A stretch of DNA of 64,000 nucleotides from Sphingomonas sp. IBVSS2 (GTDB lineage: Bacteria; Pseudomonadota; Alphaproteobacteria; Sphingomonadales; Sphingomonadaceae). This document shows positions 1-64,000 of the stretch, piece after piece. Position 1 is the first letter of the stretch. Each line of letters starts with the position of its first letter. The position numbers and the translations under genes are program-made. Under the pieces are notes generated by a model that saw only the letters and a list, made by a program, of their open reading frames with translations, searched no databases and was not told where the DNA came from. The stretch spans positions 869,592 through 933,591 of the forward strand of contig NZ_NFUR01000001.1 in assembly GCF_002127225.1 (NCBI RefSeq), written 5' to 3'.

Positions 1-632
1 GCGTCCAGGCCAAGCTGCGCGGCTATGTCAACGAGGCCAAGGACACGCTCGCCAAATATCCGCCGAGGGACCAGTCGGTCTATGCGCATTATGCGCGTGC
101 CTATGCCTATCACAAATCGGGCTATCCCGAGCAGGCGGCGGCGGAGACGACGGCACTGGTGAAGGTGGCGCCCAAGGATCCCTATTTCCTCGAGCTCGAG
201 GGGCAGATCCTGCTCGAATCGGGCAAGCCGACCGAAGCGCTGGAGCCGCTGCGCGAGGCGACCGCGCTTTCCGGTAACCAGCCGCTGATCGCCAGCACTT
301 TCGGCCATGCGCTGCTCGCGACCGAGGACAAGGCGAACCTTGCCGAGGCCGAGCGCGTGCTCAAGCAGGCGGTTGCGCGCGACAACGACAATCCCTTTGC
401 CTGGATGAACCTGGGCACCGTCTATGATCGCAAGGGCGACGAGCCGCGCACCGCGCTCGCCACGGCCGAGCGGGCGCATCTGATGGGCGATGTCGGCACC
501 GCGCTGATGAGTTCGCGCGCCGCCATGGCCGGGCTTCCGCAAGGCTCGCCCGACTGGGTGCGCGCGCAGGACATCAACATGGTCTCGCAGACCGCCTGGG
601 ACGAAATCCGGAAAAAGAAGAAGGACCGATAG
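1..632 (+). CDS. M48-type metalloprotease, C-terminal TPR part (5' truncated by window edge)
   Basis: The reading frame is already open at base 3 and ends in TAG at 630-632, so only the C-terminal part of a longer protein is seen. The visible part (about 209 residues) is made of helical TPR-like repeats (alanine, leucine, tyrosine and glycine at TPR spacing, for example around AFAWMNLGTVYD-type segments). The end is very basic (IRKKKKDR). This layout matches the C-terminal half of BepA/YfgC-like periplasmic M48 peptidases that tend the outer membrane. The HExxH catalytic domain would lie upstream of the window, so the peptidase assignment is inference. The next gene starts 5 bases downstream, so the two are probably cotranscribed. 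Confidence 0.6.
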   Translation, partial: VQAKLRGYVNEAKDTLAKYPPRDQSVYAHYARAYAYHKSGYPEQAAAETTALVKVAPKDPYFLELEGQILLESGKPTEALEPLREATALSGNQPLIASTFGHALLATEDKANLAEAERVLKQAVARDNDNPFAWMNLGTVYDRKGDEPRTALATAERAHLMGDVGTALMSSRAAMAGLPQGSPDWVRAQDINMVSQTAWDEIRKKKKDR

Positions 633-637
633 GGGCA

Positions 638-1420
638 ATGATCGAACGGCTTCTGCGGTCGCCGCCGGCACTGGTCGGCGCATTCGTGCTGTGCGCGCTG
701 CTCGGCGCGGGCATCTTCGCGGGCATCCAGGCGCTGGTTCCCGGCATGGGCCAGCGCGGCGCGGTGGAGCGGGTGGTGCACGACTATCTGCTCGCCCATC
801 CCGAGGTGCTGCTCGAATCGGTCGAGCGCTACAACCAGAAGCAGAGCGCCAGGGCCGAGAAGGTCCAGGCCGAAGCGGAGGCCGTGGCCAGCAAGGCGCT
901 GCCGGGCGAGCTGCCCCGATTGCAGTCGCCCTATGCCGGCGCCTGGGCGGGCAATCCGAAGGGCGACGTCACCCTGGTCGCGTTCATGGACTATGCCTGC
1001 GGCTATTGTCGCGCGAGCCTGCCCGCGATCGCGGAGCTGCTGAAGCGCGATCCGAACGTGCGGGTCGTCTACCGCGAATATCCGGTGCTGGGGCCGGACA
1101 GCATCGTCGCCGCGCGCTGGGCGCTGGCGGCGGCCGAGCAGGACAAGTTCCCCGTCTTCCACGACGCGCTGTTCGCGACCGACGGGCCGAGCGCGGGCAA
1201 CATCGAGGCCGCGGCGCAGAAGGCCGGGCTCGACATGGCGCGAGCGAAGCAGGCGTTGGCCTCGCAGGCCGTGGAGGACGAGATCATCGCCAACCACAAG
1301 TTCGGCCGGAAGCTGGCGATGACCGGCACGCCGAGCTGGGTGATCGGCGGCAAGCTGCTCTACGGCATGCGCGACTATGACGGGCTCGCCGCGGCCGTGG
1401 CCGAGGCGCGGAAGAAATAA
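638..1420 (+). CDS. DsbA-family thiol:disulfide oxidoreductase, membrane anchored
   Basis: 260 residues. A single hydrophobic segment at about residues 12-34 anchors or exports the protein. A charged helical linker follows (about 45-85), then a thioredoxin-fold DsbA domain with the redox motif CGYC at residues 121-124 and the cis-proline loop Thr231-Pro232 (GTPSW). The N-terminal helix-rich linker resembles the ScsC/BdbD type of DsbA-like proteins. It should catalyse disulfide exchange in the periplasm. AGGGGC sits just before the ATG and the gene begins 5 bases after the TPR/M48 gene, suggesting a two-gene envelope quality-control unit. Confidence 0.85.
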
Positions 1421-1428
1421 CCCGCCAT

Positions 1429-1457
1429 TTCCTCCCCGAGGCAGGGCCGGGAAGGAA
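1429..1457. repeat. REP-like inverted repeat
   Basis: TTCCTCCCCG at 1429-1438 pairs with CGGGAAGGAA at 1448-1457, with one mismatch. It lies just after the DsbA-like gene stop and may act as a 3'-end hairpin. A close relative with the same TTCCTCCCCG head lies at 21231-21258. Confidence 0.5.
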
Positions 1458-1541
1458 TTACTGCCCCGATTTTTGTACCGACCGGTTGCCGCGCCGCGTT
1501 GCCGCGCTTACCTAGCGGGTCCTTTCCCGGCCGGGGGCACG

Positions 1542-2492
1542 ATGACTTCCATTCTTTCCATAAATGGCGTGAGCAAGACCTATGGCTCGGGCCACAGGGC
1601 GCTCGATCATGTCGACCTCGAGATCCGGCGCGGCGAGATTTTCGCGCTGCTCGGGCCCAATGGCGCGGGCAAGACCACGCTCATCTCGATCATCTGCGGC
1701 ATCGTGACGCCGAGTACCGGCACCATCCTGGTCGACGGGCACGACGCGGTCCACGAGCCGCGCGCCGCCCGCTCGAAGATCGGGCTGGTCCCGCAGGAGA
1801 TCGCAGTCGACATGTTCTCCACCGTCGGATCGGCGCTGCGCTTCTCGCGCGGGCTGTTCGGCAAGGCGCCGGACCAGGCCTATTGCGACCAGGTGCTCAA
1901 GGACCTGTCGCTCTGGGACAAGCGCGGGGCCAAGATCATGGAGCTGTCGGGCGGCATGAAGCGCCGCGTGATGATCGCCAAGGCGCTCTCCCACGAGCCC
2001 GACATCCTGTTCCTCGACGAGCCCACTGCCGGCGTCGACGTGTCGCTGCGGCGCGACATGTGGAAGATGATCGGCAAGCTGCGCGAACGCGGCACCACGA
2101 TCATCCTCACGACCCACTATATCGAGGAGGCCGAGGAAATGGCCGACCGGGTGGGCGTGATCGACAAGGGCAAGCTGCTGCTGGTCGAGGACAAGGCCGC
2201 GCTGATGAAGAAGCTCGGCAAGCGCGAGCTCGACCTGTCGCTGGTCGAGCCGATGGCCGCGATCCCGGCGGGGCTGGAGGAATGGCACCTCAGCCTCGAG
2301 GACGAGGGCCATCGCCTGCGCTACACCTTCGATGCCCAGGCGGAACGCACTGGCATCCCCTCGCTGCTGCGCAAGCTCGGCGAGATGGGCATCGCGTTCA
2401 AGGACCTCGACACCTCCAAGTCGAGCCTGGAGGATATTTTCGTCGGGCTGGTCGAGCATCGGGAAACGTCGAACGAGGGGGGCGTGGCGTGA
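1542..2492 (+). CDS. ABC-2 exporter ATP-binding protein (YadG/CcmA type)
   Basis: 316 residues. Walker [10 protein letters not shown] at 38-46, signature LSGGM at 135-139, Walker B ending LDEP at 158-161, and a switch histidine in [10 protein letters not shown]. The C-terminal roughly 90 residues form the accessory domain usual in ABC-2 exporters. The frame extends upstream, but the ATG at 1542 with CCGGGGGC ahead begins at the usual N-terminus. The stop overlaps the GTG start of the permease gene (GTGA), so translation is coupled. Lengths of 316 and 257 residues match the E. coli YadG/YadH pair. The substrate cannot be read from sequence. Confidence 0.9.
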
Positions 2493-3262
2493 ACTTCGTA
2501 AACTTCCACGGCATCTGGGCGATCTACAAGTTCGAGATGGCGCGCACGCTGCGCACGCTCTGGCAGTCGATCGCGACGCCGGTGATCACCACCTCGCTCT
2601 ATTTCATCGTGTTCGGCAGCGGCATGGGCAGCCGGATCCCGTCGATCGAAGGCGTGCCCTATGGCAGCTTCATCGTGCCCGGCCTGATCATGCTGTCGCT
2701 GCTCACCCAGAGCGTCGCCAACGCCTCGATCGGCATCTATTTCCCCAAGTTCACCGGCACGGTGTTCGAGCTGCTCTCGGCGCCGATCTCCGCAGTCGAG
2801 CTGGTGATCGGCTTTGTCGGCGCGGCGGCGACCAAGTCGGTGGTGATCGGGCTGATCATCCTGCTCACCTCGGGACTGTTCGTGCCGCTGCGGGTCGATC
2901 ATCCGGTGGCGATGCTCGCCTTCCTGCTGCTCACCTCGATCAGCTTCAGCATGTTCGGCTTCATCATCGGCATCTGGGCCAAGGGCTTCGAGCAGCTCAA
3001 CCTGGTGCCGGCGCTGATCCTGACGCCGCTCACCTTCCTCGGCGGCAGCTTCTATCCGCTGAGCTTCCTGCCCGAGCCGTGGCGCACGGTGAGCCTGTTC
3101 AATCCGGTGGCCTATCTGATCAGCGGCTTCCGCTGGGCGTTCTTCGGCGATGTCGGCGATATCGACGTGCGCTGGAGCCTGGGCTTCGTCGCGGCTTTCC
3201 TCGCGCTGTGCCTTGGCCTTATCGTGACGATCTTCCGCACCGGCTACAGGCTCAAGAACTGA
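2489..3262 (+). CDS. ABC-2 type exporter permease (YadH type)
   Basis: 257 residues starting with GTG at 2489, which overlaps the TGA of the ATPase gene. About six membrane segments, with the conserved ABC-2 features: an early P-(V/I)-(I/T)-T-x-LY-type segment after the first amphipathic helix, and a late [16 protein letters not shown] loop before the last two helices. It forms the membrane channel of the exporter encoded by the preceding gene. Its TGA overlaps the next ATG (TGATG), so three genes form one translationally coupled unit. Confidence 0.9.
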
Positions 3263-3915
3263 TGAATCCCTTTCCGCTCGATATCTTCACCGAGCCCGAG
3301 GACGTCGATCCGCACACGCTGGCCAATCTCGGCCCCCTGGCGCGCCTGGCCGGCCGCTGGGAGGGCAGGAAGGGCGTCGACCTAAACCCCAAGGCCGACG
3401 GGCCGGAGCGGCGCGAATTCATCGAGCGGATCGAGTTCGTGCCGATCGACCCCCAGGCGAACGGGCCGCAGCTCTTCTACGGCCTGCGCTACCACATCCA
3501 CATCACCACCGCGGAAGAGGACATCACCTTCCACGACCAGGTGGGCTATTGGCTGTGGGAGCCGGCCACGGGCGTGATCCTGCAGACGCTGGCGATCCCG
3601 CGCGGCCAGGTGCTGCTCGCCGCCGGCAAGGGCGCGCCGGGGGACAAGGCGATCCGGGTGGAGGCGACGCGCGGGCAGACCAGCTACGGCATCTGCTCGA
3701 CCGACTTCCTCGAATATGCCTTCCGCACCGATGCCTATACGATCGACATCGTCTTCGACGACGAGGGCGGCTGGAGCTACGACATCCACACCACGCTCGA
3801 AGTGAAGGGCCAGGGCAGCTTCGACCATCACGACCGCAACGCGCTGCGCCGCGTGGGGGATGCGAAGCCCAACCCCTGGGTACAGATCCTGGCGGCGCGG
3901 GGGGAGCGGGCCTAG
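3262..3915 (+). CDS. Nitrobindin/THAP4-like beta-barrel protein
   Basis: 217 residues, start ATG at 3262 overlapping the permease stop. A GRWEG motif near residue 32, then alternating strands (YWLWEPATGVILQTLAIPRG) and an FDHHDRN segment. This pattern fits the FABP-like/nitrobindin heme-binding barrel family, which binds heme and NO-type ligands in some members. No signal peptide, so it is cytoplasmic. The exact heme ligand was not verified, and a heme-free relative is possible. Its stop overlaps that of the convergent MarR gene in a CTAG at 3912-3915. Confidence 0.65.
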   Translation: MNPFPLDIFTEPEDVDPHTLANLGPLARLAGRWEGRKGVDLNPKADGPERREFIERIEFVPIDPQANGPQLFYGLRYHIHITTAEEDITFHDQVGYWLWEPATGVILQTLAIPRGQVLLAAGKGAPGDKAIRVEATRGQTSYGICSTDFLEYAFRTDAYTIDIVFDDEGGWSYDIHTTLEVKGQGSFDHHDRNALRRVGDAKPNPWVQILAARGERA

Positions 3916-4358
3916 GCTTCCAGCGCGTCGAGGTTCGCCAGCACGCGCTCCATCAGCCCGACCAGTGTCGCCAGTTCTTCTTGGGACAGGCCCCTGGTGG
4001 CATCGTCGTTGCCCTCCTCCAATATCTTCCGCGCGGCGGGCAGCTTCGTGCGTGCCTCTTCGGTCAGCGACACGAGGCTGCTGCGCCTGTCGCGCGGATC
4101 GGACTCGCGTCGGACGATGCCGTCGCGTTCCATCCGCGCCAGCAACTGCGCCATGGTCGGCTGCTCGACCTTCGCCCAGCGCGCCAGCTCGCTCTGCGAC
4201 CTTGCCGCGCCGTCGCGCAGCGCGGTGAGCACCGGCAATTGCGCGGTGGCGAAGCCCAGCGGCTTCAGCCTTGCGTCGCCGATGCGCGCCATGGCCCGCG
4301 CGATCCGGCTGAAATAATGGCCGGACATGCGCGTCTCGCCGGCAAAGTCCACGGGCAT
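3912..4358 (-). CDS. MarR-family transcriptional regulator
   Basis: 148 residues from the ATG at 4358 (AGGA about ten bases upstream). A later ATG at 4328 is possible. Winged-helix core: LPVLTALRDGAARSQSELAR, then the recognition helix VEQPTMAQLLARMERDG and the wing RRESDPRDRRSSLVSLT, typical of MarR. Dimerisation helices lie at both ends. The gene is divergent from the FAD monooxygenase at 4414, with an inverted-repeat cluster between them (4369-4394), so it probably represses that gene and itself. MarR proteins usually respond to small aromatic or toxic ligands. Confidence 0.88.
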   Translation of the reverse strand: MPVDFAGETRMSGHYFSRIARAMARIGDARLKPLGFATAQLPVLTALRDGAARSQSELARWAKVEQPTMAQLLARMERDGIVRRESDPRDRRSSLVSLTEEARTKLPAARKILEEGNDDATRGLSQEELATLVGLMERVLANLDALEA

Positions 4359-4368
4359 TGCATAGCAT

Positions 4369-4394
4369 CCTATGTTTAATGTATAGGCTCCTAT
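4369..4394. promoter_or_regulatory. Candidate MarR operator between divergent genes
   Basis: CCTAT (4369-4373), nine bases, ATAGG (4383-4387), two bases, CCTAT (4390-4394). The three half-sites form two overlapping dyads in a locally AT-rich spacer between the MarR and monooxygenase starts. Binding by the adjacent regulator is inference. Confidence 0.5.
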
Positions 4395-4413
4395 GTAACT
4401 GGAGCGACTCACC

Positions 4414-5529
4414 ATGACAACCAATCCCTCGATCGCGATCATCGGCGGCGGGCCCGGCGGGCTGATGCTGGCCCGCCTGTTGCAACAAGGCGGCCGCGCC
4501 GTCATCCTGTTCGAGCGCGACGCCCATGCCGGCGAGCGCGCCCAGGGCGGCTCGCTCGACCTGCACGCGGAGACCGGGCAGCGCACCATGCGGCTGGCCG
4601 GGTTGGAGGTCGAGTTCATCGCCGCGGCCCGGCCCGAGGATCAGGGCGATCGGCTCTATGATTCCGCCGGCGCCCTGGTGTTCGACCATGACGGCGCCGG
4701 CCATGATCGGCCCGAGATCGATCGCACGGTACTCCGGGACATCCTCCTCGCCGCGCTGGCGCCGGGGACGGTCCGTTGGGGCAGCCCGGTCGAGGCGATC
4801 CGGCCATGGGGTGATGGCTGGGAGGTCGTCATCGATGGCGCAGCGCAGCGCTTCGACATCGTCATCGGTGCCGACGGCGCCTGGTCGCGGGTGCGGCCGC
4901 TGCTTTCCGACGCGACGCCGGTCTATGAAGGTGCGACGCTGCTCGAGCTCGGCTTCGATGTGGAGCGCCATCCCCAGGTCGATGCGTTGACCGGCCATGG
5001 CAAGATGTTCGCGGCGGGCGACAACCGGCTGCTGATCACGCAGCGAAACGGCGCGGGCCATATTCGCGGCTATGCCGGGCTGCGCATTCCGGAAGCGACG
5101 GCAAGAACATGGCAGTCGATGCCGGTCGAGGCGGTGCGCGCGCAGGTGCTGGCCGAATTCGCCGGATGGGCGCCCCAGCTTCGCGCACTGATCGCCGAGG
5201 GCGATGCGCTGGCGGTGCGGCCGATGACGGCGCTGCCGATCGGCCATCGCTGGACGACGCGCCGGGGCATCACGCTGCTCGGCGACGCCGCACATGTGAT
5301 GTCGCCGTTCAGCGGCGAAGGCGTCAATCTCGCGCTGGCCGACGCCGCCGACCTGGCCGAAGCGCTGCTATCGGCAGAGGGCTGGGCGGCGGTCACGCGC
5401 TACGAGGCTGCGATGGCCGACCGCGCGGCGATCGCCGCGAAAGGCGCAGCGGAAGGACTGCGCCTCTCGATCTCATCCGATGCGCTCGGCTCGGTTCTGG
5501 AGCATTATCGGGAGCGCGCCCTCGCCTAG
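4414..5529 (+). CDS. FAD-dependent monooxygenase, TetX-like
   Basis: 371 residues. Rossmann FAD motif GGGPGG at 11-16, followed by the dinucleotide-fold acidic end FERDA. The middle segment DRPEIDRTVLRDIL and the FAD ribityl motif GDAAHVMSPFSGEGVN (about 290-305) match the PHBH-fold monooxygenases, closest in style to tetracycline-inactivating TetX and related aromatic hydroxylases. GGAG lies 12 bases before the ATG. Control by the divergent MarR gene suggests an inducible detoxification or catabolic step. The substrate is unknown, and TetX-like form does not prove antibiotic resistance. Confidence 0.85.
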   Translation: MTTNPSIAIIGGGPGGLMLARLLQQGGRAVILFERDAHAGERAQGGSLDLHAETGQRTMRLAGLEVEFIAAARPEDQGDRLYDSAGALVFDHDGAGHDRPEIDRTVLRDILLAALAPGTVRWGSPVEAIRPWGDGWEVVIDGAAQRFDIVIGADGAWSRVRPLLSDATPVYEGATLLELGFDVERHPQVDALTGHGKMFAAGDNRLLITQRNGAGHIRGYAGLRIPEATARTWQSMPVEAVRAQVLAEFAGWAPQLRALIAEGDALAVRPMTALPIGHRWTTRRGITLLGDAAHVMSPFSGEGVNLALADAADLAEALLSAEGWAAVTRYEAAMADRAAIAAKGAAEGLRLSISSDALGSVLEHYRERALA

Positions 5530-7385
5530 TTCCCCACCACCGGCAGCATGATCGCCGAGCCGGCGCACACCTTCTGCGTCGCCTTCCGGTAATCGCCCGG
5601 CTTGGCCTTGTAGATGTTCGGCACGAAGGTCTGCGGGTTGCGGTCGATCATCGGGAACCAGCTCGACTGGACCTGGACCATGATCCGGTGGCCCTTCTTG
5701 AACACATGGTCATGGTCGCGCAGCGGGATCGACCAGTCGGTGACCTGGTCGGGCACCAGCGGCGTCGCCTTCTCGAACGACTGGAGATAGCGGCCGCGGC
5801 GAACCTCCATCGCGATCGGCAGCTGATAGCCGCTCAGCCCCTTGGCATAGGCGCCGAGCGCGGTCGGCGGCTTCTCATAGTCCTCGGGGAAGACGTCGAT
5901 CAGCTTGACCACGAAGTCGCTGTCGGTGCCGCTGGTCGCGGCCATCAGGCTGGCGGTGATCGCGCCGGTCACCGTCAGGTCGCCGTCGAGCGGGGCGCTG
6001 ACATAGCTCAGCACGTCCGGGCGATATTCGACGAAACGCTGGTCCTCGGTCTCCCACCAGCGCCAGTCCGGCGTCGCATAGGTGGCCGACATCGGGCGCG
6101 CGCGGAAAGGCACCGGATTGGCCGGGTCGGAGACATATTCGCGGCAGCCCTCGCCCGCGGCCGGCGCCTGGAACGAGACGCTGCCATCGGCATGGAGGAA
6201 CAGGCTGCGGCGCGCGGCATTGGCGAGCGGCCACTGGCTGTATGTCTTCCATTGCCAGCTGCCCGACTGGAAGCTCTTCAGCGCATAATCGGGCTTGGTG
6301 CCCTTGCCGTGCAGCCAATAGGCGAAGAAGGGCGCTTCGACCTGCTCCATGAACTGGGTGCCGCTGTCGACGCCGAACGGGATGCGGCCGAGCGCATTGC
6401 CCGGCGAGCGCCAGCTGCCATGGTTCCACGGGCCGGCGACCATCAGCGCGAGCTTGTCCGGGTCGTTCTCGCGCTGCTTGTAGAAGATCTGCCAGCTGCC
6501 CCAGGGATCTTCCTGGTCCCAATAGCCGGCGACGTTGAGCGTCGGCACGGTGGTGCGCTTCAGCGTGTCCGACCAGACCTGCTTCTTCCAGAATTCGTCA
6601 TAGTCGGGATGCTCGATCATCTCGCGGTAGCGCGGCACCCGGCCCTTGAAATACTTCTCCTCGATGTCCGCCGGCGAGCCGGCCTTGAGGAACCATTCAT
6701 AGGTGTCGTAGCGATCGTACAGGTCGATGCCGGCATTGGTCTTGTCGGCCTGGAGGCTGTTCACCCAGTCGCTGGCATAGGTGAGGCGCATCGCGCCCCA
6801 GCGGTGCAGGTCGTCATTCTTCCAATAGTCGGTCCAGGCGGCCTGCGGGCTCACTGCCTTCAGCGCCGGGTGCGGGCGGGCGAGCGCGACGGCGGCGGTG
6901 AAGCCGGGATAGGAGACGCCCCACATGCCGACCTTGCCGTTGTTCGGCTTCACGTTCTTCACCAGCCAGTCGATCGAATCATAGGCGTCGGTCGATTCGT
7001 CGACGGCGTTCTTGCCGGCCTTGATCTCGGTGGAGAGGGTGAAGGGGCCGCCTTCGGACTGGAAGCGGCCGCGCATGTCCTGCGAGACGAAGACATAGCC
7101 GTCGCGCGCCAGCGCCGCCCAGCTGGACGGCACGCTCTGCGGCGCGCGGGCCGTGGCGCCATAGGGGGTGCGGCTGAACAGGATCGGCAACGGACCCTTC
7201 TGGTCGCGGGGGCGCAGGATCACCGTGTGGAGCTTCGCGCCGTCGCGCATCGGGATCATCGCCTCCTCCATCACGAAGGGCGAGCCCTCGGCCTGGGCCG
7301 GCGCGGCGGGTGCGGCCTGGCGCGCGGGCAGCGCGGCGACCGGCGCGGCGGCGACCGCCAGGGCGAAGAGACTGACCAACCGCAT
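5526..7385 (-). CDS. CocE/NonD-family serine hydrolase (X-Pro dipeptidyl-peptidase S15 type), secreted
   Basis: 619 residues from the ATG at 7385, preceded by a strong GGAGGTG. A Sec signal peptide of about 19-23 residues. An alpha/beta-hydrolase core with the nucleophile motif WGVSYPG, Ser158, a likely acid in WDQEDPWG and a histidine in GPWNHGSW. A C-terminal jelly-roll domain ends in the SSWFPMIDRNPQ motif typical of CocE and alpha-amino-acid ester hydrolases. It should hydrolyse acyl esters or amides in the periplasm or outside the cell. The stop overlaps the convergent monooxygenase stop (CTAG). Confidence 0.88.
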   Translation of the reverse strand: MRLVSLFALAVAAAPVAALPARQAAPAAPAQAEGSPFVMEEAMIPMRDGAKLHTVILRPRDQKGPLPILFSRTPYGATARAPQSVPSSWAALARDGYVFVSQDMRGRFQSEGGPFTLSTEIKAGKNAVDESTDAYDSIDWLVKNVKPNNGKVGMWGVSYPGFTAAVALARPHPALKAVSPQAAWTDYWKNDDLHRWGAMRLTYASDWVNSLQADKTNAGIDLYDRYDTYEWFLKAGSPADIEEKYFKGRVPRYREMIEHPDYDEFWKKQVWSDTLKRTTVPTLNVAGYWDQEDPWGSWQIFYKQRENDPDKLALMVAGPWNHGSWRSPGNALGRIPFGVDSGTQFMEQVEAPFFAYWLHGKGTKPDYALKSFQSGSWQWKTYSQWPLANAARRSLFLHADGSVSFQAPAAGEGCREYVSDPANPVPFRARPMSATYATPDWRWWETEDQRFVEYRPDVLSYVSAPLDGDLTVTGAITASLMAATSGTDSDFVVKLIDVFPEDYEKPPTALGAYAKGLSGYQLPIAMEVRRGRYLQSFEKATPLVPDQVTDWSIPLRDHDHVFKKGHRIMVQVQSSWFPMIDRNPQTFVPNIYKAKPGDYRKATQKVCAGSAIMLPVVGN

Positions 7386-7439
7386 GCACACCTCCATCGG
7401 AACCGGAATGGAGAGGGCGTAACCGGTGTGTTGCCGGTG

Positions 7440-8183
7440 TCAATCGGCGCGGCGGCGAAACCGGAGGGCGATGGCGGGGCGCAGGACCAGCGCATTGAAG
7501 TCGATCAGCAAGTGCACCAGGATGGGTGCCGCCAGTCCGCCGGTGCCGAGATAGAGCGCGGCGAAGAATGCGGCGAGCAGCGTCGTCACCGCCATGCCCA
7601 GCCATCCCTGATAGCGATGGAGCAGTCCGAAGATCAGCGTCGAGGCGATGAAGGCGAATGCCGGGGTACCGCCGCTCAGCACGATCAGGAGCGGCAGATA
7701 GAGGCGGAAGAGTATCTCCTCGCTGATCCCGGCATTGATGGTCAGCGGCAGGACGCGGAGCAACTCGGCCCGGTTGCGCGGCAGCATCGCGGTGATATCC
7801 AGCCCGGGCACGGGCTTGGCGGGCTCGCGTCGCCTGAGCTGCAGCAGCGCGCCCAACGCTCCCCCGCCGAGCATTGCCCCCACCATGAGCCCGAGGACCA
7901 GGGGGCTGTCGATGCGAAAGTCGGGCATGGCCGGGGTCAGTGGCGCGAATTCGCCGGGGAAGCGCCACAGCGCCTCCACTCGCCCGAGGAGCGCCAGCCC
8001 GAGCAGCGGCACGCCCAGATACATGGCGCAGGCGTTGCGGGCCCAGCGCAGATAGGCGCGCTGGCGCCGCTGCGTGTCCTCGATCTCGCGGAAGCGCCGG
8101 AAGCTGCGGACGTCGTTGCGCTGGAACCAGGCGAGTGCGGCCAGCGATATGCTCAACAGCGCCGGCGCAACGAGCGCATGCAT
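7440..8183 (-). CDS. CPBP-family intramembrane metalloprotease
   Basis: 247 residues with about six or seven membrane segments. The family's three metal motifs are present: Glu155-Glu156 in SEEILFRLYLP, His189 in FGLLHRYQG, and His224 with Asp228 in HLLIDF. CPBP (Rce1/Abi-like) proteins cleave membrane peptides or prenylated tails. Bacterial members act in peptide maturation or self-immunity. It is encoded 54 bases upstream of the CocE-like gene on the same strand and could share its transcript. No partner peptide gene is visible next to it. Confidence 0.87.
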   Translation of the reverse strand: MHALVAPALLSISLAALAWFQRNDVRSFRRFREIEDTQRRQRAYLRWARNACAMYLGVPLLGLALLGRVEALWRFPGEFAPLTPAMPDFRIDSPLVLGLMVGAMLGGGALGALLQLRRREPAKPVPGLDITAMLPRNRAELLRVLPLTINAGISEEILFRLYLPLLIVLSGGTPAFAFIASTLIFGLLHRYQGWLGMAVTTLLAAFFAALYLGTGGLAAPILVHLLIDFNALVLRPAIALRFRRRAD

Positions 8184-8393
8184 GTCCTGCTCCCCTTGTG
8201 ACCGTGCAGCGGAATAGCGGCGGCGCGGCGCGAGGCAAGGGTGAGGAGGCGGTTCAAGAAAAGCGTAAATTGACTGTCAGCCACGACAAATATCGCATCC
8301 AACTATATTGGTTCTTTCGTCGATTGACGTCCCAATTGCGTTGGTGGAACCCAGTGTCATCGCAGACTTCCGCGAAGCTTGGGGGAAATTGTC

Positions 8394-10706
8394 ATGCATC
8401 TGACGCACAAGGCCGGCGAGCTGTCCGCGCGCCCTCTCAAATTCCTGGAGACCGACACGCTGGTGGTGCGCTGGATCGCGCAGGCGGCGGTCAATGTCGA
8501 GCTGTTCACCATCCCGCTCTACATGACCTCGCTCTATTCGATCACCGGCATGCACCCCATCACGAGCCAGGGGAACAGCTTCTACAAGGGCCGGCAATGG
8601 CCGGGCGCCAAGACGAGCGCGAGCTTCGAGCACAAGCCCGGCAAGAAGGGCTGGGGCAACAAGAAGGCGTTCAACATCGTCTTCTCGGTGTTCATCCAGG
8701 AGATGCTGCATCTCCAGATGGCGGCCAATCTCGCCACGTCGATCGGCGCCGTGCCCAGCTTCACCGCCACCGCGCTGCAGAGCGGCGATCATGGCTGGAC
8801 CTGCTACGGCCCCAAGCTGACCCGGATCCCCGGCGTCGTCGACCTGACGGACACCAACCGGTTCAAGGACGTGAAGGTGAATGTCGGCCCGCTCGACGAG
8901 GAGCGGATCAAGCTGTTCCTCGCCATCGAGCAGCCGCAGGAGACGGCCGAGAAGGACATCGTCCGCAACCAGGAGCGATATTTCCCCAAGGTCCCGTTCA
9001 AATACACGACCGTGGCGGAGCTCGACGCGCACATCCTGTTCGGCTCGATCGGCTATATGTACCAATGCTATCGCGACTATCTGCTGATCACCTATGAGGA
9101 CGGGTCGCGGCTCTGGGACCATGTGATGGACGCCTCGGGCCAGCAGAACGACCTGTTCAACAATTTCAGCTTCCCCGGCCATCCGATGCGCGAGTTCATG
9201 GGCTTCGAGACCACGATCGCGCTCACCGATCCCGAGATCGCGCTGAAACAGGCGCTCAACATGATGAACGCGATCACCGACCAGGGCGAAGGCGCCACGC
9301 TGGGCGCGCGCTATGACGACAAGGGCCAGCGGCTGAAGGACGATGCCGCCAAGCTCGTCCAGGGCGCGGTCAGCCCGCACTATTGCCCGGACCGCGATGC
9401 GCTCGCCTCCGACTATCCGAGCTATTCGCAGACCGGCAAGCTCATCCCCTCGTCCGATGCCGCGGCGCGCGCCGACAATGACGGCATCGACCATTACACT
9501 CGCTTCCGCGAGATCGAGGACATTCGCGGCAGCGGCGGGCTCGAGACCTGGGACCAGTCGCCCAGGATCGGCAAATGGACCGCGGCGGACCTGACCACCG
9601 AAGGCTATGATCCCAAGGACAATCCCTATGGCCTGGCCACGCCGGAGCAGATCGCCCATGCGCTCAACAGCCTGAAGAACGGCGCGGACAGTGCGGCCGG
9701 CTTCCAGAAGATGAGCCAGGCGGTGTGCGGCGCGATCAAGGGCGTCACCACCGTGCTCGACAGCTATTGGAACCCCGCCGGCGCCACCGTGTCCTTCCCC
9801 TTCCCGTCGATGGCGGGATCGGGCGACCGCATGTCGACCGCCTGGGCGGTGTTCGGCAGGACCCCGGACCTCTCGGTCGGCGTCGGCGAGCCGGATTCGA
9901 GCATCGTCAACCATGCCTGCCAGGGGCTCGACGTGGCGGAAGTCGGGGGCAAATGGGGCACCAACGCCTGCGCCCAGACGTCGATCTATCACACGTGCCG
10001 CGGCTCGAACCTGTGCAAGGGCCAGGGCGGCTGCGGCTTCGTCCAGCTCACCAGCGGCGGCGGCAGTTGCGGCGGGGCGAGCAGCGGCTGCGGCTCAGCC
10101 GCCTCCAAGACCTCGAACGCGCCCAAGGCCAACCCGGTCGCGGGCGGTGGCTGCGGCACGCAGACCGCAGTGAAGGGCGGCGGCTGCTCGGCGGTGACCA
10201 TGCGCACCTATGGCGGGCTGTGCGGCACGCCCACGCCTTCTCCCACGCCCACGCCGAGCGGCCCGATGTACACTGCGCCGAGCGACAATATCTGCGGCGG
10301 CTTCGGTGGCTGCGCGGTGCCGATCTCCGCGCTCCAGCTCTATCCCAAGGCGGGCACGATGGAGGTCTGGGCGCTGGTCGGCAGTTCCAAGCCGGTGCTC
10401 TGCGGCACGCCCAAGCCGACGCCGTCGCCCTCGGGCTGCGGGGCCCCGCAGGCCAAGGCGGACAAGAATCTGTGTGGCACCCCGTCGCCTTCGCCGTCGC
10501 CTACCCCCTCGGGCTGCGGCGCGCCTTCCTCGAAGAAGATCGCCACGATCGACTTCAAGGAAGGCGACAAGGTGGAGGACATCGCCTTCCAGGCCTTTGC
10601 CAAGGTCGTCGCCTACAAGGTCAATGGCGATCCGGACAAGCCGGTGGCGGGCCTGGTCCAGCAGGCGCCGAACGATCTGCGCCTGGCCTATCCGCCTTCG
10701 ACCTAG
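8394..10706 (+). CDS. Ferritin-like (VioB/iminophenylpyruvate-dimer-synthase type) protein with Cys-rich Pro/Thr/Ser repeat C-terminus
   Basis: 770 residues. The ATG at 8394 is chosen because GGGGGAA lies 8-14 bases upstream. Residues about 15-250 look like a ferritin-like four-helix domain: Glu36 in NVELFTIPLY and the E-x-x-H pair Glu103/His106 in IQEMLHLQM, as in the family that includes VioB. A middle region follows. From residue 509 on, 16 cysteines occur in about 200 residues (509, 526, 535, 541, 547, 559, 566, 587, 598, 610, 634, 640, 670, 682, 694, 708), including the dense core C-RGSNL-C-KGQGG-C (535-547) and three CGTP-(P/T/S) modules. No signal peptide is seen. The gene is followed after 13 bases by an MNIO (DUF692) gene and a DUF2063 gene, so the Cys-rich tail is a plausible MNIO substrate. 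That role is inference. Confidence 0.8.
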   Translation: MHLTHKAGELSARPLKFLETDTLVVRWIAQAAVNVELFTIPLYMTSLYSITGMHPITSQGNSFYKGRQWPGAKTSASFEHKPGKKGWGNKKAFNIVFSVFIQEMLHLQMAANLATSIGAVPSFTATALQSGDHGWTCYGPKLTRIPGVVDLTDTNRFKDVKVNVGPLDEERIKLFLAIEQPQETAEKDIVRNQERYFPKVPFKYTTVAELDAHILFGSIGYMYQCYRDYLLITYEDGSRLWDHVMDASGQQNDLFNNFSFPGHPMREFMGFETTIALTDPEIALKQALNMMNAITDQGEGATLGARYDDKGQRLKDDAAKLVQGAVSPHYCPDRDALASDYPSYSQTGKLIPSSDAAARADNDGIDHYTRFREIEDIRGSGGLETWDQSPRIGKWTAADLTTEGYDPKDNPYGLATPEQIAHALNSLKNGADSAAGFQKMSQAVCGAIKGVTTVLDSYWNPAGATVSFPFPSMAGSGDRMSTAWAVFGRTPDLSVGVGEPDSSIVNHACQGLDVAEVGGKWGTNACAQTSIYHTCRGSNLCKGQGGCGFVQLTSGGGSCGGASSGCGSAASKTSNAPKANPVAGGGCGTQTAVKGGGCSAVTMRTYGGLCGTPTPSPTPTPSGPMYTAPSDNICGGFGGCAVPISALQLYPKAGTMEVWALVGSSKPVLCGTPKPTPSPSGCGAPQAKADKNLCGTPSPSPSPTPSGCGAPSSKKIATIDFKEGDKVEDIAFQAFAKVVAYKVNGDPDKPVAGLVQQAPNDLRLAYPPST
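10221..10526 (+). repeat. Three CGTP-(P/T/S)n coding repeat modules
   Basis: In-frame repeats inside the Cys-rich gene start at 10221 (CGTPTPSPTPTPSG), 10401 (CGTPKPTPSPSGCGAP) and 10473 (CGTPSPSPSPTPSGCGAP). The last two end in SGCGAP. The first lacks the second cysteine and is separated from the others by a C-GGFGG-C segment. The modules read like extended linkers carrying paired cysteines. Confidence 0.85.
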
Positions 10707-10719
10707 GAGAAGGATCGCC

Positions 10720-11571
10720 ATGACGCTGCCCCGGCTCGGCCTGCCCAATCCCGGCGACGGGCTGGGGCTGCGCGAGGAGCATTTCCCGCACCTGATGTCG
10801 ACGCCCCCGGAATCCTGGGGCGTCGACTGGTTCGAGGCGATCACCGAGAATCTGCTCGACAATGCCGGCTATGGCATGCGCGTGTTCGAGCATGTCGCGG
10901 CGCACCGGCCGGTGGTGCTCCACGGCGTGTCGCTCTCGATCGGCAGCACCGCGCCGCTCGACATGGCCTATCTCGGCAAGCTGCGCGTGCTGGCCGAACG
11001 CTTCCGGCCGCTCTGGATCTCGGACCATCTGTGCTGGACCGGGGTGCAGGGCGTGAACAGCCACGACCTGCTGCCGATGCCGCTCACCGAGGCGGCGCTG
11101 GCGCATGTCGCGGACCGGGTGGCCCGGGTGCAGGATTTCCTGGGCCGACCGCTGATCGTCGAGAATCCGAGCACCTATCTCGAGTTCCGCGCCAGCCAGA
11201 TGCCCGAGGCGGAGTTCCTCGCCCGATTGTGCGAGGCGACCGGCTGCGGGCTGCTGCTCGACGTCAACAACGTCCATGTATCGAGCTTCAACCATGCGCA
11301 GGATCCGCTCGCCTATCTCGAGGCGATCCCGGCGGCGCATGTCGTGCAGGTCCACCTGGCGGGCCCGAGCGACCATGGCACGCACCTGATCGACACGCAC
11401 GACGCGCCGGTGCCCGATGCGGTGTGGCCGCTCTATGCCCGGGTATGGGAGCGCTGCGGGCCGGTCGCCACCATGGTCGAATGGGATGCCGCCATCCCCG
11501 AATTCGAAGTGGTCGCCGCCGAGCTCGCCAAGGCGCGGCGGGTGCGCGAGGGGCTGCCGCTTGCCGCCTGA
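10720..11571 (+). CDS. DUF692 multinuclear non-heme iron-dependent oxidase (MNIO; MbnB/BufB/TglH family)
   Basis: 283 residues, AGGAGAAGG ahead of the ATG, 13 bases after the Cys-rich gene. The family's TIM-barrel metal-binding positions are in place: His68 (LHGVSLS), Asp102/His103 (SDHLCW), Glu148 (ENPSTY), Asp181/Asn184/His186 (DVNNVHV), His212 (HLAG), Asp225/His227 (IDTHD) and Glu254/Asp256 (VEWD). Known MNIOs use two or three iron ions to rewrite cysteine residues in peptides, for example to oxazolone-thioamide or thiooxazole, or to excise carbon. Here the likely substrate is the upstream Cys-rich protein. The gene overlaps the DUF2063 gene. Confidence 0.93.
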   Translation: MTLPRLGLPNPGDGLGLREEHFPHLMSTPPESWGVDWFEAITENLLDNAGYGMRVFEHVAAHRPVVLHGVSLSIGSTAPLDMAYLGKLRVLAERFRPLWISDHLCWTGVQGVNSHDLLPMPLTEAALAHVADRVARVQDFLGRPLIVENPSTYLEFRASQMPEAEFLARLCEATGCGLLLDVNNVHVSSFNHAQDPLAYLEAIPAAHVVQVHLAGPSDHGTHLIDTHDAPVPDAVWPLYARVWERCGPVATMVEWDAAIPEFEVVAAELAKARRVREGLPLAA

Positions 11572-12319
11572 ACTCGCCGCGCTGCAGGACTGGATGCAGG
11601 AGGCGATCCTCGCCGCCTCGGACCGGGGTGCCCGCGCGCATGTCCATGGCGACAACCGGCTTACTGCCGAGGATCGGGTCCAGATCTATGCGCGCGGCTA
11701 TCGCCAGCGGCTGATCGAGTGCCTGGAGCGCGAATATCCCCTGCTCGCGGCGCTGGCCGGGCCGACCGCTTTCGGCCTGTTCGCCCAGGGCTATGTCGCA
11801 GCGCGGCCCTCGCGCAGCTACACGCTCTACGATTTCGGCGCCGGCTTCCCGGCATGGCTCGAGGCGTCGCGGCCGCCGGGCGGGGCGCAGGATGTCGGCG
11901 CCATCCCGGCCGCATTGGCGCGCATCGAGCGGACCAAGGCCGAAGTCCACCGCGCCCATGGAATCGAGCGCGACGCCCCGGCCTGGCCGGGCATGGATCC
12001 GGTGCTGGCCGAGTTGCTGGCGCTGGCCGCGACTCGGCGCTGGTATCGGCCGGACAGTGCCCGGTTGCTGGCGCTGCCCTTCGACTTCAGCGAGATGCTG
12101 GCCAGGGGCGAGCCGATCCCCCCGCGTTCGGAGCCGATGCTGCTCGCGGTCGCCCGCGCGCAGTATCGGATCGCCTGCCTGCCGCTCGAACCCTGGCAAT
12201 ATGACTGGCTGGCCGTGCTTCCGGAGGATCCGGCGCGCGCGGTGCCGCTGCCGGACGACGCGCGCATCTCGCTATGGCTGCCCTTCGCGGCGGCGCACGG
12301 GCTGGCGGCGCCGGGGTGA
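11561..12319 (+). CDS. DUF2063 partner protein (MbnC/BufC-like) for the MNIO
   Basis: About 252 residues. No ATG lies at the expected N-terminus. The TTG at 11561 (GAGGGGC upstream) gives the usual PPELAALQDW start and an 11-base overlap with the MNIO gene; the ATG at 11594 is the alternative. The family signature is clear: RVQIYARGYRQRLIECLEREYP, then FAQGYV, then the SYTLYDFGAGFPAWL segment. In characterised systems such proteins bind the leader or substrate and form a complex with the MNIO. The pairing strongly supports a functional modification system rather than a stray DUF692 gene. Confidence 0.85.
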   Translation: MPPELAALQDWMQEAILAASDRGARAHVHGDNRLTAEDRVQIYARGYRQRLIECLEREYPLLAALAGPTAFGLFAQGYVAARPSRSYTLYDFGAGFPAWLEASRPPGGAQDVGAIPAALARIERTKAEVHRAHGIERDAPAWPGMDPVLAELLALAATRRWYRPDSARLLALPFDFSEMLARGEPIPPRSEPMLLAVARAQYRIACLPLEPWQYDWLAVLPEDPARAVPLPDDARISLWLPFAAAHGLAAPG

Positions 12320-12326
12320 GCCCTCG

Positions 12327-12355
12327 AATCCTCCCTCGCGAAGCGAACGGGGATT
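12327..12355. repeat. Short imperfect inverted repeat between convergent genes
   Basis: AATCCTCC near 12327-12334 faces GGGGATT at 12349-12355 around CTCGCGAAGCG. It sits between the DUF2063 stop and the glpX stop and could be a shared 3' hairpin. It resembles the other REP-like elements in the window only loosely. Confidence 0.3.
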
Positions 12356-13322
12356 ACAGCCGGTGCTCGCCCTTCACCCAGCGGACCGTGCCCGAATGGG
12401 CGCGCATCACCACGCTCTCGGTGGTCATCTTGGTGGCGAAGCGCTTCACGCCCTCGAGCAGCGAGCCGTCGGTCACGCCCGTCGCCGCGAAGATGCAGTC
12501 GCCCTTGGCGAGCTCGGTGAGGTCGTAGATCTTGTCGAGATCCTCGATCCCCCATTTGCGCGCGCGCAGGCGCTCGTCGTCGTTGCGGAAGATCAGCCGG
12601 CCCTTGAACTGGCCACCGACGCAGCGCAGCGCCGCGCAGGCGAGCACGCCCTCGGGCGCGCCGCCCTGGCCCATATACACGTCGATCGTCGTCTCGGGAT
12701 CGGTGGTGGCGATCACGCCGGCCACGTCGCCGTCGCCGATCAGCACCACGCCACAGCCGACGTCGCGCAGCTCGGCGATCAGCTTCTCGTGGCGCGGGCG
12801 ATCGAGCACGCAGGCGATGATCTCGTGCGGCTGCACGCCCTTGGCCTTGGCGATCGCGTGCACATTCTCGGTCGGCGTCTTGTTGAGGTCGATCACGCCC
12901 TCCGGATAGCCGGGGCCGACCGCGATCTTGTCCATATAGACGTCGGGCGCGTTGAGCAGGCCGCCCTTCTCGGCCACCGCGAGCACCGCCAGCGCATTGG
13001 GGCCGGCCTTGGCGCAGATGGTGGTGCCCTCGAGCGGGTCGAGCGCGATGTCGATCGCCGGGCCCTTGCCCTGCGCCGCGCCCACCTTCTCGCCGATATA
13101 GAGCATCGGGGCCTCGTCGCGCTCGCCCTCGCCGATCACCACGGTGCCGTCGAGATAGAGCTTGTTGAGCGCGTCGCGCATCGCCTCGACCGCGGCGGCG
13201 TCGGCCGCCTTCTCGTCGCCGCGGCCGACCAGGGTGGAGGCGGCGATCGCCGCCGCTTCGGTCACGCGCACCATTTCGAGGACGAGGACGCGGTCGAGGG
13301 CGTGGCTGGCGGTCTGCTGCAT
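12354..13322 (-). CDS. glpX: Class II fructose-1,6-bisphosphatase
   Basis: 322 residues, the usual GlpX length. Metal and phosphate motifs GEGERDEAPML (64-74) and DPLEGTT (95-101), and the later IGDGDVAG segment, are diagnostic of the class II (GlpX) fold. It dephosphorylates fructose 1,6-bisphosphate in gluconeogenesis. In sphingomonads, where the Entner-Doudoroff route dominates, it is commonly the main such enzyme. A LacI-type palindrome at 13391-13404, about 70 bases upstream of the start, may control it. Confidence 0.95.
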   Translation of the reverse strand: MQQTASHALDRVLVLEMVRVTEAAAIAASTLVGRGDEKAADAAAVEAMRDALNKLYLDGTVVIGEGERDEAPMLYIGEKVGAAQGKGPAIDIALDPLEGTTICAKAGPNALAVLAVAEKGGLLNAPDVYMDKIAVGPGYPEGVIDLNKTPTENVHAIAKAKGVQPHEIIACVLDRPRHEKLIAELRDVGCGVVLIGDGDVAGVIATTDPETTIDVYMGQGGAPEGVLACAALRCVGGQFKGRLIFRNDDERLRARKWGIEDLDKIYDLTELAKGDCIFAATGVTDGSLLEGVKRFATKMTTESVVMRAHSGTVRWVKGEHRL

Positions 13323-13390
13323 GGGAATGGGATACCCCGGTGATTGGACTTGCGGCGGCGATTAGGCAGCGCCGTGGCGCTTGTCGATTC

Positions 13391-13404
13391 CGCTAACGTT
13401 GTCA
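13391..13404. promoter_or_regulatory. Candidate LacI/GalR-type operator upstream of glpX
   Basis: CGCTAACGTTGTCA reads TGACAACGTTAGCG on the other strand. The AACGTT core is perfectly symmetric with matching outer G/C positions. This form fits operators of LacI-family sugar regulators in alphaproteobacteria. No LacI gene is in the window. Confidence 0.4.
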
Positions 13405-13477
13405 GCATGCCGCCGTTCCCAATTCGGTCACAACTCGGCGCTAGCGTAACGAAACCCCGGGGGCGGAGGACGTGCAC

Positions 13478-13831
13478 ATGCTGATGATGGCCCTGCTTCT
13501 GCTTGCCCAGAATAACGACCCGTCGCCGGCCCAGGTGATGGAGGCGCATCGCCAGCGCTGGTCGGCCAATCCCGCGTGCCGGCGCGCGCGCGACGAGAGC
13601 GAGATCGTCGTCTGCTCGCGGCGGGAGGCGGACAAATACCGTGTGCCGCTGACGACGACGTACAACGGACCCGATACCGACCAGGGGCGGCTCAACCGGC
13701 TGTTCGACGGGGCGGACGGGCGCCCGCCGTGCGGCGAGGGCGCGTTCCTGGTGCGCTGCGGTTTTGCGGGAGTGACGATGAGCGTCAGCGCACGCGGCGT
13801 GCGCACCGTGCGCCGCGAACTGGCGCCCTGA
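13478..13831 (+). CDS. Small secreted hypothetical protein
   Basis: 117 residues from the ATG at 13478 (GGAGGA seven bases upstream). A GTG six bases earlier is less likely. A short hydrophobic start (MLMMALLLLAQ) suggests a signal peptide. Four cysteines (CRRARDESEIVVC and PPCGEGAFLVRC) could form two disulfides. The segment ADKYRVPLTTTY resembles AKRYRLPLPST in the next gene, so the two may be distant relatives. Function unknown. Confidence 0.6.
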   Translation: MLMMALLLLAQNNDPSPAQVMEAHRQRWSANPACRRARDESEIVVCSRREADKYRVPLTTTYNGPDTDQGRLNRLFDGADGRPPCGEGAFLVRCGFAGVTMSVSARGVRTVRRELAP

Positions 13832-13901
13832 GGGACGGCGGCCGAGGGAAACCGGCGGCGCGCCGCGCGTTGAGCGCGGTGACTTTCCTTCGGAGACCCG
13901 G

Positions 13902-14219
13902 ATGCTGCTGCTCGCCTTCGCCCTCGCCCTCGCCAATGCCCTGCCCGCTGTCGAGCCGCCGCAGCAGCATCGCCGCAAGGCCAGGGCGCGCGTGACGCGC
14001 GTCACCAATATCCCCGCCCGCGCCGCGCCGCAGCCGCGCAACCTTGCCGTCACGGTGCCCGCCGATCCCGCCAAGCGCTACCGCCTGCCGCTCCCCAGCA
14101 CCGAAGTCACCGATGCCAAGCGCGAGGCGGTGCGCAACACGGGCATGGCCTGCGGCACCACCGGTGCGCCCGTATGCCCGCACAAGGGGCGGCAGGTGCT
14201 GAAGAGCAGCCTCGACTGA
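13902..14219 (+). CDS. Small basic secreted hypothetical protein
   Basis: 105 residues. A signal-like start (LLLAFALALANALPAVEPP), a basic, Pro/Arg-rich middle (QQHRRKARARVTRV), then AKRYRLPLPSTEV and two cysteines (ACGTTGAPVC). CTTCGGAGAC lies upstream of the ATG. It is encoded 70 bases after the previous small secreted gene and shares the (D/A)K(Y/R)YR-x-PL motif with it. Function unknown. Confidence 0.55.
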   Translation: MLLLAFALALANALPAVEPPQQHRRKARARVTRVTNIPARAAPQPRNLAVTVPADPAKRYRLPLPSTEVTDAKREAVRNTGMACGTTGAPVCPHKGRQVLKSSLD

Positions 14220-14221
14220 GC

Positions 14222-15514
14222 CTAGCCGGCCAGGATGTGCATCCACATCGGCTCGCCCATCAGGCTGGCCGAGCCGCGCAGCTTGTCGAGCGCCTGCGAC
14301 ACCGCGCGTTCCGGCACCTCGTGCGTGACGATGGCGACGAGCACGCTGCCGTCCGGGTTGGCGCCGCGCTGCATCAGGCTCTCGATCGAGACGCCGGCAT
14401 CGCGCATCGCTGCGGCGATCTCGGCGAGCACGCCCACCTTGTCCGCCACGGTGAAGCGCACATAGGCGCGGCTGGTGCGCTCGCCGGCATCGGCGGTCCC
14501 CTGCCGGGCGAGTGCGGCGGCGGGCATCGCATAGGGGTGGCCGAATTCGCCGCGGGCGATGTCGATCAGGTCGGCGACCACGGCGGATGCCGTCGGGCCG
14601 TCGCCGGCGCCGGCGCCCTGGAACAGCAGCCGGCCGACGAAATTCCCTTCCGCGACCACGGCGTTGGTCGAGCCGGTGACATGGGCGAGCGGGTGGCTGA
14701 GCGGCACGAGATGCGGATGCACGCGCTGGAACAGTCCGCCGGGACCGGCATCGGCGATGCCGAGCAGGCGGACGCGATAGCCGAGCGAGGCTGCCTCGGC
14801 GATGTCCGCGGCGAGGACATGGCGCACGCCGGTGATCGCCACCCGGTCGAACGCCGGCTGCGTGCCGAAGGCGAGGCTTGCGAGGATCGAGAGCTTGTGC
14901 GCGGCATCGACGCCGTCGATGTCGAAGCTCGGGTCCGCTTCGGCATAGCCGAGGCGCTGCGCCTCGGCGAGGATCTCGGCGAAGTCGCGGCCTTCGGCTT
15001 CCATCTTGGACAGGATGAAATTGCAGGTGCCGTTGAGGATGCCATAGACGCGGGCGATCTCGTTGGCGGCGGCGCCTTCGCGCAGGCCCTTGATCACCGG
15101 CACGCCGCCGGCCACCGCGGCTTCGAACTTGAGCGCCAGGCCGGCATCTTCCGCAGCGCCGGCGAGCTCCAGCCCATGATGCGCGATCATCGCCTTGTTG
15201 GCGGTGACGAAGCTCTTGCCGCCGTTCAGCGCCGCGCGGGCGAGGGCGAGGGCAGGCCCGTCGGAGCCGCCGACCAGCTCGACCACCACGTCCGCCCGGG
15301 GATGGCGCGCCAGTTCGGCGGTGTCGTCGACCCAGTCGAAGCGCGTGATGTCGACGCCGCGATCCTTGGCGCGATCGCGCGCGGAGACTGCGACCACTTC
15401 GATCGGCCGGCCGGCCCGCCTCGCGATCAGCTCCGCATTCGCGTCGATCAGGCGGATCACGCCCGCGCCGACGGTGCCCAGGCCTGCAAGTGCGATACGA
15501 AGCGGTTCGGTCAT
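14222..15514 (-). CDS. hom: Homoserine dehydrogenase with C-terminal ACT domain
   Basis: 430 residues from the ATG at 15514; an in-frame ATG at 15535 would add seven residues. NAD(P)-binding GLGTVGAG at 11-18, the conserved GILNGTCNFILSKM substrate/NAD loop, and the GYAEADPSFDIDGVDAAHKL segment with the catalytic Lys/Asp region. A C-terminal ACT domain (VRFTVADKVGVLAEIAAAM) allows feedback by threonine or a related amino acid. It reduces aspartate semialdehyde to homoserine for threonine and methionine synthesis. No riboswitch is seen upstream; a REP-like element fills the leader side. Confidence 0.96.
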   Translation of the reverse strand: MTEPLRIALAGLGTVGAGVIRLIDANAELIARRAGRPIEVVAVSARDRAKDRGVDITRFDWVDDTAELARHPRADVVVELVGGSDGPALALARAALNGGKSFVTANKAMIAHHGLELAGAAEDAGLALKFEAAVAGGVPVIKGLREGAAANEIARVYGILNGTCNFILSKMEAEGRDFAEILAEAQRLGYAEADPSFDIDGVDAAHKLSILASLAFGTQPAFDRVAITGVRHVLAADIAEAASLGYRVRLLGIADAGPGGLFQRVHPHLVPLSHPLAHVTGSTNAVVAEGNFVGRLLFQGAGAGDGPTASAVVADLIDIARGEFGHPYAMPAAALARQGTADAGERTSRAYVRFTVADKVGVLAEIAAAMRDAGVSIESLMQRGANPDGSVLVAIVTHEVPERAVSQALDKLRGSASLMGEPMWMHILAG

Positions 15515-15530
15515 TGTCAGCTCATTCCCC

Positions 15531-15625
15531 GTCATGCTGAACTCGTTTCAGCATCCAACGCGCGGCAAGGGCCGCGCTGTCGGCACCTAGCTGCACCTTG
15601 GACCCCGAAACAAGTTCAGGGTGAC
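15531..15625. repeat. Sphingomonad-type REP/palindromic element
   Basis: The element begins GTCATGCTGAACTCGTTTCA and ends GAAACAAGTTCAGGGTGAC, which are imperfect reverse complements about 95 bases apart. The inner part has a short CAACGCGCGGCAAGGG arm. The CTGAAC-(T/C)-(C/T)-GTTTC end is a common dispersed intergenic repeat in this bacterial group as I know it. It lies between two leftward genes and may stabilise or terminate transcripts. Confidence 0.7.
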
Positions 15626-15647
15626 GGAGGATTTCTTTGCTCCGGGC

Positions 15648-16598
15648 TTACTTCTTGATCAGCCCGATCTCGACCAGGCGCTCGAACAGATAGTCGTGCG
15701 CGGTGATCGATTCCGGATAGCGGTTCGGATTCGCCTCCGTGATCGTCGACGGCAGCGTCTCGATCAGGAAGTCCGGCGCCGGGTGCAGGAAGAAGGGCAT
15801 CGAGTAGCGCGGGGTGCCGCGGCGCTCGACCGGCGGGTTGACCACGCGGTGGGTGGTGGAGGGCAGATAGTGGTTGGTCAGGCGCTGCAGCATGTCGCCG
15901 ACATTGACCACCATCGCGCCCTCGGGCGGCTTGACCGGCAGCCAGCGGCCGTCGCGGTCGAGCAGCTCGAGCCCGGCTTCCTCGGCGCCGAGCAGCAGGG
16001 TGATCAGGTTGATGTCCTCATGCGCGCCGGCGCGAACCTCCGGCGCATCGGCGGCGACGGGCGGATAGTGGAGCAGGCGCAGGACGGAATTGCCGTCGCG
16101 CACCGCGCGATCGAACCAGTCGGGCTGGAGGCCGAGATAGCGCGCGATCGCCGAGAGCAGCCGGTCGCCGGCATCGTCGAACGCCTGGAACAGCTCGAGG
16201 AAGGTCTCCTTGAAGCCTTCGGGGCGGTCCGGCCAGATGTTCGGCGCCATGTCCTTCTCGAAGCGATGGCCCTTGGCCAGTTCGCGGCCGACATGCCAGA
16301 ATTCCTTCAGGTCGACATGTTGCGCGCCCTTGGCGATCTCGGTCTTGAACGGCGTATAGCCGCGCGCGCCGCCGCCGCCCTCGACGAAATAGGCGCGCTT
16401 TTCCTGCTCGGGCAGGTCGAAAAAGGCCTTGGTCATCGCCCAGGCGCGATCGATCAGATCCTGCGGCACGCCATGGTCGGCGACCATCGCGAAGCCGAAG
16501 CGCCGGAAGGACTGGCCGAACTTCTGCGCGAATCCATCGGGATCGTTCGCCTGTTCGGCCATCGAGACGAGGGGTACCTCGTCGAGAACAGTAGCCAT
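15648..16598 (-). CDS. 2-oxoglutarate/Fe(II)-dependent oxygenase, isopenicillin-N-synthase-like
   Basis: 316 residues. AAGGAG precedes the ATG. The DIOX_N domain begins at about residue 8 (FRRFGFAMVADHGVP), followed by the double-stranded beta-helix core with iron ligands His193, Asp195 (GAHEDINLITLL) and His250 (TTHRVVNP), and the 2OG-binding Arg264-x-Ser266 (RYSMPFF). It should hydroxylate or oxidise a small molecule using 2OG and oxygen. The true substrate is unknown; membership in the IPNS superfamily does not imply beta-lactam synthesis. Confidence 0.9.
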   Translation of the reverse strand: MATVLDEVPLVSMAEQANDPDGFAQKFGQSFRRFGFAMVADHGVPQDLIDRAWAMTKAFFDLPEQEKRAYFVEGGGGARGYTPFKTEIAKGAQHVDLKEFWHVGRELAKGHRFEKDMAPNIWPDRPEGFKETFLELFQAFDDAGDRLLSAIARYLGLQPDWFDRAVRDGNSVLRLLHYPPVAADAPEVRAGAHEDINLITLLLGAEEAGLELLDRDGRWLPVKPPEGAMVVNVGDMLQRLTNHYLPSTTHRVVNPPVERRGTPRYSMPFFLHPAPDFLIETLPSTITEANPNRYPESITAHDYLFERLVEIGLIKK

Positions 16599-16696
16599 CT
16601 ATGAGTCTCCTTGGGCCCAGTTAGACCCGCCGATGCCGGCGCGACAAGAGGTGCGCCGGCATCGCCCGACCCGGGATCGCGTGGCGACGGGCGCGG

Positions 16697-17212
16697 CTAG
16701 CTGCCGGTCATCTCCATGCGGCCCCTGACCTTCTCGCCGCCGTCCGCGCTCAGGTCGAGCGTGAAGGCGCCGCCGTCCGAAGTGGTGCCGGCAAAGCCGT
16801 CGCCCCTGGCCGCGAACTTGAAACCCTTCCTCGTGAAGCCTTCGCGGAACCAGCTCTGGACGGCGGCGAGCGAGGCGGGGCTGGTGAAGTCGATCCGCAC
16901 CTTGCCGTCGTCCTTGCCCCCGTCCTTGCCGTTGCCGGGCTTGTCGCTGCCGGTGATGTGGAATCCGGCGATCTCGGACTTCGGGTAGAGCTTCACGCCG
17001 TCGAGGTCGACGTCGTCGGCCTTCATCTTGATCTGCGGCACCTTGAAATTGCCCTGGAAGCCGTCGCCCTTGATCGAGACGGTGCCGTTTTCCATCTTGA
17101 AGCTGCCATTGTCGCCATCGTCCGACTTCACGTCGATCGTCACCGGCGTTCCCGTGCCGCCGTTGCAGGCGGCCAGCGCGAGGGGAAGCAGCAGAAGGGG
17201 CAGACGACGCAT
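16697..17212 (-). CDS. Putative lipoprotein, unknown function
   Basis: 171 residues from the ATG at 17212 (GGAGAG six bases upstream). Lipobox LAAC with Cys16 after a leucine-rich signal peptide. The mature protein is rich in Asp, Gly and Lys with a GNGKDGGKDDGK linker at its centre, and beta-strand-like halves (VTIDVKSDD, FTLDLSADGG). It is divergent from the MFS transporter gene, and an inverted repeat (17228-17249) lies in the shared leader. No family recognised. Confidence 0.7.
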   Translation of the reverse strand: MRRLPLLLLPLALAACNGGTGTPVTIDVKSDDGDNGSFKMENGTVSIKGDGFQGNFKVPQIKMKADDVDLDGVKLYPKSEIAGFHITGSDKPGNGKDGGKDDGKVRIDFTSPASLAAVQSWFREGFTRKGFKFAARGDGFAGTTSDGGAFTLDLSADGGEKVRGRMEMTGS

Positions 17213-17227
17213 CGGCGCTCTCCATTG

Positions 17228-17249
17228 GTGTATCATAAATGCAATACAC
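17228..17249. promoter_or_regulatory. Inverted repeat in the divergent lipoprotein/MFS promoter region
   Basis: GTGTAT (17228-17233) and ATACAC (17244-17249) are perfect six-base arms around ten AT-rich bases, a form typical of TetR- or GntR-type operators. It lies 16 bases upstream of the lipoprotein start. Confidence 0.45.
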
Positions 17250-17331
17250 TAGCCGAAGCGCATGGCCGGCGCAAGAAAGGCGCTGGCTTTGGGGGGTGAC
17301 GCGCGCCGCCCGATGCGCCATTTGCGCCGGC

Positions 17332-18564
17332 ATGGAAGAGCCGCATCTCACAGCGCAAGCGCAGAACAAGGCGCCGCTCGCGTTCGGCGAGTTCGTCAGC
17401 CTGGTCGCGGCGATGATGGCGCTCACCGCGCTCGGCATCGATTCGATGCTGCCCGCGCTGCCTGCGATCGGCGCCAGCCTGGGCGTCGACGCGCCCAATC
17501 ATCGCCAATATGTCGTCACGGCGTTCCTGATCGGCTTCGCCTTCGCCCAGCTCGCTTATGGCCCGCTCTCGGACCGGTACGGGCGGCGGCCGGTGCTGGC
17601 GATCGCGCTGACCTCCTATGTGGTGACCAGCGCGGTGGCGGCGCTCTCGGGCAGCTTCACCTTGTTGCTGATCGCCCGCGCGGCGATGGGCGCGTCGGCG
17701 GCGGGCGCGCGCGTCGTCTCGGTGGCGCTGGTGCGCGACTGTTTCGCCGGCCGGGCGATGGCGCGGGTGATGAGCCTGGCCTTCATCGTCTTCATGGCCG
17801 CGCCGATCGTCGCGCCGAGCCTGGGGCAGCTGATCCTCTATGCCGGATCGTGGCGGCTGATCTTCTGGGCCGTCGCCGCGCTGGCGTGCGTGGTGGTGCT
17901 GTGGTTCTGGCTGCGCATGCCCGAGACGCTGGGGCAGGAGGGGCGGCTGTCGCTCAACCCGGCGCGCGTGTTCGCCGATTACGGCCTGATGCTGCGCGAT
18001 CGCCAGGCGGTGGGCTATACGATCGGCATCATGCTGCTGTCGGGCGGCATGTTCGGCTTCATCGGATCGGTGCAGCAGGTGATGGAGGACGTGTTCCACG
18101 CGCCCGGGCTGCTGGCGGTCGTCTTCCCCTGCGTCGCCTCGACCATGGCGCTCGGCTCGTTCCTCAACTCGCGGCTGGTGATGAAGATGGGCATGCGCCG
18201 CATCTCGCATACGGCGCTTGCCGGGATGATCGTCTTCGCCGCGATCCATCTCGCCGTGGCGTGGGGCGGCTTCGAATCGATCTGGAGCTTCACCCTGCTC
18301 CAGGCGCTGATGATGGGATGCGTGGGCCTTTCCACGTCCAATTTCTCGGCGATGGCGATGGAGCGGATGGGAGAGATCGCCGGCACCGCCTCGAGCCTGC
18401 AGGGCTTCGTCACCACGCTCGGCTCGGCGCTGATCGGCGCCGCGATCGGCCAGGCGTTCGACGGCACCACCGTGCCGCTTTACACCGGATTCCTGCTTAT
18501 GGGCCTCACCGCTTTCGTGGTAGTGGCCGTGACCGAGCGCGGACGCATGTTCCGCCCCAGCTAG
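17332..18564 (+). CDS. MFS multidrug transporter, Bcr/CflA (DHA1) type
   Basis: 410 residues from the ATG at 17332, the usual length. Twelve hydrophobic segments are apparent. Motif A GPLSDRYGRRPVL follows TM2, and motif C-like glycines occur in TM5 (FMAAPIVAPSLGQ). The N-terminal IDSMLPALPAIG segment is characteristic of the Bcr/CflA family. It is a proton-driven exporter of drugs or metabolites in the inner membrane. No clear ribosome binding site precedes this ATG, so the start is moderately certain. A hairpin at 18602-18620 follows. Confidence 0.9.
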   Translation: MEEPHLTAQAQNKAPLAFGEFVSLVAAMMALTALGIDSMLPALPAIGASLGVDAPNHRQYVVTAFLIGFAFAQLAYGPLSDRYGRRPVLAIALTSYVVTSAVAALSGSFTLLLIARAAMGASAAGARVVSVALVRDCFAGRAMARVMSLAFIVFMAAPIVAPSLGQLILYAGSWRLIFWAVAALACVVVLWFWLRMPETLGQEGRLSLNPARVFADYGLMLRDRQAVGYTIGIMLLSGGMFGFIGSVQQVMEDVFHAPGLLAVVFPCVASTMALGSFLNSRLVMKMGMRRISHTALAGMIVFAAIHLAVAWGGFESIWSFTLLQALMMGCVGLSTSNFSAMAMERMGEIAGTASSLQGFVTTLGSALIGAAIGQAFDGTTVPLYTGFLLMGLTAFVVVAVTERGRMFRPS

Positions 18565-18601
18565 GGAACGCTCGGGCACGATCGCCGTTCGCACTTCGAA
18601 G

Positions 18602-18620
18602 GCCCGCCGCCGTGGCGGGC
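18602..18620 (+). terminator. GC-rich hairpin after the MFS gene
   Basis: GCCCGCC (18602-18608), loop GCCGT, GGCGGGC (18614-18620). No T-tract follows, so termination is only a possibility. It lies 21 bases before the next start and could also occlude it. Confidence 0.35.
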
Positions 18621-18640
18621 GCGTGATGCGAGGACGGATG

Positions 18641-18979
18641 ATGGGTGGCTATCAGGTTCCGGGGCGCGGCCCAGGCGATGAGGGGTTCGACGAGGAAGGC
18701 TATGACGAGAGCCAGCGCGCCGAGATCCTCGAGGCGACCAACGACGGCCCGAGCGACGGCAATGTCCTGACCGACATGGCACCCGATTTCGGCGCGGACG
18801 ACGATGATGACGCGGACGATCTGCGCATGGTCGACGACGAGACCGGCGAGGAGGACGAGGATGCCGCCCAGAAGGCGCGCGCCATTTCCGAGGACGAGAT
18901 CCAGGATGGGTTCGACGAGGACGACCTGGCGGACGACGACGATCTGGACGATGCCGACGGGGATGCGCTCGATCCTTGA
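18641..18979 (+). CDS. Highly acidic small hypothetical protein
   Basis: 112 residues from the ATG at 18641 (GAGGA six bases upstream); ATGs at 18638 and 18626 are alternatives. By my count 45 of 112 residues are Asp or Glu, in runs such as DDDDD and DLADDDDLDD. Lysine is nearly absent and there is no hydrophobic core. It is probably disordered and cytoplasmic. It could bind basic proteins or divalent ions; nothing in the context decides this. Confidence 0.55.
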   Translation: MGGYQVPGRGPGDEGFDEEGYDESQRAEILEATNDGPSDGNVLTDMAPDFGADDDDDADDLRMVDDETGEEDEDAAQKARAISEDEIQDGFDEDDLADDDDLDDADGDALDP

Positions 18980-19025
18980 GCGCCGCTATTGACGTCCGGC
19001 CCGGGGCGGCGGAACATGCTGCCCC

Positions 19026-19616
19026 ATGGCCAGCGATCCCCGGGTAGATACCTATATCGAGAGCCGTGCCGCGTTCGCGCGGCCGATCCTGCACTGGATC
19101 CGCGCGCGCTTCCACGCCGCCGTGCCGGAGGTGGAGGAGACGGTCAAATGGTCGCATCCCTTCTTCACGCTCGGCGGCAGGCCCTTCGCCAACATGGCCG
19201 CGTTCAAGGCGCATGTGAGCTTCGGCTTCTGGAACCGGCAGGACAATGAAACCGGCAAGGAAGGCGAGGCGATGGGCCAGTTCGGCCGCATCGGATCGCT
19301 GGACGACTTGCCCGGGGCGACGGAAGTCGAGCGGCTGATCCGCGAGGCGGCTGCGCTGATGGCGGAAGCGAAGCCCGCCCGCCCGCGCGCCGCGCCCAAG
19401 GGTGAGGCGGAAGTGCCTCCCGAACTGGCCGGGGCCCTGGCGGCCGACGATGCGGCCGCCGCCGCCTTCAACGCCTTCTCGCCGAGCTGCCGGCGCGAAT
19501 ATTGCGAATGGATCGCCGAGGCCAAGCGGCCGGAGACCAAGGCCAAGCGCGTCGCGGAGGCAATGGCCTGGATGCGCGAGGGGAAGCGCCGGAACTGGAA
19601 ATACGAGAATTGCTGA
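19026..19616 (+). CDS. DUF1801/YdeI-OmdA domain protein
   Basis: 196 residues. The N-terminal half is a DUF1801 fold (ILHWIRARFHAAVPEVEETVKWSHPFFTLGG, then FKAHVSFGFW). The C-terminal half is the YdeI/OmdA-associated helical domain (FSPSCRREYCEWIAEAKRPETKAKRVAEAMAWM), linked to protection against peptides in some bacteria. It is a soluble cytoplasmic protein. Biochemical role is unknown. Confidence 0.8.
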   Translation: MASDPRVDTYIESRAAFARPILHWIRARFHAAVPEVEETVKWSHPFFTLGGRPFANMAAFKAHVSFGFWNRQDNETGKEGEAMGQFGRIGSLDDLPGATEVERLIREAAALMAEAKPARPRAAPKGEAEVPPELAGALAADDAAAAAFNAFSPSCRREYCEWIAEAKRPETKAKRVAEAMAWMREGKRRNWKYENC

Positions 19617-19629
19617 GGGGCGGCTGACT

Positions 19630-19657
19630 TCCCGCTCCCCGCTGGCGGGGAGCGGGA
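19630..19657. terminator. Long perfect hairpin
   Basis: CCCGCTCCCCGC (19631-19642) and GCGGGGAGCGGG (19645-19656) are perfect 12-base arms with a TG loop, extended by a T-A pair. It lies 14 bases after the DUF1801 stop. There is no T-run, so it may be a REP-like element used as a 3' end. Confidence 0.55.
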
Positions 19658-19687
19658 GAAACGCGTTGCCATCATGTCGCGGCTATG

Positions 19688-19707
19688 TGATGTTACATCA
19701 TCATAAC
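19688..19707. promoter_or_regulatory. Overlapping dyads upstream of exbD
   Basis: TGATGT-T-ACATCA (19688-19700) is a perfect 13-base palindrome. GTTA-N8-TAAC (19692-19707) overlaps it. Both lie 14-33 bases upstream of the ATG, where a repressor would block transcription or the ribosome site. GTTA-N8-TAAC loosely resembles Zur-type metal operators; this is a guess. Confidence 0.4.
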
Positions 19708-19720
19708 GAGGAGAGGTGCC

Positions 19721-20134
19721 ATGACCCGTGCCGTCCGCGCTCGCCGCATTCCCGATACTGCTCCGATCGGTGCGATCAACATCACGCCGCTGATCGACGT
19801 GATGCTGGTGCTGCTCGTCGTGATCATCATCGCCATTCCGATAGCCTCGCATAAGGTGCCGGTGGACCTGCCCGCGAAGCCGGGGACCGCCGATCCGCTG
19901 CCACCTGTGGTGCTGGCGATCGACCGGCAGGGCGCGCTCCACTGGAACGGCGCGGCGCTTGCCGATGCGGCGCTGCCCGAGCGGCTGGCGGCACTGCAGA
20001 AATCGGGCGCGGTCCTGCACCTCCAGACCGATCCGGAGGCGCGCTACGAGCGGTTCGACGGGATTCTCGCCACGGTGAAGCGTGCGGGCATCACCAGGCT
20101 CGGCTTCGTCGGCAATCGGCCGCTCGAAGACTAG
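19721..20134 (+). CDS. exbD: ExbD/TolR-family biopolymer transport protein (orphan)
   Basis: 137 residues with GAGGAGAGG before the ATG. One membrane helix (about 25-42) carries the essential aspartate, Asp26, in INITPLIDVML. A periplasmic C-terminal domain (VDLPAKPGT onward) follows. ExbD works with ExbB as the proton-driven stator of the TonB system. No exbB or tonB gene is adjacent, so it must pair with partners elsewhere. Palindromes just upstream suggest metal or other regulation. Confidence 0.9.
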   Translation: MTRAVRARRIPDTAPIGAINITPLIDVMLVLLVVIIIAIPIASHKVPVDLPAKPGTADPLPPVVLAIDRQGALHWNGAALADAALPERLAALQKSGAVLHLQTDPEARYERFDGILATVKRAGITRLGFVGNRPLED

Positions 20135-20193
20135 GCTGGCGGAACGGGCGCATCGGGCTATTCGTTACGTTCCCGGACGAAAGAGGAATCCCG

Positions 20194-20580
20194 ATGCGCC
20201 TGACCCTGACTGCCCTACTCGTGCTCGGCGCCTGCTCCAGCCCGCAGCCCGCCGTCGACCGCAACGTCGTGCAGGCGGAAACCACCAACATCACCGACGA
20301 CGCCTCGCCCGCGCCGGTAGACAAGGCGCCGATCGCCGGCGATGCCGGCTCGGCCGTGCGCTTCCGCTGCATGGACGGGGTGCGCATCGTCGCGCGCTTC
20401 GATACGGACAAGGACATTGCAACCGTCACCCGCGACGGGCGGACGTTCGTGCTGCCGCAGCAGCGCATGGCCTCCGGCGTCCGCTATTCGGACGGCAGCA
20501 CGACCTTCGAGGGCAAGGGCGACGCCATGTCGTTCGAAGCGCCGGGCCAGCCGCCGATCGCCTGCACGGTCATCCGTTGA
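20194..20580 (+). CDS. MliC-like (C-type lysozyme inhibitor) lipoprotein
   Basis: 128 residues. Signal peptide with lipobox LGAC, Cys14. After a flexible spacer comes a compact beta-barrel region with FRCMDGVRIVARFD, RTFVLPQQRMASGVRYSDG and FEGKGDAMSFE, which follows the MliC pattern of a disulfide, an S/A-S-G-x-R-Y loop and a final Cys. Such outer-membrane lipoproteins inhibit lysozyme by inserting a Ser/Lys loop into its active site. Membership is inferred from motifs. Its 3' end overlaps the convergent small membrane gene by 11 bases. Confidence 0.7.
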   Translation: MRLTLTALLVLGACSSPQPAVDRNVVQAETTNITDDASPAPVDKAPIAGDAGSAVRFRCMDGVRIVARFDTDKDIATVTRDGRTFVLPQQRMASGVRYSDGSTTFEGKGDAMSFEAPGQPPIACTVIR

Positions 20581-20773
20581 CGAAATTCTCGAGCACCGCC
20601 AGGTCGCTGTTGCTGACGTTCGCGCCGGTCGCGTCTTCGAGCATGGCGGCGGCCTGATGGCTTTCCTTGTCGCCGAAGCCGATGAAGGTGACGGCGGTGA
20701 AGATCACGCCCGCGGCCCAGAACAGGGCGGCCCAGCGGCTGCGGAAGATCCGGGAGGGGCGGCGCGGGATCAT
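20570..20773 (-). CDS. Small single-pass membrane protein, hypothetical
   Basis: 67 residues from the ATG at 20773. A longer version from 20839 would overlap the start of the thioesterase gene, so the shorter one is preferred. A basic N-terminus (PRRPSRIFRSR) precedes one hydrophobic helix (WAALFWAAGVIFTAVTFIGF), with a polar tail outside. It is convergent with and overlaps the MliC-like gene end. Function unknown; the prediction is tentative. Confidence 0.45.
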   Translation of the reverse strand: MIPRRPSRIFRSRWAALFWAAGVIFTAVTFIGFGDKESHQAAAMLEDATGANVSNSDLAVLENFVNG

Positions 20774-20837
20774 GGTGCCGGGATAGCGCGGAGCGATGAA
20801 GGCCGCGCTTCCGAGATTGGTTAAGCTGGAAGGACGC

Positions 20838-21230
20838 ATGGCGAGCTACACCGCGACGATCACCGCCGGGCCCGAGCACATCGACGAACTCGGGCACGTC
20901 AACAATGCGGTGTGGGTGAAGTGGATCCAGGACGTGGCGGTCGCGCATTGGCATGCGGTCGCCGCACCCGAGCACATGGACGCCTATCTATGGGTCGTGA
21001 CCCGGCACGAGATCGACTATCGCGGCAATGTGACCGAAGGCGAGACGGTCCTCGCCGAGACCTGGGTGCCCGAGCCGCCGCGCGGCGCACGGTTCGACCG
21101 GCACATGAAGTTCACCGGCACGGACGGGAAGATCCGCGTCGAGGCGAAGACGACCTGGGCGATCCTCGACCGGGCGAGCGGGCGGCTGGTCCGCGTGCCG
21201 GCGGAAGTGGCGGCGCCGTTCCTTTCCTAG
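20838..21230 (+). CDS. Acyl-CoA thioesterase, hot-dog (4HBT/YbgC-like) fold
   Basis: 130 residues, GGAAGGA before the ATG. The motif DELGHVNNAVWVKW near residue 17 is the hot-dog helix start with the conserved Asn/Asp region of the YbgC/FadM type, followed by VTRHEIDYRGNVTEGE. It should hydrolyse acyl-CoA thioesters in the cytoplasm. It stands alone, with a REP-like hairpin just after the stop. Confidence 0.85.
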   Translation: MASYTATITAGPEHIDELGHVNNAVWVKWIQDVAVAHWHAVAAPEHMDAYLWVVTRHEIDYRGNVTEGETVLAETWVPEPPRGARFDRHMKFTGTDGKIRVEAKTTWAILDRASGRLVRVPAEVAAPFLS

Positions 21231-21258
21231 TTCCTCCCCGAGCAGGCTCGAGGAGGAA
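21231..21258. repeat. REP-like inverted repeat
   Basis: TTCCTCCCCGAG (21231-21242), loop CAGG, CTCGAGGAGGAA (21247-21258). It lies between the thioesterase stop and the convergent ppc stop and shares its head with the element at 1429-1457. Confidence 0.55.
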
Positions 21259-21264
21259 TTGAAA

Positions 21265-23937
21265 CTACCCGCTGTTCCGCAATGCCGTCGCGATCGCGTT
21301 GATCGAGAGCAGGATGCCCTCGCCGATCCGGGGATCGTCCTCGCCGGCGCGGTGGCGCTTGAGCAGCTCGATCTGCAGCAGGTTGAGCGGCTCGATATAG
21401 GGCAGGCGCAGGCGGATCGACGTCTCCAGCCCCGGATGCTTCTCCAGCAGCCGCGTCTGGCGGGTCGCCTGGAGCAGCCCGTCATGCGTCTTCTGCCAGC
21501 CTTCGCGGATCCGGCCGAAGATCGCGTCGCGCAGGCCGGCATCCTCGACGAGCGCGGCATAATGCGCCGCGATCTCCATGTCGGACTTGGCCAGCACCTG
21601 CTCCATGTTCGCCAGGGTCGAGGCGAAGAGCGGCCAGGCCGTCGCCATCTCGCGCAGCAGGCCCTTGTCCGCGAATGCCTCGAGCGCCTGGCCGACGCCG
21701 TACCAGCCCGGCAGCATGATCCGCGCCTGCGCCCAGCTGAACACCCAGGGGATGGCGCGCAGGTCCTCGATCGCGTCGGACTGCTTCCGGCTCGCCGGGC
21801 GCGAGCCGATCTTCAGGCCGGCGATCTCGGCGATCGGCGTCGCCTGGCGGAAGAAGCCGCGAAAGCCCTCGGTCTCGTAGACCAGCCCGCGATAGGCCCT
21901 GAACGCGCTGTCCGAGAGCTGGTCCATCGCCGCGGCGAAGCGCGTCGCATCGGCCTTGCCCAGCTTCTCGGGCTCGAGGCTGGCGAGCAGCGTGGCGGAG
22001 GCCATCGCCTCCAGATTGGTGCGCGCGCTCTCGCGCGTGCCGTATTTCGCGGCTATGATCTCGCCCTGCTCGGTCACCCGGATGCGGCCCTGCACCGTGC
22101 CCTTGGGCTGGGCGAGGATCGCCGCGAAGCTCGAGCCGCCGCCGCGCCCCACCGCCCCGCCGCGGCCATGGAACAGCTGCATGCCCAGGCCCGCCTTCTC
22201 GAACACCGGCTTCAGCGCGGTCGAGCCGCGCGAGAGCTGCCAGGTGGAGGTGAGGTAGCCGCCGTCCTTGTTGGAATCGGAATAGCCGATCATCACTTCC
22301 TGATGCCCGCGCTTCGCCGCGATCGCCGCGACTTCGGGCAGGCCGAGCCAGGCTTCCATTATCGCCGGCGCGCCCTCGAGGTCGCCGATCGTCTCGAACA
22401 GCGGGATCGCCATGACGTGCGCCTGGGGCGCGTCGCCCGGGATGTAGAGCCCGGCTTCCTTCAGCAGGATGTGCACCTCGAGCAGGTCCGACACCGATTG
22501 CGCCATCGAGACGATGTAATGGGTGATGCACTGGCGCCCGTATCTGGCATGGGCCTGGGCCGCGGCGCGGACGATGGCGAGTTCGGACGCCGTCTCCTCC
22601 GAATATTCGGCATAGGGGCTGGTGAGCGGCCGGGCGCCGGCCAGTTCCCTGCGGAGGATCTCGACCCGCTGCTCTTCGGGAAGCGAGGCATAATCTTCGG
22701 TCGCGCCGCCGGCCTTGAGCAGCTCGGCGACCACGCGCTCGTGCACTGCGCTGTTCTGGCGCATGTCGAGCGTGGCCAGGTGGAAGCCGAACGTCTCCAC
22801 CGCGCGGATCAGCCGGCCGAGCGCGCCGCCCGTCGCCAACGGTCCATTGCCCTCGTCGGCCAGCGCATGGGCGATCGTAACCAGCTCCTCGCGGAACTCG
22901 CCGGGATTGGCATAGGGCTCGGCGGCGATCGCGGCGGGGCGGGGCGGCGCCTTGCCGGTGAGCGCCTGATGGGTGGCGGCGAGCCGGGCATAGATGCCGG
23001 TGATCGCGCGGCGATAGGGCTCGTCGGCGCGGCTCCTCGCCTCGTCATGGCTGGCCTCGGCGAGCTTGAGCAGCGCCTCGCCGACCTCGACATGCTCGGT
23101 CGAGATCGAAAGCTCGGCGCCCAGCGCATGGACCGCGTCGAGATAATAGCCGAGCACCGCCTCGGCGGCGCGGGCGAGCGCGAACTGCATCGAATCGGCG
23201 GTCACGAACGGATTGCCGTCGCGATCGCCGCCGATCCAGCTGCCGGGGCGCAGGAAGGAGGGCGCGCGGCCGCCCAGCGCCCGGTCCCACCGGGCATAGA
23301 GCGCCGGGAGGACGGGCAGGAAGATGTCGCGCAGATAGGAGAGCGCGGTCTCCACCTCGTCGGCGACGCCCAGCTTCTCGCGGCGCAGCACCCGGGTCTG
23401 CCAGAGCAGCGCGATCTGGCGCAGGATCGCTTCCTCGACCTGGTCGCCATCCTCGGTCTCGGCCACGCCGCGATCGCGCAGCAGCATCAGCTCGGCGATC
23501 CGGTTCTTGTGGTCGATCATCGACTTGCGGCGTACTTCGGTGGGGTGTGCGGTGAGCACCGGGGCGACCAGCGCCTGGTCGAGCAGCGCCATCACCGCGT
23601 CGCGGCCGATGCCCTCGCCCTCCAGCCGCCGGAGCGCCGAGGCGATGTCGGCATCCTTCTCGGTCTCCACGCCCTGGCGGTCCTCGGCCAGGTTGGCGAG
23701 CATCGAGAAGAGCATGAAGCCGCGCGTGAAATCGAGCGTCTCGTCCAGCGTCAGCCGGTCGAGCCCGCGGTCCACCGCGCCCGCCCCCGCCACGCCGCGT
23801 GCGCGATCCACCGAGGTCGAGCGGATATATTCGATGCGCTTGAACAGCTCCTCGCCGCCATAGGCACGGATTACGTTGCCGAGGAGCCGACCGAGGAAGC
23901 GAACATCCTCGTTGTTTGCGATCGCGAGGCTAGCCAT
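21265..23937 (-). CDS. ppc: Phosphoenolpyruvate carboxylase
   Basis: 890 residues from the ATG at 23937. The open frame extends 44 codons further, but those lack family similarity. Catalytic LTAHPTEVRRKS with His131, and the glycine-rich HGRGGAVGRGGGSS loop, are present. The C-terminus SINAIATALRNSG corresponds to the conserved regulatory tail. It carboxylates PEP to oxaloacetate and so fills the TCA cycle. A core AAGCGCTT palindrome (23981-23988) lies 44 bases upstream of the start, a possible sugar-regulator site. Confidence 0.96.
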   Translation of the reverse strand: MASLAIANNEDVRFLGRLLGNVIRAYGGEELFKRIEYIRSTSVDRARGVAGAGAVDRGLDRLTLDETLDFTRGFMLFSMLANLAEDRQGVETEKDADIASALRRLEGEGIGRDAVMALLDQALVAPVLTAHPTEVRRKSMIDHKNRIAELMLLRDRGVAETEDGDQVEEAILRQIALLWQTRVLRREKLGVADEVETALSYLRDIFLPVLPALYARWDRALGGRAPSFLRPGSWIGGDRDGNPFVTADSMQFALARAAEAVLGYYLDAVHALGAELSISTEHVEVGEALLKLAEASHDEARSRADEPYRRAITGIYARLAATHQALTGKAPPRPAAIAAEPYANPGEFREELVTIAHALADEGNGPLATGGALGRLIRAVETFGFHLATLDMRQNSAVHERVVAELLKAGGATEDYASLPEEQRVEILRRELAGARPLTSPYAEYSEETASELAIVRAAAQAHARYGRQCITHYIVSMAQSVSDLLEVHILLKEAGLYIPGDAPQAHVMAIPLFETIGDLEGAPAIMEAWLGLPEVAAIAAKRGHQEVMIGYSDSNKDGGYLTSTWQLSRGSTALKPVFEKAGLGMQLFHGRGGAVGRGGGSSFAAILAQPKGTVQGRIRVTEQGEIIAAKYGTRESARTNLEAMASATLLASLEPEKLGKADATRFAAAMDQLSDSAFRAYRGLVYETEGFRGFFRQATPIAEIAGLKIGSRPASRKQSDAIEDLRAIPWVFSWAQARIMLPGWYGVGQALEAFADKGLLREMATAWPLFASTLANMEQVLAKSDMEIAAHYAALVEDAGLRDAIFGRIREGWQKTHDGLLQATRQTRLLEKHPGLETSIRLRLPYIEPLNLLQIELLKRHRAGEDDPRIGEGILLSINAIATALRNSG

Positions 23938-23980
23938 GGGGCGCGTTGCTGCACTGCGAAATGTTACGGGGTCAATGCGA

Positions 23981-23988
23981 AAGCGCTT
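23981..23988. promoter_or_regulatory. AAGCGCTT palindrome upstream of ppc
   Basis: An eight-base perfect palindrome within GCGAAAGCGCTTGG, about 44 bases upstream of the ppc start. The centre CG with AA/TT flanks is the core form of LacI/GalR operators, but the outer bases are only partly symmetric. Confidence 0.3.
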
Positions 23989-24016
23989 GGGGACGCGTTT
24001 AGTTTCGCTTTCCGGC

Positions 24017-25030
24017 TCAGCGCGTGGTGACTTGGTCGTCTTCCAGCCATCCGGCAACGCCGGGATCATTCTCGATCAGCGCTTCCGTCGCGACGGCGGC
24101 GGGCCGCGCGAGATCGCTGCCCAGGCCGAGCGAATCGGGGATCACGACCAGGGTGGTGCCGGGCCCCACCACGCCGGCGAGCGCGCGGCGGAAGGGATCG
24201 CTGCCCTGGAAGCGGCCGGCATCCGGCGCGGCGGGAGTGACGGCGGCACGGCCCTCGCCCGGCAGCGCCAGCCGCTGCCACCGATAGTCGCCGGCAACCA
24301 CGTCCTGCAGCACATAGGCCTGGACCCGGTCGATCACCCCGTCGAACGCCACCGGTGCCGAGCCGATCTCGACGCCGCCGCGCAGCACCACCATCCGCCG
24401 GTCCGCGCCGCTCACCACGATCGAGACCGGGCCGGAGCGCGAAAGCTCGGGCCGCCACACCGCCGGGCCGGCGGGGAGCGCGGGCGCCACCGGATCGGCG
24501 CCGATGCGCAGCGCCGGGGCCTGGTTGGTGACGATCACCGTCATGCCGAGGTCGGTCTCCTCGAACAGCAGCCGGGCGAATTCATGGGGCAGGCGGATGC
24601 AGCCATGCGAGGCCGGATAGCCCGGCAGGTTCCCGGCATGGAGGGCGATGCCGTACCAGGTGAGGCGCTGCATGAAGGGCATCGGCGCGTTCGAATATTT
24701 GCTCGAACGGTGCCATTTCGCCTTTTGCAGGATGGTGAAGACGCCGGTAGGCGTGCGATGGCCGGGCTTGCCCGTCGAGATGGTGGAGACTGCGATCGGC
24801 ACGCCGTTGCGATAGGCCACCACCCGCTGGGTGGCGATGTTCACCACCACCAGCATCGGGCCCGCCGGGGCGATCTCGGGCACCCAGATATACTGGCCGG
24901 GCCTGAGCCGCTCCACCGATGCCATCACGGTGCCGCCGTTGATCGGCTGCATCTGGGCCGCGCCCGCAGTGGCGAGCAGGCCCGTGGCGATGGCAAGGAA
25001 CAATGCTTTGATGCGCTTCGACCGGAGCAA
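24017..25030 (-). CDS. L,D-transpeptidase (YkuD/ErfK type), secreted
   Basis: 337 residues from a TTG at 25030. This start gives a proper signal peptide (basic RSKRIK, then ALFLAIATGLLATAGAA), and the only nearby upstream ATG is followed by TGA. The YkuD domain has the catalytic set His131 and Ser141-His142-Gly143-Cys144 in HAGNLPGYPASHGCIRLP. A second YkuD-like half (SIVVSGADRRMVVLRGG) without a catalytic Cys follows. It should form 3-3 peptidoglycan crosslinks or attach proteins in the periplasm. Confidence 0.88.
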   Translation of the reverse strand: MLRSKRIKALFLAIATGLLATAGAAQMQPINGGTVMASVERLRPGQYIWVPEIAPAGPMLVVVNIATQRVVAYRNGVPIAVSTISTGKPGHRTPTGVFTILQKAKWHRSSKYSNAPMPFMQRLTWYGIALHAGNLPGYPASHGCIRLPHEFARLLFEETDLGMTVIVTNQAPALRIGADPVAPALPAGPAVWRPELSRSGPVSIVVSGADRRMVVLRGGVEIGSAPVAFDGVIDRVQAYVLQDVVAGDYRWQRLALPGEGRAAVTPAAPDAGRFQGSDPFRRALAGVVGPGTTLVVIPDSLGLGSDLARPAAVATEALIENDPGVAGWLEDDQVTTR

Positions 25031-25128
25031 GACTCAACCCATGCGATGACGTCATGACATCCTATCAGCGTGGCGCCCCGGCGAAAACGGGCGGTTGCGG
25101 GAAAGCTGTTAGTCCCTAGCTTGGGGCC

Positions 25129-25977
25129 ATGAATCCGGCCGATGGCATTGCGAAAAGGCTGCGCGGCGCGCTGATCGGCCAGGTGCGCGCGGTGTTCAAC
25201 GACCAGGCCCGGGGCGAGAAGCCGGTCCAGCGCAAGCCGGAGGAGAGCCTGTTCGGCCCCGGATCGGTGGTGTGGCGCGTGCATGGCGACGTCACCACCA
25301 TGATGGTGGGCGGCGTCGCGGCGCTGCTGCTCCAGATGCTCCATCCGGCAGTGCTGGCGGGCGTGTGGGACCATTCCGCCTTTCGCGGCGACATGCTCGG
25401 TCGGCTGCGGCGCACGGCGCGGTTCATCGCGGTGACCACCTATGGCTCGGCGGAAGAGGCCGGCGCGGCGATCGCCAAGGTGCGTGACGTCCACACCCGG
25501 GTGAAGGGCGTGTTGCCCGACGGCACGCCCTATGCCGCCGACGATCCGGGCCTGCTCGCCTGGGTGCATGTGACCGAGGCGGTGTGCTTCCTCGATGCCT
25601 GGATCCGCTATGCCGAACCGGGCATGTCGATGGCCGACCAGGACAGGTATTTCGCCGATTTCGCGCGCATCGCCGAGGCGCTGGGCACCGACCCGATCCC
25701 GCGCAGCCGGGCCGAGGCGAATGCGCTGATCGCTGCGATGCGCCCGGAACTGCTGGTGGACGCGCGCACCCGCGAGGTGGCGCGCATGGTGCTCGACCAG
25801 CCGGCGCCCAATCTGGCGGTGGCGCCGGTGCAGGCGCTCACCTTCGGCGCGGCGGTGGACCTGCTGCCCGGCTGGGCGCGGACGATGCACGGGCTTTCCA
25901 GCGCGGGCCTGGCGACTCCCGCGCTGCGCATCGGCACGCGCGGCGTGGCGCGCACCCTGCGCTGGGCGTTTCGTTAG
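25129..25977 (+). CDS. DUF2236 (MpaB/latex-clearing-protein family) heme oxygenase-like protein
   Basis: 282 residues with no signal peptide. Family pattern: SVVWRVHGDVTTMMVGGVAALLLQMLHP near residue 45-70, FRGDMLGRLRRTARF, and VHVTEAVCFLDAW with the histidine of the VH motif that ligates heme in latex-clearing protein. MpaB-like enzymes oxidise a wide range of substrates, and some members are heme dioxygenases cleaving polyisoprene. The role here is unknown. Its stop overlaps the stop of the convergent RlpA-like gene. Confidence 0.83.
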   Translation: MNPADGIAKRLRGALIGQVRAVFNDQARGEKPVQRKPEESLFGPGSVVWRVHGDVTTMMVGGVAALLLQMLHPAVLAGVWDHSAFRGDMLGRLRRTARFIAVTTYGSAEEAGAAIAKVRDVHTRVKGVLPDGTPYAADDPGLLAWVHVTEAVCFLDAWIRYAEPGMSMADQDRYFADFARIAEALGTDPIPRSRAEANALIAAMRPELLVDARTREVARMVLDQPAPNLAVAPVQALTFGAAVDLLPGWARTMHGLSSAGLATPALRIGTRGVARTLRWAFR

Positions 25978-26396
25978 TCCTGGCCGGCTTCGGCCTTTTC
26001 CTCTTCGGCCAATGCGAGCGAAACGATGCCCCGGCCCCGGCGGGCGAGGCCGATCTCGTTCGCGGCCGCGCGGGAGATATCGATCAGCCGGCCCTTGCCC
26101 CAGGGGCCGCGGTCGTTGATCCGCACGACCACGCTGCGCCCATTGGCGACGTCGGTGACGCGCACGTGCGTGCCGAAGGGCAGGCTGCGGTGCGCGGCAG
26201 TGAAGTCGCTGGGGTCATAGGCCTCGCCGCTCGCGGTGCGCTTCCCGGCGAAACGGTCGGCATAATAGCTGGCTTCGCCGGTGGCGATGGCGGCGGCGGG
26301 CGCCAGGCCGGGTGCGTTCGCATGGGAGATCGCGCAGGGCGAGAGCAGCATTGCCGCAACGGCAAATGCCATCCCCCGCTCGAATCTTGCCCCCAT
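25974..26396 (-). CDS. RlpA-like septal lytic transglycosylase/double-psi barrel protein
   Basis: 140 residues. Signal peptide (AFAVAAMLLSPCAISHANA), then a short double-psi beta-barrel: EASYYADRFAGKRTASGEAYD, THVRVTDVANGRSVVVRINDRGP with the catalytic-type Asp95, and RLIDISRAAANEIGL. RlpA cleaves naked glycan strands at the septum. No SPOR domain is present, so localisation to septa is not assured. It is convergent with the DUF2236 gene. Confidence 0.85.
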   Translation of the reverse strand: MGARFERGMAFAVAAMLLSPCAISHANAPGLAPAAAIATGEASYYADRFAGKRTASGEAYDPSDFTAAHRSLPFGTHVRVTDVANGRSVVVRINDRGPWGKGRLIDISRAAANEIGLARRGRGIVSLALAEEEKAEAGQD

Positions 26397-26505
26397 TTGA
26401 ACCCGCCTCTTATTGCCCGCGGGCAGGCCTGCCGCCGATCGCCGAACAAATCCACAGCGCCGGGCCGATACTGCGCCATATGGTGGTCGGGCGGCGACGA
26501 GCCGC

Positions 26506-27294
26506 TCAGGCGGCGTCGAAGGCGAGCGTGTAGGTATAGCTGCGATAGGGCGTTTCCGATCCGGCCGGCGCCGCCGTGCGGTGGCGGACCAGGATCAGGT
26601 AGATGCCGGCCTCGCCCGGGCGCAGGGTGAAATCGCCCCGCGCGTCCGACCGGACCGTCGCGGCGATCTTCCGGCCGTCGTAATTGCCGGCGGCGCGGAA
26701 CAGCGTGACTTCGGTATCGGCGAGCGGCCTGCCGTCGAACAGCAGGCGGAACTGGGCGTCGCTGCCCGCGGCGATCTCGGCCGGATGGGTACGCGGCTGG
26801 ATTTCCAGCGCCGTGCCGATCGGCCGCAGCGCCCCGGCACTGGCCGCGCCGCGCGTGACATAGGCTTCGGCGAGCGTGGTGCTCTGCACGTCGACGGTGC
26901 GCGCGCCGGCGGGCGGGGCGCCGTCCTCGCCGGCGATGATCCACTTGCCGCCCGCCTGGTACATCTTGCCCTTGCGGCCGAGCCGCTGGCCGGTGGTGAG
27001 GCGATAAGTGCCCTCGGCCGAGAGATCGGCTTCGAAGATGGTAAGGTCGCGCAGATAGGCCGGCTTGCCGACTTCGCCGCGCGTGCCGTCGGGCCGGATC
27101 AGGTGGAACGGCGCGTCCTTCATGCCGATCTCCGGCACGAACGCATCCTCGCCGAACGACGCGGTGACGGTGACGTGATCGCCCTTGCCGATGTCGAACA
27201 GCGTCGGGAGCAGATAGGGCATGTGCGCCTGGGCCGCGGTGCCCAGCACCAGTGCGCCGAGCGCCCCCAGCAGCGTGAGTTTGGCAAATCGCAT
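26506..27294 (-). CDS. DUF4198 periplasmic protein (NikK-like)
   Basis: 262 residues. Signal peptide ending AQA, so the mature protein would start with histidine (HMPYLLP), a feature common in DUF4198 proteins and compatible with metal binding. Two beta-sandwich halves follow; the second, FRLLFDGRPLADTEVTLFRAAG, resembles a carboxypeptidase-regulatory-like fold with the GDFTLRPGEAGIYLI segment. DUF4198 members occur beside nickel or cobalt uptake genes, but none is adjacent here. GGGGGC-type bases precede the ATG. Confidence 0.75.
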   Translation of the reverse strand: MRFAKLTLLGALGALVLGTAAQAHMPYLLPTLFDIGKGDHVTVTASFGEDAFVPEIGMKDAPFHLIRPDGTRGEVGKPAYLRDLTIFEADLSAEGTYRLTTGQRLGRKGKMYQAGGKWIIAGEDGAPPAGARTVDVQSTTLAEAYVTRGAASAGALRPIGTALEIQPRTHPAEIAAGSDAQFRLLFDGRPLADTEVTLFRAAGNYDGRKIAATVRSDARGDFTLRPGEAGIYLILVRHRTAAPAGSETPYRSYTYTLAFDAA

Positions 27295-27341
27295 GGCGGC
27301 CCCCGTTCGAATGTCGCGAGGTTGCGCTACTATTATTGCGA

Positions 27342-28469
27342 TTAACTTTCAATAGCAGATATTCGAGGAGTCTGGCGGATCCGGTAGCGCCAGGCCGCGA
27401 TGCCGCCATAGAGCAGCGTGAGCAGGGCGAGGTTCAGGAGCTCGGCCCATTGCTCGGCCAGCGTCGCGCCCATCTGGTTGATGCCGACCATCAGGCGGAT
27501 GCCCGGCGTCGTCGGCAGCAGCCGTGCGACGAGGGTCAGCCAATGCGGCGTCGCCTCGGCCGGCCAGGACAGGCCGGAAAGGAAGAAGATCGGGACGGAA
27601 GTGACGATCCAGAGCTGGATCGGCCGTTCGCGCGTGCGGAAGAAGCTGCCGAGCGCCAATGCCCCCGCCACCGTCGCCGATACGAACAGGGCGGCGGAGA
27701 CGAGCAGCGCGGCCGGATCGGCCTGCGCGCGCGGATAGTCCTGGAACCAGAAGACGAAGCCGGTGAACCAGGCGATGTTCGCGCAGCCGATGACGAAGAA
27801 GGCGAGCGCGATGCCGAGCAGGCCGGCTGGGGCAATGCCCTGCTTGCCCTGCTGCTCGCGCATCGTCGCGGCGAGCATGGCGAGGCCGATGAGCAGGGTC
27901 TGCTGGATGATCAGGAAGGCGACGCCCGGGAAGATCGTGCTGCCATAGCCCTCGCGCGTGTTGAACAGCGGGCGCTGGATCATCGCGAGCGGCGGCGGCG
28001 CCGGGGCGCCCTGCGCCATCGCCTGGTCGAGCGCGGCTTCGCGCCCCGCCGCGCCCAGCGCAGCGCCGACGCCGGCCAATGCCGTCGACGTGCGCAGGAG
28101 ATAGGCGCCGTTGCCATAGAGCGCGACCACGCCCTGGCCGCCGGAGAGGATGCGCCGCTCGAAGCCCGCGGGGATCACCACGATGGCGCTCACCCGCCGC
28201 TCCCGGAGCTGGCGCAGCGCGGCGGCGGGGGAGGGCGGGCGCGAGACCAGCTCCGCCTGCTGCACCGCGCCGAGCCGGTTCTCCAGCGCGCGGCTGGTGC
28301 CGCTATGGTCCATGTCGACCACCGCGATCGGCATCCGCACCGGCACTTCGCCCGAATAGGCCGAGGGATAGAAGAAGGCGTAGAGGATGCACGATCCGAT
28401 CAGCAGCATCAGCGCCGAGCTGTCGGCGAAGATCGCTCGGAAGGTGGCGACGAAGGCGCGGCCGATCAT
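27342..28469 (-). CDS. ABC-2 family permease, second of a pair (YbhR/YhhJ type)
   Basis: 375 residues from the ATG at 28469, which overlaps the preceding gene stop (ATGA). One membrane helix near the N-terminus, a long periplasmic domain (PIAVVDMDHSGTSRALENRLG onward), then five C-terminal helices with the FLSGLSWPAEATP loop. This is the long ABC-2 permease form of YbhS/YbhR and YhhJ. It is the last gene of the TolC-HlyD-permease-permease operon. No ATP-binding subunit is encoded with it. Confidence 0.88.
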   Translation of the reverse strand: MIGRAFVATFRAIFADSSALMLLIGSCILYAFFYPSAYSGEVPVRMPIAVVDMDHSGTSRALENRLGAVQQAELVSRPPSPAAALRQLRERRVSAIVVIPAGFERRILSGGQGVVALYGNGAYLLRTSTALAGVGAALGAAGREAALDQAMAQGAPAPPPLAMIQRPLFNTREGYGSTIFPGVAFLIIQQTLLIGLAMLAATMREQQGKQGIAPAGLLGIALAFFVIGCANIAWFTGFVFWFQDYPRAQADPAALLVSAALFVSATVAGALALGSFFRTRERPIQLWIVTSVPIFFLSGLSWPAEATPHWLTLVARLLPTTPGIRLMVGINQMGATLAEQWAELLNLALLTLLYGGIAAWRYRIRQTPRISAIES

Positions 28470-29632
28470 CGCCGGCCCCAGCTTTCCGGCCGCCGCGCCG
28501 CCGCCAGGTAGCGCGGCAGCCCGATGCCGGCGCCGACCAGCAGGAAGGCGAGCATCGCCAGCAGCTGCCATAGCGACTGGGCGGCGGGCGCGGCCATGAT
28601 CCATTGCTCCGCCAGCAGCTTGGCGAAGGCCGAATAGGGCAGCAGCGCGCTCCACAGCCGCGCGAAGCCGGAGGCGGATTCGATCGGGAAGATCGCGCCG
28701 GCAAAGGCGAAGGACGCGCCGGCATAGAGGCCGGCGACCGACAGTGCCTTGCCCATCGTCAGCGTCAGTCCGACGACCAGCAGCGTCACGCCGACATAGG
28801 CGAGGTACATGGCGACATAGCCGGCGAGCAGCATGGCAACGCTTCCCGCCACCGGCCAGCCGCGCAGCCCGGCGACATAGCCGATCGCCAGCAGCCCCCA
28901 GCCGGTGAAGATCGCGAGATAGGGCGCGAGCTTGCCCGCCACGGCGGCGGCGGCGCGCAGCGGGGGCTCGCCGCCGATCCAGTCCCCGATCGTGCCGTCG
29001 CGCAACTCGCGGCCGAGCGCGCCGGCGATCGCGACCATGAAGATCAGGTGGAGCAGCGCGGGATGGATCAGTGCGACCAGCTGCAGCTCGTAGCTGCCCT
29101 GGGGATTGAACAGCACCGCGCTCTGCACCGCGATCGGCGGGCGGCGGACCTTGCCGGGCCCGAGCGTGGCGGCGGTCTGGGTGGCGGCGAGCGTCGCGGC
29201 AAGGCCCTGGACGACATTGCCCGCCTCGCGCAGCGCCGCGCCCGACGCGGTGGAATAGCTCGCATTGTAGAAGGTGGTGATGCTGGCGGTGGCGCCGCGC
29301 AGCACCGCGCGCTCGCTGCCCGCGGGGATCAGCACCACGGCATAGGCGCGGTTCGCGCGCACCAGCCGTTCCGCCGCGCGCATGTCCCCCGGCCGCGCCG
29401 CGACGCGCAGGCCCGGCGCCGCCTCCAGCCGCCGCGTCAGCTCGCGCGAGACGGCGCTGTCGTCCTGGTCGACCACCGCGATCGGCAGGCCGCGCATCAC
29501 GCCCGAGGACAGCTGTACCGCCACTACCGCCATCAGCAGCAGCGGCACCCAGGAGACCAGCGCGAGATCCCAGAAACTGGTGGCCAGGAACCGCACCTCC
29601 CGCCGCAGCGCGCTGCCGAAGGCGCCCGCCAT
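28466..29632 (-). CDS. ABC-2 family permease, first of a pair (YbhS/YhhJ type)
   Basis: 388 residues. The same architecture as its partner: N-terminal helix, extracytoplasmic domain beginning PIAVVDQDDSAVSRELTRRLE, and five C-terminal helices (GATIFPIES-type loop read as FAGAIFPIESASGFARLW). The PIAVVD-x-D-x-S motif is shared by both, which shows they are paralogues. The gene starts five bases after the HlyD-like gene stop. Confidence 0.88.
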   Translation of the reverse strand: MAGAFGSALRREVRFLATSFWDLALVSWVPLLLMAVVAVQLSSGVMRGLPIAVVDQDDSAVSRELTRRLEAAPGLRVAARPGDMRAAERLVRANRAYAVVLIPAGSERAVLRGATASITTFYNASYSTASGAALREAGNVVQGLAATLAATQTAATLGPGKVRRPPIAVQSAVLFNPQGSYELQLVALIHPALLHLIFMVAIAGALGRELRDGTIGDWIGGEPPLRAAAAVAGKLAPYLAIFTGWGLLAIGYVAGLRGWPVAGSVAMLLAGYVAMYLAYVGVTLLVVGLTLTMGKALSVAGLYAGASFAFAGAIFPIESASGFARLWSALLPYSAFAKLLAEQWIMAAPAAQSLWQLLAMLAFLLVGAGIGLPRYLAAARRPESWGRR

Positions 29633-29637
29633 GCCGG

Positions 29638-30672
29638 TCAGGCCGGCCAGTCGAACAGCACGGTCATGCCCGGCCGCAGCCCCTCGACCGGCGCGACCGG
29701 CACCACGCGCACCTCGAAGCTCTTGATGTCGAACCCGGTCGATTGCCGCGTCGCGCGCCAGGTGGCGAAGTCGCCGGCCGGCGCGGTATAGACGACGCGG
29801 AAGCGCGCCCGCTTGTTGGCGAGGGCGGGGATCGTGCCCGCCAGCTCCTTGCCGCGCGCCAGCCCGCGCAGCTGGTCCTCGCGCACGTTGAGCGTCACCC
29901 AGGGGTGCGCGATGTCGGTCAGCACGAACACCGGAAAGCCCTGCGGCACCAGCTCGCCCGGCTGGGCCAGCCGCTTGCCGACCTCGCCATCGGCCGGCGC
30001 CGCCACCCGCGTCTCGTCGGCCGCGGCCTGCACTTCCGCCACGGCGCCGCGCGCCTGCTGCACCTGGCCGGTCGCCGCCGCCTTGTCCTGCCGCCGCGCC
30101 CCGGCGAGCGCGAGGTCATATTGCGCGCGCGCCGCCTCGGCCTGTTCGGCGGAAGCGACTGCGTTGGTGCGCGCCTCGTCCGCTTTCTGCCCGGCGATCA
30201 CGCCCTGCTCGTAGAGCCGCTGGGTGCGCGCGGAAGTGGTGCGGGCCAGTTCGGCGGCCGCCTGTGCCCGGCGCCACTGCGCCTCGGCCGCGCGGATGTC
30301 CTCCGGCCGGGCGCCTTCGTCCGCCTTGCTCTCCACTGCCTGCGCCGCCGCCAGCGCCCCGCCCGCCTGTTCCGACTTGGCCGCGACTTCCGGGCTGTCG
30401 AGCGTGTAGAGCAATTGCCCGGCCTTTACCGGCTGCCCCTCCTCGACATGAAAGGCGCCGATGCGGCCGGTGACCTTGCTGGTGATCCGCATCTCGCGCG
30501 CATCGACCATGCCCTGGATCTGGTCCGGCGCGGGGCGATAGGCCAGCCACAGGCCGAGCGCGAGCAGCACGGCCACCACCAGCCCGGCGACCAGCGCGAC
30601 GGGAAAGCGCCTGGCAGGGGCAGGCGCGGGCACCGGCGCGGGGGCTTCGTCCTCGATCGCGGTATCGGTCAT
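29638..30672 (-). CDS. HlyD/EmrA-type membrane fusion protein
   Basis: 344 residues. A Pro/Ala-rich cytoplasmic start, one membrane helix (about 24-45), a first lipoyl half (ITSKVTGRIGAFHVEEGQPVKAGQLLYTLD), a long alpha-hairpin region rich in Ala, Gln and Glu (about 95-205), then a second lipoyl half (RVAAPADGEVGKRLAQPGELV) and a beta-barrel. It links the inner-membrane permeases to TolC. The start overlaps the TolC gene stop (ATGA). Confidence 0.92.
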   Translation of the reverse strand: MTDTAIEDEAPAPVPAPAPARRFPVALVAGLVVAVLLALGLWLAYRPAPDQIQGMVDAREMRITSKVTGRIGAFHVEEGQPVKAGQLLYTLDSPEVAAKSEQAGGALAAAQAVESKADEGARPEDIRAAEAQWRRAQAAAELARTTSARTQRLYEQGVIAGQKADEARTNAVASAEQAEAARAQYDLALAGARRQDKAAATGQVQQARGAVAEVQAAADETRVAAPADGEVGKRLAQPGELVPQGFPVFVLTDIAHPWVTLNVREDQLRGLARGKELAGTIPALANKRARFRVVYTAPAGDFATWRATRQSTGFDIKSFEVRVVPVAPVEGLRPGMTVLFDWPA

Positions 30673-32033
30673 GGGATCACCTTGTCGGCCCGGGCTAGAT
30701 AATCGGGCATCCGGGCCATCTGGCCGCTCAGGCTGAGCAGCTGGGCGAGCGCCTGGACATAGTCGTTGGCCGCCTGGGCGCGCTGCACGCGGGCGCGGCC
30801 GAGCCCGAGCTGTGCGTCGATCACGTCGAGCGACGTGACCTGCTGCTCGCGGAAGGAGAGCGTCTGCAGCCGCAGATTCTCGGTGGCCGAGGCAAGCGCG
30901 CTGTCCAGCAGCAGGAAGCGCCTGCGCGCCGCCTCCGTCTCGCCCCAGGCCTTGGTCACGCCGATTTCGAGCTGGGTGCGCGCCTCGCGCAACCCGGCTT
31001 CGGCCTGCGCCACCGTCTCGCGCGCGGCATCCACCTGCTGCCGGCGGCCGGCGCCCGACATGAGCTTGTATTTCAGGCCGACGCCCACCGACCAGTCGGG
31101 GTCGGTGAGCAGCGAGTTGCGCGTGTCGAAATTATACTGGCCGAAGCCATAGATGGTCGGCCGCAGCTTCGATTGCTGGAGCGTCACCCCGGCGCGGGCC
31201 TGGTCCTCCAGCGCCTGCATCCGGGCCAGCTGGGGATGGGCATAGAGCGCGGCGGCCTTGAAGTTCTCGAGCGGCTCCAGCGGCTGCGAATTGACGCCGA
31301 GCGGGCTGAGCGGATGCACGCCGGCCGGCGCGCGCAGCATGCCGGCGAGCGCCGCATTGGCGGTGCCCAGGTCCGATATCGCCTTCTCATATTCGCGCGC
31401 GGCATCGTCGCGCGCAACTTCCGCCTGCAGGCGCTGCGCGCGGCTGATGAAGCGCGCCTGTTCGAGCTTCGCTGCGTCGGCGACATGGCGGTTGAGCCCG
31501 TCGAGCACGTCGCGGCGGATGCCCAGCGCCCGCTCGGCGAGCTGCTGGCCATAATAGGCCTGCACCAGCTGGACGAGCGCATTGTCCACCGCGATGTCGC
31601 GATCGGCCTTGGCTTGGGCCACCTGCGCGCTGGCGCCGGCCCGGGTCCCGGAGATCTGGCCGCCGGTATAGAAGGGCAGGGTGGCGGTAACGATCGGCCG
31701 GGTGCTCGTCCGTTCCTGGCGGAACTTCAGCGGATCGCGGATGCCGAAGGATTCCGCCACCGGCGCCAGCGATCCGAGCGGCAGGTAGAGCGTCTTCTGA
31801 TATTCGAGCAGCTGCGCCTCGACGTCCACGTCCGGCCGGCCGAGCGTGCGCGTGGCGCCTTCCTGCGCCTGCTTGCCACGCAGATTGGCGGCGGCGGCCT
31901 CGATCGCGTCGGAGCGCTGGAGCAGCCTGTCCTGCGCTGCGCGATAGTCCAGCCCCAGCGGTTCGGAAGTTTGCGCGAAGACAGGCGATGCACAGGAAAG
32001 CGTAGATAGCAGCGACAACGCCAGGATGCGCAT
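30669..32033 (-). CDS. TolC-family outer membrane efflux protein
   Basis: 454 residues from the ATG at 32033 (GGGAG eight bases upstream; a GTG at 32051 is an alternative). Signal peptide ending VFAQ. Two structural repeats of long coiled helices with paired beta segments, for example GVGLKYKLMSGAGRRQQVDAA near the second strand pair. It forms the outer-membrane duct for the efflux system encoded downstream. The operon promoter with an overlapping palindrome is at 32062-32090. Confidence 0.92.
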   Translation of the reverse strand: MRILALSLLSTLSCASPVFAQTSEPLGLDYRAAQDRLLQRSDAIEAAAANLRGKQAQEGATRTLGRPDVDVEAQLLEYQKTLYLPLGSLAPVAESFGIRDPLKFRQERTSTRPIVTATLPFYTGGQISGTRAGASAQVAQAKADRDIAVDNALVQLVQAYYGQQLAERALGIRRDVLDGLNRHVADAAKLEQARFISRAQRLQAEVARDDAAREYEKAISDLGTANAALAGMLRAPAGVHPLSPLGVNSQPLEPLENFKAAALYAHPQLARMQALEDQARAGVTLQQSKLRPTIYGFGQYNFDTRNSLLTDPDWSVGVGLKYKLMSGAGRRQQVDAARETVAQAEAGLREARTQLEIGVTKAWGETEAARRRFLLLDSALASATENLRLQTLSFREQQVTSLDVIDAQLGLGRARVQRAQAANDYVQALAQLLSLSGQMARMPDYLARADKVIP

Positions 32034-32061
32034 CGACAGAACTCCCGTCACGCCACGCGCG

Positions 32062-32090
32062 AATGATCGCGATCATGCCGCTTTTGTAAA
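32062..32090 (-). promoter_or_regulatory. Efflux-operon promoter with overlapping 14-bp palindrome
   Basis: Read leftward: -35 TTTACA (32090-32085), 17-base spacer, -10 ATCATT (32067-32062). ATGATCGCGATCAT (32063-32076) is a perfect 14-base palindrome covering the -10 and half the spacer, an ideal repressor position. The regulator gene is not adjacent. Confidence 0.5.
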
Positions 32091-32182
32091 GAGCGATTTC
32101 CCGCCCTTGGGTCCATTACGGTTAGTGATGGAGCAGCTGGGGCGGGAGCCCGGGCAGGGTTTTGTTTCTCCCGCTATCCCCA

Positions 32183-32224
32183 TTTCCACCGTCAACCCCG
32201 CCTGCGCGGGGATGACGGTGGAAA
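32183..32224. repeat. Long REP-like hairpin between tolC-type gene and gyrB
   Basis: TTTCCACCGTCA (32183-32194) pairs with TGACGGTGGAAA (32213-32224); inside, CCCCGC pairs with GCGGGG, with one A/A mismatch and a small loop. The inner CCCCGC...GCGGGGATGAC form is a widespread bacterial dispersed element. It lies 22 bases downstream of the gyrB stop and may end that transcript. Confidence 0.7.
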
Positions 32225-32246
32225 TCGGATATCTCGAGACCCCGAC

Positions 32247-35376
<3,130 letters not shown>

Positions 35377-35437
35377 GATCCCTTCCCCCTCCCGTTATGT
35401 GCGAAAGGGTGCGTGGGAATCACCGCGGCGTCCAGTC

Positions 35438-36517
35438 CTATTCCGCGCGCACCGTTCCCTCGGCGACATGGTAGCGCGTGGCGCCGCCGGGCACCGCCTC
35501 GAACAGGCCCGGCTCGGTGCCGGTCATCCACACCTGTCCGCGGCCTTCGAGCCGGGCGAACAGCGCGGCGCGGCGGCCGGGATCGAGATGGGCGGCGACT
35601 TCGTCGAGCAGCAGGATCGGCGCGCGTCCGGCGCGCTCGGCGACCAGTTCGGCATGGGCGAGGACCAGGCCGAGAAGGAGTGCCTTCTGCTCGCCGGTGG
35701 AGCAGAGATGCGCCGCCTGGTTCTTGCCCAGATGGGTGACGAGCAGGTCCGCCCGGTGCGGGCCGGCGAGCGTGCGCCCCGCCGCGGCATCCCGCCGGCG
35801 GCCGGCGGCGAGTTCGCGGGCCAGCGTGTCGGCATCGCCCCGCCAGCCCTCCAGCGCCAGGCCGGCGCGGGCGAACGGCCCCTCGGGCTGTGCCGCCAGC
35901 CGCTCCGCGAGCGCCGATACGGCCTCGCGCCGGGCAGCGTCGATGGCGGCGCCATGCTCGGCCATGCGCGCCTCGAGCGCGGCGAGCCAGTCGGCATCGG
36001 GCGCGGCATCGTCGGCGAGCAGACGATTGCGCTCGCGCATCGCCGCATCGTAGCGCGTCGCGTGATGCGCATGGCCCGGGGCGAGGGCGAGGGTCAGCCG
36101 GTCCAGGAAGCGCCGCCGCTCGCCCGCGGCATCGACGAACAGCCGGTCCATCGCCGGGGTCAGCCACAGCACGCTCACCCATTCGGCGAGCGAAGTGGCC
36201 GCGGCGGTGGCGCCGTTGATCCGCACCAGCCGCCGCTCGGGCGCGCCGGCCTGGGTGCCGGTGCCGATGTCGATGCCGTCGGACTCCGGGCCCAGCCGCG
36301 CGGCGACGCCGAAGCCGCCGCTGCCGCCCTGGCGCGCCATCTCGGCGAGCGGTGCGCGCCTGAGGCCGCGGCCGGGGGCCAGCAGCGACAGCGCCTCGAG
36401 CACGTTCGTCTTGCCTGCGCCATTCTCGCCGCTCAGCACCACGAAGCCGGGGCCGGGCGCCAGCACGGCATCTTCATGGTTGCGGAAATCGGTGAGGACG
36501 AGGCGGGATGCGGCCAT
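35438..36517 (-). CDS. recF: DNA replication/repair protein RecF
   Basis: 359 residues from the ATG at 36517. Walker A GENGAGKT at 30-37 after [12 protein letters not shown], the signature-like [19 protein letters not shown], and the Walker B segment [12 protein letters not shown]. RecF loads RecA at gapped DNA with RecO and RecR. It lies upstream of the TonB-domain gene and gyrB on the same strand, as in the classic dnaN-recF-gyrB order, though separated from dnaN here. Confidence 0.96.
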
Positions 36518-36635
36518 TTCCCGCCGATAGCCGATCGCGCGGCGGGGATCACCTGTCCGCATGCGTCCCGCTTGCCGCGCGCCGGGACTTGCCCGATGAT
36601 CGCGCGTGTCCGCATCCTCGGGGAAAGAAGGCACG

Positions 36636-37373
36636 ATGTTCCGCACCACGCTGCTCCTGGCCGCGCTGCTCGCGCCCTTGCCCGCGCTGGCCGATGTGAC
36701 CGCGCGCTACGGCGTGGACGGCAAGGAGCTGGTGGTCGAGGCGGACGAAGGCGGGAATTCCCGCGTCGAGCTGGCCGGCAAGTTCGCGATCATCCGCCGC
36801 GACGGCGCCGACTATGTCGTGCTGTACGGGAAGACCGGCCCCAAGGTGTTCGAGCTCCAGGCGCTGGCCACGCTGTTCAAGGCCATGCTGCCCAAGGCCG
36901 CGGAGAAGGAGAAGGTCCAGTTCGGCGTGGAGCCGGGGACCGCCCCCGCCACCGTGGCCGGGCGCACCGGCTCGGTCTGGCTGATGCGCATGCTCGCCGG
37001 GCCGGAGAAGGACCGCAAGCGCCATATCGAGATCGTGACGAGCGCCGATCCGCAGCTGGCGCCGATCGGACGGATCGTCGCCCGCGCCGCCGATCTCGCG
37101 CTCGACTTCATGGCCGGCTTCATCCCCGAATCGACGCAGTTCGGCGCCACTGCGCGGGGCATCCTCGCCAAGGGCGCGCTGCTCCGGATCCAGCCGGTCG
37201 ATTCCGGCGTGCCGGGCAAGGCCGTGTTCGAACTCCGCTCGGTCGACTCCGCCGCAATCGACCCGAAGCATTTCGAGCTGCCCGGGCCGGTCACTCCGGC
37301 CGAGGAAGTCTTCGGAGCGATGGACGGGCTGGCGCGGCCGGACGGCGGCGGCAAGATCGAGAACCTGCCCTGA
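36636..37373 (+). CDS. Secreted hypothetical protein
   Basis: 245 residues from the ATG at 36636 (AAGAAGG upstream). Signal peptide [18 protein letters not shown]. The mature part is mixed alpha/beta ([33 protein letters not shown]), with a central helical stretch ([12 protein letters not shown]). No cysteines or known catalytic motif seen. It is divergent from recF and convergent with the Coq4-type gene. I do not recognise a family. Confidence 0.65.
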
Positions 37374-37388
37374 GCGGGCAGGCGGGGA

Positions 37389-38153
37389 TCAGATGCCCTT
37401 CAGGCCGGCCGCTTCGAGGCTGGCCTGCGCGGCCCGGTACCGGACCGGGTCGCCGATGCCCAGGCGGCGGCGGACCTGGTCGAGCGGCTCGGCGAGCAGC
37501 GTCTCGTAATCCTCGCCGTGCAGCCACTCGGCCCGCTTGCCGTGGCGATAGCCTTCGATCACCGCGCGGAAGAAATCGAGCCTGCGGGTGATGCGGATGC
37601 TCTTCAGCGCCGCGCCCAGCCCGATGAAGCCCCAGCCGAGACCGCCGGTCTGCGCATAGGAGAAGGCGACCAGGCAGGCCTCGCCCAGATGCTCGTCGGC
37701 CTGATAGCCGGTGATCACGTGCCACAGGTCGTGGATGTCGCGCTCGCGCCGGCCCATCCAGGCATAGGGATGCTGGATGTCGGCATTCTGGAACGCGCCC
37801 TCGGCCATGCTGACGGCCACCAGCCCGTCGGCCGAATAGCCCGTGCGGTCGAGAAAGTGGCGATAGGCGGCGCCGACGGTGCCCTCGGCGAAACCGTCGA
37901 TCCAGGCGCGGTCGGACAGCTTCTCGGCCATCTCGACATGCTGGAAGGCGATGCGCCCGCCATTGGGCATGGTCAGCAGCTTGCGATAGCTCTTCTGCGT
38001 CGCATCGCCGTTCAGCGCGCGCATGATGCGGAAGACCTGCTCGGTATCGTCGCCATTGGCGAGCAGCCGCCCGAGCGCGCGGAACGCGGTGCCCCATTCC
38101 CGCTTCATCGGGATGCCGGGGTTGAAGATCTGCGGCGCGGGTTGCGTGGCCAT
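37389..38153 (-). CDS. Coq4-family ubiquinone-biosynthesis protein
   Basis: 254 residues from the ATG at 38153. The Coq4 zinc motif is present as HDLWHVITGYQADEHLGE (H-D-x-x-H with a downstream Glu), and the surroundings (AYAWMGRRERDIHDLWHV, TGGLGWGFIG) match alphaproteobacterial Coq4. Coq4 acts in C1 decarboxylation and hydroxylation of the quinone ring and organises the CoQ synthome. A TGACA-N4-TGTCA palindrome 18 bases upstream of the ATG indicates control by a repressor. Confidence 0.88.
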   Translation of the reverse strand: MATQPAPQIFNPGIPMKREWGTAFRALGRLLANGDDTEQVFRIMRALNGDATQKSYRKLLTMPNGGRIAFQHVEMAEKLSDRAWIDGFAEGTVGAAYRHFLDRTGYSADGLVAVSMAEGAFQNADIQHPYAWMGRRERDIHDLWHVITGYQADEHLGEACLVAFSYAQTGGLGWGFIGLGAALKSIRITRRLDFFRAVIEGYRHGKRAEWLHGEDYETLLAEPLDQVRRRLGIGDPVRYRAAQASLEAAGLKGI

Positions 38154-38170
38154 GGAAGCGAATCCCTTAC

Positions 38171-38184
38171 TGACAATAGTGTCA
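38171..38184. promoter_or_regulatory. Palindromic operator upstream of the Coq4-type gene
   Basis: TGACA (38171-38175), ATAG, TGTCA (38180-38184) are perfect five-base arms, 18 bases from the start codon. The form fits a TetR-type or similar dimeric repressor. It differs in sequence from the XRE operators to its right. Confidence 0.45.
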
Positions 38185-38224
38185 ATATAGGAGTCGGGGC
38201 AGGAAATCAACCGCGCACGCACCT

Positions 38225-38271
38225 GACAAGAACTCTTGACAACCATCGCGAGAAAGACAAGAGTTCTTGTC
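38225..38271. promoter_or_regulatory. Two tandem palindromic operators before the XRE gene
   Basis: O2 is GACAAGA-GT-TCTTGTC (38256-38271), perfect seven-base arms. O1 is GACAAGA-AC-TCTTGAC (38225-38240), one mismatch. Their centres are 31 bases apart, about three helical turns, so dimers on both would lie on one DNA face. They precede the XRE gene by 28 bases and suggest autoregulation. Confidence 0.65.
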
Positions 38272-38299
38272 ATATGGTACAGAGTTCTGGACAGCGCGA

Positions 38300-38518
38300 A
38301 TGAAGAACCGGCTGCGCGTGCTGCGGGCCGAGGCCGGGCTGAGCCAGGGCGAGCTGGCCGGCCTGCTCGGCGTGTCGCGCCAGACGATCAACGCGGTCGA
38401 GACCGACAAATATGACCCAAGCCTGCCGCTGGCGATGCGGCTGTCGAAGATTTTCGGAGTGCCTATCGATGCCATCTTCCTTGACGACTGGACCCCGCCG
38501 GAGCTCCCCCATGGTTAG
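38300..38518 (+). CDS. Small XRE-family (Cro/CI-type HTH) regulator
   Basis: 72 residues from the ATG at 38300. Almost the whole protein is one HTH_3 domain: LRVLRAEAGLSQGELAGLLGVSRQTINAVETDKYDPSLPLAMRLSKIFG, with the family's R-L-R-x-x-R-x-E-x-x-L-S-Q pattern. This is the YozG/PlcR-like short form usually paired with a membrane protein gene. It overlaps the next gene by eight bases and has two matching palindromes upstream, so it likely controls its own operon. Confidence 0.9.
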   Translation: MKNRLRVLRAEAGLSQGELAGLLGVSRQTINAVETDKYDPSLPLAMRLSKIFGVPIDAIFLDDWTPPELPHG

Positions 38519-39149
38519 TCCCGGGACCCGCCGCCGGCTCGTCCACGCCGCGATCAGTGCCGTGGTCGGCTTCGTCCTTGCCTACGCCGCCGGAAAGGCC
38601 GGTCTGCTCGACTGGCTGGCCGAAATGCCGGGCGAGGACATCGCCTCGATCGCGCTCGCCGCCCTGCTGCTGGGCCTCGGCCTGTTCGCTCTGGTCGCCG
38701 CGTCGAGCAGCGCGCTCTATCGTCGCATGGCCGAGAATTACCAGGAGGGCGATCCGCTCGATGCCGGGGTGTTGCGCTATCTGCGCGTGAACGGCGTGGC
38801 CCTGCTCCTCGGCGCCGCGCTGTTGCTTGCCCCGCCGCTTGCCGTTCGTTTCGGCTTCACCGGCGATGCGGCGATCCCGGTCGCGGTCGGTCTCGCCATG
38901 TTGCTCGCGCTGCAGGCTTGGCTCAGCGCCCGGATCCGGCGCGCCAGCGACGAACTCAACCGCGCCGCGCTGGCGGAAGCGTCGATCGCCAGCCTCTGGC
39001 TTTCCCAGCTCGGCCTGTTCGGCTGGGCGGCGCTCGCCAGGCTCGGCCTGGTCGCGGAGGTCAGCCTGTGGACACTGATGACGATCTCGATGGCCCTGTA
39101 TCTGGTCGTGTCGATCGTCGTCGCGCTGCGGCGGGGCATGTTTGCCTGA
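38511..39149 (+). CDS. Multi-pass membrane protein linked to the XRE regulator
   Basis: 212 residues from the ATG at 38511 (GGAG eight bases upstream), overlapping the XRE stop. About six hydrophobic segments (VGFVLAYAAG, IALAALLLGLGLFALVAA, ALLLGAALLLAPPLAV, AIPVAVGLAMLLALQAW, LWLSQLGLFGWAALARLG, LMTISMALYLVVSIVVAL). No known catalytic motif. Such XRE/membrane pairs are frequent in bacteria, and the membrane partner may sense or sequester. A strong terminator follows. Confidence 0.75.
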   Translation: MVSPGTRRRLVHAAISAVVGFVLAYAAGKAGLLDWLAEMPGEDIASIALAALLLGLGLFALVAASSSALYRRMAENYQEGDPLDAGVLRYLRVNGVALLLGAALLLAPPLAVRFGFTGDAAIPVAVGLAMLLALQAWLSARIRRASDELNRAALAEASIASLWLSQLGLFGWAALARLGLVAEVSLWTLMTISMALYLVVSIVVALRRGMFA

Positions 39150-39163
39150 TGCGAGCGGCCTGA

Positions 39164-39206
39164 AACGAAAAAGCCGGTGTGGGGCGGGCCCACACCGGCT
39201 ATTTTC
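39164..39206. terminator. Bidirectional rho-independent terminator
   Basis: AGCCGGTGTGGG (39172-39183), loop of five bases, CCCACACCGGCT (39189-39200), a perfect 12-base stem. ATTTTC follows on the plus strand and CTTTTTCG on the minus strand. It serves both the XRE/membrane operon and dnaN, which converge on it. Confidence 0.9.
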
Positions 39207-39227
39207 ATGTCCGGATCCCTTGGGGGA

Positions 39228-40340
39228 TCAGACCCGCATCGGCATCAGCACGTAGAGCGCCGGCGACTTGTCGTTCTCGCGGATCAGCGTCGGTGCCGCG
39301 GCGTCGGCCAGATGGACTTCCACCGAATCGCCTTCGATCTGGTTGAGGATGTCCATCAGGTAGCGGCTGTTGAAGCCGATCTCGAAGCCCTGGGCGGCAT
39401 AGTCGCCCGGCACTTCCTCGGCCGCCGCGCCGTTTTCGGGGCTGGTGACCGAAAGGATCACCTTGTCGCGCTCCAGCGCCATCTTCACCGCGCGGGTCTT
39501 CTCGGTCGCGATGGTCGAGACGCGGTCGACGCCTTCCATGAAGCTCTTCGGATCGAGCTTGAGCAGCTTGTCGTTCGCGGTCGGGATGACGCGCGTATAA
39601 TCGGGGAAGGTGCCGTCGATCAGCTTCGAAGTGAGGATCGCCTGGCCGAGGTCGAAGCGGATCTTCGAGGCCGAGAGCGACACGCCGATCGAGCCGTCCA
39701 CTTCGTCGAGCAGCTTGCGCAACTCGCCCACGCACTTGCGCGGGATGATCACGCCCGGCATCGCATCGGCACCGTCCGGCCGCGCCACGGTGACGCGGGC
39801 GAGGCGGTGGCCGTCGGTGGCGGCGGCGCGCAGCACCGGCGTCGCTTCGTCGACGACATGCAGATAGATGCCGTTGAGATAATAGCGCGTCTCTTCGGTC
39901 GAGATCGCGAAGCGCGTCTTGTCGATGATCTGCTTCAGCGTCTCGGCCGGCAGCTCGAACACCGTCGGCAGCTCGCCCTCGGCGATCATCGGGAAATCGT
40001 CGCGCGGCAGCGTCGACAGGGTGAAGCGCGCGCGGCCGGCATTGACGGTGATCCGCCCCTCGGCCGCCGACAGCTCGACCTGCGCGCCCTCGGGCAGCTT
40101 GCGGACGATGTCGAACAGGGTGTGCGCCGGCACGGTGATCGCGCCGGGCTGGTCGACCGCGGCCGCGATCGTCTCGTCGATCTGCAGGTCGAGGTCGGTC
40201 GCCATCAGGCGCAGCGCGCCGCCGCCCTGTGCCTCGATCAGCACGTTGGACAGGATGGGGATCGTGTTGCGCCGCTCGACCACGGACTGGACGTGGCTCA
40301 AGCCCCTCAACAGAGTTGCGCGTTCGATCGTCGCCTTCAT
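39228..40340 (-). CDS. dnaN: DNA polymerase III sliding clamp (beta subunit)
   Basis: 370 residues from the ATG at 40340. All three clamp domains are present: N-terminal VVERRNTIPILSNVLIEA, middle FAISTEETRYYLNGIYLH with ATDGHRLA, C-terminal GFNSRYLMDILNQI ending ALYVLMPMRV. It confers processivity on DNA polymerase III. A perfect CCCGGTACCGGG palindrome (40376-40387) lies 36 bases upstream of its start. It is the fourth replication-linked gene on this strand after gyrB and recF. Confidence 0.98.
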   Translation of the reverse strand: MKATIERATLLRGLSHVQSVVERRNTIPILSNVLIEAQGGGALRLMATDLDLQIDETIAAAVDQPGAITVPAHTLFDIVRKLPEGAQVELSAAEGRITVNAGRARFTLSTLPRDDFPMIAEGELPTVFELPAETLKQIIDKTRFAISTEETRYYLNGIYLHVVDEATPVLRAAATDGHRLARVTVARPDGADAMPGVIIPRKCVGELRKLLDEVDGSIGVSLSASKIRFDLGQAILTSKLIDGTFPDYTRVIPTANDKLLKLDPKSFMEGVDRVSTIATEKTRAVKMALERDKVILSVTSPENGAAAEEVPGDYAAQGFEIGFNSRYLMDILNQIEGDSVEVHLADAAAPTLIRENDKSPALYVLMPMRV

Positions 40341-40375
40341 CAAGAACCCCCGGGGCATGTGTCGCCCGAATCTAA

Positions 40376-40387
40376 CCCGGTACCGGG
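40376..40387. promoter_or_regulatory. 12-bp palindrome upstream of dnaN
   Basis: CCCGGTACCGGG is perfectly self-complementary and sits 36-47 bases upstream of the dnaN ATG, next to a GAATC (GANTC, CcrM-type methylation) site. Its role is unknown. Confidence 0.3.
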
Positions 40388-40413
40388 ACTTTTCCGACCT
40401 TTACCCTTAACGG

Positions 40414-40444
40414 CAAAAAGGGCCGGAGCAAGCGCCCCGGCCCT
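40414..40444 (-). terminator. Rho-independent terminator of the outer-membrane protein gene
   Basis: On the minus strand AGGGCCGG (40444-40437), ten-base loop region, CCGGCCCT (40426-40419), then TTTTG. It lies 34 bases after the outer-membrane protein stop and separates that gene from dnaN. Confidence 0.85.
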
Positions 40445-40477
40445 ATAGTTCACACCTTAAATACGCAGTTAAGGGTG

Positions 40478-41086
40478 TTAGAAGCGCACGCCGACGCCGG
40501 CGAGCACCTGGTGGCGCTTGGCGTCGATGCCGGCATCGTCGTTATTGTACTTCGAGTAGCGATACTCGCCCTTCAGATAGACCTTGTCGTTCAGCTTCAC
40601 CTCGGCGCCCGCGCCCAGGCGCCAGCCATCGGCATTGTCCGAGGTGCTGACGTTGGTGGTGCCCGACACGTAGCGGCTGTCGAACTTGGCGTTGGTATAG
40701 CCGCCCTTGGCATAGATCAGCGCGTTGCCGCCCACGGTGAAGCCGACGCGGGCGCCGACATAGAGGTCGCGGCCGGTGCTGATGCGCGCACGGTCGCCGG
40801 CGACGAGCACGCTGGTGTCGGTGCGCTTGGCGGTGGAGCCGGTGGCTTCGCCTTCGACGCCGAACACGGCGTTGCCGGCCTGGAAGTCATAGCCGATCTG
40901 GCCGCCATAGAGCACGCCGTCGGCGCCCTTGACGCCGCTGCCCGAGGGCTTGACGTGATCCCAGCCGACCACGGCTTCGGCGCGCGGGCCGGTGAAGCCC
41001 GAATCGGTGCTCTGCGCGAAGGCGGGAGCGGCGAAGGCCGAGCCGGCGAGAAGCGCTGCGGCGGCGGCGATGAACTTGGTACGCAT
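40478..41086 (-). CDS. Outer-membrane beta-barrel protein (OmpA/opacity-like porin family)
   Basis: 202 residues from the ATG at 41086, with a consensus AAGGAG. Signal peptide ends AFA-Q. Alternating amphipathic strands (LYGGQIGYDFQAGNAVFGVEGEA, YVGARVGFTVGGNALIYAKGGYTNAKF, VYLKGEYRYSKY) and a C-terminal VGVRF with the final Phe needed for BAM recognition indicate an eight-stranded barrel. It may serve adhesion or stability. The leader holds two hairpins (41109-41128 and 41183-41227). Confidence 0.88.
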   Translation of the reverse strand: MRTKFIAAAAALLAGSAFAAPAFAQSTDSGFTGPRAEAVVGWDHVKPSGSGVKGADGVLYGGQIGYDFQAGNAVFGVEGEATGSTAKRTDTSVLVAGDRARISTGRDLYVGARVGFTVGGNALIYAKGGYTNAKFDSRYVSGTTNVSTSDNADGWRLGAGAEVKLNDKVYLKGEYRYSKYNNDDAGIDAKRHQVLAGVGVRF

Positions 41087-41108
41087 AACTGAACTCCTTG
41101 GGTACGCA

Positions 41109-41128
41109 CCCGCGCTGCAAAGCGCGGG
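41109..41128 (-). promoter_or_regulatory. 5' leader hairpin of the outer-membrane protein mRNA
   Basis: CCCGCGCT and AGCGCGGG, perfect eight-base arms around a four-base loop, end 12 bases before the AAGGAG. It could shield the mRNA 5' end or regulate ribosome access. Confidence 0.5.
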
Positions 41129-41182
41129 CGGGGAGATCAACCCGGCGCGAGGGACGCCGTTTCATGAACCCCCGATAAACAG

Positions 41183-41227
41183 AAAAAAGCGTGGCTTATC
41201 CGCAACAGTTGCGATTGCCGGCCACGC
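41183..41227 (-). terminator. Nested hairpin with T-run in the leader region, possible attenuator
   Basis: Minus strand: outer stem GCGTGGC/GCCACGC (41227-41221 and 41195-41189), inner stem CGCAAC-T-GTTGCG (41213-41201), then six T (41188-41183). It has terminator form but no gene on this strand lies immediately upstream. It is within the only gene-free stretch above 300 bases (41087-41395); the rest of that stretch shows nothing else clear apart from the hairpin at 41109. Confidence 0.55.
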
Positions 41228-41395
41228 CTGGCCCTTAACGGCGACAATGTCCCCGCAATGGTCACTCCCTCTTATCGTCTGCCCGCGAGCGGGCTGGTGT
41301 CCTATTGGAATAGCGCACCTGATTCCCCGCTGAACGAAAGGGGGCGCAAATTGGGCACTTGCCTTTCTCTTGCCGCCAAGGCTTGTGCGGGGCCG

Positions 41396-42043
41396 ATGAC
41401 GAGCAAGCGCAAAGGCCGCGATTTCATCGCCCGCCACGGCGAGACCGTGTTCAACCTTGCCCGGCGCATGCAGGGCGATCATCCGCACACGCCGCTGACG
41501 CGGGCCGGCTTCGCCCAGGCGGACGCGATGGGCGCGGCGCTGCGCCAGATACTGGGACCCCGGCCCAGGCTCACGCTCTGGTCGTCGAGTGCCGGGCGCG
41601 CGCTGCAGACGCTGGCGATCATCGCCGAGCATCTCGAGCTCGACTGGCACCAGGCGCGCCGCGACGACCGGCTGGTGGAGATCGGCATGGGCGAATGGAG
41701 CGGGCGCTATTATGCCGATCTGATGGCCGAGGTGCCGGGCTTCCTCGATCTGGAGCATGGGCTCTACACCCGCCCGCCGCCGGGCGGCGAATGGTATGAC
41801 GGCATCGCGGCGCGCGTCTCGTCCTGGCTCGCCGATACCGACGACGATCCGGGCGACCGGCTGGTGATCATGCACGGCATGTCGAGCCGCGTCCTGCGCG
41901 GCGTGATGACCGGGCTGCCGGTCCAGCCAAGGTTCGCCGCGCCGGTGGCGCCCGACCTGCCCCAGGGTTCGATCGTGCGGATCGAGCATGGCGTGGAGAC
42001 GGTGGTGCACACCGGCACCGGGCGCGGCGCGGCGCCGGCATGA
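41396..42043 (+). CDS. Histidine phosphatase (phosphoglycerate-mutase-like) family protein
   Basis: 215 residues from the ATG at 41396. An upstream ATG at 41258 would add 46 unrelated residues. The catalytic RHGE motif is in FIARHGETVFNLARRMQG, the phosphate pocket arginine in WSSSAGRALQT, the acid Glu in MGEWSGRYY, and the second histidine in VIMHGMSSRVLRG. It is a cytoplasmic phosphatase of unknown substrate. The stop overlaps the next start (ATGA). Confidence 0.87.
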   Translation: MTSKRKGRDFIARHGETVFNLARRMQGDHPHTPLTRAGFAQADAMGAALRQILGPRPRLTLWSSSAGRALQTLAIIAEHLELDWHQARRDDRLVEIGMGEWSGRYYADLMAEVPGFLDLEHGLYTRPPPGGEWYDGIAARVSSWLADTDDDPGDRLVIMHGMSSRVLRGVMTGLPVQPRFAAPVAPDLPQGSIVRIEHGVETVVHTGTGRGAAPA

Positions 42044-42498
42044 GCGGGCTGGCGCTCCTGCTGCTGCTTCAGGCGCGCACGCCGCTCGGCACGTTCGATG
42101 GCTGGGGGGCGTTCCGCGATCCCTCGCCGTTGCGCTGCTTCGCGATCGCCCGGCCGGTGGAGAAGCATGCCAATGCGCAACCCTTTGCCAGCGTGGCGAC
42201 CTGGCCGCGGGACGGGGTGCGCAACCAGCTGCACATAAGATTGAGCCGCGCGCGCGCGCCCGATGCGCGCGTGACGCTGTCGATCGGCGAGCGCCGCTTC
42301 GAGCTGCAAGCGGGGGATGCGGATGCCTGGGCGCCGGATGCGCGCACCGATGCCGCGATCGTCGCGGCGATGCGCGCGGGGCGGAGCATGAGCGTGGAGA
42401 CGATGGGCGCGAACGGCGCCCCCTTCGCCGACGGCTATGCCCTGCGGGGCGCGGCGACGGCGATCGACGCCGCTGCGCTGGACTGCGCTGGGCGGTGA
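42040..42498 (+). CDS. Secreted hypothetical, possibly IalB-like
   Basis: 152 residues, translationally coupled to the phosphatase gene (ATGA). A short signal-like start (MSGLALLLLLQ), then WGAFRDPSPLRCFAIARPV and a C-terminal ALDC. The W-x-x-(F)-x-D...C-x-A-I layout and the two cysteines resemble invasion-associated locus B (IalB)-like proteins, but the match is weak. Function unknown. Confidence 0.55.
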   Translation: MSGLALLLLLQARTPLGTFDGWGAFRDPSPLRCFAIARPVEKHANAQPFASVATWPRDGVRNQLHIRLSRARAPDARVTLSIGERRFELQAGDADAWAPDARTDAAIVAAMRAGRSMSVETMGANGAPFADGYALRGAATAIDAAALDCAGR

Positions 42499-42611
42499 AC
42501 TGAATCGAGGGGCGGCGCCGGCGCGCCTTTGGACAAGTTCAGGGCGACGGGTAGAATATGCCGAGGCGGATCGCTTCCCGTCGAAGCGATCCGCCCGATT
42601 CTCTCCAGCCT

Positions 42612-43001
42612 TTACGGCTGCTTCGCCGCCGGCGTGCCGCCCGACGCGGCGAGCTTGGCGGATGCCGCTGCCTGGATGCGCTTGTTGAGCGCCGTGTCCG
42701 TCTGCATGGCCTGGCCGATGGCGTTGAAGCGCTCGGCGGTCAGGCCGGCGGCAGTGGCGGCGGCCGCCATCTTGGCGCCCTTGTCGGCTTCGGGCGTGGC
42801 GGTGTCCTTGCGGATCTTGTCGATCTCAAGCGCCGCGGTGGCGAACTGGCCGACTTCGGCCTCGGTCACCGGCCCGGCGGCCTGCGGCGCGGCTGGTGCC
42901 GGTGCGGTCTGCGCCGGGGCGGCCGGATCGGCGGTCTGGGCCAGCGCGGCCGGGGCGATAGCCAGCGTCGCGCCGGCGAGGATCGTTCCGATAAGCTTCA
43001 T
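42612..43001 (-). CDS. DUF4168-like secreted protein
   Basis: 129 residues from the in-frame ATG at 43001 (GGAG upstream); a GTG at 43058 would add 19 residues that spoil the signal peptide. Signal peptide KLIGTILAGATLAIAPAALAQ, an Ala/Pro/Gln-rich linker, then a helical domain VGQFATAALEIDKIRKD...GLTAERFNAIGQAMQTDTALNKRIQ that fits DUF4168. Function unknown. Confidence 0.72.
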   Translation of the reverse strand: MKLIGTILAGATLAIAPAALAQTADPAAPAQTAPAPAAPQAAGPVTEAEVGQFATAALEIDKIRKDTATPEADKGAKMAAAATAAGLTAERFNAIGQAMQTDTALNKRIQAAASAKLAASGGTPAAKQP

Positions 43002-43106
43002 TACTGCACTCCAAAAAAGCAACCAACTCACCCCCTTGAACGCAATGCTGTGGTGCACGGATGCAACAGGACAACCCGAACGCGGTGCGTCGTGGCTCCT
43101 CCGGGG

Positions 43107-43985
43107 TTAACCGAGATAGGCCTTGAGCCCGGCAACCAGCGCGTCGAACACCGTGCGCACGCGGGCCAGGCCGCGCAGGTCTTCGTGGCATACCACCCAG
43201 GTTTCGAGGTCGAGCCGGAAGTCGGGGAGCAGCCTGACCAGTCCGTCGCGCGTGCCGATCGGCACCTGGCAGATACCGATGCCCAGCCCCGCGCGGATGG
43301 CGGCGAGCTGGGCATGGTCGCTGTCGCTGCGAAAGCCCAGTTCGCCGAGCTTCACGGGGAAGCCCGCCACCTGCACCGCGCGCAGCGTCGGCGAATCGCT
43401 CTGGGGGCCGATCAGCCGGTGGCCGGCCAGATCGGCGAAACTGCCGGGGAAGGGGAGGCCGGCGAGATAGTCGGGATGCGCGTGCACGCCGAGCGGCACC
43501 GCGCCGATCCGCCGCGCGACCAGCGCTTCCTGGCGGGGCGGCACCATCCGGACGGCCACATCGGCCTCGCGGCGCAGCACGTCCTCGTTGCGGTTGCTCG
43601 GGCTCAGCTCGATCACCAGGCGCGGATATCGGCGGGCAAGGGCGGTGAGGATGGGCGGCAGCGCCTCCACCGCGATCACTTCGCTGGCGGTGACGCGCAC
43701 GGTGCCGGCGATCTCGTCCGGGGCCGCCGAGGCGGTGCGGACGAACGCGTCCGAAGCGAGCGCCATCGCGCGGGCATGCTCGTGCAGCGCCGATCCCCTC
43801 TCCGTAGGGGTGAGGCCGCCGGGGGAGCGCGTGAACAGCGGCGTGCCCAGCGCCGCCTCCAGCGCCTCGATTCGCGTCCGTACCGTCGGCTGCGCAAGGT
43901 TGAGCCGCCGCGCCGCGCCGGACAGGCTACCGGTCTCGAGCACCGCCAGGAAGGCGCGCTGCTGCTCCCAGTCGATGGAGTTCAT
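43107..43985 (-). CDS. LysR-family transcriptional regulator
   Basis: 292 residues from the ATG at 43985. N-terminal winged helix with WEQQRAFLAVLETGSLSGAARRLNLAQPTVRTRIEALEAALGTPLFTR, the classic LysR signature, then a periplasmic-binding-like effector domain. It is divergent from the NAD-epimerase gene at 44079 and probably controls it. A TGC-N9-GCA at 44005-44019 is a weak candidate site. The effector is unknown. Confidence 0.92.
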   Translation of the reverse strand: MNSIDWEQQRAFLAVLETGSLSGAARRLNLAQPTVRTRIEALEAALGTPLFTRSPGGLTPTERGSALHEHARAMALASDAFVRTASAAPDEIAGTVRVTASEVIAVEALPPILTALARRYPRLVIELSPSNRNEDVLRREADVAVRMVPPRQEALVARRIGAVPLGVHAHPDYLAGLPFPGSFADLAGHRLIGPQSDSPTLRAVQVAGFPVKLGELGFRSDSDHAQLAAIRAGLGIGICQVPIGTRDGLVRLLPDFRLDLETWVVCHEDLRGLARVRTVFDALVAGLKAYLG

Positions 43986-44078
43986 CAAATTCCTATATAC
44001 CGCCTGCAAAGGTTAGGCAATTTTCTATCAGGCCCATTTTCGCCACAGCTGGTGACACAGGTGATGATGGAGATCGGA

Positions 44079-45014
44079 ATGAACAGGATCGCATTGGTGT
44101 TGGGCGCAACCGGCGGGGTAGGCGGCGAGACGGCGCGGGCGCTGCTCGCCAGGGGCTGGCAGGTGCGCGGCCTGGTCCGCGGGATCCGCCCGGGGCTCGA
44201 CCCCAGGATCGACTGGCGCGAGGGTGACGCGATGGTGCGCAGCGACGTGCTGGCCGCAGCCGAGGGGATCGCGGCGCTGGTCCATGCGGTGAATCCGCCG
44301 GGGTATCGCGAATGGGACAAGCGGGTGCTGCCGATGCTGGAGAACAGCATAGAAGCGGCCTGGGCCAATGACGCCCGCCTCGCGCTGCCCGGCACGATCT
44401 ACAATTACGACCCCGCCGGAACCCCGGTCGCCCGGCCCGATTCGCCGCAGGAGCCGGGCACGCGCAAGGGCGCGATCCGCAAGGCGATGGAGGCGCGGAT
44501 CGCCGAATCGGGGGTCCGCGCGTTGATCCTGCGCGCTGGCGACTATTACGGGCCGCGTCCGGGCAACAGCTGGCTCTCGCAGGGGATGATCACCCCGGGC
44601 AAGCCGGTGACGCGCGTGACCAATCCCGGGCGACGCGGGACGGGGCATGCCTGGGCCTATCTGCCTGATGTCGGCGAGACCTTCGCCCGGCTGCTCGATC
44701 GCGAGGCGGAGCTGCCGCGCTTCGCCCGCTTCCATTTCGCCGGTCACTGGGACCCGGATGGTAGCGGCTTCCCCGCGGCGATCGCGGCGGCGGCGGGGCG
44801 CCGGGTGAAGCATGCCCGCCTGCCCTGGGCGCTGCTGCCGCTTGCCGCGCCGTTCAACCCGACCTTGCGCGAGCTGATCGAGATGCGCCCCTTCTGGAAC
44901 CACCCGGTGCGCCTCGACAATCGCGAGCTGGTGGCCTTTCTGGGCGAGGAGCCGCGCACCGGGCTGGTCGAATCGCTGCGGACCAGCCTCAACGCGCTGG
45001 GGTCACTGGAATAA
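44079..45014 (+). CDS. NAD-dependent epimerase/NmrA-like SDR protein
   Basis: 311 residues from the ATG at 44079 (GGAG six bases upstream); ATGs at 44064 and 44067 are in frame. Rossmann motif GATGGVGG at 10-17 (extended SDR G-x-x-G-x-x-G). The active-site Tyr/Lys pair is not clearly placed: YNYDPAG and [13 protein letters not shown] lie near the expected site, so this may be an atypical or non-catalytic member. It likely binds NAD(P)H. Divergent from a LysR regulator. Confidence 0.83.
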
Positions 45015-45030
45015 TCGCGCGAGATCGACT

Positions 45031-46278
45031 ATGTGCGCGGCCATGCAGACAGCTTCGGCCGCGCCCCCGCCCGTTCACGGGCACATCGAGCCTATGCCCA
45101 TTCCCGGGCATATCGACCCCGTGCCCGTGCCGCGCCCGGCGGTGGCGCGCGAGGACGGCCGCATCGACCTGATCGGCCTCTCGCGCGAACAGCTTCGCGC
45201 GGTGCTCGCCGATGCCGGGCTGGAGCCGAAACAGGCCAAGCTGCGCGCCAAGCAGATCTGGCACTGGATCTACAATCGCGGCGCGACCGACTTCGCGGCG
45301 ATGACCGACATCGCCAAGGCGCAGCACCCCTGGCTCGCCGAACGATTCGTGATCGGGCGGCCCGAGATCGTGGAAGCGCAGGTCTCGACCGACGGCACGC
45401 GCAAGTGGCTGCTCCGCTCGGCGGACGGCCAGGACTATGAGATGGTCTTCATCCCCGATGCGGACCGCGGCACGCTCTGCGTCTCCAGCCAGGTGGGCTG
45501 CACGCTCAACTGCCGCTTCTGCCACACGGGCACGATGCGGCTGGTGCGCAATCTGACGGCGGGCGAGATCGTCAGCCAGGTGATGCTGGCCCGCGATGCG
45601 CTGGGCGAATGGCCGAGCCAGCCCGAGGGCCGCATGCTCACCAACATCGTGATGATGGGCATGGGCGAGCCGCTCTACAATTTCGACAATGTCCGCGACG
45701 GGCTGGCGATCGTGATGGACGGCGACGGGCTCGCGCTCTCCAAGCGCCGCATCACCCTGTCGACCAGCGGCGTGGTGCCGATGATGGCGCGCGCGGGCGA
45801 GGAAATCGGGGTGAATCTCGCGGTGTCGCTCCACGCGATCACCAAGGAGGTGCGCGACGAGATCGTGCCCCTGAACCGCAAATACGGGATCGAGGAGCTG
45901 CTCCAGGCCTGTGCGGACTATCCGGGTGCCAACAATGCCCGGCGCATCACCTTCGAATATGTGATGCTGAAGGACAAGAACGACAGCGACGCCGATGCCC
46001 GCGAGCTGGTCCGCCTGCTCAAGAAGTACAAGCTGCCCGCCAAGGTGAACCTGATCCCGTTCAACCCCTGGCCGGGTGCGCCTTATGAATGCTCGACGCC
46101 GGAGCGGATCCGGGCGTTCAGCAACATCGTGTTCGAGGCGGGCATTTCCGCCCCCGTCCGCACGCCGCGCGGACGCGACATCGACGCTGCCTGCGGCCAG
46201 CTCAAGACCGCGGCCGAGAAGAAGAGCCGCGCCCAGATGGACCGCGAGGCCGAGGAGAAGATGGCGGCGCTGGGCTAA
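45031..46278 (+). CDS. rlmN: Dual-specificity rRNA/tRNA adenine-C2 methyltransferase (radical SAM)
   Basis: 415 residues from the ATG at 45031; the ATG at 45043 is an alternative. Radical-SAM cluster Cys157-x3-Cys161-x2-Cys164 (CTLNCRFC), the two catalytic cysteines Cys150 (TLCVSSQVG) and Cys388 (DIDAACGQL), and the N-terminal helical domain. It methylates A2503 of 23S rRNA and A37 of some tRNAs by a ping-pong mechanism. The first 35 residues are a Pro/His-rich tail not seen in shorter homologues. Confidence 0.96.
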
Positions 46279-46379
46279 AGCCCGGCATCGCGGTAGCGCC
46301 ATCCGGGTATCTTCCTCTGGGGATCGGCGCGCGCGAGATTGCCCTCGACAAGGCGGGGCAGGCGCGGAAGGAAGGCGGA

Positions 46380-47138
46380 GTGATCGATCCCGCCGCCCTG
46401 ATCCTCCCTGCCGCCGCCGGCATGCTCGGCGGCGCGATGAACGCGCTAGCGGGCGGCGGCACCTTCGCGACGCTGCCGGCGCTGATCGCGCTCGGCCTGC
46501 CCTCGAACATCGCCAATGCCACTTCCAACGTCGCCCTGTTGCCGGGCGCGGGCGCGAGCGCCTGGGAATATCGCGACGAGCTGGCGCCGGTGGGCGGCCT
46601 GTCGGTGCGGGCGCTCGCCGGGATCACCTTTGCCGGCGGGCTGGTCGGCAGCATGCTGCTCGTGCTCACGCCGACCCGGGCCTTCGACATGATCATCCCC
46701 TGGCTGCTGCTCTTCGCCTTCGTGGTGATGGCGTTCGGCCGCCGCGCCTCGGACTGGCTGCACGCCCGCGTGACCATCGGGACGCGCACCCTCGTCACCG
46801 CGCAGAGCCTGCTCGGCATCTATGGCGGCTATTTCGGCGGCGGGGTGGGGCTGATCACCACCGCGGTCTATGGCCTGCTCGCCGGCGCCGACCCGCGCTC
46901 GCTATTCTCGATCCGCACGCTGATGCTCGCGGTCGCCAATTTCGCGGCGGCGCTGGTGTTCATCGCGATCGGGATGGTGCGCTGGTGGGCCTGCCTGCCG
47001 ATGCTCGCCGGCGGGATCCTGGGCGGCTGGCTGGGCGCGCGCCTCGGCAAGCGGCTCTCGCACCGGGTGGTGCGGGCCTGGACGCTGCTCGTCACCGGCG
47101 GCACCACCATCGTCTTCTTCGTGCGCGCCTATGGATGA
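46380..47138 (+). CDS. TSUP (TauE/SafE) family anion exporter
   Basis: 252 residues from a GTG at 46380 with AAGGAAGG five bases upstream; no ATG fits. About eight membrane helices and the two internal repeat motifs GGAMNALAGGGTFATLPALIALG and GIYGGYFGGGVGLIT. The family moves sulfite, sulfonates or similar anions out of the cell. It is followed after 17 bases by cytochrome b and Mo-oxidoreductase genes, which fits sulfite or a related oxyanion as substrate. Confidence 0.9.
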   Translation: MIDPAALILPAAAGMLGGAMNALAGGGTFATLPALIALGLPSNIANATSNVALLPGAGASAWEYRDELAPVGGLSVRALAGITFAGGLVGSMLLVLTPTRAFDMIIPWLLLFAFVVMAFGRRASDWLHARVTIGTRTLVTAQSLLGIYGGYFGGGVGLITTAVYGLLAGADPRSLFSIRTLMLAVANFAAALVFIAIGMVRWWACLPMLAGGILGGWLGARLGKRLSHRVVRAWTLLVTGGTTIVFFVRAYG

Positions 47139-47155
47139 TCGGCTAGGATAGGGCC

Positions 47156-47845
47156 ATGCAGGTCTATCGCCACCGGCTGATCACGCGCATCTGGCACTGG
47201 GTCAACGCGCTCGCCGTGCTGGTGATGATCCCGAGCGGGCTGATGATCTTCAATGCGCATCCGCGGCTCTACTGGGGCAATTACGGCGCGAATTTCGACC
47301 ATGCCTGGCTCAGCCTGCCGCGCTGGCCCGGCTGGCTGACCCTGCCGTCCACCTACGACCTGGCCGGCGCGCGGCACTGGCATCTGTTCTTCGCGCTGGT
47401 GCTGGCCTTCTCGCTGCTGGTCTATCTGCCCTGGAGCCTGGCCAACCGGCATCTCCAGCGCGACCTGCGCTTCCGCCGCGAGGAGCTCACCGCCGCGCAT
47501 GTCGGAGAGGATCTGCGGGCGCATTGGGAGATGCGCTTCCACGATCCGGAGGACCCGCGCGCGTACAATCTCTTCCAGAAGGCGAGCTATGCCCTGGTCC
47601 TGTTCGTGCTGCTGCCGCTGCTGATCTTCACCGGCCTGGCGCTGGCGCCGGGCATGTGGCCCTGGCTGGCGGACCTGTTCGGCGGGCGGCAATCGGCGCG
47701 CTCGCTCCATTTCATCGCGATGGCGCTGCTGACCGGCTTCCTGGTGGCGCACCTTACCCTGGTGATCCTGGCCGGCCCGGTGAACGAGGTCCGCTCGATG
47801 ATCACCGGCTGGTGGAAATCGCCCGAAGCGGAGCCAGGGGAATGA
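47156..47845 (+). CDS. Cytochrome b561/Ni-Fe-hydrogenase-type membrane cytochrome
   Basis: 229 residues, four to five membrane helices. Histidines placed for two b-hemes: TRIWHWVNAL, RHWHLFFAL, and LHFIAMALLTGFLVAHL. It would pass electrons between the quinone pool and the periplasmic Mo-enzyme encoded by the overlapping next gene (ATGA). This gene order, cytochrome b then SUOX-fold enzyme, recalls YedZ-YedY (MsrQ-MsrP), but the order and family differ. Confidence 0.87.
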   Translation: MQVYRHRLITRIWHWVNALAVLVMIPSGLMIFNAHPRLYWGNYGANFDHAWLSLPRWPGWLTLPSTYDLAGARHWHLFFALVLAFSLLVYLPWSLANRHLQRDLRFRREELTAAHVGEDLRAHWEMRFHDPEDPRAYNLFQKASYALVLFVLLPLLIFTGLALAPGMWPWLADLFGGRQSARSLHFIAMALLTGFLVAHLTLVILAGPVNEVRSMITGWWKSPEAEPGE

Positions 47846-48579
47846 TCACCCGGCGCGGCCTGATCGTCACCGGCGGCGCAACGCTGCTCGCCGGCTGCGA
47901 CGCGTGGAGCGGGAGCCCGGTGCTGCTGAGCGCGGAGGAAGCGCATCGCTATCTCCAGCGCACCGTCAACGGCCGCGCCGCGCTTGCCCGCGAGTTCCGC
48001 CCGGAACAGCGCAGCCCGCGCTTCCGCACCAACGGCACCGCCAATCCCAATACGCCCGAATATAACGCGCTCGCCGCCAATCGCTTCGCCGGCTGGCGAT
48101 TGCAGGTCGGCGGGTTGGTGGTGCGGCCGCTCTCGCTAAGCCTTGCCCAGCTGCGTTCGCTTCCGCAGCGCGCGCAGATCACCCGGCACGATTGCGTCGA
48201 GGGCTGGAGCGCTATCGGCAAATGGCAGGGGCCGCGGCTGGAGACCATCCTCCAGCTCGCCGGCCTGCGCGACGGCGCGCGCTACATCGTCTTCCACTGC
48301 GCCGACGTGTTCGGCCAGCGCCGGATTCCCTATTATGAATCGATCGACCTGGTGGACGCCTTCCACCCCCAGACGATCCTCGCCTGGGCGATGAACGACG
48401 CGCCGCTCGGCGTCGGGCATGGCGCGCCGCTGCGCCTCCGGGTCGAGCGCCAGCTTGGCTACAAGCATGCGAAATATGTGATGCGGATCGAGGCGGTGGC
48501 GAGCCTGGCCGGGATCGGCCGCGGCAAGGGCGGCTTCTGGGAGGATATCGCCGGCTATGAATGGTATGGCGGAATCTGA
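47842..48579 (+). CDS. Molybdopterin-dependent oxidoreductase, sulfite-oxidase (SUOX) fold
   Basis: 245 residues, coupled to the cytochrome b gene. Tat signal with the TRRGLIV motif and a possible lipobox LAGC at Cys19. The Mo-pterin domain has the cysteine ligand Cys118 in RHDCVEGWSAIG and YYESIDLVDAFHPQT, as in YedY/MsrP-like enzymes. It should be exported folded to the periplasm, where it reduces or oxidises a small sulfur- or nitrogen-containing substrate. Confidence 0.87.
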   Translation: MITRRGLIVTGGATLLAGCDAWSGSPVLLSAEEAHRYLQRTVNGRAALAREFRPEQRSPRFRTNGTANPNTPEYNALAANRFAGWRLQVGGLVVRPLSLSLAQLRSLPQRAQITRHDCVEGWSAIGKWQGPRLETILQLAGLRDGARYIVFHCADVFGQRRIPYYESIDLVDAFHPQTILAWAMNDAPLGVGHGAPLRLRVERQLGYKHAKYVMRIEAVASLAGIGRGKGGFWEDIAGYEWYGGI

Positions 48580-48588
48580 TTTCGCAGC

Positions 48589-48608
48589 TGCGGAAATATT
48601 GCGGAAAT
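48589..48608. promoter_or_regulatory. Direct repeats and palindrome upstream of cfa
   Basis: TGCGGAAAT occurs at 48589-48597 and again at 48600-48608, 11 bases apart. The first copy overlaps a perfect palindrome CGCAGCTGCG (48583-48592). The tandem spacing of about one helical turn suits an activator. Confidence 0.35.
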
Positions 48609-48668
48609 CGCGCGCTTCCCTAATGTGGTTACCGGGGGGCTGTTACATCGGGTGGTGGTGACGGCTTA

Positions 48669-49931
48669 ATGGCGTTGATCGATCGTTTTTTCGCACGCGC
48701 AATCAGGCGCGGACAACTCACCGTCATCCACGCGGATGGCACCCGGCAGAGCTTCGGCGAAGCCGATCCGGCGCTCAAGCCGGTAACGATCCGTTTCGGA
48801 GCAGGCGCGACGCGGCGCATCCTGCGCGACCCCTCGCTGGGCGCGGCCGAGGCGTTCATGGACGGCGACATCCTGATGGAGCAGGGCGAGATTCTCGACC
48901 TGCTGATCCTGTTTGCGTCGAACAACCGCTGGGAAGACAATGATTCGGTGCTCTTCCCCAGCGCGTTCAAGAAGGCGGTCGACGCAGTGATGTTCCGGCT
49001 CGGCCGGATCAACATGGAGCGCCGTTCGAAGCGGAACGTCGCCCATCACTATGATCTGTCGGGCAAGCTCTACGATCTCTTCCTCGATACCGACCGGCAA
49101 TATAGCTGCGCCTATTTCAGCGCGCCGGGCATCGGCCTCGAACAGGCCCAGCTCGACAAGAAGGCGCACATCGTCGCCAAGCTGGCGCTGAAGCCGGGGA
49201 TGAAGGTGCTCGACATCGGCTGCGGCTGGGGCGGCATGGCGCTCTACATCCACCAGAAGACGGGCGCCGAGGTGCTGGGCGTCACTCTGTCGGAGGAGCA
49301 GCTCAAGGTCGCCCGCCAGCGCGCGCTCGATGCCGGCGTGGCGGACAAGGTGAAGTTCGAGCTGATCGACTATCGCCACGTTACCGGCCAGTTCGACCGG
49401 ATCGTCTCGGTCGGCATGTTCGAACATGTCGGCACGCCGCATTACCGCACCTTCTTCCGCAAGGTGCGCGAACTGCTGACGCCCGAGGGCGTGATGCTGC
49501 TCCACACCATCGGCAGGGCGGGCGGGCCCGGCGTCACCGATGCCTTCACGCTCAAATACATCTTCCCCGGCGGCTATATCCCCGCGCTCTCGGAGATCGC
49601 CCAGGGCTATGAAGGGCTGCGCTATTTCATGACGGACGTGGAGGTGCTGCGCCTCCATTATGCCGAGACGCTGAAACATTGGTACGAGCGCACCGTCGCG
49701 GCGCGCGACGCGATCACCGGCCTGTACGACGAGCGCTTCTATCGCATGTGGTGCTTCTACCTGGCGGGGTGCCATGTGAGCTTCAAATATGGCGGGCTGG
49801 TCAACTACCAGCTCCAGTTCTCGCGCTCGCGCGACGCATTGCCGTTGACCCGCGACTATATGGTCGAGGCGGAGCGGGCCCTGCACGAGCCGCACAAGGT
49901 GACGCTGCGCCAGGCCGGTCAGGCCGGGTAG
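48669..49931 (+). CDS. cfa: Cyclopropane-fatty-acyl-phospholipid synthase
   Basis: 420 residues. SAM-binding motif VLDIGCGWGG at 180-189, preceded by HHYD (126-129) and YSCAYF, and the C-terminal ERFYRMWCFYLAGCHVSFKYGG with the bicarbonate-site tyrosine region. It methylenates unsaturated membrane acyl chains in response to stress or stationary phase. The start at 48669 lacks a strong ribosome site. The 3' end overlaps the convergent DUF1801 gene by 13 bases. Confidence 0.94.
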   Translation: MALIDRFFARAIRRGQLTVIHADGTRQSFGEADPALKPVTIRFGAGATRRILRDPSLGAAEAFMDGDILMEQGEILDLLILFASNNRWEDNDSVLFPSAFKKAVDAVMFRLGRINMERRSKRNVAHHYDLSGKLYDLFLDTDRQYSCAYFSAPGIGLEQAQLDKKAHIVAKLALKPGMKVLDIGCGWGGMALYIHQKTGAEVLGVTLSEEQLKVARQRALDAGVADKVKFELIDYRHVTGQFDRIVSVGMFEHVGTPHYRTFFRKVRELLTPEGVMLLHTIGRAGGPGVTDAFTLKYIFPGGYIPALSEIAQGYEGLRYFMTDVEVLRLHYAETLKHWYERTVAARDAITGLYDERFYRMWCFYLAGCHVSFKYGGLVNYQLQFSRSRDALPLTRDYMVEAERALHEPHKVTLRQAGQAG

Positions 49932-50338
49932 GCGGCGTCCATCCGCGCGATCTTGGCGCGGACGATCTCCTCGAGCACGTCCGCGTCCACATCGGCCAGC
50001 CGCTTGATGTACAGGCAGCCCTTGCCGGTCCTGTGCCTGCCCAGCCGGTCCAGCACCTCGCTCTGGTCGGCATTGCCGTCGAGCACATAGAGGACCAGCT
50101 CGGCCTTGCGCGGGCTGAAGCCGATCCGGCACATCTCGCCGGTGCGGCCGCTGTCGTAGCGATAGGCATAGCGCCCGAAGCCGATGATCGACGGCCCCCA
50201 CATCTTCGGCGGCGCGCCGGTCAGCCGCGCCATCATCGCGCAGACCGCCTCGGCATCCGCGCGGCGCGGCGCGTCGGGCACCGCGGCGATGAAGTCGGCG
50301 ACCTGAATCTCCGTTGCCCTGGTCTTGAGCTCGGCCAT
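49919..50338 (-). CDS. DUF1801-domain protein
   Basis: 139 residues from the ATG at 50338 (GGAGGGG upstream). DUF1801 pattern: FIAAVPDAPRRADAEAVCAMMARLTGAPPKMWGPSIIGFGRYAYRYDSGRTGEMCRIGFSPRKAELVLYVLDG. A cytoplasmic protein of unknown role, a distant relative of the domain at 19026. It runs between cfa and argG on the opposite strand. Confidence 0.85.
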   Translation of the reverse strand: MAELKTRATEIQVADFIAAVPDAPRRADAEAVCAMMARLTGAPPKMWGPSIIGFGRYAYRYDSGRTGEMCRIGFSPRKAELVLYVLDGNADQSEVLDRLGRHRTGKGCLYIKRLADVDADVLEEIVRAKIARMDAAYPA

Positions 50339-50450
50339 CTGCCCCTCCCGAGTCGATGCCGGGGAGCATGCCCCAGCTACAGAACTTGCGGAAGCGGTCC
50401 CGCGCCCGTAAGGCGCACGCCGTTTCCCCGCACATCCTTTGGAGTCGCCC

Positions 50451-51671
<1,221 letters not shown>

Positions 51672-51681
51672 TCGTGTATCT

Positions 51682-51704
51682 GGCAGGTGCCCCGGGCACC
51701 TGCC
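51682..51704 (+). terminator. Perfect hairpin after argG
   Basis: GGCAGGTGCCC (51682-51692), one base, GGGCACCTGCC (51694-51704). No T-run follows. It lies ten bases after the argG stop and is a likely 3' end, possibly factor dependent. Confidence 0.55.
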
Positions 51705-51755
51705 GACGGCCAGCGCCTAACGCGCAATTAACCAAACTGGCCTAGCTGCGGTGGC

Positions 51756-53468
51756 ATGGAGACGAGCCCGCCCCGCTATGCATGGCGTGACCTTGGCGTC
51801 GCGCTGCTGCTGACCGTGGTGCTGTCCGCCGCCTGGACGCTGCGCGACTGGCACGATCTGGCCGCGCTGCGGCTCCCCGATACCGACGACATGGCGCGGC
51901 TCCAGCAGATCCGCGACTGGCTGGCCGGTCAGTCCTTCGGCGACCTTGCCCAGCATCGTCTCGGGCCGGAGCCGGGGCTGGAGATGCACTGGTCGCGACT
52001 GGCCGACCTGGTGCCCGCGGCATGGATCGTGCTGCTCACCCCCTGGCTGGGCGGCCATGGCGCGGCGCTGGCCGCGGTGATCCTGTGGCCGGCTTCGCTG
52101 TTCTGCGCCGCGCTGGCGTTGACCGGCGCGGTCGCGCGCCGCCTGGGTGCGCCGCCGGCGACGGCGATCCTGCTCGCCGCGCTCGCCTATCCGGCGACCA
52201 GCCTGTTCTTGCCGGGGCGGATCGACCATCACGGATTGCAGCTCGTCCTGATCCTGCTGCTGGCGCGCGCGCTGCTCGGCACGGGCAGTTTCCGGGCGGG
52301 CGCGGGCGCGGCGCTTGCCGTGACGGCGTCGCTCATCATCGGGCTAGAGACCCTGCCGCTGCTGGGCGTCGCCGGGGCGGCGCTGGTGCTGCTGTGGGTG
52401 GTGGACGGGCCGGGCGGCCGCGACCGGTTGCTCGGCTTCGGCTTCGTCCTGCCGATCGCGCTTGCCGGAGCGGGCATCCTGTTTCGCACGAGCGGCTGGA
52501 GCGTGCCGGCCTGTGACGGTTTCACCGGGCTGTCGTGGCGCGTGGCGCAATGTGCCGCGATCGCGCCGATGGGCCTGGCCCTGTTCGCAGTCGCAGGGCG
52601 GCGGACCCTGCGGTCGCGTGCGGCCGCCGCCGGGATCGCCGGCGTGGCGGTGGCGGGGGCGGTGCTGCTGCTCGCGCCGCAATGCCTCGATCCCTATGGC
52701 GAAGTCGACCCGCTGCTCGCGCGCCTCTGGCTCGCCGAAGTCGGGGAGGCGCAGCCCCTGTTCGGCGCGCCGCCCGCCAATGCCATCGCCTATGCCGGGC
52801 TCGCCCTGGTCGGGCTGGTCGCGTCCCTCGCGATCGCCCGGCGGCGGCGCGAGGCGGGCTGGTGGGTGCTGGCCGCGCTCCAGTGCACCGCGCTGGCGAT
52901 CACGCTGTTCCAGCTGCGCGGTGCCTATGCCGGGGCGATGCTCGCCGCGCCGGCGCTGGCGGTGACGATCGGTGCCGCGCGGACGCGTGGCCCGCTCGCG
53001 CTCGCCGCCGCCTGGATCGCCGCGACCGGCATCCTCTACCCGATCGCCGCCGCCGCGATCTTTCCGCCGCGCGCCGCCGCCGGGCCGAGCTGCACCACGC
53101 CGGAGAGCCTCGCCCGGCTGGCGGGGTTGCCGCCCGGACACCTGCTCGCGCCACTCGACCTCGGCGCCTATGCGCTCGCCGCCACGCCGCACGCGGTGCT
53201 CGCCGCGCCCTATCACCGAAACAATCGGGGAAACCGTGCCATGTACGACTTCTTCCTGAGCCAGCCTGCGCAATCCGAAGCGATCGCGCGGGCATGGGGC
53301 ATCGATTACGTCGCCTTCTGCCCCGACGACCTCGACCGCTTCGCCAGGGAGGCGCGGGATCCGCGCAGCCTTGCCGCCAGCCTGCGCGCCGGATCGATCC
53401 CCGACTGGCTGGTGCCGATCGATGGCGGGGATGCGCCGCGCACCTACAGGCTGGCGTCGCGCCACTGA
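51756..53468 (+). CDS. Polytopic membrane protein, GT-C-like
   Basis: 570 residues with about 11-12 membrane helices. After TM1 comes an acidic first loop LPDTDDMARLQQIRDWLAG with DTDD, followed by GPEPGLEMHWSRLADL. A D-x-D-like pair after TM1 is typical of GT-C glycosyltransferases (oligosaccharyltransferase and PMT types). A soluble C-terminal part begins near residue 440 (CTTPESLARLAGLPPGH). It may transfer sugars from lipid carriers in the periplasm. The stop overlaps the next start (TGATG). Confidence 0.6.
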   Translation: METSPPRYAWRDLGVALLLTVVLSAAWTLRDWHDLAALRLPDTDDMARLQQIRDWLAGQSFGDLAQHRLGPEPGLEMHWSRLADLVPAAWIVLLTPWLGGHGAALAAVILWPASLFCAALALTGAVARRLGAPPATAILLAALAYPATSLFLPGRIDHHGLQLVLILLLARALLGTGSFRAGAGAALAVTASLIIGLETLPLLGVAGAALVLLWVVDGPGGRDRLLGFGFVLPIALAGAGILFRTSGWSVPACDGFTGLSWRVAQCAAIAPMGLALFAVAGRRTLRSRAAAAGIAGVAVAGAVLLLAPQCLDPYGEVDPLLARLWLAEVGEAQPLFGAPPANAIAYAGLALVGLVASLAIARRRREAGWWVLAALQCTALAITLFQLRGAYAGAMLAAPALAVTIGAARTRGPLALAAAWIAATGILYPIAAAAIFPPRAAAGPSCTTPESLARLAGLPPGHLLAPLDLGAYALAATPHAVLAAPYHRNNRGNRAMYDFFLSQPAQSEAIARAWGIDYVAFCPDDLDRFAREARDPRSLAASLRAGSIPDWLVPIDGGDAPRTYRLASRH

Positions 53469-55018
53469 TGGAACCGCCGGCGGCCCGCTGGTGGGAGACG
53501 CGCTGGTTCGCGCTCGCCGCGATCCTGGCGTCGTGCCTGCCGCTGCTCGCGCCGGACGTACCGCCGCTCACCGATCTGCCCGGGCATATCGGCCGGTTCC
53601 GGGTGATGCTGGGCACCGATGCGGACATGCTGGGCCGATGGTATCATTTCCAATGGCGGCTGATCGGCAATCTCGGCGCCGACCTGCTGGTCGCGGGCCT
53701 TGCCCCGCTGACCGGGCTGGAGCCGGCGGTGAAGCTGGTCACGATCGCGACGGTCGCGCTTTCGGCTGCCGGCATCCTGTGGATCGCGCGGGAGGTGCAT
53801 GGCCGGGTCACGCCCTTCGCGCTGTTCGCGCTGCCGCTCGTCTACAACTACGCCTTCCATTTCGGCTTCCTCAACTTCGCGCTGGCGGCGGCGCTCGCGC
53901 TCAACGGCTTCGCCCTGTGGCTGCGGCTCGGGCGGCTGGGGCGGACCGGGCTGCGCGCGGCGCTGTTCCTGCCGCTGGCATGCGTCGTCTGGGTCGCGCA
54001 CGTCATGGGCTGGGGCATGCTGGGACTGATGGTCTTCGGTGCCGAGCTCGCGTTGCGGCGCCGGGATGGCGGCGGATGGTTCGATGCGGCGATGCGCGCC
54101 GCCATCGCCTGTTTGCCGCTCGCATCGCCGCTGCTGCCGCTGCTGCTCTGGCGGCCCGATGGCGGCGGCGGGATCACCGAGCGCTTCTTCAGCCCGCGCA
54201 AGGTCTCGTGGCTGGCGATCTTCCTGCGCGACCGCTGGTGGTTGTTCGACTTCTGCTCGGTGCTGCTGCTCTGGGGGCTGATCTACCGGAGCGCGCGCAC
54301 CCCGCGTTTCGGCCATTCGGCGGCATTGGTGGGCGCGTGCCTGATGCTGGCCGGCGCCTTCGTGCTGATCCCCTACAAGCTGTTCGGCTCCGCCTATGCC
54401 GATATGCGGCTGGCGCCGTTCATCGTCCTGTTCGCGCTGCTCGCGATTCGCGTCGACAAGGGCATCGGCGCGCGCGAGCTGCGCTGGCTGGCGATCGCCG
54501 GCCTGGCGTTCTTGCTGGCGCGGACGGCGGGGACCACGATCAGCTTCTGGCAATATGGCCGCGAATATGACCGGCAGCTCGCCGCGCTCGACCATGTCCC
54601 GCGTGGGGCGCGGATCGTTGCGTTCGTGGGCGACAATTGCATCGATCCCTGGGCGCTCGGCCGGCTGGATCACCTTTCCGGCCTGGCGATGGCGCGCCGC
54701 GCGGCGTTCTCCAACGACCAGTGGGAGCTCGCCGGCTCGGCGCTGCTCACCATCGACGCGCCTGCGATGGGCGCGTTCGCGATCGATCCGTCCGAAGTCG
54801 TCCTCGCCAGCCCCTGCAAGGACAAGCAGGACCGCATGACCATCGACCAGGCGCTGCGCGGCTTCCCGCGCGACGCGTTCGACTATGTCTGGCTGATCGC
54901 GCCGCCGCCCTTCGATACGCGGCTGCTCGCCGGCACGAAGCCCGTCTGGCGGGACGGCACCAGCGGGCTGTACGAGATCGACAGGAACCGCTTGTCGGGC
55001 GGCGCCCCTGCGCACTAG
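53468..55018 (+). CDS. Polytopic membrane protein, paralogue A of a tandem pair
   Basis: 516 residues, about 11 helices. The first loop is PPLTDLPGHIGRFRVMLGTDADMLGRWYHFQWRL, then LEPAVKLVTIATVALSAAGILWIAREVHGR, and FALFALPLVYNYAFHFGFLNFAL. The next gene has the same sequence at each of these places, so this is a duplication. The DLPGH segment after TM1 is in the GT-C catalytic-loop position. The last roughly 130 residues are soluble. The start overlaps the preceding gene, so translation is coupled. Confidence 0.65.
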   Translation: MEPPAARWWETRWFALAAILASCLPLLAPDVPPLTDLPGHIGRFRVMLGTDADMLGRWYHFQWRLIGNLGADLLVAGLAPLTGLEPAVKLVTIATVALSAAGILWIAREVHGRVTPFALFALPLVYNYAFHFGFLNFALAAALALNGFALWLRLGRLGRTGLRAALFLPLACVVWVAHVMGWGMLGLMVFGAELALRRRDGGGWFDAAMRAAIACLPLASPLLPLLLWRPDGGGGITERFFSPRKVSWLAIFLRDRWWLFDFCSVLLLWGLIYRSARTPRFGHSAALVGACLMLAGAFVLIPYKLFGSAYADMRLAPFIVLFALLAIRVDKGIGARELRWLAIAGLAFLLARTAGTTISFWQYGREYDRQLAALDHVPRGARIVAFVGDNCIDPWALGRLDHLSGLAMARRAAFSNDQWELAGSALLTIDAPAMGAFAIDPSEVVLASPCKDKQDRMTIDQALRGFPRDAFDYVWLIAPPPFDTRLLAGTKPVWRDGTSGLYEIDRNRLSGGAPAH

Positions 55019-55027
55019 AAGGCGCGG

Positions 55028-56806
55028 ATGGACAGGGGCGACGCGTTGCAATGGTGGCAGACACGATGGTTCGTGGCGCTCTGCACCTTCATAGCCATTA
55101 TTCCGTTGCTCTGGCCCCAGATCCCGCCGCTGGTCGATCTGCCCGGCCATATGGGGCGCTACCGCGTCCAGTTCACCTATGACCAATATCCCTTCCTGAA
55201 GGAATGGTACGACTTCCGCTGGAGCCTGATGGGCAATCTGGGCGTCGACCTGCTGGTCATCCCGCTGCACCATGTCTTCGGGCTCGAGCTGGCGGTGAAG
55301 CTGATCGTCATCGCGATCCCGGCGATGACGGTGGCGGGCATGCTGTGGATCGCGCGCGAGGTGCACGGCCGCATCCCGGCGACCGCGCTGTTCGCGCTGC
55401 CGCTCGCCTATGCCTTCCCCTTCCATTTCGGCTTCGTCAATTTCGCGCTGTCGATGGCGTTCGCCCTGCTGGCGTTCGGCTGGTGGCTGCGGCTGGCGCG
55501 GCTGGGCAAGTTCGTCTTCCGCTCGATGGTGTTCCTGCCGATCTCGGTACTGATCTGGGTCTGCCACACCTATGGCTGGGGCCTGCTCGGCATCCTCGCC
55601 TTCTCGGCCGAGCTGATCCGCCAGCACGATCTGCGCCGCAATCCGCACGTGCCGTGGCACAAGGACCTGGTCGGCGGCTGGATCCTGCCCTGGTTCCATG
55701 CCGGGCTGCAGTGCCTGGTGCTCGCGCCGCCGGCGCTGCTGATGGTGCTGTGGCGCTCGGGCGGGCACGTCACCGGCCAGACGTTCGACATGTTCAACTG
55801 GCGCGCGAAGATGCTGTGGATCACCCAGGTCTTCCGCGATCGCTGGCAGCTGTTCGACCTGGCCTCGGTCGGCGTGCTGTTCCTGCTGCTGTTCAAGGCG
55901 GTGCGCGATCCGAACATCCAATATTCGCGCAACCTGGCGCTGTCGGGCATCTTCCTGACCCTGGTCTATATCTTCCTGCCGCGCGTCGTGTTCGGATCGG
56001 CCTATGCCGACATGCGGCTGGTGCCGTTCCTGCTCGCGATCGGCATCCTCGCGATCCGGCCCAAGCCGGGCCTGTCGATCCGCGGCGCCGCCACCGTGGC
56101 GGTGCTCGGGATGAGCTTCTTCTGCGTGCGCATCGCCGCCACGACCTGGAGCTTCCTGCTCTACAGCGGCACCTATGACCGCGAGCTCAAGGCGCTCGAG
56201 CATCTTCCCCAGGGCGCCCGGCTGATCAGCTTCGTCGGTGAGACCTGCCGCTACGAATGGAAGCAGACGCGGCTGCAGCATGTCCCTGCGCTCGCGCTGG
56301 AGCGCAAGCTCGCCTACACCAACGATCAATGGTCGATGGCGGGCGGGCAGCTGCTCACCGTGCGCTATGCCGCCGCCAGGCGTTTCGCCCATGATCCGTC
56401 GCAGATCGTCACCGACGTGCAGTGCCCGCGCGAATATTGGCGCCCGGTAGCCTGGGCGCTGGCGCGCTTCCCGCGCGACGCGTTCGACTATGTCTGGATG
56501 ATCGAGACGCCTGCCTATAATCCGCGCTTCGAACAGGGGCTGATTCCGCTCTGGCGCGACGGTTCAAGCGCGCTGTTCAAGATCGATCATTCGGTGCCCG
56601 CGCCGGTGATCGAGCCGGGCGAACTGCCGGTGCCGCGCTGGGAGCGGGACATCATCCTGCGCGAGGGGCACCAGGGCGGCAGCAGCCTGCCGGATCCCGA
56701 GGCGAGCCCGGTGCCGGAGCCGGAGGAATCTCCGGTGCCCACGCCCACGCCGTCCCCTTCGCCCAGCCCGACGCACAGAGCGAAGCACGGGAAGGTGAAG
56801 CGCTAG
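55028..56806 (+). CDS. Polytopic membrane protein, paralogue B, with Pro/Ser/Thr tail
   Basis: 592 residues, starting nine bases after paralogue A. Shared blocks: LVDLPGHMGRYRV, WIAREVHGR, FALPLAYAFPFHFGFVNFAL, VFGSAYADMRL, FPRDAFDYVWMIE. The extra C-terminal part is a low-complexity tail with EASPVPEPEESPVPTPTPSPSPSPTHR and a basic end, probably in the periplasm or cytosol by TM count. Paralogue A lacks this tail. Polymer or glycolipid export or glycosylation is a guess. Confidence 0.65.
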   Translation: MDRGDALQWWQTRWFVALCTFIAIIPLLWPQIPPLVDLPGHMGRYRVQFTYDQYPFLKEWYDFRWSLMGNLGVDLLVIPLHHVFGLELAVKLIVIAIPAMTVAGMLWIAREVHGRIPATALFALPLAYAFPFHFGFVNFALSMAFALLAFGWWLRLARLGKFVFRSMVFLPISVLIWVCHTYGWGLLGILAFSAELIRQHDLRRNPHVPWHKDLVGGWILPWFHAGLQCLVLAPPALLMVLWRSGGHVTGQTFDMFNWRAKMLWITQVFRDRWQLFDLASVGVLFLLLFKAVRDPNIQYSRNLALSGIFLTLVYIFLPRVVFGSAYADMRLVPFLLAIGILAIRPKPGLSIRGAATVAVLGMSFFCVRIAATTWSFLLYSGTYDRELKALEHLPQGARLISFVGETCRYEWKQTRLQHVPALALERKLAYTNDQWSMAGGQLLTVRYAAARRFAHDPSQIVTDVQCPREYWRPVAWALARFPRDAFDYVWMIETPAYNPRFEQGLIPLWRDGSSALFKIDHSVPAPVIEPGELPVPRWERDIILREGHQGGSSLPDPEASPVPEPEESPVPTPTPSPSPSPTHRAKHGKVKR

Positions 56807-56877
56807 CCTGCGCGCACCGCATCCCCCGGGGGTGACGGTGAACGGGCCGGGCCGGGACCGGCAAATCCGCGCCGCGC

Positions 56878-58068
56878 CTAGCAGCCGCGGCGGAAGGGCG
56901 TCAGCTCGCCGAGATATTCCTGCTCCTGCGCCACCGCTTCCCGCTCGCGCTCGAGATAGTCGGCGACGGCGCGGCGGAAGCCCGGATCGGGGAGGTAATG
57001 CGCCGACCAGGTGGTCACCGGCGCATAGCCGCGCGCGAGCTTGTGCTCGCCCTGCGCGCCCGCCTCCACCCGGTTCAGGCCGCGTGCGATCGCGGCATCG
57101 ATCGCCTGATAGTAGCAGAGCTCGAAATGCAGGAAGGGCACTTCCTCGATCGCGCCCCAATAGCGGCCATAGAGCGCATCGGCGCCGACCAGGTTGAGCG
57201 CGCCGGCGATCGGCTGCCCATCCCGCTCGGCGAAGATCAGCAACACCTTGTCCGCCATCTCGGCGCCGAGCAGCGAGAAAAAGTCACGGGTGAGATAGGG
57301 ACGGCCCCATTTGCGGCTGCCCGTGTCCTGATAGAAGGCCCAGAAGGCATCCCAATGCGCCTCGGTGATCTCGGCGCCGCACAGGTGGCGGATGGCCAGC
57401 CCCGCCACCGCCGCCGCGCGTTCCTTGCGGATCGCCTTGCGCTTGCGGCTGGCAAGGGCGCCCAGAAACTCGTCGAAGCCGCCATAGCCTTCGTTCGCCC
57501 AGTGGAACTGGGTGCCGGCGCGGATCAGCCAGCCGGCCTGCTCGAACAGGGGCAGCTGGTCCGGCTCGAGAAAGGTGACGTGCGCCGAGGAGAGCCGGTT
57601 GCGGTCGGTCACCGCCTCGATCCCGGCGATCAGGCCGGGCGCCAGCGCGCCGTCGCGCAGCAGCAGGCGGGGCCCCGGCACGGGCGTGAAGGGCACGGCA
57701 ATCTGAAGCTTGGGATAATATTGCCCGCCCGCCTGCTCCCAGGCTTCGGCCCAGGCATGGTCGAACACATATTCGCCCTGGCTGTGGCCCTTGGCATAGG
57801 CCGGGGCGATCGCCGCGGGGACGCCCTGCGCATCCTCGATCACGATCGGCAGCGATTGCCAGCCCGCGCGCGGGCTCACCGATCCCGAGCGTTCGAGGAT
57901 CGAGAGGAAGGCATGGCTGACGAACGGATTGCCGGCTCCCGCGCACGCATCCCAGTCCCCCGGCGGGATCGCGCCTACGCCATCGGCGATGCGGACGGTT
58001 ACGTTGGAGGTGGGCACGGAAGCGGCGGGCACGGCACCCAGATAGGGATCGCGCCCCGCAAAGGGCAA
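56878..58068 (-). CDS. FemAB-like/peptidogalycan GNAT-fold acyltransferase (COG3146 type)
   Basis: 396 residues from a TTG at 58068 (AGG five bases upstream, ten bases after the MscS stop). GTGs at 58032 and 58017 are alternatives. Family pattern: NPFVSHAFLSILERSGSVSPRAGW, PAYAKGHSQGEYVFDHAWAEAW, and the catalytic-type GALNLVGADALYGRYWGAIEEVPFLHFELCYYQAIDAAI, then GAQGEHKLARGYAP. These proteins transfer acyl or aminoacyl groups to a small or cell-wall acceptor. It is the last gene of the sseA-metC-mscS operon. Confidence 0.83.
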   Translation of the reverse strand: MPFAGRDPYLGAVPAASVPTSNVTVRIADGVGAIPPGDWDACAGAGNPFVSHAFLSILERSGSVSPRAGWQSLPIVIEDAQGVPAAIAPAYAKGHSQGEYVFDHAWAEAWEQAGGQYYPKLQIAVPFTPVPGPRLLLRDGALAPGLIAGIEAVTDRNRLSSAHVTFLEPDQLPLFEQAGWLIRAGTQFHWANEGYGGFDEFLGALASRKRKAIRKERAAAVAGLAIRHLCGAEITEAHWDAFWAFYQDTGSRKWGRPYLTRDFFSLLGAEMADKVLLIFAERDGQPIAGALNLVGADALYGRYWGAIEEVPFLHFELCYYQAIDAAIARGLNRVEAGAQGEHKLARGYAPVTTWSAHYLPDPGFRRAVADYLEREREAVAQEQEYLGELTPFRRGC

Positions 58069-58077
58069 TGGCCTAGT

Positions 58078-59349
58078 CTAGTCCCGCTTCGTCCCGTCGC
58101 CCAGCAGCCGCACTTCGCGCTGCGGCAGGGCGAGGGCGATGCCATGTTCCTTGAACATCACCCAGAGCCGGTTGAGCACGTCGCTCTTCACATTGCCGAC
58201 GCCGCTCTCGGGGTCGCTGATCCAGGTGAGGATCTCGTGCTCCACGCCGCTCTCGCCAAAGGCCGAGAGGCGCACATTGGTGGGTGGATCGTCGAGCGCG
58301 CGCGGGCTTTCCTTCGCGGCGCGCAGCATCAGCGACTGGGCGAGCTTGAGATCGCAATCATAGGCGACGGTCACCGGGATGCGGACGCGGACGTTGCGGT
58401 CGGTGTACGACCAGTTCTCCACTTCCTGCGTCATCAATATCTCGTTCGGGATCAGATGCTCCTTGCCGTCGCGCGTGACCACGCTCACCGCGCGCACGCC
58501 GATCTTGTTCACCCAGCCGAAGCTGTCGCCCACCACGATCACGTCGCCCGGCTTGATCGAGCGATCCATCAGCAGGATGATCCCGGCGATCAGGTTGCCG
58601 ATCGTCTTTTGCAGGCCGAAGCCGATGGCGAGCCCGAACGCGCCCGAGAAGACGGTGAAGGCGGTGAGGTCGATCTCGAGCAGGTCGATACCGACGAAGA
58701 AGGCGATGATCACCGCAGCGATCGCGGCAAGTTTCTGGAAGAGCAGCTTCTGCGTGGGATCGAAGCCGCGCGCGCCGGCGATCCACCGGGTCAGCATCCG
58801 GTTGAACAGGCGCACCCCGGCGAAGAGCAGCAGCACGGTGACGGCGATGCTGAGCAGCGAGAGCAAGGTGAGCCGGCGCTGGCCGATCTGGACGCCGACC
58901 CGGTCGAGCGTGTCCTGCGTCGCCGCGAATCCGCCGATCGCGTGGCTCAATATGGCGGCGAAGGCGATGGCGGCCACGCTCCAGGCGATCCAGCGCGGCA
59001 GGTTGAGCCCGCGCAGCACCGCGACGGTGAACATGGCGGCGGCAGCTCCGGTGGCGAAGCCCAGTCCCAGCGCGGCGAGCGGGTGCCAGGGCCAGGCGGA
59101 TAGGAGGATGCCGAGCAGCAGCGTCGCCACGCCGTGGCGGATCACGTCGCAGATGCGCCCGCTGAACAGCGGGCCGTGATCGGCATCGCGCGACCAATAT
59201 TCGGCGATGCGCGCGCCGATCCTCCGGCCTGCGAGCCAGCCCAGCGCCAGGGCGACGATGGCGAGCGCGGCGGCGATGCCCGCTTCGGACAGTTCGGGTG
59301 GTGAAGGAAGGTCGTGCCCCGCCAGCCAGTCCCCGAACCGCTGCATCAT
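58078..59349 (-). CDS. MscS-family mechanosensitive channel
   Basis: 423 residues from the ATG at 59349, overlapping the metC-type gene stop (ATGA). About five to six N-terminal helices, then the pore helix FGLAIGFGLQKTIGNLIAGIILLMDRSIKPGDVIVVGD, the conserved beta domain DGKEHLIPNEILMTQEVENWSY and a cytoplasmic alpha/beta cage. It releases osmolytes on hypo-osmotic shock. The length exceeds E. coli MscS by about 140 residues through extra N-terminal helices. Confidence 0.92.
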   Translation of the reverse strand: MMQRFGDWLAGHDLPSPPELSEAGIAAALAIVALALGWLAGRRIGARIAEYWSRDADHGPLFSGRICDVIRHGVATLLLGILLSAWPWHPLAALGLGFATGAAAAMFTVAVLRGLNLPRWIAWSVAAIAFAAILSHAIGGFAATQDTLDRVGVQIGQRRLTLLSLLSIAVTVLLLFAGVRLFNRMLTRWIAGARGFDPTQKLLFQKLAAIAAVIIAFFVGIDLLEIDLTAFTVFSGAFGLAIGFGLQKTIGNLIAGIILLMDRSIKPGDVIVVGDSFGWVNKIGVRAVSVVTRDGKEHLIPNEILMTQEVENWSYTDRNVRVRIPVTVAYDCDLKLAQSLMLRAAKESPRALDDPPTNVRLSAFGESGVEHEILTWISDPESGVGNVKSDVLNRLWVMFKEHGIALALPQREVRLLGDGTKRD

Positions 59350-60530
59350 CCGCGCATCCCGGCGAAGCGCGCCAGCCCCTGTTCGAGGTCGGTGATCAGG
59401 TCGTCCGGATCCTCGAGCCCGATCTGGAGGCGCACGACCGGCCCCTCGGCCTGCCATTCGGTGACGGTGCGGAAGCGTTGCGGATCGACCGGCAGCGCGA
59501 GGCTCTCATAGCCGCCCCAGCTATAGCCGATACCGAAATGCTCCAGGCCGTCGATCAGCGCGGCGCGCTCCTTTTCGCCGCCGCCGGCGAGGACGAAGGA
59601 GAACAGGCCGGCAGGGCCCTTGAAGTCGCGATGGAAGATCTCGTGCCCCGGGCAATCGGGCAGTGCCGGGTGGAGCACGCGCGCCACTTCGGGGCGGGTC
59701 CGCAGCCATTCGGCGATCCGCAGCGCCGCGCGGCCATGTTGTTCGAGCCGGATCGCCATGGTGCGCAGGCCGCGCGCGCCCAGCCAGGCGTCGTCGGGGC
59801 TGGCCGTCTGGCCGAGCTGATAGCTGGTGTCGCGCAGCGCCTGGTACCTGCCCTGGGCTGCAGTGACCGAGCCCAGCATCACGTCGGAATGGCCGACGAC
59901 ATATTTGGTCGCGGCGAGGATCGTATAGTCGATCCCGCGTGCGATCGCCGGGAAGAGCAGGGGCGTCGCCCAGGTATTGTCGAGCACCGTGACGATGCCG
60001 CGGTCCCGGGCCGCCGCGACGATCGCCGGCACGTCCTGCACCTCGAAGGTCAGGCTGCCGGGGCTTTCGAGGAAGATCACCCGGGTGTTCTCGCGGCACA
60101 GCGCCGCGATGCCTTCGCCGATCAGCGGATCATAATAGCTGGTCTCGACCCCCATTCGCCGGAGCAGGCCGTTGGCGAAGTTGCGCGTCGGGTCGTAGCT
60201 GCTGTCGGGAAGCAGCAGGTGGTCGCCGGGAGAAAGCAGGGCGAGCAGGGTCGAGGCGATGGCGGCGACGCCGGAAGGATAGAGCAGCGTCGCCTCGGCG
60301 CCCGGCTCGAGCTCGGTCAGCGCATCGGCGAGCGACCATTGGGTCGGCGTGCCCCGCCGGCCGTAGAACAGCCGGTGATGGGTATCGCTGGCGCCGCTGG
60401 CGCGCAGATGCGCCACGTCGTCGTAGAGGATCGTCGAGGCGCGCCATACCGGCGGGTTGACGATGCCCTGGGTCCATTCCTTGCGCCGGCCGGCGGCGAC
60501 GACCTTGGTCTTGTCCTGCTTCTCGCTCAT
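59346..60530 (-). CDS. metC: Cystathionine beta-lyase-type PLP enzyme
   Basis: 394 residues. PLP-dependent Cys/Met metabolism family: the phosphate-binding YGRRGTPT (56-63), LYPSGVAAIAST, VLDNTWATP, and the Schiff-base Lys209 in AATKYVVGHSDVM. It cleaves cystathionine or a related thioether to homocysteine or a thiol. It is encoded with sseA upstream (ATGA overlap), which supports a sulfur-amino-acid role. Whether it is a beta-lyase or another member of the family cannot be settled. Confidence 0.88.
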   Translation of the reverse strand: MSEKQDKTKVVAAGRRKEWTQGIVNPPVWRASTILYDDVAHLRASGASDTHHRLFYGRRGTPTQWSLADALTELEPGAEATLLYPSGVAAIASTLLALLSPGDHLLLPDSSYDPTRNFANGLLRRMGVETSYYDPLIGEGIAALCRENTRVIFLESPGSLTFEVQDVPAIVAAARDRGIVTVLDNTWATPLLFPAIARGIDYTILAATKYVVGHSDVMLGSVTAAQGRYQALRDTSYQLGQTASPDDAWLGARGLRTMAIRLEQHGRAALRIAEWLRTRPEVARVLHPALPDCPGHEIFHRDFKGPAGLFSFVLAGGGEKERAALIDGLEHFGIGYSWGGYESLALPVDPQRFRTVTEWQAEGPVVRLQIGLEDPDDLITDLEQGLARFAGMRG

Positions 60531-61351
60531 GCCGGGCCCAATGCCTTGGCGGTCTCGGGACGGCTACCCCATTCCGTCCAGCTGCCGTCGTACAGCGCGG
60601 CTTCGTTGTCGAGCAGGTGCGCGCCGAACGCCAGGATCGCGGCGGTGATGCCCGAGCCGCAGGTGGTGACCAGCGGGCGGGCGAGGTCGATGCCGTGATC
60701 CTCGAACACGGCGCGGATATGATCGGGCGCTTTCCAGGTGCCGTCGGGGTTGAAGAACTTCGGATAGGGGACGTTGCGCGATCCCGGGATATGGCCCGCG
60801 GCGACTTCGGGGCGCGGATCGGCTTCCGCGCCGGTGAAGCGAGCGGCCGAGCGGGCATCGGCGATCTGCCCGGTCTCGGCCTTCATCTGCTCGAGCGTGC
60901 GCAGCTGGGCCCTGGGCGGCCGGGGCTGGAAATTGCCGGGCTCGGCCCGGTGCGGGCCGCTCGCCACCGCACGGCCTTCCGCCTTCCATTTGGCCATGCC
61001 GCCGTCGAGCAGCGCCACGTCGACGCCGGCGAGCCGCAGCACCCACCAGGCGCGGCACGACGTGTGGTGCGGGCCATTGTCGTAGAGTATGATCGGCGTC
61101 TCGGTGTCCGCCCCCAGCGCGCGCAGCCGCTCGGCGATCCTGGCGACGGTCGGCACGGTCGAGGGGAGCGGGCTGGTCTCGTCGATCAGCGTGTCGAGAT
61201 CGAGGAAGCGCGCGCCGGCGATATGCTCGGCCTCGAACTCGGCGCGAGGATATCGCGGCGGCGATCCGGGGATCGTCGAGCTATAGGTTGCATCGAGCAC
61301 CAGCACATCATCGGTGCCGGCCAGCCATTCGGTCGTAACGAGCCCGTCCAT
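60527..61351 (-). CDS. sseA: 3-mercaptopyruvate/thiosulfate sulfurtransferase
   Basis: 274 residues from the ATG at 61351. Two rhodanese domains, the second with the active-site loop Cys231-GSGITA (TCGSGITAAIL), the mercaptopyruvate sulfurtransferase form. The inactive first domain has HTSCRAWW and LLDGGMAKW. It moves sulfur from mercaptopyruvate or thiosulfate to cyanide or thiols. It leads a four-gene operon with metC, mscS and the acyltransferase. Confidence 0.93.
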   Translation of the reverse strand: MDGLVTTEWLAGTDDVLVLDATYSSTIPGSPPRYPRAEFEAEHIAGARFLDLDTLIDETSPLPSTVPTVARIAERLRALGADTETPIILYDNGPHHTSCRAWWVLRLAGVDVALLDGGMAKWKAEGRAVASGPHRAEPGNFQPRPPRAQLRTLEQMKAETGQIADARSAARFTGAEADPRPEVAAGHIPGSRNVPYPKFFNPDGTWKAPDHIRAVFEDHGIDLARPLVTTCGSGITAAILAFGAHLLDNEAALYDGSWTEWGSRPETAKALGPA

Positions 61352-61395
61352 GGAAAGCGTCCTAGAAGGATGCAAAGCGCTCCGCAAACGCCTAC

Positions 61396-61851
61396 ATGGC
61401 CGGGATGGACGCCAAGCATCTCGGAAAAACCTCGATCCTTCCCGCCACGCCGGAGGAGGCCGAGCTCGATTACGTGCCCAATCCGCGCAAGGGCACGCGC
61501 TATCTCATCCGCTTCGCGGCACCCGAGTTCACGTCGCTCTGCCCGATCACCGGCCAGCCGGATTTCGCGCATCTGGTGCTCGACTATGTGCCGAAGGACT
61601 CGATCGTCGAGTCCAAGTCGCTCAAGTTGTTCCTGGGCAGCTTCCGCAACCATGGCGCCTTCCACGAGGATTGCACCGTCGGCATCGGCCAGCGCCTGTT
61701 CGACGAGATGCAGCCGGAATGGCTCAGGATCGGCGGCTATTGGTATCCGCGCGGTGGCATACCCATCGACGTCTTCTGGCAGTCGGGTGTGCCGCCCGAG
61801 GGTGTCTGGATACCGGATCAGGGGGTTCCCGGCTATCGCGGACGCGGCTGA
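61396..61851 (+). CDS. queF: NADPH-dependent 7-cyano-7-deazaguanine reductase
   Basis: 151 residues, the short (unimodular) QueF form. Active-site Cys49 in [11 protein letters not shown], Asp56, the NADPH motif ESKSLK (72-77) and His90-Glu91 in AFHEDC are all present. It makes preQ1 for queuosine tRNA modification. The start ATG at 61396 is uncertain; ATG 61405 is in frame. It stands alone, divergent from the sseA operon. Confidence 0.95.
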
Positions 61852-61887
61852 GCGCCGGATTTACAAGGCGACCGGACGGTCGTAGTA

Positions 61888-61902
61888 TGCTGCATTGCAG
61901 CA
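61888..61902. promoter_or_regulatory. PhaR-type palindrome
   Basis: TGCTGCA-T-TGCAGCA has perfect seven-base arms and contains CTGC-N3-GCAG, the reported binding pattern of PhaR, the polyhydroxybutyrate/carbon-flux repressor of alphaproteobacteria. It lies 94-108 bases upstream of the glycosyltransferase start. TTATTGAAAA nearby may be a promoter part. Confidence 0.55.
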
Positions 61903-61995
61903 AGATGAAACCTTATTGAAAACAGTTGGTTTGGAAGGGCGAGCGTGGGGCTTACGCGCAATTGAGTTTGCGATAGCGAAGGGAAAGATCGGCGC

Positions 61996-64000
61996 ATGAA
62001 AGCCCCGAATATCCAGCACGTCGCGCTGATCGGTAACTTCCTGCCGCGCAAATGCGGGCTCGCCACCTACACGACCGACACCTATGCCGCGCTCAGGCAG
62101 CGCTTCCCGGATCTGAAGGTCGACGTCTATGCGATGGACGATCATCCGGGGCGGTACGATTATCCCGATGCGGTGACTGCCGCGATCCCCGAGCAGGACC
62201 GTGCCGCCTATCTCGGTGCGGCCCGGATGATCGAGGCTTCGGGCGCGCAGGCGCTGTGGGTCCAGCATGAATATGGCATCTATGGCGGCCCCGCCGGCGA
62301 CTATCTGATCGCGCTGCTCGACCGGCTGTCGATCCCGGTGGTCGCGACGCTGCACACGGTGCTGGAGGATCCCGATCCCGATCAGCGGCGCGTGATGGAA
62401 GCGCTGCTGCGCCGGGCCGCGCGCGTGATCGTGATGGCGGAGAAGGGCCGCGAGATCCTCAAGCGCGTGCACGGCGCCGACGACAGGAAGATCGCAACGA
62501 TTCCGCATGGCGTGCCCGATCGCCCCTTCGCCGATCCGCGGGGGTTCAAGCCGCGCTTCGGCTGGCAGGGGCGCGAAGTGATCCTCACCTTCGGCCTGCT
62601 GGCGCCGAGCAAGGGCATCGAGGCGATGATCGAGGCGATGCCGGCGATCGCCGCGGCACGGCCCGACACGCTCTATGTGATCCTGGGCGCGACGCATCCA
62701 AACCTCGTCGCGCACGAAGGCGAAGCCTATCGCGAGCGGCTGAAGGCGCAGGCCGCCGATCTGGGCGTGGCCGGGCATGTCGCCTTTGTCGACGGGTTCG
62801 TCGAGCAGGGCGCGCTGCTCGACTATCTCCAGGCGGCGGACGTCTATGCGACGCCCTATCCCAATCCTGCGCAGATCACGTCGGGCACGCTTTCCTATGC
62901 AGTGGCGGTGGGCAAGCCGGTGGTCTCGACGCCCTATATCCACGCGACGGAGATACTGGCGGACGATCACGGCGTGCTCGTGCCCTTCCAGGACAGCGCC
63001 GCCCTTGCCCGCGAGATCGCCAGCCTGCTCGCCGACGAACCGGCGCGGATGGCGCTGGCCGCGCGCGCCTATGCCCGGGGCCGCACCATGTTGTGGCCGC
63101 GCCTCGCCGAGGCCGCGATGGATGCCCTGGCCGCCATCGTCGCCGCCAGGCCGCGGCGTTTCGCCCGGCCTGCCAAGATGCTCGTGCCGCTCGAGCCCGA
63201 CCTCGCCGCGGTGGAGCGGATGAGCGATGCGACCGGCATGCTGCAGCACTCCATCTATTCGGTGCCCGATCGCCGCCACGGCTATTGCATCGACGACAAT
63301 GCCCGTGCGCTCATCCTGATGAGCAGGATCGAGGCGATGGACGAAGGCGTGCGCGACAAATGGACCAGCGTCTATGCCGCCTTCGTCCAATATGCCTGGA
63401 ACCCGGACCTGCGCCGCTTCCGCAACTTCATGAATTTCGACCGGACCTGGTGCGAGGATGCCGGCTCGGAGGATTCGAACGGACGCGCGCTCTGGGCGCT
63501 GGGTGTTACGGCGCGCGATGCCCGGGCGCAGAAGCATCGCGACTGGGCCTCGGCCCTGTTCGACGCCACGGCCCCGATCGCGCTCGAGCTGGGCAGCCCG
63601 CGGGCGCGCGCCTTCGCGATGCTGGGCGCGGCGGCGATGCTAGGCGCGCATCCGGGCCATGCGCTTGGCCGCGAGATCCTCGCCCGGTTCGGCGAGGAGC
63701 TGATCGCGCTGCTCGACGGCAATCGCCGCCCCGAATGGCAATGGTTCGAGATCGTGCTCGCCTATGACAATGCCCGCCTGCCCGAAGCGCTGTTGCGCGC
63801 CGGGATGGCGCTCGGCCGCGACGCGTTCGTCAGTGTCGGGCTCGAGACGCTCGAATGGATCGTCGCCCGGCAGACCTCGCCGGAGGGCCGCTTCCGCGCC
63901 GTCGGCACGGAGAGCTTCGGGCGCGCCTATGCCCCCCCGCTCCAGTTCGACCAGCAGCCGCTCGAGGCACAGGCGACGGTGGAGGCCTGTGTCGCCGCCC
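61996..64000 (+). CDS. Group 1 (GT4) glycosyltransferase fused to an alpha/alpha-barrel-like domain (3' truncated by window edge)
   Basis: At least 668 residues; the frame is open to base 64000. Residues about 8-380 form a GT-B GT4 protein: an N-terminal domain (NFLPRKCGLATYTTDTY, VQHEYGIYGG), then the nucleotide-sugar domain FGLLAPSKGIEAMIEAMPAI and the acidic region YPNPAQITSGTLSYAVAVGKPVVSTPYIHATEIL. After a linker, residues about 390 on contain HGYCIDDNARALILMSR and EDSNGRALWALG, typical of alpha/alpha toroid sugar-binding or hydrolase-like domains. It probably builds or senses a polysaccharide. GGGAAAGA precedes the ATG. The end lies outside the window. Confidence 0.85.
   Translation, partial: MKAPNIQHVALIGNFLPRKCGLATYTTDTYAALRQRFPDLKVDVYAMDDHPGRYDYPDAVTAAIPEQDRAAYLGAARMIEASGAQALWVQHEYGIYGGPAGDYLIALLDRLSIPVVATLHTVLEDPDPDQRRVMEALLRRAARVIVMAEKGREILKRVHGADDRKIATIPHGVPDRPFADPRGFKPRFGWQGREVILTFGLLAPSKGIEAMIEAMPAIAAARPDTLYVILGATHPNLVAHEGEAYRERLKAQAADLGVAGHVAFVDGFVEQGALLDYLQAADVYATPYPNPAQITSGTLSYAVAVGKPVVSTPYIHATEILADDHGVLVPFQDSAALAREIASLLADEPARMALAARAYARGRTMLWPRLAEAAMDALAAIVAARPRRFARPAKMLVPLEPDLAAVERMSDATGMLQHSIYSVPDRRHGYCIDDNARALILMSRIEAMDEGVRDKWTSVYAAFVQYAWNPDLRRFRNFMNFDRTWCEDAGSEDSNGRALWALGVTARDARAQKHRDWASALFDATAPIALELGSPRARAFAMLGAAAMLGAHPGHALGREILARFGEELIALLDGNRRPEWQWFEIVLAYDNARLPEALLRAGMALGRDAFVSVGLETLEWIVARQTSPEGRFRAVGTESFGRAYAPPLQFDQQPLEAQATVEACVAA

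Follow-up and report, generated by a model that had tools for sequence, protein, structure and literature searches.

The closest described relatives of the locus analysed here are the Buf2 operons (bufA2-bufB-bufC) and the captophorins, in which a precursor, a DUF692 enzyme (MNIO) and a DUF2063 protein are encoded in this order. Passages of PMC12452194 tie DUF2063 partners (PME-type 1) to precursors with Sec signal peptides, and the characterised MNIO-PME1 products, as described in passages of PMC13097082, bear 5-thiooxazole and generally bind Cu. Larger substrates are also on record: the relevant passages of PMC12452194 report Buf1-cytochrome c-FGE-sulfatase, MerC-Buf1 and MerC-Buf2 fusions, EGKCG precursors that reach 506 residues, and a proposed substrate role for the Cys segments at the C-termini of TIGR04222 proteins. 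In view of these cases, a preliminary description of the present locus, which took the known substrates to be separate short peptides, was too strongly worded. It had also suggested a candidate new modification system; since domain-fused MNIO substrates are already published, we regard the locus rather as a variant of the bufferin/captophorin kind. No ferritin-like substrate was found in the literature searched, and the word "ferritin" is absent from the main text of PMC12452194. The terms "DUF2063" and "ferritin" both occur in PMC7907618, where individual passages deal with Dps and, separately, with a DUF2063 gene.

A ferritin-like protein is encoded beside an MNIO and a DUF2063 partner

The window, a stretch of 64,000 nucleotides, contains three consecutive plus-strand genes (the trio), whose arrangement had been described from the letters and was confirmed by open reading frames and Pfam. 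The first gene (8394..10706) encodes a 770-aa PF12902 protein with a ferritin-like domain and a 16-Cys tail, the putative MNIO substrate. The BufB-type MNIO gene (DUF692, MbnB/TglH/ChrH family; 10720..11571) begins with an ATG at 10720, 13 bases past the TAG of the 770-aa ORF, and the gene of the PME-type 1 partner (11561..12319) has a TTG start and overlaps the MNIO stop. Upstream of the trio lies an ATTGACG element (8322..8329, plus strand), a candidate promoter or regulator site, which was aligned in 15 out of 15 upstream regions (the window and 14 Sphingomonas-type loci); it was not recovered as such when 13 Caulobacter-type and other loci were aligned on their own.

The MNIO matches PF05114 (E = 3.5e-101) and passes the BufB model (NF050167, MNIO_BufB, 341.5 bits, cut-off 310), and its phmmer matches include 3BWW, 8HCI/8HI7 and MbnB chains. 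All 66 aligned MNIOs, including that of the window, share 19 invariant H/D/E/N/C positions, a set defined by conservation and not mapped to iron ligands. The partner, a protein of 252 aa encoded immediately 3' of the MNIO, carries an N-terminal PF09836 domain (E = 2.5e-18) and thereby agrees with PME-type 1, a class that combines DUF2063 with an RRE-type domain, in its DUF2063 domain, size (about 250-260 aa) and position after the MNIO; it scored 25.4 bits against HvfC (NF050145), for which the cut-off is 142.

A short Cys-rich precursor gene was found neither within nor directly 5' of the trio. The gap before the MNIO measures 13 bases, the ORF downstream of the trio is convergent, and none of the plus-strand ORFs of at least 20 aa in 8184-8393 is Cys-rich, so the rival short peptide that the preliminary description had considered was not found nearby. 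An alternative is that the tail binds metal through unmodified Cys or disulfides, and that the MNIO and the DUF2063 protein act on an unlinked substrate within a shared metal-stress regulon. Cys/Gly/Pro tails of low complexity are able to bind metal on their own, which favors this explanation, and the search for precursors in the source genome covered BufA1 and BufA2, not the EGKCG kind. Against it, the genome holds a single PF05114 gene and no match to the BufA1 or BufA2 models. Together with the linkage, split form and tree described below, this leads us to regard an unlinked substrate as quite improbable.

The N-terminal half is a PF12902 domain with conserved Glu and His

The PF12902 domain (8481..9320, residues 30-309, E = 2.6e-22) scored 80.2 bits against a cut-off of 22.3. 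The protein had been called VioB-type; its membership in PF12902 stands, but no match to VioB (TIGR04492), TIGR04222 or any other NCBIfam model was obtained up to E = 1. Among the matches listed, the closest solved fold is 3HL1, CC_0557 of Caulobacter vibrioides (Z = 23.1, rmsd 2.6, 280 aligned residues), which spans model residues 9-494; the list of PDB folds is dominated by this one domain and is uninformative on the tail. CC_0557 and the other tail-less PF12902 proteins share the ferritin-like fold with the window protein.

In an alignment of 12 rows (six tailed proteins and six of 11 tail-less relatives), E36, E103xxH106, E179 and Q297 are invariant and E299 is nearly so; H367, just beyond the PF12902 stretch, is likewise invariant. 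The six tail-less proteins have the same invariant Glu/His set as the tailed ones. Judged from sequence, this set looks like a metal site.

PF12902 is also found in VioB, a biosynthetic enzyme. The ferritin-like domain could accordingly be a further RiPP tailoring enzyme that acts on the MNIO product, the fusion joining the enzyme to its own substrate and the peptide being released later. The conserved Glu/His set fits such a role, as does a weak match of one split-type relative (see below) to TIGR04492 (iminophenyl-pyruvate dimer synthase), although its 13.5 bits lie far under the cut-off of 1250. Since the C-terminus and the gene neighborhood, described in the following sections, argue against peptide release, we consider this reading unlikely, while giving it some weight.

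Nine Cys of the tail are conserved

Of the 20 Cys in the window protein, 16 lie from residue 500 onward (509-708), in a tail rich in G, S, P, A and T (9891..10541, residues 500-716). The AlphaFold model gives this region low confidence, with pLDDT below 50 at residues 502-646 and 663-712, and the tail of a shorter Caulobacter homologue likewise falls under pLDDT 50; the tail is probably disordered, to judge from these models. We aligned the window protein with the proteins of 23 of 27 loci (L005, L007, L008 and L010 were dropped as near copies; a further alignment, A6, additionally lacks L003, L004 and L017). In these 24 rows, nine tail Cys are conserved in 23 or 24 sequences; two of these Cys (C526 and C610) have no counterpart in Pseudoalteromonas. 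The other seven tail Cys are kept in 5 to 11 rows and sit in variable P/T/S and GCG repeats.

By inspection, residues 535-547 (9996..10034) form a BufA2-like motif, C-x-G-x-N-x-C-K-G-Q-G-x-C. The pattern C.G.N.CKGQG.C, with its Cys-Lys and C-x5-C spacing, is common to C535-C547 of the window protein and the BufA2 of locus L103, and the Lys is absent in the Caulobacter homologues. The BufA2 model (NF050166) did not match the window tail at E up to 10 and gave 17.3 bits, below the 60-bit cut-off, for the homologue of locus L065 (L084, being the same locus, was not used). A comparison by hhalign of the window-type tail with an alignment of six BufA2 sequences returned a probability of 12.8 over 17 columns, i.e. 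the motif only. We therefore rejected the idea that the tail is a plain BufA2 domain and claim no BufA2 membership for it.

The tail is followed by a strand (714-721), a helix (727-744) and a terminus ending in PPST (10533..10703), and R763, L764, P767, P768, S769 and T770 are conserved in at least 90% of the 24 rows. This conserved end suggests that the tail stays part of the folded protein and speaks against a peptide that is cut free by a tailoring pathway.

The tailed protein is inherited together with the MNIO and its partner

In the genome_contigs set, MNIO and DUF2063 genes lie downstream in 26 of the 27 loci that encode the whole protein; the 27th leaves its contig. A protein 98% identical to that of the window is encoded by the environmental strain Sphingomonas leidyi DSM 4733. 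These 26 loci span Sphingomonas, Caulobacter, Acetobacteraceae and Trinickia, and a DUF2063 match was obtained by tblastn in each of them. The trio also occurs in genomes G543 and G391 and, in Pseudoalteromonas, in the one locus fetched of two matches. The architecture search suggested in the preliminary description found the pair beside the tailed proteins; the opposite outcome, homologues mostly without a neighboring DUF692, would have counted against its interpretation and did not occur. Except at one contig end, an MNIO accompanies the tailed protein in every locus examined, which speaks against enzymes serving an unlinked substrate.

As a control, we surveyed 398 Pseudomonadota genomes. 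The MNIO-DUF2063 pair accompanies the tailed PF12902 proteins in 3 of 3 cases and those lacking the Cys tail in 0 of 11; the MNIO is absent from the fetched stretches of all 11, two of them short at contig ends (L057, 6.4 kb; L066, 7.7 kb). This count leaves out the weak PF12902 matches L068-L070, which are bacterioferritin-like by eye. Beyond this survey, a match in G232 (family search, 298 genomes) covered only P/T/S repeats and was read as unrelated, and one on a Gloeothece plasmid was a ferritin-like protein without the tail, in a stretch where an MNIO was neither annotated nor matched. Phage sequences gave no match, and in the order around G391 (78 genomes) no genome with PF12902 was found beyond G391 and G360.

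An all-versus-all comparison of ORFs from 18 representative loci yielded nine groups present in 8-18 loci, all of them within the trio or read over it in other frames. The next largest group (6 of 18 loci) consists of mixed ABC ATPases from different genes at different places, and groups in four or fewer loci were not identified individually. As families beyond the three genes are common to at most 6 of the 18 loci, the neighborhood gives no hint of copper. There is also no recurrent protease or exporter family around the trio in these loci, which a pathway ending in peptide release would lead one to expect.

Within the genus, only 8 of 201 genomes carry the fused form, and we conclude that the locus is accessory. 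Such a patchy distribution could be taken to mean that this is an ordinary Cys-rich ferritin-like protein, its neighborhood being a coincidence or recent hitch-hiking. However, nine conserved tail Cys and a gene order kept in 26 of 27 loci place the arrangement beyond chance. With the control survey, the interchange of split and fused forms and the single MNIO clade (see below), we ruled out a chance neighborhood and hold this last explanation to be extremely improbable.

The tail is a separate protein in related genomes

Eight other Sphingomonadaceae genomes (seven of the genus, one of another genus) encode, in this order in 8 of 8 loci examined, a ferritin-like protein, a separate Cys-rich protein of about 220 aa, an MNIO and a DUF2063 protein. 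The Cys-rich proteins have 219-224 aa with 11-12 Cys, and the two DUF2063 partners tested by Pfam are PF09836-positive. Their genes stand directly 5' of the MNIO, in the canonical precursor position where bufA sits, which again speaks against an unlinked substrate. A match in G291 (family search, 298 genomes) is a split locus of this kind. A search of 240 genomes of the class with the split Cys proteins yielded no further split loci but four weak matches: L144, L145 and L146 encode BufA2-like peptides next to an MNIO, and the remaining match is the BufA2 locus of G328.

In the gammaproteobacterial-type genome G391, both split proteins correspond to one ORF, which is 46% identical to the split ferritin-like protein (489 aa, E = 1.7e-138) and 60% identical to the split Cys protein (202 aa, E = 4e-75). 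Six Cys (C509, C535, C541, C547, C634 and C640 in the window protein) are common to the fused, Pseudoalteromonas and split forms. Profiles of the window-type tail and of the split Cys proteins aligned by hhalign with a probability of 95.9 (E = 5e-9, 74 columns); 40 column shuffles reached at most 1.0, and the real pair scored 96.5 under the same script. The split Cys proteins match the BufA2 model in 3 of 3 cases tested (best E = 5.6e-5, 23.3 bits, cut-off 60), and their hhalign match to BufA2 is short (20 columns). The occurrence of the tail as a protein of its own in related genomes suggests that it is what the MNIO rewrites. The separate, upstream position of the ferritin-like gene in these loci would also suit a tailoring enzyme.

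By size, the split Cys protein would fit adjamnio-I, which Table 2 of PMC12452194 describes as having 122-293 residues with 8-21 Cys, lacking a signal peptide and being encoded directly 5' of the MNIO. As far as that table and its accompanying passages go, adjamnio-I is mainly found with PME-type 2, whereas the partners of the window and of two split loci are PF09836-positive; compared in this way by description, the two groups may partially overlap.

The MNIOs of these loci form one clade

In trees that include 29 other MNIO loci, which are among the best-scoring of a longer list, the ferritin-linked MNIOs form a single clade (97/93) separate from the EGKCG-linked clade. The latter result counts against an unlinked precursor of the EGKCG kind. 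Tree 1 was built without L003, L004, L005, L007, L008 and L010 and contains no MNIO for L017; tree 2, which gave the 97/93 clade, additionally lacks L012, L016, L018, L019 and L020. Labels were set by hand for L072, L073 and L075 (BufA2), for L080, L082 and L095 (BufA1), for L077 and for the ferritin loci; five tree loci are unlabelled.

BufB2 is described with an Asp after the catalytic Asp. At this position, 18 of 19 fused-type MNIOs have Ala and that of G391 has Gly, so site selection may differ; an Asp is present in 5 of 7 split-type MNIOs.

A proposed modification system with a protein domain as substrate

The trio probably constitutes a modification system of the bufferin/captophorin type in which a protein domain serves as the substrate. 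The proposal is built on gene content and order, conservation, co-inheritance, the interchange of split and fused forms, the shared motif and the intact MNIO residue set. The suggestion of the preliminary description, that the Cys-rich domain is a likely MNIO substrate fused to a putative metalloprotein, thereby gains support from conservation and the split form.

According to this proposal, the large protein would be synthesized in the cytosol, with its N-terminal half folding as the PF12902 helical domain that carries the putative Glu/His metal site. The DUF2063 protein and the MNIO, probably encoded on one transcript, would recognize it and convert Cys of the disordered tail to 5-thiooxazoles by oxidation, most likely those in the conserved C-x5-C-x5-C and C-x5-C clusters. 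A Sec signal peptide is not evident by eye in the window protein or the split Cys protein, unlike in PME-type 1 precursors, and substrate recognition would therefore have to differ. Once modified, the tail would offer soft ligands, with Cu(I) as the most likely metal, and the ferritin-like domain would be retained in the same protein. The product would thus be a cytosolic metal-buffering or redox metalloprotein, in which the ferritin-like domain may have a role, and not an exported peptide.

A more specific version, which we put forward tentatively and as the less likely course, is a metalloenzyme with its own enzyme-built ligands. Thiooxazoles of the tail would coordinate copper beside a dinuclear ferritin-like site of the same protein, yielding a cytosolic mixed-metal oxidase or store unlike the exported bufferins; the split form, included in the same tentative reading, would be a dedicated two-protein complex.

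The trio shares with Buf2 operons the BufB-type MNIO and the C-x-G-x-N-x-C-K-G-Q-G-x-C motif, and with captophorins, which are Cu-associated peptidic thiooxazole metallophores, an MNIO-PME1 pair beside a Cys-rich putative substrate. Unlike in Buf2, the putative precursor is a protein of 657-789 aa or a partner of about 220 aa of a ferritin-like protein, lacks an evident signal peptide and is ferritin-linked, and the MNIOs belong to their own clade. As in the published bufferin fusions, the proposed MNIO-substrate domain is joined to a metal-related domain; the fusions in the passages cited from PMC12452194 differ in that the partner domain here is PF12902. The TIGR04222 proteins, as those passages present them, are also large, MNIO-associated and equipped with a C-terminal Gly/Ser-rich Cys segment as the proposed substrate, but they are membrane proteins whose partner is of PME-type 2 or absent, in contrast to a ferritin-like protein with PME-type 1.

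If the proposal is correct, MNIO chemistry would reach beyond exported peptides to include a metalloprotein that is large and apparently cytosolic. The natural pair of split and fused forms would provide a handle on whether MNIOs modify protein domains in nature and on how DUF2063 partners recognize substrates without signal peptides. One branch of PF12902 would likewise become accessible to functional study; the closest solved relative found for it, 3HL1, carries no description beyond "ferritin like".

Conservation of the fused protein and its two downstream genes

ORF and Pfam analysis confirmed the presence and positions of the plus-strand gene trio reported earlier at 8394-12319, namely a 770-aa ferritin-like protein with a Cys-rich tail (8394-10706), an MNIO (DUF692, PF05114; 10720-11571) and its DUF2063 (PF09836) partner (11561-12319). 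The 770-aa protein matched PF12902 with 80.2 bits (cut-off 22.3), and 16 of its 20 Cys lie within residues 509-708. The MNIO scored above the cut-off of the NCBIfam bufferin-maturase model (341.5 against 310 bits). The DUF2063 gene starts with TTG shortly ahead of the MNIO stop, and long ORFs on the opposite strand flank the trio on both sides. The preliminary description had considered a nearby short peptide as the alternative MNIO substrate; among plus-strand ORFs of at least 20 aa ahead of the trio, none is Cys-rich. The Sphingomonas leidyi DSM 4733 counterpart of the 770-aa protein is 98% identical, placing the source of the window close to that strain. An ATTGACG element (8322-8329), about 64 bases ahead of the start codon, was kept in all 15 aligned Sphingomonas-type upstream regions and is a candidate promoter or regulator site.

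A scan of genome_contigs placed relatives of the window protein at 27 loci, spread over Sphingomonas, Caulobacter and other Caulobacteraceae, an Acetobacteraceae bin, Trinickia and unassigned bins. The proposed association with DUF692 and DUF2063 held, as both genes lie directly downstream in 26 of them, and the remaining locus (L017) stops at a contig edge. In a 24-row alignment of the window protein and its homologs, C509, C526, C535, C541, C547, C610, C634 and C640 were kept in every row and C559 in 23, while the other seven tail Cys were kept in 5 to 11. A Pseudoalteromonas replicon, the one fetched of two Pseudoalteromonas matches, showed the same architecture (32% identity; MNIO 56%, DUF2063 29%), its tail being without counterparts of C526 and C610. 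Four Caulobacter loci (L015, L018, L019 and L021), alone among 18 loci compared, carry a very large repetitive ORF upstream of the trio (1948 aa in L015) that resembles a surface or adhesin-like protein.

PF12902 matches were found in 17 of 398 Pseudomonadota genomes, three of which were set aside as bacterioferritin-like by eye. MNIO and DUF2063 genes adjoin all three tailed proteins among the remaining 14 (own genome, G543 and the gammaproteobacterial-type G391) and were found near none of the 11 tail-less ones in the sequence fetched around each (6.4-17 kb; short contigs truncated two of these stretches). One of these 11 (L063:6186-8570; 22 Cys in the open frame) has a different, Cys-rich, long C-terminal extension with two repeats resembling CDGSH iron-sulfur domains; no MNIO was found in its stretch. 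Across six tailed and six tail-less rows, E36, E103, H106, E179, Q297 and H367 are invariant and E299 nearly so, a Glu/His/Gln set consistent with a metal site that may bind metal.

The tail also occurs as a separate protein

A search of 201 genomes of the genus returned eight full-length fused loci, all with MNIO and DUF2063 matches (own locus included), and weak ferritin-domain matches in seven genomes. These seven carry a four-gene set of a tail-less PF12902 protein (514-545 aa in the five loci with an assignable start), a Cys-rich protein encoded separately (219-224 aa, 11-12 Cys; no start codon found in L140), an MNIO (55-61% identical to that of the window) and a DUF2063 protein; Pfam was run on two of the split loci. 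All four genes are also present at an eighth split locus, which belongs to a different genus of the family, and G391 combines both split-type proteins in one ORF (46% identity over 489 aa and 60% over 202 aa). Comparison of the split Cys-rich protein with the window tail by hhalign gave a probability of 95.9 (E = 5e-9), against 1.0 or less in 40 column-shuffled controls. Judged by sequence, the two are related. By eye, they share the motif order H-x-C, N-x-C-A, H-x-C-x5-C-x5-C and N-x-C-x5-C-A-x-P-I, and inspection gave six Cys common to fused, Pseudoalteromonas and split forms (C509, C535, C541, C547, C634 and C640). The strongest argument for the tail as an MNIO substrate is this interchange, because the free tail protein occupies the precursor position.

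Relationship to bufferins

Among BufA2 peptides gathered from other genomes, that of L103 shares C-x-G-x-N-x-C-K-G-Q-G-x-C with C535-C547 of the window protein. The BufA2 model matched all three split proteins tested (E = 5.6e-5 to 0.0019) and the G391 tail (E = 0.004), in each case below the curated cut-off, and did not match the window tail. In trees of selected rows, MNIOs of fused loci formed one clade (98/94) and, in a second tree, those of fused and split loci together did so (97/93); both trees placed them close to the MNIOs linked to BufA1 and BufA2 and separate from the EGKCG-linked clade. The residue following the catalytic Asp is Phe in 7/7 EGKCG-linked MNIOs, as described in PMC13097082, Ala in 18/19 fused loci (L006 read by eye), Gly in G391 and Asp in 5/7 split loci.

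Further peptides of interest were noticed at other loci. The neighboring ORF upstream of the L077 MNIO encodes a Cys/His-rich peptide that looks secreted, contains many C, H and K residues and differs from the BufA1, BufA2 and EGKCG types. At L146, an MNIO 54% identical to that of the window adjoins a BufA2-like peptide in which C-x5-C-x5-C occurs twice and a terminal Cys is missing. At L144, a single MNIO is preceded by two BufA2-like ORFs in tandem. The BufA2 precursor at L104:1471-1941 is duplicated: it contains two units of six Cys each, begins like a lipoprotein and resembles the 12-Cys class of PMC12452194.

A search of part of the literature, which an unnamed entry may have escaped, found no paper joining MNIO, DUF692 or DUF2063 with ferritin. 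Two candidate papers were rejected on the passages concerned: "ferritin-like" occurs only in a reference in PMC8224329, and DUF2063 and ferritin are unrelated in PMC7907618. Published cases already include bufferins fused to other domains and MNIO substrates of protein size (PMC12452194), and the trio is therefore rated a variant of something already known.

Proposed modification of the tail

Gene content and order, co-inheritance, interchange, motif and intact MNIO residues were directly observed. According to PMC13097082, 5-thiooxazole is installed in all characterized MNIO-PME1 cases, the products generally bind Cu, and a precursor fused to MBP bound Cu when co-expressed with its enzymes; PMC13419390 deals with the mixed-valent di-iron cofactor and with the role of the partner. 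By analogy, the tail Cys would undergo the same 5-thiooxazole reaction and the modified tail would have Cu(I) as its ligand. The protein would reside in the cytosol, since no signal peptide was seen. This breaks the rule in PMC12452194 that pairs DUF2063 partners with precursors carrying a signal peptide, which is a reason both for caution and for interest.
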